Positions 1-64,000 of a stretch of 64,000 bases of DNA are shown piece by piece. Made by a program: the position numbers and the translations under genes. Source of the DNA: Diphasiastrum complanatum (taxonomy: Eukaryota > Streptophyta > Lycopodiopsida > Lycopodiales > Lycopodiaceae). The stretch lies in the NCBI GenBank assembly GCA_029204225.1, contig CM055095.1:70965957-71029956 (forward strand), written 5' to 3'. The notes under the pieces are model-generated. The model did no database searches. It saw only the letters and a program-made list of their open reading frames with translations, and had not been told where the DNA came from. Numbering within the stretch: the first letter of the stretch is position 1; every line of letters starts with the position of its first letter.

Positions 1-1760
1 AAGGCTCAAGTGCTCCAACAATCAAGAAGAAGATGGCCGAGGAGCAAGATCTTGGTTTTGAGGAGGAGCTCATGGAGGAGCAAGCACCAAACCCACCTAT
101 CACTCCAAGGAGATCTTCAAGGGCAAAAGTGGAGCCATCAAGGCTCACATATCAAGGCAAAGGACAGCAAGTTGAGGGTATCTCATCCACTTCTTATGAT
201 TTATCTAGTTTTGAAGAACCATCTAATGTTGAAGATGCATTGAACTCCAAAGAATGGTATAAAGCTATGTTGGATGAGTATGATGCCTTGATTGAGAATG
301 AAACTTGGTTGCTTGTTGAGAGACCTCAAAGGAATGTAATAGGATGCAAGTGGGTCTTCAAGCTTAAGTTGAATGCAAATGGGAATGTTAACAAACATAA
401 AGCAAGATTAGTTGCAAAAGGTTATGCTCAAGAGAGAGGGATAGACTATGAGGAAACTTTTGCACCCGTGGCCAAGATGGTCACAATAAGACTAATCATT
501 GCATTTGCATCACATTTTGGATGGATTCTATGTCAAATGGATGTCTCTAATGCTTTCTTGAATGGTTTTTTGGAAGAGAATATCTATATGGAGCAGCCAC
601 AAGGGTTCATCAAGCATGGAATGGAGAACAAAGTATGCCATCTCCAAAGAAGCATCTATGGCTTGAAGCAAGCCTCGAGATCTTGGAATTCAAGACTACA
701 TTGCTATCTTATTTCACTTTCTTTTGTTCAAAGTGAATATGATCCCACTCTTTACATTAAGTTTGATGATGTTGGTATTGTACTTTTACTCATTTATGTA
801 GATGACATCATCATTAGTGGAAATAGTGTTGATGGTATTGAAAAAATCAAGATAGATCTATCCTTAGAGTTCAAGATGGTAGATCTAGGGTGTCTTCACT
901 TCATCTTAGGCATAGAAGTACTTAGAGGGTCTGATTTTATCTTTATAAGTCAAGTAAACTATGCTCAAAGTCTTTTGAAGAAGTTTAAAATGGAAGTATG
1001 CAAAAGTGTTGACACACCAATGGAGCAAGATGTAAAAGTGCCAAATGAAGATGATGAAAGATCCTTCATGGACATCACTTTGTTTAGGAAACTTATAGGT
1101 TCCTTAATGTGGATCACTATAACTAGACCAGATCTTAGCCTTAGTGTATGTAGGTTGAGCCAATCCATGCAAAAGCCATTGAATATCCATTGGAAAAAGA
1201 CTAAGAGGATTCTAAGATACATCTCGGGTACATTGGATTTTGGGATTCTATATAGAGGAGATGTGATTAACCTTCATGCATTTAGTGATTCAGATTTTGC
1301 AGGGGACAAGAGGGATAGGAAATCAACAAGTGCCTATTCAACTTTCATAGGAGAAGGTGTGGTTTCATGGCTTTCAAAAAAGCAAGAAACTATATCTCTA
1401 TCTTCAACCGAGGCCGAGTACAAAGCTTTGACAACCACTACAAAGGAGGTACTTTGGATCAAGAGATTATTGGTGGAACTAAAGATCATGGATTCAGAGG
1501 AGGCACCAATCATATACAATGACAATATATCAGCCCAACACCTTGCATCTAACCCAATCTTCCATGCAAGATCTAAGCACATTGAGATATGCCATCACTT
1601 TGTGAGAGAAATGGTGCAAGCCAAGGAGATTGCTTTGGAGCATGTTCCAAGCAATGAATGTGTAGCTGATCTACTTACTAAACCAATTCAAAAGACACCT
1701 TTTATGAAGTTCAGATCATCACTTGGAGTGATTAGTAAAGCAATGATTGAACCAAGCTAG
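1..1760 (+). CDS. Ty1/copia pol, C-terminal part (reverse transcriptase + RNase H), cut by window edge
   Basis: The frame is open from the window edge and ends at a TAG after ...AMIEPS. Domains in order are a linker rich in acidic residues and RRSSRAK, the reverse transcriptase (KARLVAKGYAQ, DYEETFAPVAK, QMDVSNAFLNG, catalytic IYVDD) and the RNase H (SDSDFAGD, LSSTEAEY, KHIEICHHFVRE, ADLLTKP). This half of pol copies retroelement RNA into DNA inside cytoplasmic particles. The start of the polyprotein (gag, protease, integrase) lies outside the window. The first 40 bases are identical to 4201-4240 in the next copy, so both copies belong to one family. No stop or frameshift is seen in the visible part. 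Family identity is certain; activity is unknown. Confidence 0.95.
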   Translation, partial: GSSAPTIKKKMAEEQDLGFEEELMEEQAPNPPITPRRSSRAKVEPSRLTYQGKGQQVEGISSTSYDLSSFEEPSNVEDALNSKEWYKAMLDEYDALIENETWLLVERPQRNVIGCKWVFKLKLNANGNVNKHKARLVAKGYAQERGIDYEETFAPVAKMVTIRLIIAFASHFGWILCQMDVSNAFLNGFLEENIYMEQPQGFIKHGMENKVCHLQRSIYGLKQASRSWNSRLHCYLISLSFVQSEYDPTLYIKFDDVGIVLLLIYVDDIIISGNSVDGIEKIKIDLSLEFKMVDLGCLHFILGIEVLRGSDFIFISQVNYAQSLLKKFKMEVCKSVDTPMEQDVKVPNEDDERSFMDITLFRKLIGSLMWITITRPDLSLSVCRLSQSMQKPLNIHWKKTKRILRYISGTLDFGILYRGDVINLHAFSDSDFAGDKRDRKSTSAYSTFIGEGVVSWLSKKQETISLSSTEAEYKALTTTTKEVLWIKRLLVELKIMDSEEAPIIYNDNISAQHLASNPIFHARSKHIEICHHFVREMVQAKEIALEHVPSNECVADLLTKPIQKTPFMKFRSSLGVISKAMIEPS

Positions 1761-1771
1761 ATAGTGAGGAG

Positions 1772-2159
1772 TCTTAAAAATTCACAATTCTAGCTTGACT
1801 AGTTTTGGTCATATGACTTGTAAATAGTTAGATGGTCATGATGTGGCTTGTCACACGTGCCAAATAACATAGGATTCCATTCATAAGGATGTTCTCAAGT
1901 AGACCTAAGTGTTAGAACCTTTGGAATGAGTCCAAATTATGCTTAGATACAAGGGAGAAAAAATAGGAGCTATTTTTGGTAATTTTTGCATTGTTGAGGC
2001 ATCTCCAAGATTCTAATCCTAACTTGGTAGGGATGAGAGATCCACCAAAATTAGCATTGGGGATAGGTTTAGGGCTACTCATACCTGCCCAAAACCATGA
2101 TGGATCATGTATATATAGGTGATGATATCTCACCAAAATCAATCAAGGAATTTCATGTT
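1772..2159 (+). mobile_element. Truncated copia LTR (family A), fused to gag of next copy
   Basis: This matches the first ~390 bases of the complete LTR at 5193-5874, including the stretch with a tatatata box near 2110. Its 5' end is mutated (TCTTAAAA where the other copy has TGTTAAAA). Homology stops abruptly after TTTCATGTT at about 2159, where gag coding sequence begins. The remaining ~290 bp of LTR, the primer site and the gag start are all missing. The junction shares ATGTT between LTR and gag, which suggests microhomology-driven recombination. Confidence 0.85.
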
Positions 2160-4244
2160 GCAAATGAACTCTTAAGAATGAATACTTGCATAAAAATGAA
2201 TGTTGCAAATGAACTCTTAAGAGAGGTAGGAGATTGCACTTCAGGTCAAGATGCTTGGGAGAATTTGCAAAAGGTCTATGAATCCAAGAACCAAACTAGA
2301 ATGTTAGCTTTGAATAATCAAATCTATAGAAGCTATCAAAAGAAAAGAGAGAGTGCACATACTTTTGTCCTGAGAGTAAAGGAATTGAACAAAGAGCTAG
2401 CCTTTATAGGTGATCCTATCAAGGATGAAGAGCTTGTTCAACTCATATTGAATGGACTAAGCTTTGAATTTGACAATTTGGTTCAGGGATATGCAATTAT
2501 GGGTAAGCTACCCATACTTGAAGAACTTCAAGGCACACTCATGGCCGAGGAATCAAGAAGGAGCCAAATGCAAGAGAGGATGGATAGGCTTTCCATCCAA
2601 GGTGGAGATGACCAAGCTCTCTTCACCAAAGGCAAAGGCAAGTCCAAAGGCAAAGGATCAACATTCAAGAAGTCTACAAAGCTTGAGGATCAAGAAGGAC
2701 CCCCAAAGGCATCTCCATCAACCACCAAAGTCAAGAAGGACAAATCAAAGGTGAAGTGCTACTATTGTAGCAAGATGGGGCATTATGCCTCGGAATGCTT
2801 CAAGAGGAAGCAAGATCAAAGCCAAGCCAGCATGAGCAAAGAGGAGGAGGAGGAGAGTTCACATGAGGACTCTCTCATGATGTCCATATTTTCTTCAACA
2901 AGCTTCAAAGGAGAAGATCCTTGGTGGATTGACTCGGGTGCTAGTTCACACATGACTAGTAAAAGGGAGTTTTTCTCTTCTCTCTTATCTTATGATGGAC
3001 CTATAAAGTCTATCTATACAGCAAATGATGAAGCTTGTAAGATTGAAGGAGTTGGTAGCATTCCCCTTTGCTTAGGATCTTCCAAAAAGATCAACATAGA
3101 AGGTGTTTTGTACATTCCTACAATAACAAAGAATCTACTAAGTGTTGGCCAAATGGTAGACAATGGTTTCAATGTTGACTTTGCTTCAAATGAATGTTTC
3201 ATCAAGAAGAAGGGTAAGATAGTGGCTAAGGGCACTAGACTTGGCAAACTTTATAAGTTGGATGCATTTGTGGATACTAATGTTGTCATGTTGGCCGAGA
3301 AGAGCAAGATATCTACTTTTACTTTATGGCACAAAAGACTTGGACATGTCAACTCGGGTTCCATGGAGGCTATGATCAAGGAGGAGTATGATTTAGGCCT
3401 ACCAAGGTCTATTGGGAAGGAAGACAAGGTTTGTGAAGCTTGTGCCTTATCCAAGGCACATAAGAAGGTGTTTCCTAACTCCATCACAAAGTCATCTCAT
3501 CCTCTTGAACTCATACACTCGTATGTGCACATTGCTAGCACCAAATCTAATGGAGGTTCATCCATGTTTTTAACCTTCATTGATGACTACTCAAGATATT
3601 GTTGGGTGTTCTTACTTTCCCTCAAGTCTCAAGTATTTGATACTTTTGTAAAGTTCAAGTTGTTTGTGGAAAAGCATCATAATCATAGCATCAAGATTCT
3701 TAGAAGTGACAATGGTGGAGAATTTATCTCCAATGAGTTCAAGGCCTTTTGTGAGAAGGAAGGGATCAAGAAAGAGACTTCTTGTCCTTACACTCCTCAA
3801 CAAAATGGAGTTGCTGAAAGAAGGAATAGAACATTATGTGAATGTTCTAAGGCTTTAAGATTAGATGCTTGTTTGCCCAAATCCTTTTGGGGTGAGTCTC
3901 TTGTATGTGCAAACTACTTGATGAATAGGGTGTCTTGCAAAGCCATTGAAGGCAAAACTCCTTATGAGATGTTGTATGGAAAGAAACCCAATCTTAATCA
4001 CTTGAAAGTTTTTGGGTGTATATGTTATGTGCATGTGCCATTGGAAACAAGAACCAAGGAGGATCCATCTTCCACAAGAGGGATCATGCTTGGATATGCA
4101 AGCTCAAGCAAGGGCTACAAAGTCTATCTCCCATCCTTGAACAAATTTGTTGTTTCAAGGGATGTCATCTTTGATGAACATCATATGCATATGCTTGAAG
4201 AAGGCTCAAGTGCTCCAACAATCAAGAAGAAGATGGCCGAATAG
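2097..4244 (+). CDS. Ty1/copia gag-protease-integrase ORF, chimeric N-terminus, catalytic Asp lost
   Basis: The 715-codon frame opens inside the truncated LTR, so its first ~20 residues are LTR-derived and not a natural gag start. Then come the gag helical domain, a CCHC zinc knuckle (CYYCSKMGHYASEC), the protease motif WWIDSGAS, the pre-integrase HHCC region (LWHKRLGH, CEAC) and the integrase core (RSDNGGEF, NGVAERRNR). Where copia integrases have IHSDVH this copy has IHSYVH; the codon at 3522-3524 is TAT. The first residue of the DDE triad is therefore changed and the enzyme should be dead. The frame ends early because a deletion at 4240/4241 removes the linker and the front of the reverse transcriptase. 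This is a defective copy. Confidence 0.93.
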   Translation: MMDHVYIGDDISPKSIKEFHVANELLRMNTCIKMNVANELLREVGDCTSGQDAWENLQKVYESKNQTRMLALNNQIYRSYQKKRESAHTFVLRVKELNKELAFIGDPIKDEELVQLILNGLSFEFDNLVQGYAIMGKLPILEELQGTLMAEESRRSQMQERMDRLSIQGGDDQALFTKGKGKSKGKGSTFKKSTKLEDQEGPPKASPSTTKVKKDKSKVKCYYCSKMGHYASECFKRKQDQSQASMSKEEEEESSHEDSLMMSIFSSTSFKGEDPWWIDSGASSHMTSKREFFSSLLSYDGPIKSIYTANDEACKIEGVGSIPLCLGSSKKINIEGVLYIPTITKNLLSVGQMVDNGFNVDFASNECFIKKKGKIVAKGTRLGKLYKLDAFVDTNVVMLAEKSKISTFTLWHKRLGHVNSGSMEAMIKEEYDLGLPRSIGKEDKVCEACALSKAHKKVFPNSITKSSHPLELIHSYVHIASTKSNGGSSMFLTFIDDYSRYCWVFLLSLKSQVFDTFVKFKLFVEKHHNHSIKILRSDNGGEFISNEFKAFCEKEGIKKETSCPYTPQQNGVAERRNRTLCECSKALRLDACLPKSFWGESLVCANYLMNRVSCKAIEGKTPYEMLYGKKPNLNHLKVFGCICYVHVPLETRTKEDPSSTRGIMLGYASSSKGYKVYLPSLNKFVVSRDVIFDEHHMHMLEEGSSAPTIKKKMAE
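2157..2222 (+). repeat. In-frame 45-bp direct duplication at LTR/gag junction
   Basis: The 21-base stretch coding VANELLR occurs at 2157-2177 and again at 2202-2222, offset by 45 bases (15 codons), so the frame is kept. It sits exactly where LTR sequence meets gag and looks like a by-product of the junction-forming event. Confidence 0.8.
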
Positions 4245-5178
4245 TGTTGATGGTATTGAAAAAATCAAGATAGATCTATCCTTAGAGTTCAAGATGGTAG
4301 ATCTAGGGTGTCTTCACTTCATCTTAGGCATAGAAGTACTTAGAGGGTCTGATTTTATCTTTATAAGTCAAGTAAACTATGCTCAAAGTCTTTTGAAGAA
4401 GTTTAAGATGGAAGTATGCAAAAGTGTTGACACACCAATGGAGCAAGATGTAAAAGTGCCAAATGAAGATGATGAAAGATCCTTCATGGACATCACTTTG
4501 TTTAGGCAACTTATAGGTTCCTTAATGTGGATCACTATAACTAGACCAGATCTTAGATTTAGTGTATGTAGGTTGAGCCAATCCATGCAAAAGCCATTGA
4601 ATATCCATTGGAAAAAGGCTAAGAGGATTCTAAGATACATCTCAGGTACATTGGATTTTGGGATTCTATATAGAGGAGATGTGATTAACCTTCATGCATT
4701 TAGTGATTCAGATTTTGCAGGGGACAAGAGGGATAGGAAATCAACAAGTGCCTATTCAACTTTCATAGGAGAAGGTGTGGTTTCATGGCTTTCAAAAAAG
4801 CAAGAAACTATATCTCTATCTTCAACTGAGGCCGAGTACAAAGCTTTGACAACCACTACAAAGGAGGTACTTTGGATCAAGAGATTATTGGTGGAACTAA
4901 AGATCATGGATTCAGAGGAGGCACCAATCATCTACAATGACAATATATCAGCCCAACACCTTGCATCTAACCCAATCTTCCATGCAAGATCTAAGCACAT
5001 TGAGATATGCCATCACTTTGTGAGAGAAATGGTGCAAGCCAAGGAGATTGCTTTGGAGCATGTTCCAAGCAATGAATGTGTAGCTGATCTACTTACTAAA
5101 CCACTTCAAAAGACACCTTTTATGAAGTTCAGATCATCACTTGGAGTGATTAGTAAAGCAATGATTGAACCAAGCTAG
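4241..5178 (+). pseudogene. Ty1/copia pol remainder: RT thumb and RNase H, catalytic RT core deleted
   Basis: Sequence from 4241 onward matches 823-1760 of the upstream copy almost base for base, ending in the same ...AMIEPS stop. About 780 bp present upstream at 41-821, including the YVDD reverse transcriptase site, are missing here. The deletion also shifts the frame relative to the gag-integrase ORF before it. The RNase H part (SDSDFAGD, LSSTEAEY, KHIEICHHF, ADLLTKP) is intact. This copy cannot make a working reverse transcriptase and would depend on another copy. Confidence 0.92.
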
Positions 5179-5192
5179 ATAGTGAGGAGGAG

Positions 5193-5874
5193 TGTTAAAA
5201 ATTCACAATTCTAGCTTGACTAGTTTTGGTCATATGACTTGTAAATAGTTAGATGGTCATGATGTGGCTTGTCACACGTGCCAAATAGCATAGGATTCCA
5301 TTCATAAGGATGTTCTCAAGTAGACCTAAGTGTTAGAACCTTTGGAATGAGTCCAAATTATGCTTAGATACAAGGGAGAAAAAATAGGAGCTATTTTTGA
5401 TAATTTCTGCATTGTTGAGGGATCTCCAAGATTCCAACCCTAACTTGGTAGGGATGAAAGATCCACCAAAATTAGCATTAGGGATAGGTTTAGGGCTACT
5501 CATACCTTCCCAAAACCGTGATGGATCATGTATATATAGGTGATGATATCTCACCAAAATCAATCAAGCAATTTCATGTTTTTTCTCTCATAATGGTGCA
5601 ATTGCTCTCTATGTTCATAATTGTTTGAGTACTTGTGATTACTAATGATTATAGGATTGAATGTAGGTCTGGTGTACAGTACTCAGACTGTGGGAGGCCG
5701 TACTTTCACACGTGTGAAGCCTTCTTCAAGGATTTGGGCCATTTAGTGAGGTTCAAGCATAGATTTTTGATGGATTTTGATGGTTCAACTTGTGCTAATC
5801 TTATGAAATCATAATCTATTGTTTTTCTCATCATTTCAAGTGTTTTAGGATCCTTATTTGCTGTAATTTTTACA
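5193..5874 (+). mobile_element. Copia LTR, family A, complete (3' LTR)
   Basis: It begins TGTTAAAAATT and ends AATTTTTACA, a near-perfect terminal inverted repeat, and follows directly on a purine tract (gtgaggaggag) after the pol stop. It holds a TATA-like run at 5531-5538 and the palindrome TTCACACGTGTGAA at 5705-5718. The first ~390 bp are repeated at 1772-2159. Confidence 0.88.
5705..5718. promoter_or_regulatory. Palindromic G-box motif in LTR
   Basis: TTCACACGTGTGAA is a perfect palindrome around a CACGTG core, about 170 bp downstream of the TATA-like run. CACGTG is the known binding core of plant bZIP and bHLH factors. The same palindrome recurs in other copia LTRs of this window (13447, 25647, 25860, 30745, 31311). 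A regulatory role is inferred only. Confidence 0.5.
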
Positions 5875-6361
5875 GACTGTTCTAATTAGTCAGTTAAACA
5901 ACTGATAAAATATCTTGTAATTGTAAAGCCAGAATAACACAAGATCTACCAGCTGCTAAAGGTAAATGAGCAACTGGAGAAGTAAATGATGATGTATGAA
6001 GATACTCCATCATAGATTAAATGACCAAAAATGGGTCTTCACAGCAGCCGACTCCTCAAAGTTGGTGATTATATAGAGAGAGATAAAATAGTCTGAGCGA
6101 TAGCTATTGTTTTGTTTCTGTAACTAGGATCACGCGCTTATCAGTGCAATTGTATTGTGATCAGATAGTTGTTACTACAACTTTAATATACAAAATCACT
6201 ATTGTTCCATTGCCTTACATTCTTGTTGAATGTTAAGTAACTCTCACTCCTCTTTCGCAATACTACATTATAAGACAAATGTATGGCTATCTCTGACACT
6301 GAAGTTATTTCTACATTCTCTTCAAATCTGGTTATCAGCACTAGAGGAATACATGGCTGTT
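5875..6361 (-). mobile_element. L2-family LTR fragment
   Basis: The reverse complement matches the L2 LTR copies at 35001-35625 and 39290-40585 (shared stretches include the run of ctctct before ataatcaccaactctgagg and the segment around gctgataagc). It is cut on the left by the family A LTR end at 5874 and on the right by the L1 repeat starting at 6362. Confidence 0.75.
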
Positions 6362-7035
6362 TGTTGCGCAGGCATCCCAAAGGGAGCCGAGAACCAGGAC
6401 TTAGCTTTCCACTCTTGCCATCCAAACCCACTTGACATACAAGCAGCCAACTTGCCAACAACGATTAGACTTAACCAACTTGAAGTTCGTAAACCAACAT
6501 TGAGATCCAACCTGGCGCCATGCCAGATCGGGGGGCTGGGCGACTTTCCTCCAAGCAAGCCGCCCGACATACATCAAACTTAACTAACTCAAAGCTTCGT
6601 TACAAACGAGTAACATCCATTCCAAGCAAGTCGTCTGACTTACATCAGACTTAACCAACTCAAAGCTTTGTCACAAGCGCTAGAAGCCAACCTGGCGCCA
6701 CGCCAAACTAGATAGCCATAAACAGGTAACTTCCACCCAAGCAAGCCATCCAACTCAGCCGACAGGTTAGAGCCCATCGTTCCTCAAGAGCTTAACCCAT
6801 TTACATTCATGCAAGGAACACTCAGAACCACAAGCCACAACAGATATGGAGACAACTAGTTCCTAGACCGAATGGTCCCGATAGCATACCGCTGGCGCCT
6901 CTCGGACCGAATGGTCCCGACGACATACCACTGGTGTCTCGAGATACGACCCTCAACTTTGTGCCAGATCAAAAATTTTGAAGCGGCCTTACAACTGGTG
7001 CTTTTACGAAACATTGAATGTAATCAGATTCAGTT
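6362..7035 (-). mobile_element. L1-family LTR (copy 1)
   Basis: The reverse complement matches 38086-39031 and 62490-63455 over about 670 bp. On the minus strand it runs from TGTTTCGTAAAAGC near 7011 to GCGCAACA at 6362. It contains repeated CTGGCGCCA and CCGAATGGTCCCGA words. The ~300 bp found further upstream in the other two copies are absent. Copy 2 is followed by an initiator-Met primer site, so this family is an LTR. Its position downstream of gypsy integrase debris suggests a Ty3/gypsy owner (inference). Confidence 0.75.
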
Positions 7036-7643
7036 CGAGAAAAAACAGTGACAGATAGGACGGTGGAACAGTTAAACCCCCGAACCTTATGTTCAAGGAG
7101 TGCACAGACAAAGTTACAGAGTAGTGGTCTGGCGGTGATGCGTCCGCACATGTGAGGCTTGATGGCGATGGGTAGTTCATGCATAAGGAAGGTATGCCAG
7201 TCATATGGCACAACCGAGGAGCTCGAGAATTCTATGACGGACTCCATGATTTGGCTCAAGAGCGTGGACTGAATGTGGTCCTTGCAAAAAGTTGACACAA
7301 CCAAGAAGTTGTTCAACAGGTAAGCAGCTGCTTGGATGATTGGGTCATTGGCTTCTATCATATAACTATTGTTAGTTTTGACCGGAAGCTCAGGAGTAGT
7401 GGTCGTTACGTAGGGTTGGATAAGGTTTTTGGCTTGGCGATGAGAGATGGGTTGGCTATCACCGGACACGATGCCGACGGTGACCATGAAGTTAGCGTTG
7501 ATGTGTACCTTGTACGTGGTACCTTGGTACAAGATGTGGAAATGCGACTTCGATGAGTCCCACGTAGCGTAAGCATGGAGAACTAGATCCATGTTAATGT
7601 CAGAAGACAAGACAAAAGCCCATTGCTTCAAAAAGGGGGCCAA
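6969..7643 (-). CDS. Hypothetical protein, possible extra ORF of a gypsy element
   Basis: This is an open 224-codon frame, not recognised. Its last ~20 codons run into the L1 LTR repeat, so it belongs to the repeat and not to a host gene. It has no clear signal peptide, zinc finger or catalytic motif. On the minus strand the order is gypsy integrase debris (9749-9000), then this ORF, then the L1 LTR. That is the place where some Tat-lineage gypsy elements carry an additional ORF of unknown role. It could equally be a degraded remnant that is open by chance. Confidence 0.35.
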   Translation of the reverse strand: MAPFLKQWAFVLSSDINMDLVLHAYATWDSSKSHFHILYQGTTYKVHINANFMVTVGIVSGDSQPISHRQAKNLIQPYVTTTTPELPVKTNNSYMIEANDPIIQAAAYLLNNFLVVSTFCKDHIQSTLLSQIMESVIEFSSSSVVPYDWHTFLMHELPIAIKPHMCGRITARPLLCNFVCALLEHKVRGFNCSTVLSVTVFSRTESDYIQCFVKAPVVRPLQNF

Positions 7644-8999
7644 CAGCCTAAAGCCAAAGAGTTACCAAGGAATTAGATGGCAGGGCCCAAATCTAGGTGG
7701 CAGTAGGTATCTTGCGTTGGATAACTTGCTTTGTGCTGGTATCGTCAGTAGATGAAGATAAAGTCATGATGTTAGATGGATGGTAAAGTGTGTTATCGAT
7801 TGGAATCGGAAAAAGACGAAAAGGCACTCAAGAAAGAGGAAAAGGCATCAAAAATGGGTGAAAGGCTTAAAAAACTGCAAAAAGGTGAAAATCGTGAGAA
7901 TGAAGGTGGAAATTGTGGCACTGAGTGTGTAACAGGTGGATGGGAGAGCTGATGAAGGCTGGAGAAAATTTTCATCGCAATCTGATAATGTTGAAAATTC
8001 AATGTATTTTTCGACAGAGCTTTTCTGAATGAAGTGCCAAATGACTCGAATTTCTCCCTTATATAGTGGAAATTAGAGTGCGTATTAGGAGAAGTGCAGT
8101 TTCCCTAGCTCAGTTCCAACCAAAATTTTGTAGGGACCTTCGTCACATAATTCTAAGACCTCAATAAAGTTTGTGAAGATTCAAAAGGTGATTTGACGAA
8201 GGTTTAGCCTGTCTGCGAAGGTTAAACCCTCGCAGGAGGTGAACTCTCGCACAACTTGCTCCAGATGTTGGTTTTTCAAAATGTAGACAGGCTAATTTCA
8301 CTGCTCTGATTCCATTTATGCCCTCTACGAAGGTTGGTTTGCAGATCTTGATGCTCTACAAAGGTTCTTTAGTTTCTCCTTTCTTGAACCCTCGCAAACA
8401 CTCAAATTTGATGATTTTTCCATCAATAACTCTCACAAAGAATTTTATAGATGCATCTGAGTCAGATGTAGTGACTGACAAAGTCTCAAGAGTTAGTTTC
8501 CAAGGGATTTTAAAAAATTATGGAAAACGTGCTCTTTTTTGGTGTTTTTTAGTGAGACCTTGAGATTCTCTAATTAATAGCTCTTGTAGACTGGTATACC
8601 ATTGCATCCAGGTCAGATCTGACTATGGAGAGTTCCTCGGGAGCTATGATGGATAATTGGTAGCTAATCCATCAGTTTAGGTGATTTTTATCTCTAATTT
8701 GCTGGTTTTCTCAAGATCGTTGTCTCTAATTTGCAAGGTTGGAGGTTGATTATTGTTTATCTGATGATCTACTATCTTTTGGATCCTGTCTGGATCTGGA
8801 TCCCACTTGGATCTTATTGGATCTCTTTTGATCTATTCGGATCTTGCTTGATCTTGTTGAATTTTGATGGATTCTGCTTGATCTGACTAGATCTCATATA
8901 GATCTGGCTTGATTTTACTAGATTTGGCTGGGATGACTTCTGATAAGGCTTAATCGTTGTATGCAATAAGTGTCATCCACACCTTGGATCTATTTACTG
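7644..8999. other. No gene seen; AT-rich repeat debris
   Basis: No coding potential above background was found on either strand. The only structured part is the GATCT-rich array at 8745-8940, listed separately. Confidence 0.5.
8745..8940. repeat. Degenerate GGATCT/TTGATCT tandem array
   Basis: About twelve irregular units of roughly 12-18 bases, each carrying GGATC, TGATCT or AGATCT followed by a T-rich spacer (for example TTGGATCTTATTGGATCTC). Unit length and sequence vary, so it is an old or short-unit minisatellite. Confidence 0.55.
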
Positions 9000-9749
9000 A
9001 GGTGGCTAGTACTTGTGAAGCTGGCTACCATTGATGGGAGTATCAAACGTCGTCCCATTGTTCAAGATTCACGACTCCATGGCTTAGAATTTCCTTGACG
9101 CGGTACTGGCTTTCGCCTGATCACTTTAGTTTTATACATGAGGACTATATCTCATGATCAAATGTCCTTCTTGTGCAGTCGGCGATCATGCCATGCTTTG
9201 CGTCGCTCCTTCTCAGCCGCCAATGCATGCACCACAAGTAAGCATGTCTCACAAAGTTTATGTCATGCTTCATGGCATAAATGCAGAGATTTGGATTCCT
9301 CAAGATGTTTTGTTGTGGCAACTCTTAATGAAGGTACCAAAAACTCCATTGGCATTATTGCATCTTGACCATAAACCAGTTGAAATGGCGTGTGGTCAGT
9401 GCTTCCCTTGTCAGCTGTTCTGAATGCCCACATAACAGCATGTAACTTGCGCTCCCAATCAAATCTGCTAGCTTCAACTATTTTCGTGAGCATGCTACAC
9501 AAGATCTTATTGGATGATTATGCCTGCCCATTACCACGAGGATAATAAGGTGTGCTAATCATGAAGAATTCCTCCAGCAAGACCTTGATGGTCTCATTGA
9601 CGAAATGGCTTTCGCGATCGCTAACTAAGCACACAATGATATTTTCGTATAGGAACTTGTCGGTTGCTCAAGCATCAACTGTTCGCACTGTCTTGGCTTG
9701 CACCCACTTGGTAAAATAATCCGTAGCCACAATAATATATCGGGCTTGC
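9000..9749 (-). pseudogene. Ty3/gypsy integrase remnant
   Basis: The minus strand encodes, in order, the integrase core (VATDYFTKWVQAKTV, CLVSDRESHFVNE, STPYYPRGNGQA), the following helix region (WERKLHAVMWAFRTADK, TPFQLVYGQDAIMPMEF) and the tail (ERRKAWHDR). These are typical of plant Ty3/gypsy elements. At least four in-frame stops interrupt it, for example after TVRTVDA and after GNGQA. The end at 9749 is the insertion point of the copia LTR that begins at 9750. The longest open piece is 9263-9502. Confidence 0.88.
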
Positions 9750-10532
9750 TGACAAAATTTCTAGAATTCACACGTGTGGGGATGATCCACAAGTATGATA
9801 GATCTTATTAAGCTTTATGATTAGCACAATAACCTGATTCTAGATTGAATAACAAGATCTAGTACAGAAGTTATGGCTTAACCACAATCTAGCATGCTAA
9901 AAATCAGACAATGATAGCAATAAATCATAAATGAGCAAAAGCACAAGAAATTAGTGTATGAGCATTAGCCTCAACATGAGTTAGAGAGAGAAAAGAGATA
10001 TCAAGCAAAAATGTTGTAGATCCAAAATGGCATGAGATAGCTACAAAGCTTTGGTTCTTCATAAAAAATTATGAGAATGGCTACACATATTTATGGAGTA
10101 TGAGGTAGCTCAAGGTAGAACCACATCCTTCACCTTCAATGACATCTAAAGTGAAAACTAGAGTCTATGTGACATTTGTCACATCTCATGCATGTATTTC
10201 TACCTACTTTTACCAAGTGTCCTAGTTCTAACTAGAATTGTACAAATCATCATGCATGTGTCCATTTCACTTTGTCATGCCTTGCATGTCACTATGGATC
10301 ACTTACAATAAATTCATGTGATATGCCACGAGTTTCTACAAGCATAATATTGCTATTTCTAAGTCTACAATCTATATGCAAGTTGTAATCATCAAACTAG
10401 ATATGACAAATCCGTATAACTCGAGTTCTATTGAGGCCAAAATTGGCATTTACATTTATGAAACAACATACTTGCATGGTACAAAGTTGTATCAAGCCTA
10501 AAGTCAAGATGGATCATATTTCAATTTCAACA
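9750..10532 (-). mobile_element. Copia LTR, family B (3' LTR of truncated element)
   Basis: On the plus strand it begins TGACAAAATTT and ends AATTTCAACA; read on the minus strand it runs TGTTGAAATT...AAATTTTGTCA. It directly follows the polypurine tract (ttaggaggag) behind the RNase H stop. It contains TTCACACGTGTGG at 9767-9779, another copy of the shared palindromic motif. Its left end interrupts the gypsy integrase remnant. Confidence 0.85.
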
Positions 10533-10549
10533 CTCCTCCTAAAAACAAT

Positions 10550-11878
10550 CTATGTTGACTTGAACATGGGTCTTGGTATTACTCCAAGATTGGCTCTACG
10601 CTTGATGAAGGAACTCTTGCTCAAAGGTTTGGTAAGCAAATCTGCAATACAAGATGATGTGTCGATGTGCTCCAAGTAGATTTCCCCTCCAATGAGCTTC
10701 TCTCTCATGAAGTGATGTGCAACTTTAACATGTTTGCTCCTTGCATGAAATATCGGATTGTTGGCAAGGGCTTGGGCTGAAATGTTGTCATACATGATCA
10801 TAGGTAGATCATCTTCCATGATTATCTTTAGCTCCACTAGCAAGCTCTTGATCCAAAGCACTTCCTTTGTTGTTGTAGTGAGTGCTTTATACTCAGCTTC
10901 ACAAGATGAAAGTGATACAGTATCTTGCTTTTTGGAAAGCCAAGATATCAAGTTTCCTCCAAGATATATGGCATACGCACTTGTAGATTTTTTATCTGCT
11001 CTATCACTTGCAAAATCCGAGTCAGAATAGCCAACTATAGAAAGATCTTCACTTTTATACAACAAACCATAATCAAAAGTTGAAGATATGTATCTAAGCA
11101 CTCTTTTGGACATTTTCGAATGATGAATAGTAGGATTTTGCATAGCTTGACTCAACTTATGAACACTAAAACTTATGTCAGGTCTAGTTATTGTGAGCCA
11201 AATTAAGGAGCCTATAAGACTCCTAAAAAGGGTGATGTCCACGAAGGATCTTTCATCATCTTTGTTAGGGTCTTTTACAATTTGCTCCATAGGAGTTTCT
11301 ATACTCTTACAATCTAACATATTGAATTTTTTTTAACATTGAAAGAGCATACTTGGATTGACATACAAAAGCTTTATCTTTAAGAAAGTCAATCTCTAAT
11401 ACTAATATGTAGTGAATTTTTCCAAGATCTTGCATCTTGAACTCTTTTCCAAGTGCAATCTTGGTTTCCTCAACTAACTTGATACAACTTCCTGTTAGAA
11501 TGATATCATCAACATAAATAAGAAGGATGACAATATCTTTATCAAAAAACTTGACATACAAGGAAGGATCATAGTTACTAAGATTAAATCCTAGTGACTC
11601 AAGAAAGGTGTTAAGTCGAGAATACCATGACCTTGGAGCTTGCTTTAGTCCATATAGACTTTTAAAGAGCAAGCAAACTTTGTCTTTGTCATGGATGAAC
11701 CCAATAGACTGATCCATATAAAACTCTTCTTCTAGATATCCATTCAAGAATGCATTAGAGACATCTAGCTGAAAAACTTGCCAATTCAAAAAACAAGCAA
11801 TAGAAATTATGATTCTAATTGATACCATCTTTGCAACTGGAGCAAAAGTCTCCTCATAATCAAGTCCATAAAATGACG
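10550..11878 (-). pseudogene. Ty1/copia pol fragment (RT + RNase H), 5'-truncated, one frameshift
   Basis: Reading from 11878 down, homology starts at DYEETFAPVAK and includes QLDVSNAFLNG, the catalytic IYVDDII, RNase H SDSDFASD, LSSCEAEY, KHVKVAHHF and ADLLTKP, ending ...PMFKST. A run of eight Ts at 11327-11334 (As on the coding strand) carries one extra base, splitting the frame between ...MLKK and MLDCKS. Nothing of gag, protease or integrase is present, and the sequence right of 11878 is unrelated. It is a 5'-truncated, dead copy with its LTR at 9750-10532. Confidence 0.92.
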
Positions 11879-12052
11879 AAGTTACACAAGTAGCATATGG
11901 AACAACTAACGATGTAGTTTGATAAAAAAATTGAAGGCCTTGCAGGGAGCTATAGCACCAACTCCAAATCCACTGGAATAAAATCAACTGCAGTACCCCC
12001 GACGAGAGAATGCATGGTGTCCAGTTTGCACCTAGAACCATACTGCAAATGA

Positions 12053-12487
12053 GTGTCTAGTGTTGAAGCAGAACCTCAAGCTGACACAATGGTACTACCA
12101 CTTGTGCAATGCTTCATCGCACAAAATGGCATTTTTTCCATTCAACCCCAGGATCATACAATAAAAGAGGAATCAATACCAGGCCTCCTACTTGTATCAA
12201 CAAGGGGCACCAAATGCGAACCGCGCTATGGAACACCAATGAATCAACAGCGCATGGCACTACCTGCACCACTCTGGCCAGCTAACAATCAAGTGGCTCA
12301 TGTAAATCTGGTAGCAGCAGAACAAGAATCACCACCCGAACTTGAGCAGCAACAGTGGTATAGTGCGAAAGAGGCGTTTGTTGACCCGGAACTACATGGG
12401 CAAAAAAGGAAAAAAGAAAGTGTTGGACTCCTTGAAGTCGGTCTGAATGGACCCAGACGCAGTGTCATCATCCTTACAGATGACTGA
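12053..12487 (+). CDS. Uncharacterised ORF, possibly pre-RT part of a gypsy polyprotein
   Basis: This is an open 144-codon frame, not recognised. It is Gln/Glu/Pro-rich and ends ...PRRSVIILTDD 60 bp before the ORF that opens the gypsy reverse transcriptase. Its position suggests the region between protease and reverse transcriptase of the same element, but no protease motif is visible. Confidence 0.3.
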   Translation: MSSVEAEPQADTMVLPLVQCFIAQNGIFSIQPQDHTIKEESIPGLLLVSTRGTKCEPRYGTPMNQQRMALPAPLWPANNQVAHVNLVAAEQESPPELEQQQWYSAKEAFVDPELHGQKRKKESVGLLEVGLNGPRRSVIILTDD

Positions 12488-12546
12488 TAATCCAAAGATT
12501 ATAAGTTGCGCTAAGATCAACATGCTGAAGGAGGAACTTCGTCGGA

Positions 12547-14923
12547 ATGGACACTAGTTCAAGAGATGCCAGAAACCTTCAAGAACTATACCTTAAACAA
12601 CGTGGTAATCATGATGCCGCAAGCACAAAGAGAACCCATGAACCAGCGGAACAAGCCTTCCAAGGACCTACGTGGACCCAACCCATGAATCTAGCTGAGC
12701 CAAGTGAAGAAGAGAAAATCGTGCATGTGGGAGAACAGCTGACACCCACTCAATTTACAAGGCTACGCGCATTATTGGTGGAATACAAAGATTGCTTTGC
12801 ATGGAACTGTGAAAAATGTAAAAATAAGCTTGGTAGAGGCCAAAAATCATGTATATAGGATGATTACACATGTGTGGAGCCTGTTCCCACATGTGAAAAT
12901 AGTGTACTTGTCATGTACCATAATCATATAGGTTGTACATATGATTTAATTAAAGTTCTAGTGGCTAAAAAGGTCAAAAACTAGTTTTCTAGACATATGA
13001 CACATGGCATCAATCTATTGATTGCATGAGCCACATCCTTTGGTTAGGTGTCATATCCCATGTGTAGAGGACAGCTCACATGTGTGGAATAAGCTGAAGT
13101 AGGCAAATTTTGACTTCTAGAAGATATTCAAGTAGATCTCCATATAGAAGGAAAATGGACCAAAAGTGCTCAAAATAGGTTTTGTCCAAGTGTCAGTTTT
13201 GCATGATGAATCATCATATGACAAAGCACCTTCACACATGTGGGATCAGAGGGATGATCAGTACCACGAGCTCCCACTTATTGTATATATAGAGCCACAT
13301 TTGGCCATAATCAGAGTGAGACACCAATCTTGGTTTTGGAAGCAATTTTGAGTGATTCTCTCCATTTGTCTACATTTGTTTTGATTGTTTTGAGATTCTA
13401 TCAATGTGTACTTGATTTTCAGGTTGGAGTCCATACTCAGACAATGTTTCACACGTGTGAAACCAGAAAGTACACCTTCCTTCAATTAATGATTGTTCTT
13501 GTTAGGATTTTGTGTCTAGAATTGATCTAGATTGATCTTAATCTCAAGTAGATTGATAGATCAAGTAATCTGACAACCAATCCCTCTTGAGGATCAATTT
13601 ATGATCCACTCTTGGTCTTTTTTGTACTTTTTTTACAGGAACTACAAGGATCTTAAGGGTATACCACCAACAGTAGTCCAACATACCATACCCTTGGTGG
13701 ATGGAGCAGTCCCCGAGGTGAGTCGATACTATTGCTGAAGTCCTAACTACGCGAAATTGATCAAACAGGAGTTGCAAAAGTTACTAGATGCCGATTTCAT
13801 TTATGAAATTGAGCACACAGAATGGGTATCACCGATAGTCATAGTACCCGAAAAGAATGCAAATATGTGTGAACCTGAAAGCATCAAATGCAATTACCAA
13901 GAAGGATCATTTTCCCTTAGCATTTACGAAAAAAGTATTCTAGACAAAGTAGCAGGAGCAGAAGCCTACAGTTTTCTGGACGGTTTCAGCAGCTACAATC
14001 AAGTGAAAATAGCGCCGCAAGATCAACACAAGATAGCATTCTCTACTAAATGGGAAACCTATGCCTACAAAGTGATGTTGTTTGAACTTTGTAATGCCCC
14101 AAGTACCTCCCAACGAGTTATGCGGGCGGCATTCAAAGAGTGTTTGCAAATTTTTTTGGAAATCTTCCTAGATGATCTGTGCATGCATGAAACTAACTCT
14201 GGGCACTTATCCAATTTGAAAAAGGTGCTAACGAAATGCTGTGAATATCAGATATCCTTGAACCCAGAAAAGTGTCAGTTTTGGGTGAAACATGGCCTCA
14301 TTCTCGGCCATATAGTATCCAAACACGGGATCACCACAGACCTATCAAAGATAAGGATCATTGTTGATCTACCAGCACCAGGAACAATCCGCAGAGTCTA
14401 CATATTTATGGGTCATGCTAACTACTACCGGATTTTCATTCTAGATTTTGCGGAATTAGCACGACCAATCTACAAGCTCACAATGGAACCACATTGGACG
14501 GAGGAGGCCCTACAGGCTTTTCAGAAACTAAAAGATGCTTTGCTCTCAGCACCAATATTACATCCACCCAATTGGTCCATAGAGTTTCATGTGCATACAG
14601 ACGCATCCAAGTATGCAATAGGAGCAATTTTAACCCAACCAAAACACAAAAAGGATTTCCCAATCCAATTTGCTAGCCGACAGCTCAGTGATTCAGAGAT
14701 AAACTATTCGACCGTAGAGCGGGAGGCACTGGCTATGATTTATGTAGTTAAAAAAATTTAGCATTATTTGATGGCCACACATTTCGCTTTTTACACGGAC
14801 CGTCAACCCTTGCTTTATCTTGTTAATAAAACTTGCAACACAAAGAGAATCACCCGTTGGTTACTAAAGAAGGTTTGGTACCTGTCCAAATTTCGAATGG
14901 TGTTTTGTCTCAGAGATCTTTAG
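12547..14923 (+). pseudogene. Ty3/gypsy reverse transcriptase-RNase H, split by a solo LTR
   Basis: The frame 12547-12807 encodes VHVGEQLTPTQFTRLRALLVEYKDCFAWN. After the LTR it resumes at 13643 with YKDLKGIPP. Further on are the RT motifs EWVSPIVIVPEKN, FSSYNQVKIAPQDQHKIAFST, the catalytic FLDDL and HGLILGHIVSKHGI, then RNase H (HTDASKYAIGAIL, YSTVEREALAMIY). An in-frame stop at 14759-14761 is followed by more RNase H (HYLMATHFAFYTDRQPL) to about 14923; another stop lies near 13737. The lineage resembles plant Tat-type elements. It no longer encodes a working protein. Confidence 0.9.
12808..13637 (+). mobile_element. Solo copia LTR, family C, with perfect 5-bp target duplication
   Basis: It begins TGTGAAAAATG and ends TTTTTTTACA. 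The flanks are GGAAC at 12803-12807 and GGAAC at 13638-13642. Removing the LTR and one GGAAC restores the gypsy frame exactly (AWN-YKDLKG). TATA-like tatatata lies near 13280 and the palindrome TTTCACACGTGTGAAA at 13447-13462, in the same order as in the family A LTR, which sets the strand. Confidence 0.93.
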
Positions 14924-14986
14924 TAGGACAATAGTTCTGAATATAGTTTGCTATTGATATAGCTTCAACCCATAAGGACTTCGGAA

Positions 14987-15292
14987 GTGACGCACGTGAT
15001 AACCATTGGAGTTGGTGTCCAAATTGAACAGAAGGTGGGGTTTGGATCAGAGGAGTGGAGGTGGATATTCAAGGACATCAAGGCAAAATTCCTGGACCTG
15101 AAGATCTCAATTCTTCTTTGGAGAATAGCACACAGGGCAATATGGATATGCAGTACAAGCTACCAATGGGGCACGTCAAATGGTTATTGCGACAGATGCG
15201 GCTCAGAGTTCGACTCTATTCAGTACACTTTCCCATATTATGAAAGGAATGAACCCTTCTCCTCTCTTGTTCAGAGTCTAGCTAGGTTCTAG
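14987..15292 (+). pseudogene. LINE ORF2 fragment: reverse-transcriptase zinc-binding domain
   Basis: The 101-codon frame contains LLWRIAHRAIWICS, YQWGTSNGYCDRCG and a partly lost second Cys pair (TFPYYE). This is the pattern of the zinc-binding domain found at the C-terminus of plant non-LTR reverse transcriptases. No other part of a LINE is recognisable next to it. Confidence 0.6.
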
Positions 15293-15538
15293 GTCATGTA
15301 TCTGTGGATTCCCGCAAATGGCTCTTAGGTCTTGATTCTTTAGTAGATAGGAACATTTGGATTTGTATCAAAGATCCTCTCCTCTGGACTACCTGGAGAC
15401 TGAGGAATGTATCTTTTCTAGTCTAATGTTTGTGAAATATGATTATGTATGCCACATGCAATTTATGACGATCTTTTTTTGCCATGGTTACTAGCTCTTG
15501 AAAAGACAAGGTTTCATATTTTTTTCTTCATAAGTCAC

Positions 15539-15540
<2 letters not shown>

Positions 15541-15587
<47 letters not shown>
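15541..15587. repeat. (TA)n microsatellite
   Basis: An uninterrupted TA tract of about 23 units. Confidence 0.98.
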
Positions 15588-15589
<2 letters not shown>

Positions 15590-16176
15590 TAGATATTTGG
15601 TTTTTACCCTGGCTAACTGTTACCTTTGTAAACATTAATTTTTTTATCTATAACCTTGGCTATAAGTGTAACCATTTACCTCCCTAATGTTATCTTTTTT
15701 CTACTCTCGAGCCATAACAATCAGGGACAATAGATTGTACCTTGCTTTCATTAAATACGGGTAGGAAAACATGTCAGTTTACAAAAGGATTAAAACGTTG
15801 AATGTGAAAGCCAAAAGGCAAACTTAGTTTATGTAATATATTTAATGAAAAGTAACTAGACTCTAACAAAATGTGTGTCTAGTCTCGAACGTGATGGAAG
15901 CCACTATCATGAGCAATAGCTGCAAGAACATTGGGAATGGAATCACGTGATGCAATATGACCCCCACTGAAGGGACATTGCATAAGATGAGTACCAAGTG
16001 CATGACCCCATGAAAATCCATCAAAGTTAGTTTTCTTCATACTATTGATAAGCTACTTTGCCACGATAAAATAAACAAGCCTTTTGTTTTAACACAAATC
16101 TTTTAACATTCTAAAACAATATGCATATATTATGAGGCATAGTCTCATAGACCCTAGCATTTGGACTATCTAGGAT

Positions 16177-16649
16177 CATAGAATTAATGAACCGTGTACG
16201 GATCACCACGATTCTGAGAACTGTACAATGAACCGTACGATTCTCAAAAACTTTTAGCTGGAACGATGGTGAACCGTACAGTTAAATAATTAGTTAATTA
16301 ATATATTTTTTTTAGATGCCCTTCTTTTGCTATTTGTCAAAATTAATTACCAAAACCATCTTGTTCTGTGTTATGTAATTACTTATCAATAACCAATCAG
16401 ATATTAATCAATCACATATTTAACAATCAGATGTCCTGTAATTAATCTAATCTGTAAATGTTCTGTAATTAATCAGATGTTCTGTAAATGTTCTGTAATT
16501 GTTCTGTAACTAATCTTATCTGCCTTGGGAGGGGTTTTGGTAAGTAATTAATTGATTAATTAATTAAATAAATAAATACTGGAATTGTACCACGGTTCAT
16601 GAACCGTGATACGGTTCACCCCACGGTTCTGGGAACCATGGGTTCTATG
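16177..16649. mobile_element. MITE-like element with complex palindromic ends
   Basis: The ends CATAGAA and TTCTATG are inverted. Both flanks carry several GAACCGT/ACGGTTC words in both orientations, including the perfect 18-bp palindrome CACGGTTCATGAACCGTG at 16591-16608. The interior is very AT-rich and has degenerate TGTTCTGTAAT repeats at about 16430-16520. It has no coding capacity. A clear target duplication was not found, so the class is unproven. Confidence 0.5.
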
Positions 16650-16997
16650 CTTTGGATGTACTAAATTTAAAACATGCAAAAGATTTGTGTTTCTCAATTT
16701 GCTACTAAGTGTCATAATGAAAGGCATACTATTGTCATAGTCTTATGCTTGAGCTATCTTCAAAAACAAAATACACATGCTTTCCAAGAATTGAAACCTT
16801 TATCAAAACTCTCATGTGGCTGCCAATGAGAGACTGACACCTAAACATGGAACCTTCTAGAAAAATGTTTCAAAATCGTTGCCAGTCCTCATTAACATAA
16901 TGCCCATTAAACTCGCATGTCATTTCATAGGGGAAGGTGTGTTGACATCAGGCCTCTTGCCCTTGGGATCCCACCCTCCCAGAGCAAAAGGCCCTTA

Positions 16998-17046
16998 GAA
17001 CAAGACCCCTCACATGATGGCCTCTATCATATAAGGGGTCTTGTTC
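16998..17046. repeat. Perfect 13-bp stem hairpin
   Basis: GAACAAGACCCCT (16998-17010) is the exact reverse complement of 17034-17046. The loop contains a further ATGAT/ATCAT pair. Its origin is unknown; it could be a small fold-back element. Confidence 0.6.
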
Positions 17047-17486
17047 TAGACCCCTCACTTTACCTCCTCTATCTAGACTACCCTAAGAATTATACCATTG
17101 GTAAGCTTGTTCACAATCCTTGTCCCCTAGACATAGCCATTCCTAATGAGGCCTTTACATGATATTTTGGTATGGCAATGATTGACAACTAAAGAATAAG
17201 ATTATTTCATAATGCTATAAATGAACGAAAGATGAATGAGAGAGATTCTTGTTATTGGTGTTTCTGGGACTTGGAATATGTGGACTCCGAGTTAAGAAAT
17301 AGATGTTGGGATCCTTTTGTGGATAGATGTTGGGTATCCTTTAGTGTAGAGGTCAAATTTGAACAAATGTTGCTTGTCAAATCTCTACTTCAAAAATGAT
17401 GAACTAACTTATAGGTTGCATATGAGGCACTTCACTTTCAAAATGAAGGTCTTCTGTACTGCTTTATCTCGACCTGCATGCTGACA

Positions 17487-20400
17487 TTACTCCTTTTTTA
17501 GCGCAGTTAGACGAGAACGTTGTGCTTCCTCTCTTGGAAGTGTCTCAAACGTCCAGTCCCATAGCGTAGAGGTAATACCAAACGCATCGGTTTGCACTTT
17601 GAAATGGTGGTTCAGGTGGTATCTCTGCAAGAAATAGTAACAAACCAATCATAACACAAGCCACACCTCAAAGGGAGCACAATAACAGTAGTAAGATCTC
17701 AAATCCAATTCATGCTAGTGCCAAAAGGATCAACAGCCAAATATTACTTTACAGGTCTCATATCTGCATTAATTACAAGTATCGGACTGATACTTGAAAT
17801 TTAACTAATTAATTGGAAGACTACACAATATATGTCTAAAATGAGGGCTGATGCACATCGTTGCTTCATCTTCCATTGTTGTAAAAGGATAAGCCACCGT
17901 TTCGACTTAACATCCTTGGCATTTTCTGGATTCTGTTGTGCAGTCTACACATGATTAACCTACGAATACTTTGAGTCGTGTAAATATTTAAGTTTGAACG
18001 CAAGGTTTTCAGGGAATTTATGACTATCTACATGTTACTCGCAGTTGGAAAAGTCCTGTTTCTTTTGACAATATGCAAAAGACCTGGTAGAAGATGCTTA
18101 GTGTGTTTCTCAGCCTGAAAAAATTCATAATGGTCAGGAAAGTTATTGATTCAGATCTAAAGATTAGATCTGGATATTTGGTAATGACAACAGATGGAAA
18201 TTTAATTGTTGAGGGTGTATGAAAATGTCTACAAAGTAAGGGAAAATTGACATGGAGTATATTCAAGTCATTGTGAAAATTCTTGAGCTGGTACATTTTG
18301 ACATCTATAGTCCCTTAAGTCCTATTTCAATAGGAAAACGTAGATGTTTTATCTCATCACCTTATCAAGGCCGGAAACTCGTAAATACTTCATGAAGTAC
18401 AAATTTAAAGGATGGAGAAGGCTAAAATATTTATAGGTTGTGAGGACAAGCAAATATCAAAATATTGAGAGATAGTGGTGCTGAATACAATCATACAACA
18501 CTACAAAGAGAGTAGAGCCTCTGCAGTCTGTAGTATGTACTTAACATCCATACCCAAACGCATAGCAGTTCAATTTTAAAGAGGCTTAGTCCTCAGAAGT
18601 ATACTAAAAGCCAATTAGTCAAGATGCTCACCTTTAAGTATCGAGAGTAGTTGTTGGAGGCAACTCCAAAATGAAGATAATAATGTGTTAGATCATATAT
18701 AACGTATGCGAATAAGCCACCGCCAAACATTGCCGATTTGAAGGTGTACGTGGCAATAAGGTCTGCCGTGAACCAAATCTGGAATTGCGGGATACCGAAA
18801 CATTATATTCCGAACATCATCAAGGTGAAAGATATCTCAGCTTCATCAGCAACAAATATAGAAAACATTCCGTTACATTATTACAATTTCGAGAAAAGAG
18901 TTTCCTTTTATGGCTTTTATAATGCACTGAAAAGCGTCATTTGAGCAAAAGATCACGTACCAAGAGTACAAAAACTGCAGTAAATGCAGGAGGGAAAACA
19001 AGGCGACTACCGTCCATTGGATGCTTATGATGGAATCCATGCAAAAGATAATGCAATGTGTTCGCCCTGTTCCAAATGGCATGATGTGTCAAAGGAAACG
19101 AACTAAAATTGCTAGCCGTGAGGTAGCTAACGAGGACTACAAACAATGCAGGCGTTGCACGGATTGATGTTATAGTTGTTTAGCTACTTAACGACCCTTT
19201 GATAATTTAATGATGTCAAATGGCAACTCACCAATAGCTTCTGGTTTTCATATGGAATAGGAAACGATGAATCAAATACTCAAGTAATGTCCAAACCAGA
19301 GCGCCAGAAAGCATTAAGAAGATCAGGAAAAGAAAGCTGTAGCCAGCTTTCACAGCAGTAGATTCCATCCAGAAGACGAAGGGAAGCCATACGATTGGAA
19401 TTATCCACCATTTCGTAGTCGTCAAAAGCTGCTCATTAAAACGCGCCAAACAGAACACATGAGAGTCGCCAAAGATCATTCATTGAGCTACCGAGATTCA
19501 AAGCATTTCATTTGAGACTTAGATATAGAAAGATCAACAACGCCAGAAAGTAAATGCTGCTTTCACCTCTGCAACATCACTCTGGAAGAACCTCGGAGGT
19601 TCATTGCAAACGAGCGGATCATGAATCCAAGCTTGATACCTTTCTCCCAAATTTCCGACCTGAAAATAATTTCCAATTATGACTTACAAAACTCGGAGAC
19701 TGGTGACAAGTTCTAAGAAATAGGACACCTAATCAGGGAAACAAACAACACTATAGCTTTTGCTTGCAAATTGTACCTGAAACACCAAGGGCTTTGTGAG
19801 ATCTACTTCGAAATTTGTTGATGATATACTTGAAGAGTGGGGCTTCAAATTGTTGGTTGATCCCTTCTCGTCATCCCTGGAAAACAATACCTTAGTAGAG
19901 CTGCGAAATTTCTAAGTCTTAAACGAAGGAAGACTTTACGCTCTCATAACATTTCCACGAGTAGACTTGATGACGTGAAAGGTAAGCTTATGTCAAATAT
20001 TCCCAAAAAGGTCAAATTATTTTGCGCGAACGATTACAAGTAAATCTACGTGCTCCAAGTGAATACAATCAGGATACAACCTTCACAGAGTGCTATGATA
20101 TGGCGTATGCTTATTAGTAAAGGTAAGAAAACTTCGAATAGTTCGTCAGTCTAGTTAAGCTACTTACAAAGGTAATCACCCAATCAAGCTATCTTTTATC
20201 ATCTGGGGATAACAAATCTCTAATATTTGATAGCTTCCTTTCCACGATAAAGAAATACCAGTAGACATATTGAGCAGCTTGATCACCTGTACGCACTCTC
20301 CACGGTGCCAATCATGAACTGGCTCAGCATTCGAAAAGCAGCTTGACTATGAAAATGAGCTTCGGGATGACTGGAGCCTCTCATCAGTTCACCCAGATCA

Positions 20401-21056
20401 GCTTGACTGATATGTTCAAAAATTATCTGCAGCCATAAACGAAAGTATCACTGGAACTGAGCCTTGGAATGAAGTCTTGGACTACAAAGTTTGAAAAATC
20501 TCCCTCTTTCTCTCCTCTCCCAAATTATTCATTAACTCACTCGGTTCAAATTCCTTATGCCGAAGTTAGAGAAACCGACATAAGGTGGACAGATTAAATC
20601 TATAGAACATCGCATTTATATAACGCGTTCTTTTCGAAATCGGTTCAGGATGGAAATAGCATTTTCATTTTTCCATAGTGTCTAAACATTCTTGCTTACC
20701 TCTGCACCACCAGGATGAATATCTACAAACTCAGTAATGTTGTAAACTTTTCCATCCACAACAATCCATGCATCTTCCGGACTATTATGTTTATGAATCT
20801 CCGAAGTAGTGAATGTTTCAACAGCTTCTTTAGACTTTGGCGTGCCATTCTGAGAAACGACTAATTCGCTGTTCGTTTCCGTTTCCTTCATTATAATTCC
20901 AGGAACAACGCCACAGGCAGCTCTTAAATCAGAAGCTGCAACTATGTCGCAATTGCATCGAGTATGGCGATCAGGAGCAATCCGCAGCAACGATGACAGT
21001 CCCGAGGAAGCGACCATAGCTCGCAGCAACGAGGACACCCTGGAAGAAGAAACCAT
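17487..21056 (-). CDS. Cytochrome b5-fused fatty acid 2-hydroxylase, 8 exons, intact
   Basis: Exons: 21056-20700, 20426-20287, 19876-19777, 19659-19567, 19428-19232, 19066-18961, 18778-18632, 17624-17487. All introns are GT..AG and phases join to 425 codons. The enzyme family adds a 2-hydroxyl group to (sphingolipid) fatty acids at the ER, taking electrons from cytochrome b5. Residues ~90-166 are a b5 domain (AWIVVDGKVYNITEF, heme ligands H114 in HPGG and probably H145 in HFHS). The hydroxylase domain follows: VDLTKPLVFQVGNLGE, membrane segments, and di-iron histidine clusters HRFLFH (284-289), HYLLHGFHHKH (301-311), HYYLH (363-367), RYHLNHH (381-387). The start is uncertain: Met at 20889-20891 would give 370 aa, close to animal and yeast family members. 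Arabidopsis homologues lack the b5 domain. Confidence 0.93.
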
Positions 21057-21060
21057 AGCC
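20983..21060 (+). repeat. 39-bp tandem duplication in first exon of the hydroxylase gene
   Basis: Two 39-bp units (20983-21021 and 21022-21060), both starting CGCAGCAACGA and ending ACCATAGC plus one base, differ at several sites. Read on the minus strand each unit supplies an ATG, giving MVSSSRVSSLLRA and MVASSGLSSLLRI. The extra N-terminal residues before Met56 may therefore be non-conserved or untranslated. Confidence 0.8.
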
Positions 21061-21321
21061 TCTCGCGAAAACGAAGAAGAAACGCTAAAAGCTAAACGAT
21101 GGGAGAGGAGAGTTGATCGTGAGTGGGGCCAGATGGGGGCTTGATTGAGAAATTAAGCGAGGGAGTTGGAGGCTGACTATTGTGGCATGGGCAGCTGGGG
21201 CCTGCCCCGAAACTTAAGTGCTCGCTGCTGCATGGCGGCCCGCATCATAGGTATTAGCTGAGATGGATATATGCATAGATCTTGTAGAGACCTCTATTTG
21301 TATAGGGTAGGTTCCCCCCAT

Positions 21322-21341
21322 CCCCCCCCCCCCCCCCCCCC
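21322..21341. repeat. Poly-C tract
   Basis: A run of 20 Cs followed by GGGGCCC. Length is likely unreliable in sequencing. Confidence 0.95.
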
Positions 21342-22069
21342 GGGGCCCTCCGCCATGGGAGACGCCCGAGGGTGTGATATCGTGGCTTTTAAGGTTTCAC
21401 CAAAATACACTATGAAAAAATCAGTAGGTTGTTACATATAGGGTAAAGTCCCGAAGCAAGGGCTGTGGAGGGGCAGCATCCAGAGACAAAGGCACGAGAG
21501 AGGACGTAGAGCTTTTGCACCAGAATTTATTTGACGTACAAAGAAATTGTTTACTCGGGCCTTTATGGGTGTCATGCCCTACTTAGACAAGCTACCTAGA
21601 TTTTTATGGTCGTAATGTCTTGCCAAGGGACAACCAAGAGGTCTCTACAATGGGGGTGAGTTGTGGGTGAACTTCATGTTTTCTTGCATCATGTGGGAAC
21701 TAGATTGGTAATTAGCTTTGTCAAACTAAATATATAGCAAATCGTAAAGCTTGCCATTAATATTGAATTAATCATCTCAAACCATCACACACACAATGTG
21801 CACGCATGTGTGCATGCACGCGAGCACACGCACACACATGCATCTCTAAAAAAACAGCTTTTCAAGGATAAAAAAATAAGAACTTCTCGTGTGGCAAAGG
21901 AAAAAGATCTTAGGGTTGAGGCCATTATCTTTTCTAGAGGCTAGGCGTTATTATAGTGCTAACGTATTGTGTTTTTTAGTTTTGATTTTTCTAGAAGTCC
22001 AAGGGCGCAAGGCCTTGGGCCTTCCCTCATGTAGTGCTCGACGAAAAAATGATGTCCGGCATAATGATA

Positions 22070-23200
22070 TGTGAAGTTAGAAATTGTAATAACATTGGCT
22101 GGTAATTAAGTCAACTTTCTTTAAAAAGGTTGGTGTGGACACCAAGTTGGAGATTGACAACTAGCACTTGAACATTCCATTATGTGAGAAGGTGTAGGTA
22201 GACAAAAATTAAGAGATTGACACTACTAGCATTCAAAGCTTCCAATATAAGCTACTAGTCTTAGGTGTCAATATCTTAAATCAATATCCACTTGGACGAA
22301 GGTTTTAATTAGTTATGGCAAGCAAAAGTATAGTAAGTTGTTTGATGTGCCATGCCACTCAACTACAAAGCATTTGGCATCATGAAATTTGAAGATACCT
22401 TTGAAGTTTTAAGCTTTTCCTCTTCTTCAAGGCGAACACTAGGAGCAAGGCACTTGTCCCCTCCATTGCCAATGAATAGGGACATATGTCACCTTTGATG
22501 GAAATGGGTAGTCCAATTATGCAGCCACATGGCATTGTGAGTCTGTAGTTAGTCAATCTACGTCGGCATGCTACTTACTCATCCCCATTTTCAACAAGGC
22601 ACAACATTATTCGTACGCCCACCCACAATACGTATTAATCACACTCCACCTCTCGACAATCAAACCACCCACACCTTACAAATATTTGACAAGGGACAAA
22701 CAAAGTGTCCTAATTTGTGACCATTGTGGGGGCTGTGTAAAGATTGGTGAGGTTGGCAATCCTAGCTTGGTTGTAAACATAGGCTTTTGAAGCTTATACC
22801 CTTTTCTCATTTTATGGCCGATTTCCAATTGTTGTTTTGATTTTTATTTATTTATCTTGATGGAGGGTTTGGTGTCCCTTTGATATCACAATTTAAGTTA
22901 GAGAAAGCTTGAAAACCTTGGGACGTGCCTTGTTTAATATCCAAACATTTTTCTTATCTACATGATTATATTTAAAGTTAGAAATCATAGCAATGGCTAG
23001 TGATTTAGTCATGCTTTTTGTCACAAGCTTCATGTGCACAACAATCTAGAAATTGACACGTAGCATTGATACCTTTCACTAGGAGTTATGAGTACTAGGT
23101 GCCAATCTCTAAAACATTGCCCACATGAACATTTGACAAAAGTTTTTAAATTGTGGCGAGTATAAGTATATTTTGTTAGATGTGCCTAGGCTTGCGGTTT
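22070..23200. repeat. Old diverged duplication
   Basis: 22070-22360 and 22972-23200 share the same order of motifs (AGTTAGAAAT, AATGGCT, GATTGACAC/AATTGACAC, TAGCATT, TAGGTGTCAAT/TAGGTGCCAAT, then AAGGTTTTAATT/AAAGTTTTTAAATT). Identity is low, so the duplication is ancient or both are copies of a non-coding repeat. Confidence 0.4.
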
Positions 23201-25469
23201 GAAAGTAAAAGGTAGGAAATAGAAAGGCCTTTTATTATGAAATTTTTCCTTTCCTTTGAAGTTTTAATATCAAAGCATCTTTATGTTAACTCTAATAGCT
23301 CCCGACAATGGTAAAATTCATTTGTATCATTTTTCAATGGCAATTAAAATTGCTTTGAGATAGCATCATATTATGTACATTATGTAGACGAATGTATATG
23401 TATCTCTACAACACAACATCCAGGAGTTGAGCTTATGCCTTCATGAACTCAATGACAACTCTTATCCAAGTCGAGTGGACATTATATCTTTTATGTGATC
23501 AAACTTGAAAGTCTCTTTTTATAATTAATGACCTATCTTTTTGGCATGGCTAAAATGAAAATGCTCATCTATGGAGGGAATATTGGTTTGAAGTGCTTAG
23601 AAGGCCTCAAAATGGAGGTATTTTCTCAAAAGTGCTTCATGTTCTTTGCTGGAAATAGGTGTTGCAAACACACAAAGACATGGTGCAATAGTCCTAGTAG
23701 AAGGAGCACTTCAAAAATAGATGAGGTTGACAATTTCTTGGCATGTTCTTAAGTATGCTTAGCTCTATGGAGAGTCAACTATGCATAACTATAACATCAT
23801 ACATGTCACGCTTATCCTCACTATTCTTTGTAATACTTATAAAATTGATAAAATATTTTTGTTCTTGGATTTGATTGTTTATCTCTTTAGTAGTTTGAAG
23901 CTAGTCTTTTCTCATTTTCCAACATTTATGGGCCCACATGTTTGTCCAAGTGTAGTTTATTTCCTCACCTACCTTCAACTCCTATTTTCTAGATCAAGCA
24001 ATAGTAATGCAAATAGGATAGCAAGGTAGTTTCTCCTTTCCTATCACGCAGTATTCCCAAAGAAAGAATGCCTATTCACAAAATGTGCAAGCTTCCAAAT
24101 GAAACCTAACGACAAACCAAGCATTACCTCTAATCAATCCACAGATCAAAGTGTACTTTTTCACTCTCTATCTCCTCTCCTAAGATAGCAAGAAATATAC
24201 AATATACATGAATGGGCGAACCACAACAAGATGAGAGAGATGAAGTGAGAGTAGAAGCAAGGACATCCATTTGCCAAAATGGTAAACTCTTCACCTTCTT
24301 TTGATTGGACATCAAAATGTTTAGATATTTGGCCTTTCTACCTATTGGCCAATTTCTACCTCCCTAAACTTGTAAGTTGAAAAATAGGCGAAAACATAGT
24401 TCTTCTAACTTGACTTTTAGGCCTTTAATTGATTTAATTTTGCAATGGCCTTAAAAAGTGCTTCTATTTTTAACTACCAAATGAAATACTGATGGCTCAT
24501 CAGGTTGGACTAACACACATAGAGTGCAAGAGCTCTCACACTTATTCTTCTATCTATTTCACACTAGACCCCACTAGCGCCCAACAATGCCTAATTGGAC
24601 CTTAATTGGTGACTGTCCCACAACACCTAAAATGAAACCACTATATGGGCTTGGTACTTGATCAAATATCACATGATCCGGTCCATCTAGGTTAAGTGTG
24701 CAATATTTTGGTCACGAAGATACGAAAAGAACATGGAATGGATGTCTTCCAACCAATGCATCATTGTTCAGGTAGCAAACTTAGCCTCCCAAGATCTGCC
24801 AAGCATTGCTACTCTATAGTATAATGTTGCGACAAGAATTTGCTCTAAAACTTCCCATGATTTAAACAAAAGCTTGGTATTGAATGCCAAACGAGACAAA
24901 TAAGTGTTCCACTTCATTTTAATGGCTACAAAAAACATGAAATCATGTGAAAATATCTAGTGAATGATTGTATTTTTTAGCAAAAGATTGTAAGAAATCA
25001 CCCTTTGTTGCCCAACCGAAAGTTTGCAATATTATTGGCCAATTTTGAGTGTGCATAGTGATTTGTTACATTTCGATGCAACACTCTGTCCATTTCTTCC
25101 TTCTTGGCATGGGAATATAACATGGATTCACTCTTAGAGAACATGAAGTGTAGCTCCTTATGGATTCAACATTTTGCTCAAAGATAATAGACACCACGTT
25201 GTAATCTCAGGGTCGATATATAGTCCAATTCCTTGCCCTGATTTGTGAAGTCTAAAATTTTAAAGTCTAGCCACACCTTGAGAATTCATAAGGATACTTC
25301 TTGAAGAACTGCTAGATGTTTCTTGACTGACTTCTGGAAGGCTCATGACATTGAAATAGTCCTCCTAGATGGAGTTGCAGGTAAAACCTCTTATTGCATT
25401 TCTTGTGATATCTTAGCCCTCGTATCTCTTATATCTTGGATAGGTCAACTATCTCTTATATCTTGGATA

Positions 25470-26331
25470 TGATAAATTTTACAGTTTTTAGGACAATAAT
25501 GATTGTACTTTACAATCATAGAGAGTTATTGGTTGCTTAATCAATGAATCTATCAAGTTCTACACATTAGATCTTGATCTAGATTCACTACACTTGGATT
25601 TAAGCAAGAGCAATGGATCAACACATCATTTTTTAGTGAGAGCGGCTTCACACGTGTGGAGTACTGTCCACTGTACGGCCTGCACCTGAAACAACAAGTA
25701 CAATGATACTAGATAGCAATCATGCATAAAAATCACAAGACAAATGACTAGAAATCTCACAAAAGTGTAGAGTGCAAAAGTCTCATCAATTTTCTTAGCA
25801 AAATGATGATCCTTTTATGGATCAAGTACATCCATGAGTCTGGTACAGTCCAGCAGGCCTTCACACGTGTGAAGAGTGCCACATCACTCATATCTATCCA
25901 TTTGATCCATCCTTGATCCTTATCCAATAGTTGACCTTCTAGAATATGACTAAAATCCAAAAAGCTAGTCTCCTAGAATATAGGAATATTCCCTACAAAA
26001 TAGGATCTAAGGAAAATGGTCAACTCTTATCTTCTAGTACTCTATACACACATGTGAACATCCACTTGCCATGTGGGAGCATTTACTCATGCACATGCAA
26101 GGAAAAGCTAATTTGTAGGTGACTAGTCAACTTGACTAAAAACTAGTCATTTCATGTTCACACTAACTAGAATGATACAAAATCAATTTGGATATATACA
26201 AACATGAAAAGTACATCCTTTCACACATGGGAACATGCTCCACACGTGTGAAATCATATCATCAACATATTCTAATGTTTGATCAATATTTACATGAACC
26301 AATGTCAAGTGAGAAGTGACAATTTTCAACA
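25470..26331 (-). repeat. 3' LTR of family D copia
   Basis: Plus-strand ends are TGATAAATTTT and ATTTTCAACA. It contains the motif TTCACACGTGTG at 25647 and 25860 and CCACACGTGTGAAA at 26240, three copies of the shared palindrome in one LTR. Confidence 0.95.
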
Positions 26332-26342
26332 CTCCTCCTCAC
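26332..26342 (-). promoter_or_regulatory. Polypurine tract of family D copia
   Basis: On the minus strand GTGAGGAGGAG directly precedes the LTR start TGTTGAAAATT. This is the usual primer for plus-strand DNA synthesis in LTR elements. An equivalent AGGAGGAG tract precedes the family A and B LTRs. Confidence 0.8.
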
Positions 26343-26344
26343 TT

Positions 26345-29300
26345 CTAACTTGGCAAATCTAGTGTACATCTATCTACAATTCCAAGAGCATATCTTAACT
26401 TAAAAAATGGATCTTTGGACAATGGTTTGGTTAAGATATCAGCTATGCATTCGGATGATGGTACATGATGTAGTTGCACTTCCTTGGATTGTACCTTCTC
26501 CCTCACAAAGTGGTGAGCTATCTCAATATGCTTTGTTCTAGCATGGAAGATAGGATTTGAAGCAATTTGTTGAGAAGCTTGATTGTCACAAAATATGTAA
26601 GGGATCTCCTCGGCCTCTAGCACATGTAGTTCCATCAAGAGTCTTCTTAGCCATAAGAGCTCTTTGGTTGTTGAAGTCAATGCCTTGTACTCGGCTTCAC
26701 AAGAAGATAGTGAGATTGTATCTTGCTTTTTGGAAAGCCAAGATATCACTCCTCCACAAAGAAATGTTGCAAATGCACTAATGGACTTCCTATCCATCTT
26801 GTCACCTGCAAAATCTGAATCCGAGTAGGCTCTCAAGTGCAAGTTAGATCCTTCATAAAGTATACCAAAAAATCTAGTACTAGAAACATATCTAAGTACT
26901 CTCTTGGCACTTTTCCAATGATGAATTAAAGGAGCCTGCATACTTTGACTCAACTTGCTTACACAAAAACTTAAGTCAGGTCTAGTGATGGTTAAATAGA
27001 TTAGAGAGCCTATAAGCTTCCTAAAGAGAGTGATGTCCTCAAAGGATGCTTCATCACCTTCATTAGTTGCTTTCACAACATGCTCCATAGGGGTGTCAAT
27101 CCCCTTACAATCTTTCATACCAAATCTTTCAAGAATGGAAGTAGCATACTTAGATTGACTTATGAAAGTACAATTGCTACTTCTAGACACTTCTATCCCA
27201 AGTATAAACTTTAGGAAGCCTAGATCTACCATCTTGAACTCACTAGATAAGTCAACTTTTACTTTGCCTATGCCATCATCATCATTTCCTGTCATAATGA
27301 TGTCATCAACATAAAGAACCAAAATGATGATCTTTCCTTCATTACATTTGAAATATAAAGAAGGTTCATAAGCACTTAGTACAAAGCCAAGAGAATAGAG
27401 AAAATCATGCAACCTAGAGTACCAAGCTCTAGGTGCTTGCTTCAAGCCATATAGGCTCTTCCTTAAGTAGCACACCTTTTGCTCCTCACCAATCTTGATG
27501 AAGCCCTCGGGTTGCATCATGTAGATTTCCTCTTCTAAGAAGCCATTCAAGAAGGCATTTGTCACATCCATTTGGTAGAGATCCCATTTGAACAAAGTAG
27601 CAATGCAAATGATTAATCTAATAGTTACAAGCTTAGCTACAGGTGCAAATGTTTCTTCATAATCCAATCCTTTTATTTGAAGAAATCCCTTAGCAACAAG
27701 CCTAGCTTTGTATTTACTAATAGATCCATCTTGATTGTACTTAATTCTATAAATCCACTTACATGCAAGTGGTTTCTTTCCTCTTGGAAGATTTACAAGA
27801 TTCCAAGTATGATTTTCTTCTAATGCATCATACTCTACTTGCATTGCATCTCTCCAAACTTTAGATTTACATGCTTCTTCAAAAGATGATGGTTCTTCAA
27901 TCAATGTAGCTAAAAAAGAGTAAGAGGTAGAAGATGTAGAGCCTTCCTTTTGCTTTCCCTTGTCCACATAGGTAAGCCTTGAGGGCTCGGCCTTGCTCCT
28001 TGATGATCTTCTTGGCCCCTTTTGACTTGGATCCAAATCTCCATCCTTGGGTTTGTCATGATCCTCCTCGGGTTTGTCAAGATCCTCCTCGGATTTGTCA
28101 AGATCTTCAATGCACAATGGGTTAGATCCATTTGACAAGCTCTTAGCAAATTGTGACTCATCAAAAAGTACATCCTTGCTTACCTTTACTTTCTTGGATG
28201 TAGGATCATATATCCTATATCCCTTGCTATTTTCTCCATAGCCAACAAAGATTCCTTTGAAGGAGGTAGCATCTTCTTTCCTTCTAGTCTCCAAAGGAAT
28301 GTGTACATAACAAGTACATCCAAAGATCTTAAAATATTTTACATTGGGTTTCTTATCAAACAAGGCTTGATAAGGTGAGATCCCATCTATAGCACTACTA
28401 GGAAGTCTATTACATAAATAATTAGCACATGTTATGGCTTCTCCCCAAAATGAGATGGGAAGTGATGCATCAAGCCTCAAGGACTTTGCACACTCACATA
28501 GACTCCTATTTTTCCTCTCGGCCACCCCATTTTGTTGAGGGGTGTAGGAACAAGTGTATTGTAACTTAATACCATTGATCTCACAAAAGTCTTTCATTTT
28601 ATTGGAGGTGTACTCTCCTCCATTATCACATCTTAGTGCTTTGATAGAAGTACTAAGTTGTTTCTCTACTAGAGACTTGAACTTAATGAAAGCTTCATAA
28701 ACAAGATTTTTCTTTGATAGTAACTCAATCCATGTGAATCTAGTACAATCATCTATAAAAGTTACATACATCAAGGCACCTCCATTACTTGCATGTGAAA
28801 AACTATGTACATCAGAATGTATGAGATCCAAGGGAGAGAGAGATCTTGATGAAGATTTCTTGTAAGAAGATTTGTGTGACTTTGCAAGGCCACATGCCTC
28901 ACACATTTTTCCACACTTCTTGAAAGCTCTTGGTAGGCCGAGAGCTAGTTCCTTGCTTGCCATTGACTCCATAGATTGAAGATTAGGATGGCCTAATCTC
29001 TTATGCCAAAGCTCCACTTGAGTTAGCTCCTCCCTAGCCAAGTTCACACTTTCACTTGCAACATTAGCATCCAACTTGAAAAGTCTCCCTTGCTTAATGC
29101 CACTAGCTATGCACTTATCATTTTTCAAGATGGAACAAACTCCATTCTTGAAATGTACATCTAGTCCATTGTCCATTAATTGTCCTACACTAAGCAAGTT
29201 TCTTGAAATGGTAGGAACATACAAAACATTATCTAGATCTATCCTTTTAGATGTGCCTAAACAAAGAGGTATAGATCCTATGCCATCTATCTTGCATGCT

Positions 29301-30325
29301 TGATCACTAGCAGTGTATATTGACTTCTTAGAGTCATTACAAGATAGAAGAGTAGAAAAATAATGCTTGTTAAAGGACATGTGGGAACTAGCCCCACTAT
29401 CTATCCACCATGTGTCTTGACTTGAAGTTGGTGTAGATGCAACCATTAAGGATGTGTTGAATCCATCCTCATATTCTTCCTCTTGAGCAATGTTCCCTTG
29501 ATCTCCTTTGGCTTGTTGATTCTTCTTCAAGTAGCATTCTGAGGCAAAGTGTCCTTTCTTTCCACAAAAGAAACACTTTAGTTTTGCCTTGTTCTTCACT
29601 TTGCCTTTGGAGGTAGATCCTCCATTCTTCATCTCGGCCTCCTTGCCTTGATTTTTCTTGGATGGATTTTGCTTTTTCTTGCCTTTAGATGTAAAGTTAG
29701 CTTTCTCCTCTCCTCCATTAAGTGACATGCTATCCATTCTTGTCTTGAGGTGTAGAAGCCTACTCTCCTCGGCCACAAGAACATTGTGCAACTTTTCAAT
29801 GGATGGAAGAGAGTCTTGAATGGCAAATGATTGGACTAAGTTGGTAAACTCATCACTTAGACCATTCAAAATGATTTGTACTAGTTCTTGATCTTGGATC
29901 TTCTCTCCTATTGCACTTAACTCCTTGTTAAGAGATTTGATCCTAAGAACATACTCTTGTCCACTCTCTCCACTTCCTTTCATGCTTTGGAAAACTTGAT
30001 TTCTTAGCATGAGGATTCTTGAAGTATTGTTGGATTCATAAATGCTCTTTAATGAATCCCAAGCCTCTTTGGATGAGGTACAAGAAGACACCTCTTTCAA
30101 GAGGTCATTGCATACATTTAACTTTATGCAATGTAGAGCTAATCTTGCTCTCTTCTTGTATTTGGCTTGTTCTTGGGGAGTTTGAGGCTCTTCCTCTACT
30201 CCTTGAACTATGTCATATAGATCATGGATCACTAGGAGTGATTCCATTCTCACTTTCCAAATGGAATAATTTGTGGAAGTGAGTCTCTCACTTGATTCCA
30301 TCAAATATCCACCCATGGATGACAT
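26345..30325 (-). CDS. Intact copia Gag-Pol polyprotein, 1326 aa
   Basis: Gag occupies about residues 1-245, followed by a CCHC knuckle (C251, C254, H259, C264). The protease motif WIDSGAS has D309. The pre-integrase zinc site comprises H441, H446, C475 and C478. The integrase triad is D505, D567, E603 with canonical spacings of 61 and 35. An acidic linker (about 740-765, repeats of DLDKxEE) precedes the reverse transcriptase, with D920 and YVDD at 1005-1008. RNase H has SDSDFAGD (~1168-1175), SSCEAEY and a terminal ADILTKP. No stop, frameshift or missing catalytic residue is seen. The Met chosen opens MSSMGGYLMESSERLTSTNY, the usual copia gag start. It is expected to assemble particles and integrate its own cDNA. 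Confidence 0.97.
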   Translation of the reverse strand: MSSMGGYLMESSERLTSTNYSIWKVRMESLLVIHDLYDIVQGVEEEPQTPQEQAKYKKRARLALHCIKLNVCNDLLKEVSSCTSSKEAWDSLKSIYESNNTSRILMLRNQVFQSMKGSGESGQEYVLRIKSLNKELSAIGEKIQDQELVQIILNGLSDEFTNLVQSFAIQDSLPSIEKLHNVLVAEESRLLHLKTRMDSMSLNGGEEKANFTSKGKKKQNPSKKNQGKEAEMKNGGSTSKGKVKNKAKLKCFFCGKKGHFASECYLKKNQQAKGDQGNIAQEEEYEDGFNTSLMVASTPTSSQDTWWIDSGASSHMSFNKHYFSTLLSCNDSKKSIYTASDQACKIDGIGSIPLCLGTSKRIDLDNVLYVPTISRNLLSVGQLMDNGLDVHFKNGVCSILKNDKCIASGIKQGRLFKLDANVASESVNLAREELTQVELWHKRLGHPNLQSMESMASKELALGLPRAFKKCGKMCEACGLAKSHKSSYKKSSSRSLSPLDLIHSDVHSFSHASNGGALMYVTFIDDCTRFTWIELLSKKNLVYEAFIKFKSLVEKQLSTSIKALRCDNGGEYTSNKMKDFCEINGIKLQYTCSYTPQQNGVAERKNRSLCECAKSLRLDASLPISFWGEAITCANYLCNRLPSSAIDGISPYQALFDKKPNVKYFKIFGCTCYVHIPLETRRKEDATSFKGIFVGYGENSKGYRIYDPTSKKVKVSKDVLFDESQFAKSLSNGSNPLCIEDLDKSEEDLDKPEEDHDKPKDGDLDPSQKGPRRSSRSKAEPSRLTYVDKGKQKEGSTSSTSYSFLATLIEEPSSFEEACKSKVWRDAMQVEYDALEENHTWNLVNLPRGKKPLACKWIYRIKYNQDGSISKYKARLVAKGFLQIKGLDYEETFAPVAKLVTIRLIICIATLFKWDLYQMDVTNAFLNGFLEEEIYMMQPEGFIKIGEEQKVCYLRKSLYGLKQAPRAWYSRLHDFLYSLGFVLSAYEPSLYFKCNEGKIIILVLYVDDIIMTGNDDDGIGKVKVDLSSEFKMVDLGFLKFILGIEVSRSSNCTFISQSKYATSILERFGMKDCKGIDTPMEHVVKATNEGDEASFEDITLFRKLIGSLIYLTITRPDLSFCVSKLSQSMQAPLIHHWKSAKRVLRYVSSTRFFGILYEGSNLHLRAYSDSDFAGDKMDRKSISAFATFLCGGVISWLSKKQDTISLSSCEAEYKALTSTTKELLWLRRLLMELHVLEAEEIPYIFCDNQASQQIASNPIFHARTKHIEIAHHFVREKVQSKEVQLHHVPSSECIADILTKPLSKDPFFKLRYALGIVDRCTLDLPS

Positions 30326-30744
30326 TTTAGAATGAATGCTCTTTTAAAAATCACAAAGATTTTTGAATTTTAAAAGATCTATGAAGTGGCCTAAAGCTTA
30401 CTAGAATGCCTATAGGCTTGTCTCTATCAAACTAACACACAAGCTTGAATGATACTCAAAGATCTTACCAAAAATTTCTAGCTTTCACTCTCACAAAAAA
30501 AATTGCTTTACACTTTTCTTAGAGATTTCACTTCAACTAAGGATCTGAACAAATCAGCCTCTTAGATCTGATCTTAGACTCTAAAAAGAAATGCTTCAAT
30601 GATCCAAAACACTATTTGGTCATAGGCATTAGTTAGAATGAATCTAGATCAATACTATGCTTCAAAAAGCACCAAAAATGAACTAGTATTGTGATTTTGG
30701 GACCAAAAAACACAAAGTAACTTGAATTGAAAGTTGCTGTACGG

Positions 30745-30760
30745 TTTCACACGTGTGAAA
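30745..30760. promoter_or_regulatory. Palindromic G-box motif in copia leader
   Basis: TTTCACACGTGTGAAA is a perfect 16-bp palindrome in the untranslated leader of family D, between primer site and gag, identical to the one in the family C solo LTR (13447-13462). Confidence 0.5.
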
Positions 30761-30908
30761 AGTACATACACAGCCTCCAAGTCGTTTTGATCCAAATGAT
30801 TACAAGCTATCACTCTAGAAGAACTCGCCCTCACTAGTATTGGCCAAAAAACAAATTTTGCCAATGATCTTTACAAGATTTATGATTCAATGATCACTCT
30901 CTTACTTA

Positions 30909-30920
30909 GCTCTGATACCA
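30909..30920 (-). promoter_or_regulatory. Primer binding site (initiator tRNA-Met)
   Basis: TGGTATCAGAGC on the minus strand, directly adjacent to the 5' LTR end. Confidence 0.93.
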
Positions 30921-31782
30921 TGATAAATTTTACAGTTTTTAGGACAATAATGATTGTACTTTACAATCATAGAGAGTTATTGGTTGCTTAATCAATGAAT
31001 CTATCAAGTTCTACACATTAGATCTTGATCTAGATTCACTACACTTGGATTTAAGCAAGAGCAATGGATCAACACATCATTTTTTAGTGAGAGCGGCTTC
31101 ACACGTGTGGAGTACTGTCCACTGTACGGCCTGCACCTGAAACAACAAGTACAATGATACTAGATAGCAATCATGCATAAAAATCACAAGACAAATGACT
31201 AGAAATCTCACAAAAGTGTAGAGTGCAAAAGTCTCATCAATTTTCTTAGCAAAATGATGATCCTTTTATGGATCAAGTACATCCATGAGTCTGGTACAGT
31301 CCAGCAGGCCTTCACACGTGTGAAGAGTGCCACATCACTCATATCTATCCATTTGATCCATCCTTGATCCTTATCCAATAGTTGACCTTCTAGAATATGA
31401 CTAAAATCCAAAAAGCTAGTCTCCTAGAATATAGGAATATTCCCTACAAAATAGGATCTAAGGAAAATGGTCAACTCTTATCTTCTAGTACTCTATACAC
31501 ACATGTGAACATCCACTTGCCATGTGGGAGCATTTACTCATGCACATGCAAGGAAAAGCTAATTTGTAGGTGACTAGTCAACTTGACTAAAAACTAGTCA
31601 TTTCATGTTCACACTAACTAGAATGATACAAAATCAATTTGGATATATACAAACATGAAAAGTACATCCTTTCACACATGGGAACATGCTCCACACGTGT
31701 GAAATCATATCATCAACATATTCTAATGTTTGATCAATATTTACATGAACCAATGTCAAGTGAGAAGTGACAATTTTCAACA
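30921..31782 (-). repeat. 5' LTR of family D copia
   Basis: 862 bp, visually identical to 25470-26331, including a shared spurious 67-codon frame with the same translation. Confidence 0.95.
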
Positions 31783-31787
31783 GGATA

Positions 31788-32545
31788 GGTTCGACTATCA
31801 TCCTCTTGATCAATCATCTGTGGTAGGTGGTGACAAGATCTGGGTGGTAGGACCTACTTGAGTGGTAGTAGTTGCTTTTGAGAATATTGCTGAAATGATC
31901 TCTTGGTCCTTCTGAAGCTTGCTCATTGTCAACATATTATACTGATCAAATCTTTTCTAGAAGCCCACTAGAAAATTCTTGTAGTTGGTAACCCTTTGCA
32001 TGAGATAAGAGATTTTGTGAAGAGATGTTGAAAGAGTTGTGGTTGGGCTAGCCATTAAGGAGTCTCTTTTCAATGTTATGTCTTGTAACGCTTTCCATAT
32101 TCGATCCTTCTCCCATTTGGCTATTTCCAATTGTATTCAAAGGAGTTGAGTTTGTTTCTTTGCATCTTGAACAGTTTATTAACCTGAATATATGCATTCT
32201 AAAAACAGTTCTACAACTCTTGAACATGTTTCTATAGCATCTCTTCATGTGTTTGAACCTACTGCAATTGTGCGTTGGCTGAATCTTCATGCTATTTTAC
32301 TAGTTTTACCCTCTTCTCATTAGATTGAAGCTTGTACCACGCATGACACTCACCCAATTGTAGATCCAAAAACCTCGTTCTAGGCCTCTAAAGCTACACC
32401 TTTAAAGAGGCACATAAAAGAGGCTACATTTTTTTGGCATCGTTGTTGGGGAGAGGTGCTAAAGCTATTTTAGAAGTGTTTTCTTATTTTTTTACTTTTA
32501 TTTTTTTTGCTTCATTTTGTAAATAGGCTTTTTACTCGCCCTTCC
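31788..32545. other. Intergenic; no gene seen
   Basis: This is the continuation of the site into which family D inserted. No supported gene or repeat was found. Confidence 0.5.
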
Positions 32546-33212
32546 TGTTAGATTTTATCAATTTTCACATAGTTTTAGCAATTTGTTTGGCATCTATGTG
32601 GATCCACACTTGTGAGGACCTGTCCACACATGTGAAATAACACTTGTAATATTCAGATCCATTGTACTTAGACTTTATTTGAGTCAAATGTCAAATCTCC
32701 TAGATTGTAGGGGTTATCTCCTAGATTGTAGGAATCTAGAAGGTCAACACAAACCACCAATTGATGATGTGGCAAATTAGATAGATCTTATCTAAAGTGG
32801 ATATGGATGAGTACAATGAGCTATCTCACACGTGCTGGAAGCAGCCTAGAGAGAGATTATGATGAGTGTGTACTTGATCCATGATGGATCCATTGTGAGA
32901 TTAATCTTGAGAGACATTGATTTGGGAGCGATCATTGTGTTTTCACTCTCTTAAGCTAATTCTTTGTGAATGAATGCTTGGTATTTGCTTAGTAAACATA
33001 TTTTTTGATAACAGGCCGTACACCTATTGTACTTCACATGTGTGAAGCCTTTGGATCATCTTTTTTTTATTGTTCTTGCTTGGATCACTAGAAATTGTCA
33101 AGTAGAAGCTAGAATTGGATGCTAGTCTTGATATAGATCAAGATCCCAAGTAAAAATCACTCTTATTGATCATTTGTGGATCAAAATGAGTCCTTAACTC
33201 TGAAATTTGACA
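32546..33212 (+). mobile_element. 5' LTR of truncated copia, family E
   Basis: It starts TGTTAGATTTTATC and ends TGAAATTTGACA, followed at once by the primer site TGGTATCAGAGCC (33213-33225). It carries TTCACATGTGTGAAG at 33033-33047, a one-base variant of the shared palindrome. The 5' boundary is set by the TG nearest the expected length and could be off by some bases. Confidence 0.75.
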
Positions 33213-33224
33213 TGGTATCAGAGC
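33213..33224 (+). promoter_or_regulatory. Primer binding site (initiator tRNA-Met)
   Basis: TGGTATCAGAGC immediately after the LTR end. Confidence 0.92.
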
Positions 33225-33823
33225 CAAGTCTAAGAGCTTTGATGATGATCCAAATCTCTTCATTTTGCCAAAAGCATTGGTGCTAGAATCAATTTGAAAG
33301 AGGGCGACCTTAACCAATTGTTTACTTGTGAATTTGAAGTTCAAATTAGTGTGTAAAGTTCAAGTGTACTTCTCACACGTGTGAGAGACTTCTGGAGTTG
33401 TACTTTCACCATATCTTAGTGATTTTTCAATATATGTGCTTCAAACAATTTGTGAAGAGTGAAACTAGTGATTTGCTTTGTGAAAATCCTTTGATCTCAT
33501 TGTAGATTTGATGTGGAATGGTATTAGATGTCTGTTAAACCTCCAAAACATTGAGAGTGAGTTTTGGGGCTTATGTTTTTAGTTCAAAAGTGAGACTAAA
33601 ATTCATTCTAAACACCATAGGAAGGCATTGGCACTTCCGAGCTTTTTCAATTGAATAGTCTGTGTAGAATTTGATTCCATTGTTTCCTTTGAGTTTAAGA
33701 TCATTGTAGATCTTACTTCTTGAGTTAAGAGAGATTCAAGAGAGTAGCCTTGAGGCTAAATTCTAAAAAAGTGAATAGGGAAAGTCTTGAATAGTACATT
33801 TTTTATACTTGTTACTAGTTAAA

Positions 33824-35000
33824 AATGGGTTCAATTGGAGCCTATCTTCTCGGAAACTAGTGAGAGGCTAAATTCAAGTAATTATTCAATATGAAAAGTA
33901 AGAATGGAGTCACTTCTAGTGCTCCAAGATTTGTATGATCTTGTCCTTGGTGAAGAGGAAGAGCCTCAAGGAGGACAAGATCTAGTGAAGTACAAGAAAA
34001 CATCTAGACTAGCATTGCATTGTTTCAAAATAAATGTTAGTAATCAACTTCTTAAAGAAGTGGCATCTTGTACCTTGGCCAAGGAGGCTTGGAACTCCTT
34101 TAAAGGAATCTATGAATCCAAGATACCTCTAGAGTGCTTATTCTAAGGAATAAAGTTCTTCAAAGCATTAGAGGTAGTGATGAGAGTGCTCAAGAGTATG
34201 TCTTGAGGATAGAATCTCTCAATAAAGATCTTTCCATCATAAGCGAGAGTATCCAAGATGATGAGCTTGTGAAAATCATCTTAAATGGTCTTGGAGATGA
34301 GTTCTCCAATCTAGTACAAAGCTTTGCAATTCAAGATTTTCTACCTTCTATTGGCAAGCTCCATAGTGTGCTTGTGGCCGAGGAGAGTAGAATTCTTCAT
34401 GTCAAACAAAGGATTGGTTTCTTGAAGTTACATGATGGAGATGAGAAGGCCAACTTCTCAAGCAAAGGCAAGGCAAAGTCCAAGAAGAAGATCCAATACA
34501 AGGAGACCAAGAGTGATGATCAAGCATCATGCTCTAAAGGTAGAAAGAAGAACAAGGCCAAACTAAAGTGCTTCTTTTGTGGAAAGAAAGGTCACTTTGC
34601 ATCCAAGTGCTACAAAAAGAAGAATGCACAAGGTGAGAGCAAGCAAGGCAACCTCACCCTTGAGGAAGATGAGGATGAAGTGGATTCATCCTTGATGACA
34701 TTTACATCAACAATCAAGAGCTACTCCAATGACACGTGGTGGATTGGGGCATCCCAACTTCAAAGCAATGGAGATGCTATGCACAAAGGATCTTGCTCTC
34801 GGCCTTCCAAAGACACTCTCAAAGTGTGGAAAAAGATGTGAAGCTTGTAGCCTCTCAAAGGCACATGAGCTACCTTTTGTAAACTCTTCCACTAGATCTA
34901 CTAAAGCATTAGATCTCATTCATAGTGATGGGCACTCTTTTTCTCAAGAATCTAATGGAGGTGCATTACTGTATGTATCTTTTATTGATAATTACTCTAA
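33824..35000 (+). pseudogene. Copia gag and start of pol, frameshifted and deleted (family E)
   Basis: Gag starts as MGSIGAYLL, shifts by one base near 33858 (then TSERLNSSNYSI), meets a stop where Trp is expected, and continues as KVRMESLLVLQDLYDLV. A second one-base shift lies near 34126 (ESKIP / SRVLILRN). The CCHC knuckle CFFCGKKGHFASKC is intact. At about 34747 the protease motif DTWWI joins directly to GHPNFKAMEML of the pre-integrase region, a deletion of roughly 130 codons compared with family D. The integrase begins (LIHSDGHSFS, FIDNYS) and is cut at 35000 by the L2 LTR. It is dead. Confidence 0.93.
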
Positions 35001-35625
35001 TGTTGGGGATGGTTTTGATGAATTACCAGCTCTGATACACTCTATGGGAAAACTTCTTAAACGAAGTCCCAACCAGCATGAGAAAGACAATGAATGTTAT
35101 GAAGAACAATGATAACTACGTTAAGGAGGATCATGGATTACTTAGGGAATAGATACTTTGAACTGTTCTGTTGTGTTAAATAAGATTATCAGTGTAGGAG
35201 TCTTAGACTACCATGAAAGAGAGATTGTAGAGAATGATTAGGCATCTGAGACAGCCATGCAATCCTCTAGAGCTGATAACCTTATTTGAAGAGAATGTAG
35301 AAATAACGTAGGCATCAGAGATAGCCATGTATTTGTCTTATAATGTGGTATTCCGGAAGAGGAGTGATGATTACTTAACATTCAACAAGAATGTAAGGAA
35401 ATGGAACAATAGTGATTCTGTATATTAAAGTTGTAGTAACAGTGATCAGATCACAATACAATTGAGCTGATAAGCTTGTGATCCTACTTATAGAAACAAA
35501 ACAATAGCTATCGCTCAGAATATTTTATCTCTCTCTCTCTATAATCACCAACTCTGAGGAGTGAGCTACTATGAAGACCCGTTTTTGGTCGTTTAATTTC
35601 TGATGGAGTATCTTTATGCATCATC
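35001..35625 (-). mobile_element. L2-family copia 3' LTR
   Basis: Its plus-strand start TGTTGGGGATGG is shared with 37593, where it abuts a primer site on the minus strand. It interrupts the family E integrase. Similarity to 5875-6361 (reverse) and 39290-40585 extends to about 35625, where copia RNase H sequence takes over. Confidence 0.7.
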
Positions 35626-35640
35626 ATTTATTATGTTGGA

Positions 35641-36449
35641 CTATGAGAATTGCAGATCATGTAGCAACCTTCTTAGCCAGATTATCTCCTTCACTGCTGA
35701 TGTAGCTGCAACATATTCAAATTCTATAGAGGACAACAAAATGCAATTCTGCTTTCTGTTATTCCATGAAATGGATCCTCCTGCAAGAAAACAAATATAA
35801 CTTGATGTGGATTTTCTGGTATGCACGTCTCCTACCCAATATGAGTCTGAATATGTAACAAGTGTGAGTATAGCTTCTGTATTACCGTCATGGCTCAAAG
35901 CATAGTGCTTTGTAGCTTGAATGTACTTCAATACTCTTTGTAGAGCCTTCCAATGTTGTAAGCCTGGATTGGACATGTATTGAGACAATGTGCTTACTGC
36001 ATATGCTAGATCTGGTCATGTTTCAAATCATGGAATACATTATAGATCCTATGACAGACTGATAAGGATACTTGCACATTTCTTGTTGATCTGCTTGAGT
36101 TCTGGGACACACGTCTTTGGATAGTTTTGATCTTGGATCCATAGGTGTATCCATGGGCTTGCAGTCCACCATGCCATATCTATGAAGTACATCGGTAGGA
36201 CTCTTGGCTTATAGTGATCCTTCTGCCTGCGTGATCTCTGTAGATCTCCATACCAAGTAGGTAATGAACTGGGCCTAAATCAATCATCTCAAATTTTGAT
36301 GGAAGCAGAGATTTGGTTTCCTGTAGGAGGATGGAAGACTGGCGAGAAGAGACATTGTTGAGTCTTCTTCTGAAATAGGGAAACTTATGGCAAAAACTTG
36401 ATTCAACAATTGTCATTTGTGTCAAACATTGCATATTGCTATAATCCAA
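35641..36449 (-). pseudogene. Copia reverse transcriptase end and RNase H fragment (L2 element)
   Basis: On the minus strand: LLPSKFEMIDLGPVHYLLGMEIY, then KPMDTPMDPRSKLS, SVIGSIMYSM, SQYMSNPGLQHWKALQRVLKYI, SDSYWVGDVHTRKSTS, ending at KEIIWLRRLLHDLQFS. The pieces lie in different frames with stops between them. The last ~80 residues of RNase H, normally ending ADI.TK, are missing before the LTR. Confidence 0.88.
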
Positions 36450-36649
36450 AGTCCCTCTAATACCAAAACTTCTTTATTGCTAATAGCTAATACTTGTTGT
36501 TTAGCTTGAAAATGGTGAAAATTAAGTTGATGAACATTTCGAGTTGATTCTTCACTCCCACCAAAGCAATGTTATTGAAACATAGAATGATCAACAATAT
36601 AGGATTTGCTTATCAAAACTCCAACAAGGCCACATGTTTTTTATCATTT

Positions 36650-36822
36650 CAGGAAACAATTTTCCTTGATGATTTCGCAATTTGTTGAGGAGGGCAGAGA
36701 TCTTCTGCTGGAGAATTTTCAAGAGATCATGCACTGGGGCACTATCTGAAGTTCTTCAAGAATAATGAGATAAGTGTTTCCCATTCAAAGTTTCATCAAC
36801 ATGGTGAGACTATGATTATGGT
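36650..36822 (+). pseudogene. Fragment of unrecognised protein family X
   Basis: After a good splice-acceptor-like tract (cattttcag-type, ending at 36650) the plus strand reads ETIFLDDFAIC, stop, GGQRSSAGEFSRDHALGHYL, KFFKNNEISVSHSKF, GETMIMV. This is clearly related to 56117-56458 and 58604-59050, which read DDFATRRGG...GHYLRHFQKNEICVAHSK...GETLIMAV. The function is unknown. One in-frame stop is present, and it lies inside a scrambled copia element. Confidence 0.65.
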
Positions 36823-36835
36823 ACAATGCCAACGC

Positions 36836-37095
36836 AGCAATTGATCGAAGGAAGGCAAGACTGGTAGCACGAGGATTTAGTCAGATCTCGAACGTCGACT
36901 ACAGCAAGACTTTCAGTCCAGTAGTCAAACATTCGTCGATTCGAATGCTCTTGTCTTATGCTGCAACTGTCGACCTCAAAGTACATCAACTTGATGTACA
37001 AACAACTTATTAGAATGGAGTTATACAAGAAGATATCTACATGATCCAGCCCGAAGGATACGTTCTGAAAGGTATGAAGAATGATGTCTGTAAAT
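36836..37095 (+). pseudogene. Copia reverse transcriptase N-terminal fragment, inverted relative to neighbours
   Basis: The plus strand encodes RRKARLVARGFSQI, DYSKTFSPVVKHSSIRMLLSYAA, HQLDVQTTY, stop, NGVIQEDIYMIQPEGYVLKGMKNDVCK. These are standard copia RT motifs, whereas the flanking pol and gag pieces of the L2 element lie on the minus strand. Confidence 0.85.
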
Positions 37096-37470
37096 AGGTG
37101 ATCGTTGACTGAGGTGCCTACGCTCATCTTGAGTGATAGGACCTTCTTCCTCAGAAAGAGACGAGTCGATACATCTAAAGTCTCGTAGATGGTTGTAAGA
37201 ATATCCCACACTTCTTTGGAGGTGGTGCTATTTGATACATGAGCAATCTGAGTGTCCTTCAGATTTAAGGATATAATGGCAAGTGCTTTGCCATCCTTTG
37301 CTTCCCATGTTGGAAGCAATTCTGGTTCTGCCGGTTTGGCTATTGAACTGTTTACATATCCCAAAAGCTCCTTCTCGATAAAGATCATTCTCATTTTGAA
37401 CTTCTACATGTGGAAGTCATCTCCGTTGAACTTGTTGATCAAACGGATCTCTAAGGTTGAATTTTCCATT
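37096..37470 (-). pseudogene. Copia gag N-terminal fragment (L2 element)
   Basis: It starts MENSTLEIRLINKFNGDDFHM, then TAG where Trp is usual, then KFKMRMIFIEKELLGYV, followed by KALAIISLNLKDTQIAHVSNSTTSKEVWDIL and IYETLDVSTRLFLRKKVLSLKM. This is a UBN2-type copia gag. The downstream end joins the inverted RT fragment near 37095. Confidence 0.87.
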
Positions 37471-37574
37471 GCAATCGAGTATCAGAGATTAAACACAAAT
37501 AAAATATAAACTAGCTCTGAAATACAAGAACGTATATTTGTATGTCCTAGACTCTAGTAATCCAAAAAGACCCG

Positions 37575-37588
37575 AGCTCTGATACGAT
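37575..37588 (-). promoter_or_regulatory. Degenerate primer binding site (L2 element)
   Basis: Minus strand GATCGTATCAGAGC, one change from the usual TGGTATCAGAGC core, a few bases from the LTR end at 37593. Confidence 0.6.
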
Positions 37589-37592
37589 CTGA

Positions 37593-38085
37593 TGTTGGGG
37601 ATGGCTCGGATACATTATCAACTCTGATAACACTCCATGGGGAAACTTCTTAAACAAAGTCCCAACCAACATGAGAAAGACAATGAATGTTATGAAGAAT
37701 AGTAATAACTGCGAGATTTAGTAAATTCTCAACGCTTCCAGAGCAGAAAGATTGGTATAGATCCAACGCTCCTAGAGCTGTAGAAAAATCAAAAATTGAA
37801 ACACTAGAAGAAATTGAGCCAAGCAGATTGCTTCCCAGTCAGCTAGGGTAGGAACTGGATTTTTCCAGAGTTAACTTGCATCCTTTCCAGATTTTACTCG
37901 ATTTTTGGAAAGTTTCAGGGCTGCCACAGATCAACGAGCAGGGTGCCATCGAAAATCTAGAATTTGGAAGTACTTAGAGAACGGAGATTACGAGCTGTTC
38001 TGTTGTGTTAAATAAGATTATCAGTGTAGGAGTCTTAGACTCCCATGAAAGAGAGATTGCACAAAACGGTTAGGCATTTAAGGTA
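37593..38085 (-). mobile_element. L2-family copia 5' LTR, interrupted by L1
   Basis: It starts TGTTGGGGATGG like 35001. About 260 bp around 37715-37980 have no counterpart in the 35001 copy. Similarity ends at TAGGCATTTAAGGTA near 38085, where L1 begins. Confidence 0.7.
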
Positions 38086-39031
38086 GTGCTTTCTAGAGAG
38101 AGAAAATTCTAGAGTGAGAAACATGCTTTACCAGCCTGGATAGAGTACTTGGTATGAGGGGAGGTGGCGAATCCCACCAATGCTACAGGGGAATGCGGGT
38201 TGTGACTCAGGGTGAGCTCCAACCAAGTCTCAGCTTCCCTTGCTGAAATGTTGTCTTGGCGCCCACCTTGGCATGCCAGCGCCCCGGAGACTAGGGTCGG
38301 TCACACACTTGAAATGTAACCTTCTCATATTTTTTAATAAAGTGAAATTTTTCTCAAACTGACTCTGGGTTTCAATGTTCGGTAAAAGCACCAATTGTAA
38401 GGCCGCTTCAAACTTTTTGATCTGGTACAAAGTTGAGGGTCATATCTCGGGACGCCAGTGGTATGCCGTCGAGACCATTCGGTCCGAGGCGCCAGTAGTA
38501 TGCTATCAAGACCATTCGGTCCAGGATCTAGTTGTCTCCATATTTGTCGCGGCTTGTGGTTCTAAGTGTTCCTTGCATGAACGTGAATGGGTTAAGCTCT
38601 TGGGGAATGGCGGCTGTCTGCTGAGTTGGATGGCTTGCTTGGGTGGAAGTTACTTGTTTATGGTTGTCCAGTTTGGCGTGGCGCTAGGTTGGCTTCCAAC
38701 ACTCGTGACGAATCTTTGACTTGGTTAAGTCTGATTTAAGTCAAACGACTTTCTTGGAATGGATGTTACTCGTTTGTAACAAAGCTTCGATTTAGTTCAG
38801 TTTGATGTATGTCGAACGACTTGCTTGGAGGGAAGTCACCCACATTGGGACCCCCGATCTGGCATGGCGCCAGGTTGGATCTCAATGTTGGTTTTCGAGC
38901 TTCAAGTTGGTTAAGTTTGATCGTTGTTGGCAAGTTGGCTACTTGTATGTCAAGTGGGTTTGGACGACAAGAGTTGAAAGTTGGGAAGCTAAGTCGTGGT
39001 TCCTAGATTCCTTTGGGATGCCTGCGCAACA
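38086..39031 (+). mobile_element. L1-family LTR (copy 2)
   Basis: It matches 62490-63455 over its whole length and 6362-7035 in reverse over the last ~670 bp. It ends GCGCAACA two bases before a primer site, which identifies it as a 5' LTR. It has repeated CTGGCGCCA-type and CCATTCGGTCC words. Confidence 0.78.
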
Positions 39032-39033
39032 TG

Positions 39034-39045
39034 TGGTATCAGAGC
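39034..39045 (+). promoter_or_regulatory. Primer binding site after L1 LTR
   Basis: TGGTATCAGAGC two bases downstream of the LTR end. About 240 bp of leader follow (with GGTGTTGCCC...GTAAGCACGG duplicated near 39119 and 39197) before L2 sequence starts. The rest of the L1 element is absent. Confidence 0.85.
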
Positions 39046-39289
39046 CGACTGGCCGGTCAGCTATGCGGATCTCACGGAAATGGCCATTGTTTGGGGTTCG
39101 TCAAGACAACTATTGTGCAAGGTGTTGCCCACAGTGTAAGCACGGGTGCGTCCACGGTCGGGGTGGTCAGCAGAACGGGGGACTTGATGAGTCAAGGTGT
39201 TGCCCTTGAGGTGTAAGCACGGTCAGTTCCCACGGTTTGGACCTGGTGCTGTCTACACGTAGGACAGATGAGGTAGTTGTGGGAGCAAG

Positions 39290-40585
39290 CATTGATATCA
39301 CTCTATGGGCGAAAATAGATATCAGCACTAATACCACTTCTATTGGAAGAAAAACAAATTGTTATAACCAGGATCGTGGATTACTTGGAGAATGGAGATA
39401 CGAGCAGTTCTTTGTGTATGAAATCAGATTATCAGTGTAGGAGTCATAGACTGTCGTGAAAGAAACATTGCAAAGACAATTAGGCGTCTGAGATAGTCAT
39501 GCAATCCTCTAATACTAATAACCTGATATTAAGATAATGTAAAATCAATTTCGACGTTGTACACAGCCATACAATTCTCTGATAATGGTGTTTGTGTAAA
39601 AGGGAGTGAGAGTTATCATTCAATAAGAATGCAATGAAGTAGAACAATAGCGAATCTGTATAATGAAAGGTTGTAAAAACAACAATCAGACCACAATACA
39701 GTTGCGCTGATAAGCGCATGATCCTACCAGCAGATTCAAGACAATTGCTAAGGTTCTAAAATAGTTCTCTCTCTCTATGATCACCAACTCTGAGGAGTCA
39801 GCTACTGATAAAAGGCATTCTCCGCTATCTGACCTTATGTATCATAATCCTCTCATATTTCTGCCCTTGCTCAATTATATGTATATATACATATCAATCA
39901 AAGAATCTTGTACTAGCTTAACTTTACAATTACAAGATTGATAACAGTTGTAAAACTAATCAGTTCGTTGATGGAGCGTGAAGGCTTTCTAGTCTGATAG
40001 CAAAAATCTGTGTATTTTTGGCAGACTAGAAATGCGACACCCTTTGGCCTTTTGGCCTTTGCCTTTACTTGAGGACAGCCTTCGGGATTTGTAAGACACC
40101 TTCGGCGTTTGGAAGACACCTTCGGGATTTGTTGGACACTGTCTTTACTTGTAGGACACCTTCGGCTTTTTGTAGGGCAAGTGTCGCAATTTTTGCCTGT
40201 GTAAAAACTCGTGTAAAACTGCAGTGTCAGGTTTTTCGCCTGTGTAGAAACTCGTATAAAACTGTAGTGTCGCCTGTCAAAAACTGTATGTAAAAATGCA
40301 GTGTCGCATTTTTTGCCCTAATTGTCGCCTGTCAAAAACCCCGTGTAAAAACACAATGTCAAGTTTTTCGCATTTTTTGGCTGTCATAAAACCCGTGTAA
40401 AACATAGTATCAAGTTTTTCGCATTTTTCAGCTGGGAAGTAAAAGCCCAGATTGTAGCGACAATTAGTTCAAAAATGTAGATTGTTTAAAAACAGTTCAT
40501 TTTCTTAGGTTACATTTGAGAGAGTAAAAACTAGAGAACGAAAAAGAGTTGTTAGGATGAGTAGGAGTTAGATTAAATTCCAACA
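39290..40585 (-). mobile_element. L2-family LTR, second copy, with internal tandem arrays
   Basis: It is homologous to 35001-35625 and, reversed, to 5875-6361. The right end ATTCCAACA is followed by CTCCCCCTTA (a polypurine tract on the minus strand) and RNase H coding, so this is the 3' LTR of a minus-strand copia. The 5' boundary is uncertain. Confidence 0.7.
40077..40440. repeat. Two tandem arrays inside the L2 LTR
   Basis: 40077-40165 has about four units carrying ACACCTTCGG plus a T-rich spacer. 40186-40440 has about five units of 45-60 bp carrying CTGTGTAAAAACTCGTGTAAAA, CAGTGTC and TTTTTCGC. Both are degenerate. Confidence 0.7.
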
Positions 40586-40589
40586 CTCC

Positions 40590-40760
40590 CCCTTAACCTA
40601 ACTGATATGAATCTGATCTACAATTGAGATTTAACATACCTACTAAAGTAGAATGCTTATCTCTAGAAAATGGCTTTGTCAAAATATCAGCTTTTTGTCT
40701 GATAACTCATTCTTCATTGTTTGGCTATGTAATCACTATAGCTCTGATGATTTCAAATTT
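40590..40760 (-). pseudogene. Copia RNase H C-terminus (second L2 element)
   Basis: The minus strand reads QKADILTKPFSRDKHSTLVGMLNLN, the terminal copia RNase H signature, preceded by stops. The rest of pol is not recognisable further right. Confidence 0.75.
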
Positions 40761-43006
40761 AGTTCCTAAAAGATTGAACGTGACTCTTGTCATTATGTTT
40801 TGTTCAATATTGATAGGCGTAGTCATGCATTAGGAAAGAAGGCTCATTCCACTACGCTCAATAAGTCATTCACAAGCTTCAACTTGATGTTATTGCATTA
40901 TCACCTCTTTCCAACAAGTATATATTGGACCTATTGGATGACACAAGTCAGTTTAATTTGATTTCGACATGCATGCCATGATTAAATTTGTACTAATGGG
41001 CTATATTCCAAGAAATGCCACCAGAGGAATGTATATATGATATGACATAGATGTTTGATGCACAAAGAAACAACTTAAAGAGAAATTTGTAACATTGTTT
41101 ATGATGCAATAATAATTAATGTGTATAGAATGGACTATAATGCTTGAAATAGACAAATGCAAATGTGCTTGAATACAAGTACATATGGCATTCACTTAAA
41201 AAAAAAATATACCGAAAACTCAAACACTATGATATTTGAAAACAAAAATGTTGATCAAAAGTACGAGTTGTTATGTAATAGGAGATAAATTTTGTAAATT
41301 AGATAAATAACTATGTCTGACTAAAAGGGTTTAAATTTGCACAAAAAACAAATTTGACCAACCTAGTGTCTTCTAAATTGTGAGACCAATACAACATCAT
41401 ACAAGGTAGATTGTGCCTCCAATCCCACTATATGTCTACTCAGAGATGAGGTAGAGTGCAAAAGCAAAAAAGTCCCGGCTAAGAAGTCAACCATCTCATC
41501 ATCTACATTATTGAATAGTTGCACTATGTATGACATAAGAGCACTACCTCATGTTGTGCAAGTCAACGTAACATGAGACTGACAATTGTAGACTTAGTAT
41601 ACTAGACATCACTTTATCTCTCCAAGGATCTCCATTCTCATTCTGCACCCACTCATCCCTCTATATCATCGAGGTCATACTCATTTCATTTGGAAATCTC
41701 AAGTTTCATCCCACTAATGAACAACCCATTTGGAATTGTGCCCACAATGCAAGGTGATGCAGAGATTTCATGTATTCACCTGGATGTGTAGTCTAGTCTA
41801 GTCTCACCCACCCATGAGTTTTCAATTGCATTCTGCAAATGGCTCACTCATAGAATTTATTTCTTATTTAGCATGGTACCAAGCATCAAGCCCAATTCTT
41901 TTAAAATAGTTACTTTTCTAGGTGTGATGCTAGAGGTGCTGTTTGAAACTCTTGCTTGGCTATTTGCCTTTTCAACTACAGCGTGTTCGTTCAATGGTGC
42001 CATTTTTAATCTTCACTCTCATCTATGTGTGTAGATGCAATTTTTCTACCTATTGTCATTAGTTTTATCTTATATGTAATGTACAAAAAAGTAAGATATG
42101 CACAATTGGTGTAGTATTGGTGAATCTGATTGTAATGAAGGTACTTATGTGATCAATAGCGAAAGACGTGATGAACGATGGTGATGTGGATGGCTCATGC
42201 TTCTATGTGAAGTAGAGGGTGACTTTGCATAAGGTGATTTTTATGCAGCCGACTTATTAGACCTCAATATGCTAACCGGAAAAAAAAAAAAAAAAAAAAA
42301 ACACATGCACTTGTTGTTAGATAACTACTTATTAAAGGAAAAACAATTGTCCAATACAACTAATGTAGATAAAACTAGCAAGAACAAGAGACATGTAATG
42401 GTCTTTGAATATTGTGGTTGATTTTTTTAAAGTTTAAGTAATGCAAACTATTGCAAATTGTAAGGAAAGAACATTTGCCAAAAAAAAAAAAAATCATCAG
42501 TCACTATATGGTGACAATAGGACAATCCTACAAAATCAATAAACATAGTTTTGAAGAAATGTTTGAACATAGTAAATGTGATTTTGATGTTATATTTCAA
42601 AATGAATAAAGTCATATTTTGGCAAAGAACATGCATATTTTCAAATTGTAAAATATTTTCTATGTTAAAGTAGATTTTTTTTTTCTAAGTTGCATCTTGG
42701 CAATCGTTCTCATTACTTTTTAGTGTTGTTGATAAATATATATGACATGGCAAGCATGTAAGTGTCAACTTTGGGCCACCCTATTATCATTGCAATTTTG
42801 TCTTGATTGCTTTTTTTTAATAGTGTTTTTTGCACATTATTATGGTGAGTCCAAAATTCATCAATTTAGAAATTCAAAGAGGTTTAAATTGTGTACACTT
42901 TGAGCATCTTTTTAAGATTGCAATAGTTTTCTTTTGTGAAATTTCATAACTAATATATATTTTAGAAATTGTGAGTTTCATATATTTATTTTATTACTAT
43001 ACTAAT

Positions 43007-43074
<68 letters not shown>

Positions 43075-43736
43075 GTATGTATGTATATAAAATGTTAAGT
43101 AGAATAAAATTATCAAAATTTGTGTCTTTAAAAAAACTCTTCGATATCTCAAAAGTGTAAATTTATTAATTTTTTTTAAAGGAATTTAAAAATGGGTGTC
43201 CCCATCAGTTTTCTTTTTATATAATTTTGTGTTCTCTAATACCATGCCATAAAAATGACTCCAATATCCATGTAGACTAAGCTAGTATTGGGATCACACC
43301 TCCAACCTCCTAGCCACCACCCTTGAGATCATCCATGAAATTGGTATAAATTATCTACTCAAAATGTTCAGCCCCTTTTAATATGTGTTCAAACTTAGGT
43401 GCATATGTTCCTTTGAATGGAACAAATGGTGTTTCTCTCACATCAATGGATGATTATTGATAGATATCAAGTGTGGGAGTTTACTACTTATACATGTCAA
43501 TCATGTAGGTAGCTAGGGTTGTGTCTACTTGTACAAGCTCTGGAATTAATTGTGCTATTGATCGTTTAGGCATGAACATGTATGAGAATTGATATGATCC
43601 TCCCCAAGACAAGGCATCTTCGTTAAGGGGACAACCTATGGTATTATGGAAAACCATAATTCTTGTCTAGGAGAGTAATCTTAGAATGGGACAAAAATAA
43701 AATTTTCATGGCTTTGAGTGACAAAAAGGCTATGAA
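40761..43736. other. Intergenic; no gene seen
   Basis: Very AT-rich. It contains a poly-A run (42279-42300) and an (AC)n tract (43009-43073). No supported coding region. Confidence 0.5.
43009..43073. repeat. (AC)n microsatellite
   Basis: An uninterrupted 65-base AC tract followed by AAGTATGTATGTATA. Confidence 0.98.
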
Positions 43737-44392
43737 TGCCATGTGAAAGATTCAACTAGTTTCATCACATTTTGCGATATTTCCATATTTGGCATATTGA
43801 GGCCAAAACTTCTTTTAGACTTAGAGGTTGACTTTTCAAAGTTCATTAGTCTAAATTTCATTCGAATAAACATTTTTTGAAAGTGTGGGAAAGATAGAAT
43901 GCGAGTTTGAGTAGATTCAATTTGAATAAGTTGGGTACATTGAATCTAGACCCAAAATTGGTAGGGTTAGCATTTTGGTGGGAAAGCCAAGTGGCCAAAT
44001 AGGGTTTGGACCTGCTATAAAAGGATGTAACTCGTGGAGAGAGTCATCTTCTCTCTTCTCTATCTCATTTCATGCTTATACATGGTTCTCTTGGGTTCTA
44101 TTATCCATTGGTGCACTATCTTGGAGATTGCTTGCAATTCTATGTGTAGAATGATCTATATTTGCTATTTTTGGATCCACACATGTGAAATACAGTAGCT
44201 TGCTAGTTTTGTACGGACAGCAACAGTACATAATCATTTCATTCAAGTTTGAACAAGCTCTATTAGTGTTTGCATCTCAAATTGTGTGTAGATGCTAATT
44301 TTTTCTACATTGGTGAAATTGGTAGTGTATTTCTCTTTCTAACCAAAGATCATTCAAGTAGATTGGATCTTAAGGATCTGAAATCTTTTACA

Positions 44393-44404
44393 TGGTATCA
44401 GAGC
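44393..44404 (+). promoter_or_regulatory. Primer binding site (initiator tRNA-Met)
   Basis: TGGTATCAGAGC directly after the 5' LTR. Confidence 0.93.
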
Positions 44405-44993
44405 TTGTGTTTCAGGTTATGAAGGAGAAAATCAGATCTATCAATGATTTGGTGAAGATATCAAGTTTAGAGCATGCTAGAGAGGATTTTACACCAAAAT
44501 CAGATTCTTTGCTTTTGTAGATTGGATCTTTTGTACATCAAAACACTAAATAGGTCAATATACTTGTTCAATTCCGACTTTTGAATTCACATGCTAGATT
44601 TGGCCGATTTTTGGATCATTGGTTCAGCCTAAGTGGTGGCTTATAGATTGCATATCAAATTTTCAGCATTTGCATGTAGATTTGGAATAGTCAATTTTTT
44701 GTGATTTTGTCAAAACCCTAATTTTGATTGGATCTCTAGATAGTGAGGTTGCTGGACTTCATTTGAGTGTGTTTCAATCTTAGGAAGTGGTAAAAGTCAT
44801 TAGATTGAGGATAGATCATAGGTTGATCAAGATTCCATGATTCTATGTGTTGATTTGCTTGGATAAGTGCTAGAAGAGAATTTGTGAGATAATTTCAAAT
44901 CTTGGTGATTTCTTTTGAAAGCATTTTTTGTTGTTCAAAGGAGTGCTTTGTGCATTGAAGCAAGTTGAAAGAGAAGATCAGGTCATTGCTACA

Positions 44994-45483
44994 TGGCAAC
45001 CTCAATTGGAGTCATGTTGGAAGCCAATGATAGGCTTACCTCAAGTAACTATTCATTATGGAAAGTGAGGATGGATATCATGGATGTCAAAGAAACAAGC
45101 CACTATCTCATTGTCATCTAGTGAGGCTTTGTACAAAGCTCTTACACATTGCACAAAGGAGATGGTATGGATCAAGAGGATGATCAAGGATCTTCACTTG
45201 CTGTATTTTTCATAGAGCCCAATCATCTTTTGTGACAATCAATCAGCCCAAAAAATGGCATCCAATCCTATCTTTCATGTTAGGAGCAAGCATATTGAGA
45301 TACAATATCATTTTGTGAGGGAGCGAGTCATTGCAAAGGAGTTGGAGCTTCAACATGTGTCTTCAGGGGAATGTGTAGCTGATATCTTCACCAAAGCATT
45401 GGGAAAAGAGTTGTTCATGAAGCATAGGACTTCACTTGGAGTATTATCAAAGTCTATGCTAAAACTAGTTGAAGAGGGAGTGT
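44994..45483 (+). pseudogene. Fused gag start and RNase H end of family F copia
   Basis: The frame starts MATSIGVMLEANDRLTSSNYSLWKVRMDI, the usual copia gag N-terminus, and then jumps near 45080 to SWMSKKQATISLSSSEALYKALTH of RNase H. The middle of gag, the protease, the integrase and the reverse transcriptase are gone. The RNase H tail (SNPIFHVRSKHIEIQYHFVRE, ECVADIFTKALGKE) is preserved from 45255 with a stop upstream. It encodes no enzyme. Confidence 0.9.
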
Positions 45484-46135
45484 GAAAGATTCAACTAGTT
45501 TCATCACATTTTGCAATATTTCCATATTTGGCATATTGAGGCCAAAACTTGTTTTAGACTTAGAGGTTGACTTTTCAAAGTTCATTAGTCTAAATTTCAT
45601 TTGAATAAACACTTTTTGAAAGTGTGGGAAAGATAGAATGCGAGTTTGAGTAGATTCGATTTGAATAAGTTGGGTACATTGAATCTAGACCCAAAATTGG
45701 TAGGGTTAGCATTTTGGTGGGAAAGCCAAGTGGCCAAATAGGGTTTGGACCTGCTATAAAAGGATGCAACTCATGGAGAGAGTCATCTTCTCTCTTCTCT
45801 ATCTCATTTCATGCTTATACATGGTTCTCTTGGGTTCTACTATCCATTGGTGCACTATCTTGGTGATTGCTTGCAATTCTATGTGTAGAATGATCTATAT
45901 TTGCTATTTTTGGATCCACACGTTGAGATACAGTAGCTTGCTGGTTTTGTACGGACAGCAACAGTACATAATCATTTCATTCAAGTTTGATCAAGTTCTA
46001 TTGGTGTTTGCATCTCAAATTGTGTGTAGATGCTGATTTTTTCTACATTGGTGAAATTGGTAGTGTATTTCTCTTTCTAACCAAAGATCATTCAAGTAGA
46101 TTGGATCTTAAGGATCTGAAATCTTTCACATGCCA

Positions 46136-48354
46136 TGCCATAAGCAACATCCTTTTTTAACAATCCATATAGCACTTTGTTTTTAACATTTTTACCATAT
46201 CCTTGGTTTAGAAATACTGTCATTTTCTTGATTATGATTAGAAACACAATATGCATTTTTAGGACTCTCAAGGATTTGACCTCATGTAAACCCGTGAACT
46301 CAACATAATGATTCAAAATATCAAACTAACTACATGTCCATAGAGTAACCTCATACTCACCCTAGTGCAGCGGACTTGGTAACATCACAAATCAATCCTT
46401 TGAAGAATAGCTATGGTCATGTCCCACACAACTATAACTGAAATCACTCCTCAAGATATACATCTCAAATATCAAATGACCACTCTAGAAACATACTTAT
46501 TATATATTATAACCCGTAGATAATTCAATTGATGCGCACACTCTAATATAAGTAGTCTAGCTAGTTCTCAACAGTATTCTTAGTAGTCATCACATGTAAT
46601 TTTCATGCTTGGCAGATTGAAGTGGGCTAATGTTTTGACCTTAGGATTAACACTAGCCATGACTAATAGTTTAATTTCCAAAAATGAACTAGCAAAACTT
46701 GCACTCCATTTACTCACATAATACCCATTGATTGGGAAGTGATTGGATGTCCTATGTTGTAGTGACTACTCATGCCATTTTGTATCCAAATCAACGAACA
46801 GTTGTCAAGCTAGACTCATTGCAGAACGTTTGCAGACCCTTGTCCTCTTACACTATGTCAAGTTTTGTCAAGTTTCCCCCATGATGCATCCTTCAACTCA
46901 CTCTTAATCAAAGCCAACACTCTTTCCCAATCATTTTAATGCAAATTAGTAAGTGATGGGACACCAAATGCCCAATCAATCATGATAGAAGTGATCCCTT
47001 GAGGGGGTTACTAAGTTTTGGCTTTCTACGTTGCACCCATTAACGTGAAATAGCCCTAATTGTGCATTCACATGGTAGTAGACGAATGAACTTATTATTG
47101 TTAATCTTGATCTTCCATTAGAATAAGCTGATATTTCTTATTGTGATTTTATTTGCCTAATGATGAATAAACAATGATTCCTTTATATTACACATGTCTC
47201 CATGCTTGTCCACTTGGTTGCATGCTTATTCTTTGTATGAGCCCCATAATGGCTTACATCTTCTAGAGAATACTTAAGGCTTGCATGCTATAACGTCAAC
47301 TAGGTATTATCACCTATAACAAATGATTGAGCCCCACAATGGCTTACTCTTTTAGAGATTACTTAAGGCTTGCATGCTAATGTTAACTAGGTATTATCAC
47401 TTGTAATAACCATTTCAGACTCATTTTTCCTTTCATCAGATCGATGCTTGAGGGAGTCACTCACATATTCGTTTGTTCCGCTTGGCTTAGTGCAAATATA
47501 CTTGTGAGACTTACAATGATGTGTGTGTGCATGTTGAAGGTACATGCACAAAAAAGTTTTCAAATTTGTTCCATGTTTGGATGAGAGTAATAAAACTAGA
47601 CACCTATAGGAGAAAAACCTAGTTGTCTACCAATGCATGTGCATGTTTAGGTAGATGCCCAATTTTTTTTTAAATTTAATCTTTGCTCGGGTGAGAGCTG
47701 CAATCAATCTTGACACTCCTATGGGAGGATAGTAGGTGCTTACCAAAGCCCCATCTTTTAGAGGATGTAGATTTTAGGGTTAGATTTAATCCCACGAAAG
47801 GCTTTCTAAATTGCATATAATCTGATTCTTTTTACTGTTTTTAAATTTAGCATATGTCAGATGGATGTACAAATAATTGCAACTCTTGTGATATTATAAG
47901 TATTAAGCCTGACATGCATTGCAGTTTAGTCCAAGAGGAGCTTCAACAGTGTTTCTGTGATAAATAAAATCTGAAGCATAACTAAGCAGTAGAATGACAA
48001 ATAGTACAAGACACTCAGAAGGAGACAAAATAATGTGACTTCACAATTCAGCCATCAATTAAGTGCAATTGATGATGAGCTCAAGATTTTTCTGCTTGCA
48101 GCTGGCATGTACTTCCTTTTTAGATCAATAGTCTCATTCCCTCCAGAAACAGACTCAAGTAGCCATCTCTGTAGGCTAATTTGTTAGGAAATGACAGTGT
48201 AGGATAGTGCTTACATCTTACCATAGTCCTTTGATGCGTAAATTGCCATTCAAGGTGGGCAGCTGAAGAACTACAGTCTGCTTAATTGCTATTGAACAAA
48301 TCTTCTCTTGCTGCTGTATGTGGTTATTTATTCGATACATATGACAGGATAGTG
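46136..48354. other. Intergenic; no gene seen
   Basis: No supported coding region. It contains a local duplication at 47236-47410. Confidence 0.5.
47236..47410. repeat. ~90-bp tandem duplication
   Basis: Two adjacent units beginning GAGCCCCA(T/C)AATGGCTTAC and containing ACTTAAGGCTTGCATGCTA and AACTAGGTATTATCACNTNTAA, with small indels. Confidence 0.8.
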
Positions 48355-50044
48355 TTAAGAACTGCTTGCTAGCTGTTTGATGTTGAATGGCCAAATCTGA
48401 TCAGGAGTGCCATTGACTAGAGCTGGAGCAAGGAGGCGATTTACAGCATCGGTTGGATGAAATGGATCCCAGAAAATGTACTCTTCCCTGTTTGAACAGA
48501 GGTTTGAGAGCGGTATGCAGCCTAGCTGACCGTTGAGTCGTCCGACTCCACAGCAGCCAGCATTTGCAACTTTGAAACCTGGAAATGAACATACAATAAG
48601 AACACACCCAATTGCAGAGTTAGTCTAAAAGTCTACAGATTCTCAATCAGTAAGGTTCAATTTCACCGGTAAACTTTTAGATATATAATACTGTAACTCA
48701 TAGTATGCCACAAATTAAGATTCATGAGTTCAAGACATAATTCAGCTCAGCTAAGTATCAATTGCTAGTGTAATATACCAGTTACCGTATTGAGCCGGGT
48801 TGTTTATCAAAGCCATGACAGAATCGTAAGCATTGCTGTAGACAAAAATAGCATCTGGAAGCTCTTGGTTCAATCTCGCCACCAGTAACTTCAAAGCTGC
48901 ATTAAAGCTGACGATATAGTTGTTTATGTAATCTACGCAGGCATCTGATTGACTTCTCTGATTGATTTGGGATGGGATGCAGCCGAGAGGACCCACAGCG
49001 CTCACAACTATTTTCTTTGCTCCCAAGTTGTAGAGAGTCTGAGATAGAGATCAAAGAAAAATCAGAATAAGTAGAATGATCGACTCCTGGTATATCAGAC
49101 TGCTGTCGAAATGTAAAGCTTTGATTTCCTTACCGATAGCTGCCGAGAGTAGGTAGATATGAGTAGATCCTGGTATTGGCTTGGACTATACTGTTTGGGT
49201 GTTTGGGAATTGCTGAGAAGATAGTTGTTAATATAGTCATTGCTTCCGAACATAAGAAAATATAAAGACTTTTTTAGAAAATCATCCGCCCCATTCACTC
49301 CCAACTGCTGAATCAGAGCCTGTTTGTTCCTACTAAAATATTCCAGCTGCTTATTGAAAGATATACGATTGATCTGCAGAGATTTGGGACATAGAATTGG
49401 AATGGTCAAGCGCAAATGCGCAAGTGTCCAACTCTCTGACACTAAAACAAAAAAATGCTTATCAATCATCGACTAGACTAAGCCATTTCAAAAAAGATAG
49501 AATCGGTACATAATTTGCTCCTGTTGAGTCGAGGATTCCTCCTGCTCCAGATGCAAAGTTGACACCTTTCAGAATAGCTGAGCCTATTGTTGTAGGTGAC
49601 AGATATGGAGGCGCAGGAGGAAGTCCGATTAATTCAGCTGCAAGATGAACGCGCATTATAGTCAGTATCATTGCGGCCATCTTTCTTCTCGTTTAATGCT
49701 TACGTCTGTCTCACCACTATTCAAATTCTAAGGAGTTGGATAGAAATACTCTTCAATTACTACTGCAAGGCAAAAGTTGAATCTACGTCCAAGAATATTA
49801 AATCCATACCAAGCCTATCGGCAACTGTGCGGCCATTACAGAACCTCCCGGTAGGTAAGTGATTAATGTAGTCAATTCCATTGTATGGTATATTTGCAAA
49901 AGCTAGGCTTCCAATGAAGTTGTTGTTGCCATTGTCCACCAAAGAATCCCCTAGGATAAAGAGTGCCGGGAAGAGTTGCGCTGTTGTTGCAGGCGTCCAG
50001 ACGAGCAGCAGCAAAAATGCACAAAAATGGAGTCCTCTTGCCAT
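48355..50044 (-). CDS. Secreted GDSL esterase/lipase, 5 exons, intact, 359 aa
   Basis: Exons: 50044-49810, 49637-49510, 49373-49134, 49038-48786, 48578-48355. Introns are GT..AG and phases join without a stop. The family hydrolyses ester bonds of lipids or cell-wall and cutin-type esters, usually in the apoplast. A signal peptide fits residues 1-22 (hydrophobic core AFLLLLVW, then ATTAQ). Block I FILGDSLVDNGNN holds Ser34. Block II NFASGAGG has Gly109. Block III FGSNDY has Asn166. Block V DPFHPTDAVN supplies Asp323 and His326. Conserved TGRFCNGRTVADRL and AGCCGVGRLNG are present. Length is typical (350-370). A Met 15 codons upstream exists (50089), but the chosen Met is followed directly by the signal peptide. 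The substrate cannot be told. Confidence 0.96.
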
Positions 50045-50844
50045 TTTGACAAAGTTGTACTTCTTGTACCTGCTAATCGACAAGCACATAAAATATATTT
50101 AGCATGCAAAGATGACGTTGGCCCTGGCTTATTTGTCTCCATTGCAAGAAAAACGGCTCTTAGCTACAGAAAAGAGACGATAAACCATCAGAAATAACAG
50201 CTGGATTAAAGGATAATGCTCAGAAAGACGCATGTATCGACTGCTTGTTGCAATGATTTCATACCAAACTGATTGAGACACGGCTAAGATCCTACCACAA
50301 AAGCAACGCAGGTTTTCCTCAGGATGACGAGAAACACAAAATTGGAATTAGCTGGATATCATACATTATCTTAGACATTCTTACAATATTACTCAACGGA
50401 TAGATCTGCTGAAAGCGATACAGATCTAGCCTGAAACATACAACAAAGGTAATCCATAAGACTTTTCAAAAAGCAGCTATATATCGCATCAGCTTGCCAA
50501 TGTTTCTGTACAATCTGGCAAATTTTCTCATCAAAAAGTTACTGGGCAGCATTTGAATAAGCTGCGACAATTTAATCAGAAATACAAGCGAGAAAACATG
50601 GTGCCCATCACATTATTACGAGGTCTGGAATGTCTATAAGCAACTAGTGGTATTTTCCTGCAACAATCATCAAACACAGCGAGCTTCTCTTACTGCCACA
50701 GTGTAGCAAAACTGCAACTGCTGATCAGAAACTGCATCTTTCTCTATCTAGTTTAAGCCGGATGATACACTCTTAAGAGCTTATCAATTGTGCTAAGCCA
50801 CCTTGCTTCACAAATCTAGTACATTTCTGGTTATATGGGCATGA

Positions 50845-50884
<40 letters not shown>

Positions 50885-51330
50885 ATGGAGACGATTAGGT
50901 CCATTAGGTTATTCCAGAACCCTAAAATGCTTTTACTGGCACTTGCCGGTCAGCATCCCATAAGTATTTCGAAATGGATCTTACCTGTTTCGAAACCTAC
51001 CTGCAAAGCAGACCTGTGGAGAAAACAGGCAAATATGACTGATAATAAACCCTAAGACGAAATTAGCGCTTTAGAGCTTTAAAAAAAGATTGAATAATGG
51101 GAAGAAAACCTTAATCGGGCCAAAAGTAGCGAAGAAGAAACTGAGAAAGGTGAAAGAGAAGACAGGTTCATAGTGAGGCGGCCGTCTGTCAACCCTTAGT
51201 GATGACACGTGGTAATTTTTAGGGTTCAGACCCTAGAATTTCTGATTACTCTACCATAAAGGTTGTTCTAAATTTTAAAGTTTCATTTTCATTATATTGA
51301 GCACAAAGGCCATTGTATTTTACAAATCTC
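50045..51330. other. Upstream region of the GDSL gene; no further gene seen
   Basis: No other coding region. It includes a (GA)n tract at 50850-50882. Confidence 0.4.
50850..50882. repeat. (GA)n microsatellite
   Basis: Pure GA/AG tract of about 16 units, ~800 bp upstream of the GDSL start codon. Confidence 0.97.
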
Positions 51331-51528
51331 CATTATAGTGATCAGCCCAAAGGGGTTGGCCTAGTTGGTTAACTTGGCATCCAAAGTTTCTTTGGTCCCA
51401 AGTTCGAGCCTCCCTTGGAAACCAATAAGCATTATAGTGATCAACCCAAGGGTGTTAGCTTGATTGGTTATTAGCATCCGAAGTTTCTTTGGTCCCAAGT
51501 TTCAGCCTCCGAAGCATTATGGTGATCA
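51331..51528 (+). mobile_element. tRNA-derived SINE, two units with three 14-bp direct repeats
   Basis: Unit 1 (51345-51429) has an RNA polymerase III A box TTGGCCTAGTTGG (51356-51368) and B-box-like GTTCGAGCC (51402-51410). Unit 2 (51444-51514) is a diverged copy with AGCTTGATTGG and TCCCAAGTTTCAGCCTCC. CATTATAGTGATCA occurs at 51331-51344 and 51430-51443, and as CATTATGGTGATCA at 51515-51528. The pattern fits a SINE insertion with a target duplication plus a second insertion or duplication. Confidence 0.72.
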
Positions 51529-51599
51529 AGATTGCATGATGCTTTTTAATCTGCTTTTTAATCTTCGAAAAAAAGGAATAAGCAACCTCCCAAAACCAT

Positions 51600-51601
<2 letters not shown>

Positions 51602-51643
<42 letters not shown>
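51602..51643. repeat. (GA)n microsatellite
   Basis: Pure GA tract of about 21 units. Confidence 0.97.
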
Positions 51644-51645
<2 letters not shown>

Positions 51646-53059
51646 CTCTCCATATTGTTGAGCTAGTGGGAAACCCCACGGTGAGACCAATCAATCATAA
51701 TGGATCAAGGCTCACGAGACTTTACAATTGGGGAGTTGTTAGTATCAACAACATCCATCTACGAAGTTAACCAATTGAATAGAAAGGCTAGGTTACATGT
51801 GAACTGCAATAGCAAATGAAGTAACCTGCTCAATTGGTCAAAACTACAAACCCCTAGAAAAATGACACATGGCTAATCCCAAAAAGCTTGAACAACATCA
51901 AGAGGCCTACCTTCAAAGAGACCTAAATTCTTAAGGGAGGTACGAACTTGGATGACAAAATAAGAGTAAGGGCTTATAAATTGCATCTTGGGATTTCTTT
52001 TATAGAAAAATAAAAGGGAGGATGGTAAGAACATCAAAGTCCATTTTTTCCAGCCCAGTATTTGTTCATGTTTGTTTTGTGAGATTTCACTTTATAAGTC
52101 ACAATGAATTGGTGAGAGTCACATAGTTGGTGCATTAAATATTGCATATATTACTCTCGTATACTTCATTTGCTTTTGTGAGATTAATTGTCAAGTTTTG
52201 TGATCTTTCAATATTACATCAGGTCACATAAAGTACTCATCATTTTATGGCTAAAATTATTGATGTGAGTTGCAACATAGACATGCATCACACAATGCAT
52301 ATTGCACATGTGGCTTTTTTCTTACACATTTGTATTATGCAATGGAATGCGCCAATATATTTTATATGTTATGAATACTCACATAAATCACACATATTTA
52401 TAATAGTAATTTTTTATATTTGTTAGTGATATGTCATGTTTATAAGTAATTGATGCAAGACCACTTTGTAAAAGTTCTTTGAATATTCTGGACATAAGGT
52501 TCGATGGAAATTATGGAAAAAATTACGTAGCTATATTGTAGCACCATTTGTCTTTTGAAAGGACCAGACATCGTTTTGATCATATGCATGAAAGAATTAC
52601 CAACCATTTTTCATTGAATGCTTCTTGTGATGTGAGTTCAACATGAACATGGTAAGGCCAAAACATAACTAAGGTGACAAAAATGAAACACAATAAAGAG
52701 TAGAAGAGCAAAGCAATGCTCATATATATGAAATATGTTACTCAACGCAAACATCACATAAGCAAGCAATAAGATATAGCCAACCAGATATAAATAGTAT
52801 ATGATTTAATATGCATTAAAGGAGTTTCCAATATCAAAAGATCCTATAAGGAATGTCATGTAGGATAATGAAAAAAAATCAAAGTAAAAAATAAACAATA
52901 TTGTTTATTTGCTTGCCCCCACCACTCCCAAGGCCTCCCCAACTCCCAATGCTCTAACCATAGTGTCTAGAGTCACAGTTAAGAACTCTAAACTGTTTAC
53001 AATCTAAATTCAAATGTACATTCTCTCCATTGGTTACGATGAGGTCAATCTTCTCATTG
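51644..53059. other. Intergenic; no gene seen
   Basis: AT-rich, no supported coding region or RNA gene. Confidence 0.45.
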
Positions 53060-53240
53060 GATCTAAAACATGAGCGCCATCCCCAAATTCGAATCAGAAA
53101 AAAAAGAAGAAGCAAAATGTATGAATATGCATTCCCTCCACTTGAATGAAAATATGAGCGCCATCTCCAAATATGAGTGCCATCTTCACATTGGAATGAA
53201 AATATGAGCGCCATCTCCAAATTTGAATCAGACAAAAAAG
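53060..53240. repeat. Short minisatellite, GAGCGCCATCTCCAAAT units
   Basis: Four copies of (A)TGAG(C/T)GCCATC(T/C)(C/T)CA(A/C)AT at about 53070, 53155, 53176 and 53206, two of them followed by TTGAATCAGA-like sequence. Spacing is irregular. Confidence 0.65.
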
Positions 53241-53630
53241 CAAAATCAATGGATTGATGATATAGAGTATATAATATAATAAAAGATAAGAACTTTGATT
53301 TGTTTTAAAAAATATGTTCTTACTACTTTGATGCATCGGATTACTTTCTTGTTTTTTTCTATGACGATATTGTATCCTCTACATTTGAATATCCCTACTG
53401 ATTTGGCACCTTTACAGAGAAGAGGAGGCAGAGGACTTCCAATATCTGTTGATGATCATTCTCATTATAGGGAAGAAGGAAAGAAGAACTTGGATTTGTG
53501 AACAGACGGAACATCGTATTCTCAAGATCCTAGCACATTGACTCATCCCACATTCTCTTCAATAACTCAATGGACATACTGGATTGCTAGAATATTGTGA
53601 GAGATTGCAAAACTATGGAATCAGTTTTCT

Positions 53631-55620
53631 ATGAAAAAAATTCACTTTTTAGAATGTGAGTTGATACGCATATCCTCTTATAATCAAAAAAGAGATTGTC
53701 TTGTCCAAAAGACTTTACATGAAAATGAAGAACTTAAAAGAAATAATGAATCATTACAGAAGATAACATTCGATATCAAATCAAAACTAGAGCAAATGCA
53801 ATCAATCTTACAATCTATTCGATTTGAAAACTTACAATTACTTAAGGATGTGGAAGTGGCTAAGAAGAAGGCTAGGAATAAGAAGCGAAATCGACAAAGT
53901 TGCAAGGATATTCAAAATCTTTTAAAAGGAGGTTATCGAAATAGAAGGATTCGTACATTCAAGTAAGCATTTACTGATTTTTGTAACTTGATCAATGATA
54001 TATGATTTTATTTCAGCTACGGTGATATTCTGCTGACTATCTGGTTTTTTTGCAGATCTGCATTAGTAGCTCCTCAGAATATTGAGGACAATGTTTCACT
54101 TGGAATGTCGTTGGGTTCAATATTGACAGGCAAATCCACTGAGTGTATCATGATGAAGAATAGGAGTTCGAATGTAAAGTACAAAATTGCAGAGTCTTTG
54201 ATGGTGGACATTCAAAAAGTTTTAGATAAGACTATAGTTCAGGGTGTCTGTGATTTTGCAGGTATTAGCAGAGAAGCATATGCAACAATATTTCAACATA
54301 TTAGAGAAGCTTTTAAGCAAGTTCGAATAACAAAAGTCCCTATCCCAAGGTCATATCACTTGAAGACAGAGAGGAATACATTAAACATAGATATGCATAA
54401 TAAGATCATTGGTACCCATTTTATATTGAGGAGGTGTATGAAACCGATGGAAGATCAATATCTTATAATTCATCAAACAACTTCTTTTTTGATCTAAATT
54501 ACTTGCTAACATACATGCTCACATTTTATGATATAACCTTTGAAAAGGTGAATGATAGTACTTAAGTTAGATGAGTCACAGATTGTGAAGATGAAGAGGG
54601 TTATATAACTCTCATGAATGGTGCACTATCACAAACAATGGACCAAGGAGATTTTACATTCAGTGTCCAGTCCGAACATGATATATGGTGGTTGGCAGTT
54701 TTTCAGGTTATTTTTCTCATTATTAGATTTGATTCAATGGATAGTAATAATTCTTATTTAACTCAGTTGGTTTTATTCTTTGAAAAAGTCCTGAAGGAGA
54801 ATCGTGATATATTATCATGGATATTTTCTAGGACATCTTACTCTAGGATCATCAAGGACCATTGGATAGAGGATTTCTCAATGTTCCAGGAGTTGGAGAC
54901 TTTAATGTTGAATGGCACTTAGCCGGGGATTTGAAAACATTGAAATACATGTATAATGTCTCTCACAGTACTACATCGAAACATTCTTGTTTGTACTACA
55001 TGAAAATGGCAAAAGATGTTACTAGGAGTACATGAATTACTAGAGAAAATGCATATCCAAACTGGAAGTCTGTATTGCCTATTCCCTTGAAAAATGTGCA
55101 TGTTTGCACTCTTCATGCAGAAGTTGGGATAATAGAGAAGCTCGTTTATCTTCATATAGTTTTTTCTTGGACTAGTAAGCCAGCATCATCACCGAAAGAA
55201 GCTATCTCTCGATTAGAAGATGTTCTATCAAAAGTAGGACTTCATACGGGACATGTCAAAATACAGAAAGATGAAAAGCTTTCAGGAAAGTTAGGAAATA
55301 TGTCTACTAAGCCAAGCATAGGAGCAAAAGCACCTCGATTCTTGTCAAACCACACAGGTAAGGCTTCTAATATTCAACACTCAGTTTGAAAAGATATCAT
55401 TGTTGCCACTCAAGACTTAGGGGTGAGGGGCAAAACTAGATTACTAAAAGTTGATGTATGGAGGAAGCTTGAAAGTATGATTAAAATTCTAAGAAAAGAC
55501 AAATTTTTTGATATTGATAAGAGAGCTCTACAAAAGACTTGTGTCGATTTTGTTGATGCAATATCAAAAGCATGGGGAGAAGATCACATCACTCATTACA
55601 TGGTAAGTATTAAATAATGC
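53631..55620 (+). pseudogene. Unrecognised multi-exon gene, decayed
   Basis: Not recognised. Piece 1 (53631-53962) is Lys/Glu-rich and predicted coiled coil (NEELKRNNESLQKITFDIKSKLEQ). It ends at a good donor (AAG|GTAAGC), and an acceptor (tttttttgcag) near 54055 leads to SALVAPQNIEDNVSLGMSL... (to 54497). Piece 3 (about 54614-54922 with a frameshift near 54885) continues as PGVGDFNVEWHLAGDLKTLKYMYNVS, SKHSCLYYMKMAKD, stop, NWKSVLPIPLKNVHVCTLHAEVGIIEKLVYLHI. Then come KEAISRLEDVLSKVGLHTGHVKI, stop near 55387, and KDIIVATQDLG...RALQKTCVDFVDAISKAWG to a donor (ATG|GTAAGT) near 55603. The long open stretches between few lesions argue for a once-functional gene or a domesticated or mobile-element protein. 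Confidence 0.5.
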
Positions 55621-56116
55621 TTAGAGCTGCTTTTAATTCGACTATATATTTTGATCCAACCATAAGACTGATATTACGATTTTGACATGTGCAACACATA
55701 CTGATATTCATACAACATTCTTTGCAAACACATATGGAAGCCTGAGTATTTGGTCATCATAAGGGATGGAGAAGCCACATTGGCAAGCGCGGGCAGCATT
55801 TCATCGAAATATACAACGAACCAATGAAAAATGAAACTATACTTGTCAATTATTTCAATGGTTCTACCGCGAAGTTCAGACTCAACAGATCACCAAATCC
55901 TCAAATTACGACAAATTCATAGAGCAACAAAGAAGCTAGAAATTTAGAATTAATTGAGTTAAAAAGAAGCAACAAATGTAAATTTGTATTCATAATATTC
56001 AATATATTCAAAAGTTTCATTCAGTGGAATCTGATATTTCATCTTGTCCAATTGTAGTGCTATCATGTAGTAACTTTCTACTTGCATAAGCATCCAGAAG
56101 ATGGGCATTGTCCTTG

Positions 56117-57110
56117 TTACCGCTCAATTATATATACGTTGCATACGATGACTAATGGGAACTCCTTAATGGAACATTCCCATCTAGAAAATCCTAATAT
56201 GTTCAACACATACGATCTCTTTACAAAAATTATTTTATTTACTTTAACAAATTTATGTCCACCTAAATAATAAGATAAGGCTTTCACAGCCATTATCAGA
56301 GTCTCTCCAATTGGAATGAGTTTGGAATGAGCAACACAAATTTCATTCTTCTGAAAGTGCCTCAAGTAGTGGCCAAGACCACTATCCCTATGGAAAGATG
56401 AAGAATGTTGTCTGAAGCCCCCTCGACGAGTTGCAAAGTCGTCAATCACAAGTGTATTCTGCATAACAAAATTGTAGTTATTAGTTTATAAAATTTAATA
56501 GAACACATGCAAAATTAATATTATCATCTGATAAACTTACAGTAAAAGTGCTAAACTTACGCATTCTTCATCATCTACTGGAACTAGATTGGAATGATCT
56601 ATATTTTGTCCCCCTATTGAAGAAGAGTCATCTGCAACTTTCATTACCGATGGACGAGGGAATCCCAGCTGGGGGCCTAGAAGGAAATAAATTTCTCTTC
56701 AAATGGAAAACTTCGTCCATGGCTACAAACATTTGTTAAAGCCATCGACAAACATTCCTCACCAGTCAGACTTTCATGTAGCAACAATCATCAGTATGGC
56801 CTTTCTTCCCACAAATAGTACATTTAAGTTTGGGGCAATCTCTTATTAGATGATCACCCTTACAAATTCGGCAAGATAACTCTTTTGGTCGATCAAGTCA
56901 TCTCTCACCAATCAAATTTTGTTGACTCTTGAGGAAATTGTCATCAAGGGCTAGGGACTTTATATTTTCGGACATTACATCCATGTAATTCTTTATCTTG
57001 TCATAAGGATTTGATGAAGATGCTTCATATCCTCCCATCGCATTTTGGTCAGGTACTGCAGCAGCAACTTTACCTACACTTGTGTAACTGGCACCTCCTA
57101 GCCCCGACAA
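56117..57110 (-). pseudogene. Unrecognised protein family X, copy 1, with CCHC zinc knuckles upstream
   Basis: From 57110 down: MSGLGGASYTSVGK...NLIGER, a TGA where Trp is likely, LDRPKELS, then two zinc knuckles (CRICKGDHLIRDC and CTICGKKGHTDDC, about 56870-56780). A shifted frame gives VADDSSSIGG...VPVDDEEC, a donor (TGC|GTAAGT) and an acceptor at 56459. The exon from 56458 reads NTLVIDDFATRRGGFRQ, RDSGLGHYLRHFQKNEICVAHSK, GETLIMAVKALSYYLGGHKFV, IIFVKRSYVLNILGF. The last exon is clearly homologous to 58604-59050 and 36650-36822. The knuckles suggest nucleic-acid binding and perhaps a mobile-element origin; the function is unknown. Confidence 0.55.
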
Positions 57111-57567
57111 ACCCGGGAACTAGGGACATAGGCCTCTTAAATAAATTTAAGTCCAGTGTAAATCAATAAATAAACAAAGTTTCAATAAAAGTGCAACCGG
57201 CCATAATGGGCCATTTACGCGTTAGTTTTAAGCAGTTCCACATCGGCGTAGTAGCGCATGGCGATGATTTTCCATCCAGAATAACTTGAAAAAGAGGTCT
57301 TTTTCCCTGCAAACACTCTCCTCTCTCTAGAACTTAGGACCCAATTGTAGGGCACCATTAGCCTAAAATAGCCAATCTTGGCCTATATGTCCAAATAACA
57401 CGATTTTGGTGTCATTTCGAAGGTCCTGAAGTTTGAGAATTTTTCAATATGAAATATATACTAAAATAAAAATATCTAGGCCTCTTACACACATGTGAAA
57501 GGTGAGATCCAAAACTATTTGCCAAAAATACCAAAGCCTAAAACTCGCTAGGAAATGTTGACAATTT

Positions 57568-58440
57568 TCACATATTTCTATCAAAACATATGTTTGACAA
57601 TGTTGTGATTCTGATACATTGCCAAAAGAAATTGACCTTATCATCATCAAATGTAATATCATTTAGCAATAGATGTAAGTGGCTGAATTTCTTGAATCTG
57701 GCGTGGAAACGAGCAATAAATAGGTAAGTTACTAGCTTCCAAAGTGGAGCATAACAATGAAAGAACAAGTGAGTGACATCCTCATCAAATATTTTGCATT
57801 TAGAGCAGATATGTGACACATCCCCTCTGTAATTGGCACGGATAGGAAGAGAGAGCTGAAGGATCCTCAAATAGAAAACTTTAAGTTTACCAGTTCTGAA
57901 TTTGTGAGTTTACCGAAATCTAGATTTCCATAGATGGGAGGGGGTCAGAAACATTCCATTTATAGTTGTACCAAGATAATGTGAAACTTGGTTCTTTGGT
58001 AGCAGAGAAAATAGAGGAGTAAAATATATTGCCAGCCTTGTCTAGGGCCTTAAAAGGCCAGTTATTACTATAGTCAAAAGAGGTAGAAGTAGATAAAAGG
58101 CCAAGGTCACCATGAGAAAAGGAATAGGAGAGAAAATTGGTTTTTTCTCAGAAAAGGCCTACATCTGACTTGAGACGAGAGAGATTGGAAGAGTAAATCA
58201 AGTCCATGATATGATTCCAACTAACAATGCCTTTACAGGTCAAACTACAACAAAGTCTTGTCTCAATCAAAGCCAGGGGTCTACAGTTAATGGTGATCAC
58301 TTTAGAAAACCAAAGAGATTCCATTGATGAAACGGAAGTACCGCCAGTCCAAAAAGTAAGCTCTTGTGTAGCAAGCAGAACGCCAAATTGAATGATGGAT
58401 TCAACAAGGAGGGAGGAAATAGAAAGAGAAAAGGCAGAGC
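57568..58440 (-). pseudogene. LINE ORF2 C-terminal fragment
   Basis: The open end (57870-57568) reads LQLSLPIRANYRG, ICSKCKIFDEDVTHLFFHC, LWKLVTYLF, the zinc-binding domain that closes plant non-LTR reverse transcriptases. Upstream to about 58440 the minus strand keeps interrupted coding such as GVLLATQELTFWTGG, SKVITINCRPLALIETRLCC, CKGIVSWNHIMDLIYSS with several stops. It separates the two family X copies. Confidence 0.65.
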
Positions 58441-58603
58441 GGGTGAATTTAAGAAAGTAAGAATGGGGATCAAGCTAAAAACTCGCCAAATGTTACGATT
58501 TTTCGAAAGGCATTCAAATTCATAACAAAAGAGAGATCCTTGTAATATATCAAAAATCTATTACAGAAAATTGTTTAATTGTCATCATCATCCTCTTCAA
58601 GAT

Positions 58604-60118
58604 TCAAACGGATGGTATTTCATGAAGGAATAATCTCCTTTCATATGGATCCAAAAATTCTAAATATTGCCTATTGCTCATATCAATATAACCCGAATAA
58701 AGGGCCATTGCAAATGATCTTTTTGTAGTCTCATTGGGATTATAACCCAATATTTTAATTGCCAAATCCCTTTTCACAAAAATTATTTTATATGTTCCTC
58801 TTGCGTATTTATGGCCTCCTAAACAAAGTGATAATGATTTGATGGCCATAATAACAGTGGTTGCATATGGATTATTAGATGAATGATACATACAAATCTC
58901 ATTATTTTGAAAGTTTTTCAAATAATGAGATAGAGACACCTCCTTTCTCCCGGCTGATACACCTCGGACGCCTCCATGTCTCATACCAAAGGCATCTATT
59001 TCAATAGCATCATGTAAACGAGTAAAGAAAATAAATTGAGAATGATACATAACACTGCAAACTCATACTTTAACACAGTGTTTGAAATAAGAAAACTGAA
59101 CAATATCAATACCAATATAATATCTACGTACCAGATCATAATCATCGTATTCAACGACGTTTGCTCTGCTAATGTCATGTCCTCCAATGGCCTCTACATT
59201 TCCGAAGGGCATATATCTAGTCCTTGGGAGATAATTTTTTTGGAATTTCAAAAATTCCTCCTCTCTAGGCAAAGTTTTTTCATAGGCTTTAGATTTTTCC
59301 ATCATGGTCTCCAAGGCCTCATTGCCAGATTTCCAATTGTCATCTTTATCATAATCTATCTCACTTTTAACGTCATCATATGTAAAATCAACAATGTCAA
59401 AAAAAATTGATAAATTTTGTGCAAAAATCGAGAGGATTTTATCCTCTTTCAAATTCAAAACATCTTCTATATCATTAGATGAAATATAACTTTCATTATT
59501 TGTAAAATATAAGGGAGCATCGAGTAGACTTAATTGATTAACAGGAGATGTGGATGGAAGAGAATTAGAGAGGATTATAGAATGAGGGAGAGTTTTCTGA
59601 TAATATGAAGCCATAGATGCTTCAGCTTCAACCCCTATTTCAGTATCTGCATCATCTACATCAATTGGAGCAGATGCAAATGCTTTGATCAATGGAACAG
59701 TAGAAAATTCAACAAACTCATCATTTGGAATTTCAGTAGATGTAAAAGACAAAAGCCATTTGTTTGATTAGAAGGCGACATATTCTTTTGTGGATACCAC
59801 AAAATATATATTTTTTGATATGGTCATATAGGCTAGAGTACTTTCTATTGTGTTTATGCTTAGAGGATGGTTGGGAATGCACAAGGTCCTGAAAATGAAT
59901 GCAACAAAAACTATATGTTTCCTAATCAGGAGTACTGATAATCTGAGAAAAATTATCATGAAGAGAAATTAAATTATAACAATTCTCATAAACTAGCTTA
60001 TCGATATCGAAGGGAGCAAAAAAATACTGGAAAAATACTCTAATTTTTCAGATGGAATGTCACTAGCATTCAAAAAATCCAGAAGTTTGTTATCTGAGGA
60101 CATGGAGGAACTAGCCAT
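58604..60118 (-). CDS. Unrecognised protein family X, copy 2, probable multi-exon gene
   Basis: Not recognised. A likely start MASSSMSSDNKLLDFLNASDIPSEKLEYF lies at 60118. A later piece has an acceptor-like cattttcag before 59890. Frame 59959-59063 (one TAA near 59764) is acidic (DVDDADTEIGVEAEAS, NDIEDVLNLKEDKI) and ends EYDDYDL at a good donor GTACGT. The C-terminal piece 59050-58604 reads IEIDAFGMRHGGVRG, SLSHYLKNFQNNEICMYHS, VIMAIKSLSLCLGGHKYARG, IIFVKRDLAIKILGYNP, FLDPYERRLFLHEIPSV, then stop. It is the least damaged copy of the family. Exact splice joints could not be resolved, so intact versus pseudogene is open. Confidence 0.5.
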
Positions 60119-60119
60119 A

Positions 60120-61820
60120 TTGAACCTGATATCGGTTCAACGCGACTGAATGATTTTGGTCGAGGACTGAACAACAGTGTGCACGTTGATCCGATATCAT
60201 TTTGACGAGACAAAAATATTCCACGAGCACACGTCAAAAGAGGCTGATATCACTTCAACGCGCCTGAATGAATACAACTGTGCACTATATGTGAAGGCAT
60301 GCATCGATTCGATATTGCGAGAAAGAAAAAAAACAAATTGACGAGGGAGTTCAGAATAAAAGATCACGGAATCAAAATATAGAAAGTGGTGTCCATATTT
60401 CTAGCCTATTCATGTAGATCACAGTCATACATTTTTCAAATAATGAAGTGAGGAGCACAGCCTATATTTATCCACCAATCAAAGTGAGACAAATTTGTAA
60501 CTACGTCGAAATACATTAAATAGTCTATAACTAGATTCTTCGAATCATTATTAGCCCTGACCCTAAAATTTGTACTTGTGTTGGAATACATTAAATAGTC
60601 TATCACTAGCCTTTCCGAATCATCATTAAACATATAATAAACAAATATTAAATGGAAATCCTTGAAAAACGTGTACGAGGATAAATATTACAGTCTCTGG
60701 TCCTATTTAAGCACCGTAAAGATGAAGTTTTTTCTTTTGAGATAATTTTTCATTTAGAACATATTCATAAGGCGAAGCATTTTGAAAGAGCCAATATCGA
60801 TTCCACACGAGAGGACAAGTGCTTCAGAGGAAAAGATCAATTAGGCGCGCGTTGATTAAATACTCTGGTATGGCGAATCGGATATCAAATCAGTGCGCCC
60901 GTCCTAAAAGAAAGATTTTTTAACTTGGACTATGCGCGTTGATCTGCTATTGGAATGTTGCGTTCCAATATGTTTTCAATGCGTCCCTCAGATATTGGAT
61001 CAGCGCATCTGGGGGAAGAAAGTGATTTTTCTCTTGGATTGCACGCGTCCAATCGCTATTATAGGAAAAAAATATTTTTGAAAATTGTCAAAATTATTGG
61101 ATGGCATTATGCATGATCAAATCTTGATTCGGTAGACTCTTCATATTGTCCAAAGCTAAGAAGAACATATCGAGTCAAGACCTGATCATTCATATTCCTT
61201 CCAATATCGGTTCAGCATGTGAGAATAGCTCCTCTGGTTTACACATGCAGTATATGCGGGTCGATTTGCTATTGGGTGAAATAATGGCGTTTGGGATTTT
61301 TCAAAATTATAATGATTGGATGTTAAAAAAGGTTGGATATTTATAGCATAAGCTCTAAAATTAATTGTAGATGTGACCATAAATTTATAGAATTAATTGT
61401 AGATATGACCATAAATTTGTAAAATCATGTAGATAGCATTAGCCATATCAACTAATCATTGTGATGACCGATGTATATTTAATTGGATTTGATTGACAAG
61501 CCTCTGAATATCTTGAAGTAATCATTAGTGTAATTCGAACCTCAGAATTCCAAAAGACCACGTATGCAATCTTTTCGAATTTGCACTATATATAGATGAA
61601 CGATGCTTAAATTTTTTTGCTTAAAGTTCTTATCATTCTCTACTTCCATGCGATATCGATTCAGCGCGTCCGAAGCAACCTACCTACATTTTGCTTTTAC
61701 TCGTGCGCGCCCATCCGCTCTCAGGTATCGGTTTGGTCTAAGTTTAGGTATCGGTTCGATGTGCTCGACCTGACTTCTACTCTTGAGTTCTCCTTCATCG
61801 CGCGTTGATCTGATATTGGA
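60120..61820. repeat. Array of GATATCGGTTCAACGCG-like motifs in both orientations
   Basis: Roughly 15 irregularly spaced copies of a ~20-bp motif. Forward examples: GATATCGGTTCAACGCG (60128), GATATCACTTCAACGCG (60246), GATATTGGATCAGCGC (60991), GATATCGATTCAGCGCG (61652). Reverse examples: GCGCGTTGATCTGCTATTGG (near 60934), CGCGTTGATCTGATATTGG (61801). The DNA between copies is AT-rich and unrelated. Confidence 0.6.
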
Positions 61821-61979
61821 TAGTAATGGCACAGACTAAGCAAATAGCACAAATCCACCCTGGTGGAATCCCAATCACAGGAGGGGGATAGGGTAACCGA
61901 TCGTCTTGCCTACCACCACTAGCTCCTAGGCCAAGGGGCAAACGAAGAGACCCTCCCTGGCTGAAGGATATTCGGAAGC

Positions 61980-62430
61980 TACAAAAGACCAATAATCTTT
62001 TGACTCCGAAAACTCACATACAGAGATCCATCAGACAGGTTACAAGAAGTCTATCTGCAGATGTGAGATGGATTGTAATGGCAATTGTGGTGCTGCACAC
62101 TGCATATGAAGATTTCCAGGTGAAATTTTTTTCAGATACTGTTGTTGCAGCTATCCATGCCAAGAGGGTGACCGTCATGCCCAAGAATTTCAACATTATG
62201 TTCAGGCTATGTGTTGTAAAGCTACCTTTACAAGCTTTACTTCCGGCGCCATCGGCGCCAGCTATGTCCCCGGCGCCAGCAGCGCCCCTGCTGCTCCCAA
62301 CGCCAACGGCGCCGGTGCTGCTCCCGACGCCACTGTGACTAGAATCCAGCCGGCGCCAAGTTCCTATGGCTGAAAATCTTTGATCGGTTCTAGCGAAGTC
62401 CAGAGAGCTCAGATCGATGTGCAATCACCT
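61980..62430. other. GGCGCC-rich segment with antisense ORF; no gene supported
   Basis: About ten GGCGCC/GGCGCCA words lie within 62240-62360, like those in the L1 LTRs. A 136-codon frame on the minus strand (62424-62014) is Gly/Ala-rich only because of this repeat. It may be part of the L1 element upstream of 62490. Confidence 0.3.
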
Positions 62431-62489
62431 CACACGATCTAGGCATGATTAAAGGAAGCCTGGGGATCAATAAAATCTAGAAAGAGAAA

Positions 62490-63455
62490 ATAACTTTCTA
62501 GAAAGAAAAAATCCTAGAGAGAGAAAAACGTGCTTTACCAGCTTGGGTAGAGTGCTTGGTATGAGGGGGGGTGACGAATCACACCAATACTATAGGGGAG
62601 TGCGGGTTGCGACTTAGGACAAGCTCCAACCAATTCTCAGCCTCCCTTGCTGGAATGTTGTCATGGCTCTCGCCTTGGCATGCTAGCGCCCCGGAGACTA
62701 GGGTCGGTCACACACTTGAAATGTAACCTTATCAGATTTATCAATAAAGTGGAATTTTTCTCAAACTGACTTTGATTACCTTCTGGGTTTCAATGTTCGG
62801 TAAAAGCGCCAGTTGTAAGGCCGCTTCCAAATTTTTAAGTTGGCACATAGCTGAGGGTCGTATCCCGGGACGCCAGCAGTATGCCGTCGGGACCATTCGG
62901 TCCGTGGTGCCAGCGATATGCTGTCGGGACCATTTGGTCCAGGAACTGGTTGTTTCCATATATGTCGCGGGTTGTGGTTCTGAGTGTTCCCTGCATGAAC
63001 GTGAATGGGTTAAGCTCTTGGGGAATGGGCTCTAACCTGTCGGCTGAGTTGGATGGCTTGCTTGGGTGGAAGTTACCTGTTTATGGCTGTCCAATCTGGC
63101 ATGGCGCCAGGTTGGCTTCCAGCGCTCGTGACGAAGCTTTCAGTTGGTTAAGTCTGATGTAAGTCAGACCGCTTGTTCGAAATGGATGTTACTCGTTTGT
63201 AACGAAGCTTCGAGTTGGTTAAGTTTGATGTATGTCGGGCGGCTTGCTTGGAGGGAAGTCACCCACATCGGGACCCCCGATCTAGCATGGCGCCAGGTTG
63301 GATCTCAATGTTGGTTTTCGGAACTTCAAGCTGGTTAAGTCTGATCGTTGTTGGCAAGTTGGCTGCTTGTATGTCAAGTGGGTTTGGATGGCAAGAGTTG
63401 AAGGCTGGGAAGCTAAGTCGTGGTTTCCGGCTCCCTTTGGGATGCCTACGCTACA
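62490..63455 (+). mobile_element. L1-family LTR (copy 3)
   Basis: It aligns with 38086-39031 from CTTTCTAGA to GGGATGCCTACGCTACA. No primer site follows, so it is a solo or truncated LTR. Confidence 0.75.
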
Positions 63456-63860
63456 CTATGGGACACATATGACAAATTTGCAGAGTACTTTAGACCAGCT
63501 CCTTTGTCTCCTCCAAAACAAGATACAGAGAAAAGAGAACGAAAGCAATCTCAACCATTCCGACTTGTTTTTTGAGTACAGAGTGAGAGTGTTTCAAAGA
63601 AGAGGAGGTCTCATGATCCTCCTTATAAAGCGAGGGATTTTTCAAAGCCATCTCCTCTGCATGTGATTCTAACTGCTCCACAATCTCCTCCTAAGTCTCC
63701 TTCTCCTCCTCCTAGAAATCCATCTTTATCTTCTCTTGCTAAATCTTCCTCTCCTAGTAAACTTCCTCCTCCTTCAAAATCTCAGTCTCCTCCTACCCTC
63801 ACAAATATCAGTTCCCCACCTCCTATTCTAGGAAATGATTTAGATGATTTTACAAGCTAA
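63456..63860 (+). pseudogene. Proline-rich coding fragment, one stop
   Basis: Directly after the LTR the frame reads LWDTYDKFAEYFRPAPLSPPKQDTEKRERK...RLVF, a TGA at about 63555, VQSESVSKKRRSHDPPYKARDFSKPSPLHVILTAPQSPPKSPSPPP..., ending ILGNDLDDFTS and TAA at 63860. It is basic, then Pro/Ser-rich; not recognised. It could be a 3' exon of a gene broken by L1, or element-encoded. Confidence 0.35.
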
Positions 63861-64000
63861 CTTACACATTTATTGTATCTGGTTATTTAAGAAGGCTCAA
63901 TAATAAAGACATATTGCATTATGCTTGTATGTGGATCGTGATCCAGCGCATTGCCTCTTCCACATTTTGTGTTAAAAACATTTAACTAGCATGTTGTATT

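Follow-up and report, generated by a model that had tools for sequence, protein, structure and literature searches.

Fused and unfused fatty acid 2-hydroxylase genes in the genome of the lycophyte Diphasiastrum complanatum

Do all plant fatty acid 2-hydroxylases lack a cytochrome b5 domain of their own? The yeast and animal enzymes carry the domain, whereas Arabidopsis FAH1 and FAH2 consist of the hydroxylase domain only, a contrast drawn in an earlier note on this locus and borne out by PMC2738916. The same paper describes the b5-like part of the human enzyme as essential and suggests that Arabidopsis FAH may work as part of a complex that also contains free b5 and Bax inhibitor-1 (PMC2738916). 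A review describes plant fatty acid 2-hydroxylases as being without a b5 domain (PMC10002949). Here we analyzed a stretch of 64,000 nucleotides (the window) in which the earlier note had described a plant gene with both domains, and asked where such a gene could have come from.

A b5-hydroxylase gene in the window

The window gene (gene A) runs on the minus strand from 21056 to 17487. Our splice model resolved it into 8 exons that join in phase, in agreement with the earlier note, with outer ends at 17487 and 21056 and a single frame of 1278 nt encoding 425 residues plus a stop. The residues are counted from Met 1, with Met 1, 14, and 56 as candidate starts. All seven introns (273, 410, 117, 138, 165, 182, and 1007 bases, in order) are GT-AG, and the exon end phases are 0,2,0,0,2,0,0.

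Exons of gene A (splice model; Pfam also for exons 1 and 2):
Exon 1, 20700..21056, minus strand: leader (residues 1-82) and first half of the b5 domain, up to HPGGAE
Exon 2, 20287..20426, minus strand: second half of the b5 domain, with the HxHS second heme-histidine region; end phase 2
Exon 3, 19777..19876, minus strand: linker and start of the hydroxylase (VDLTKPLVFQ); without an in-frame ATG
Exon 4, 19567..19659, minus strand: hydroxylase, VGNLGERYQAWIHDP
Exon 5, 19232..19428, minus strand: hydroxylase, histidine motif 1, HRFLFH
Exon 6, 18961..19066, minus strand: hydroxylase, histidine motif 2, HGFHHKHP
Exon 7, 18632..18778, minus strand: hydroxylase, histidine motif 3, HYYLHF
Exon 8, 17487..17624, minus strand: hydroxylase, histidine motif 4, YHLNHH, then the stop codon

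Both domains exceeded their Pfam cut-offs: Cyt-b5 at residues 83-161 (58.3 bits; cut-off, 23.7 bits) and FA_hydroxylase at residues 270-408 (53.6 bits; cut-off, 31 bits). A search of NCBIfam returned no family for protein A or for the unfused protein E described below. The b5 domain is divided over exons 1 and 2, with the break directly after HPGGAE; its HPGG lies at 114 and its HxHS ends on the histidine at 145, and His 114 and His 145 are the predicted axial heme ligands. Enzymes of the SCS7/FA2H type have four transmembrane segments; in protein A, hydropathy peaks by a simple scan lay at 247, 270, and 327, with a further peak at 47, within the leader. The leader opens with a 13-residue tandem repeat (window 20979-21056, minus strand; MVSSSRVSSLLRA / MVASSGLSSLLRI, 28/39 bases alike) that is absent from the two paralogs described below, genes B and C. 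The leaders of all three genes have in common an SL motif and a start resembling MVSS, although they are less constrained than the domains. Elsewhere in the window, we recognized by eye, from their motifs, Copia-type retrotransposon frames at 33-5178, 10550-12041, and 26345-30325 (the third is open over 1326 residues) and a separate reverse-transcriptase-like frame at 13757-14761.

Among 59 solved sequences, the best match to protein A was yeast SCS7 (E 1.6e-50), in two stretches covering both the b5 part (41.5 bits) and the hydroxylase part (136.6 bits). Together with the Pfam domains, this match sustained the reading of the earlier note that an HPGG-type cytochrome b5 is fused to a histidine-cluster hydroxylase. 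SCS7 (Fah1p; ceramide very-long-chain fatty acid 2-hydroxylase; PDB 4zr0/4zr1) likewise has an N-terminal b5 with HxHS and a C-terminal hydroxylase. We take its metal ligands to be histidines 244, 249, 268, 271, 272, 326, 330, 345, 348, and 349, and all ten aligned histidines are kept in protein A. The hydroxylase parts are 38.8% identical, the third motif is HYYLHF in A and HFFLHH in SCS7, and A, unlike SCS7, has an 82-residue leader ahead of its b5. At the column of SCS7 residue 331, protein A and human FA2H have phenylalanine, whereas yeast and Arabidopsis FAH1 have histidine; since 331 lies outside this ligand list, the phenylalanine need not impair activity.

The human FA2H, AtFAH1, AtFAH2, bovine b5, and Arabidopsis CB5-E sequences used throughout are provisional rather than database sequences, and the identities and tree rows that involve them carry the same caveat. 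Human FA2H has the same architecture as A, the same HYYLHF third motif, and HxHS in its b5; its hydroxylase part is 43.5% identical, and its leader is not as long as that of A. Closest among the compared hydroxylases outside the plant's own genome were Arabidopsis FAH1 and FAH2 (53.0% and 55.2% to A). Unlike A, these proteins have no b5 domain and use separate CB5 proteins (PMC9539407, PMC2738916). Their third motif, HYxLHH, differs from the HYYLHF of A, B, and C and is matched by the HYFLHH of E.

Three fused genes and one unfused gene

We searched the plant's own 1.74-Gb assembly of 5176 contigs, in which C1-C23 are of chromosome size (42.5-101.6 Mb; C24 drops to 10.9 Mb) and the window lies on contig C4. 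A genome search for the cytochrome b5 family gave 57 matches, and reading some of these loci revealed two further full genes, B and C. Protein searches of the whole genome, one with the window hydroxylase as query and one with AtFAH2, gave at least 24 matches each, all confined to four loci (A, B, C, and the unfused gene E) and a copy of gene C. The count of three fused genes and one unfused gene is a lower bound drawn from these protein searches.

2-Hydroxylase genes outside the window:
Gene B, contig C1 near 82.40 Mb: fused b5-hydroxylase, eight exons
Gene C, contig C21 near 7.05 Mb: fused b5-hydroxylase, eight exons
Gene E, C4:29909582-29931909 (first to last exon): unfused FAH, 243 residues

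Proteins B and C carry both Pfam domains, and each of the three fused genes consists of eight exons whose end phases are 0,2,0,0,2,0,0. Hydroxylase identity was 183/221 for A-B, 143/221 for A-C, and 144/221 for B-C. Between A and B, we obtained dN 0.18 and dS 0.57 for the b5 part and dN 0.10 and dS 0.60 for the hydroxylase part; synonymous change was large or saturated in the pairs with gene C. Because dN is far below dS in both parts, both domains are, by this comparison, kept by purifying selection between A and B. The copy of gene C, on the 41.8-kb contig C3577, differs from it by two bases in the coding sequence and may be a second haplotype that the assembly has retained.

An adjacent free b5 gene and a hydroxylase gene that were wrongly joined, or a decayed copy, could in principle produce a similar picture, and retention of intron 2 would indeed stop the frame directly past the b5 of gene A. 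We regard this explanation as very improbable. The hydroxylase of gene A has no start of its own, because no in-frame ATG occurs in exon 3, and past the junction no Met is reached until residue 251, within the hydroxylase. The end phase 2 of exon 2 is matched by exon 3, gene A shows no premature stop or broken splice site, and selection on both parts speaks against decay. Chance joining is excluded because two paralogous loci repeat the layout with identical phases. Chance or mis-joined exons were rejected on the phase-matched layout in three loci and the missing start codon, and gene A is confirmed, at the level of its sequence, as a real b5-hydroxylase fusion in a plant genome.

Loci of other kinds also came to light. 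On contig C1, 19 partial b5 matches are spread over about 1.5 Mb (C1:65129601-66660963); 18 of the 19 cover profile positions 2-30, and 16 of these 18 sit in open frames of 97-101 residues. We describe this cluster as local b5-like genes or pseudogenes. Locus L001 holds a frame (610-1929) with Pfam b5, FAD-binding, and NAD-binding domains, which we take to resemble the C-terminal part of plant nitrate reductase. At L003, a single open frame (1417-2823) carries Pfam b5 and fatty acid desaturase domains and presumably resembles a front-end or sphingolipid Delta8 desaturase.

Gene E has the FA_hydroxylase domain only (Pfam) and Arabidopsis-like motifs (HGCHHKHP and HYFLHH). Its exon 1 is MSSQKIVGDDLYSNMDFTVDLKKPLVFQ, followed by an intron 1 of about 20.8 kb; this exon corresponds to exon 3 of the fused genes and has an ATG within the linker. 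In site and phase, the five introns of gene E coincide with the final five of each fused gene. By pairwise identity (58.1% to AtFAH1, 57.3% to A, and 56.8% to AtFAH2), gene E does not clearly group with Arabidopsis. Neither the 12.4 kb upstream of gene E, read in forward frames, nor its intron 1 contained an HPGG motif, and none of the 57 genome b5 matches lies near it (those on C4 are at 19.7, 61.9, and 71.0 Mb). In that search, the first b5 exons of A, B, C, and the C copy reached 49.7-53.8 bits, and a b5 exon of this kind near gene E should therefore have shown. These data suggest that gene E has no b5 of the A/B/C kind, although a b5 exon that is more distant or more diverged could in theory have escaped notice. 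A PF04116 scan of the genome gave 28 matches; among the 20 given as loci L077-L096 there was no FA2H-type gene, with just five weak hits (E 0.11 or worse), and gene C and its C3577 copy were among the remaining eight, two of which were read. That scan is not exhaustive, because it missed A, B, and E, in which the domain is split among exons.

The lack of a b5 domain typical of Arabidopsis FAH is thus seen in gene E and not in gene A, and by sequence, fused and unfused 2-hydroxylases coexist in one genome. The earlier note had proposed that a plant gene with the fusion would mark either the ancestral state, lost in flowering plants, or a lineage-specific gain. The fusion in a plant gene stood, whereas the either/or itself did not, since the coexisting gene E points to two paralogous lines. 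Gene A cannot be read just as the plant FAH gene that still bears its b5, because the same genome has the unfused Arabidopsis-like gene E; by these comparisons, gene A belongs to a paralogous line of three members beside the unfused one.

Origin of the fused line

How did the two lines arise? The most likely reading of the sequences is that the fused form is an inherited one that disappeared along the line to Arabidopsis. An ancestral fused enzyme would already have been present before plants, animals, and fungi split. From it, before the lycophyte and seed plant lineages diverged, the unfused FAH would have formed as both b5 exons dropped out and what had been the linker exon gained a new start codon. 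Later, the line to Arabidopsis would have lost its fused paralog. We consider it probable that this whole course of events holds and that gene A encodes a self-contained enzyme of the SCS7/FA2H type.

Motif comparison bears on the age of the fusion. HxHS was present in 5/5 FA2H-type b5 domains (A, B, C, yeast, and human) and in 0/5 other b5s (bovine b5, Arabidopsis CB5-E, L001, L003, and 1cxy), three of the ten rows (human, bovine, and CB5-E) being provisional sequences. An old fusion is therefore favored over a fresh one with a plant b5. Taken alone, the b5 part of A does not point to FA2H by sequence. Among the solved proteins, some free b5s outscored the SCS7 b5 stretch against A (1cxy, 48.7 versus 41.5 bits), and the b5 of A shared 30/91 positions with bovine b5, 32/83 with the nitrate-reductase-like L001, 27/88 with SCS7, and 22/92 with human FA2H.

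The trees, as far as these alignments go, do not decide the order of events, which we infer from shared introns, shared motifs, and parsimony. In the b5 tree, 0/7 branches were starred. In a hydroxylase tree of twelve rows without gene E, the A+B and A+B+C branches were starred and the base of the eukaryotes stayed open; a tree of ten rows including gene E starred 1/7 branches (A+B), with A+B+C at 85/90. In the tree of eight rows (0/5 starred), human FA2H, on a long branch, joined A, B, and C in a single open fork (82/81), so plants as one group were unsupported there. Five, and then two, of nine bacterial loci entered these hydroxylase trees; the nine were read for comparison from 43 bacterial loci that the hydroxylase query matched in the genome_contigs collection, and their longest frame was 283 codons. 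Two loci from bacterial metagenome-assembled genomes, L009 (3469-4065) and L010 (1504-2088), code for hydroxylases of FA2H-like sequence that share 36-41% identity with the plant domain; at 283 and 204 codons, their frames have little room for a b5. Searches with gene A exon 1 of genome_contigs gave 396 pattern stretches and 0 relatives, and a search of viral_contigs gave two pattern stretches and 0 relatives.

Could the fusion instead be young? On this account, an unfused FAH acquired b5 exons during lycophyte or early land plant evolution and then duplicated to give three fused genes. The fused hydroxylases are indeed closer to plant FAHs (49-57% to E and Arabidopsis) than to human or yeast (34-44%), they share five introns with unfused E, the b5 tree does not tie their b5 to that of yeast or human FA2H, and some free b5s are equally near by score or identity. 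A late gain would nevertheless require a second, independent origin of an identical fusion, with the domain order and HxHS of SCS7/FA2H and the HYYLHF of human FA2H, and we consider it unlikely, at about one chance in four to our minds. Far less probable still is that a fused FA2H gene was acquired horizontally, with a fungus or another eukaryote as the donor. The fungal enzyme does have the same architecture, yet the hydroxylase of A is 53-57% identical to plant FAHs versus 39% to yeast SCS7, five introns are held in common with the unfused plant gene E, and the three fused loci are dispersed. Fungal contamination or transfer was rejected as unlikely on the same identities and shared introns. 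Inheritance of an old fusion, with later loss, is the reading we carry forward.

Predicted chemistry and meaning for plant 2-hydroxylases

By analogy with the known enzymes, the NADH-cytochrome b5 reductase of the endoplasmic reticulum (ER) would reduce the tethered N-terminal b5 heme of protein A. The tethered b5 would in turn hand electrons to the di-metal center of the hydroxylase, which would add a hydroxyl at C-2 of the ceramide acyl chain; electron path, substrate, and ER site are all inferred. The product of gene E would have to borrow a free b5. The chemistry expected of protein A is the ordinary sphingolipid 2-hydroxylation of yeast and animals, as outlined in PMC10002949.

In the part of the literature covered, we found no fused b5-FA2H reported for a land plant. 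This is no proof that the fusion is unpublished, and genome annotations may well list these proteins. The fused architecture itself is already known from yeast and animals; what stands out is that fused and unfused lines occur side by side. As a tentative extension, which we hold as possible rather than probable, early vascular plants may have run two parallel 2-hydroxylase systems, one self-sufficient, fused, and independent of free b5, the other unfused and sharing b5, with control as by Bax inhibitor-1 in Arabidopsis. Exactly two b5 exons would have been lost before the lycophyte/seed plant split, and the Arabidopsis line would have dropped the fused enzyme.

The rule that plant 2-hydroxylases are without b5, stated from Arabidopsis work (PMC10002949), does not hold for plants in general, given the three fused genes and one unfused gene found here. 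Because the introns are shared, whether the unfused form came about through exon loss can be examined directly in mosses, algae, and ferns. The fused and unfused pair offers a natural comparison for the effect of tethering the electron donor, and it bears on why Arabidopsis links 2-hydroxylation to free b5 and Bax inhibitor-1.
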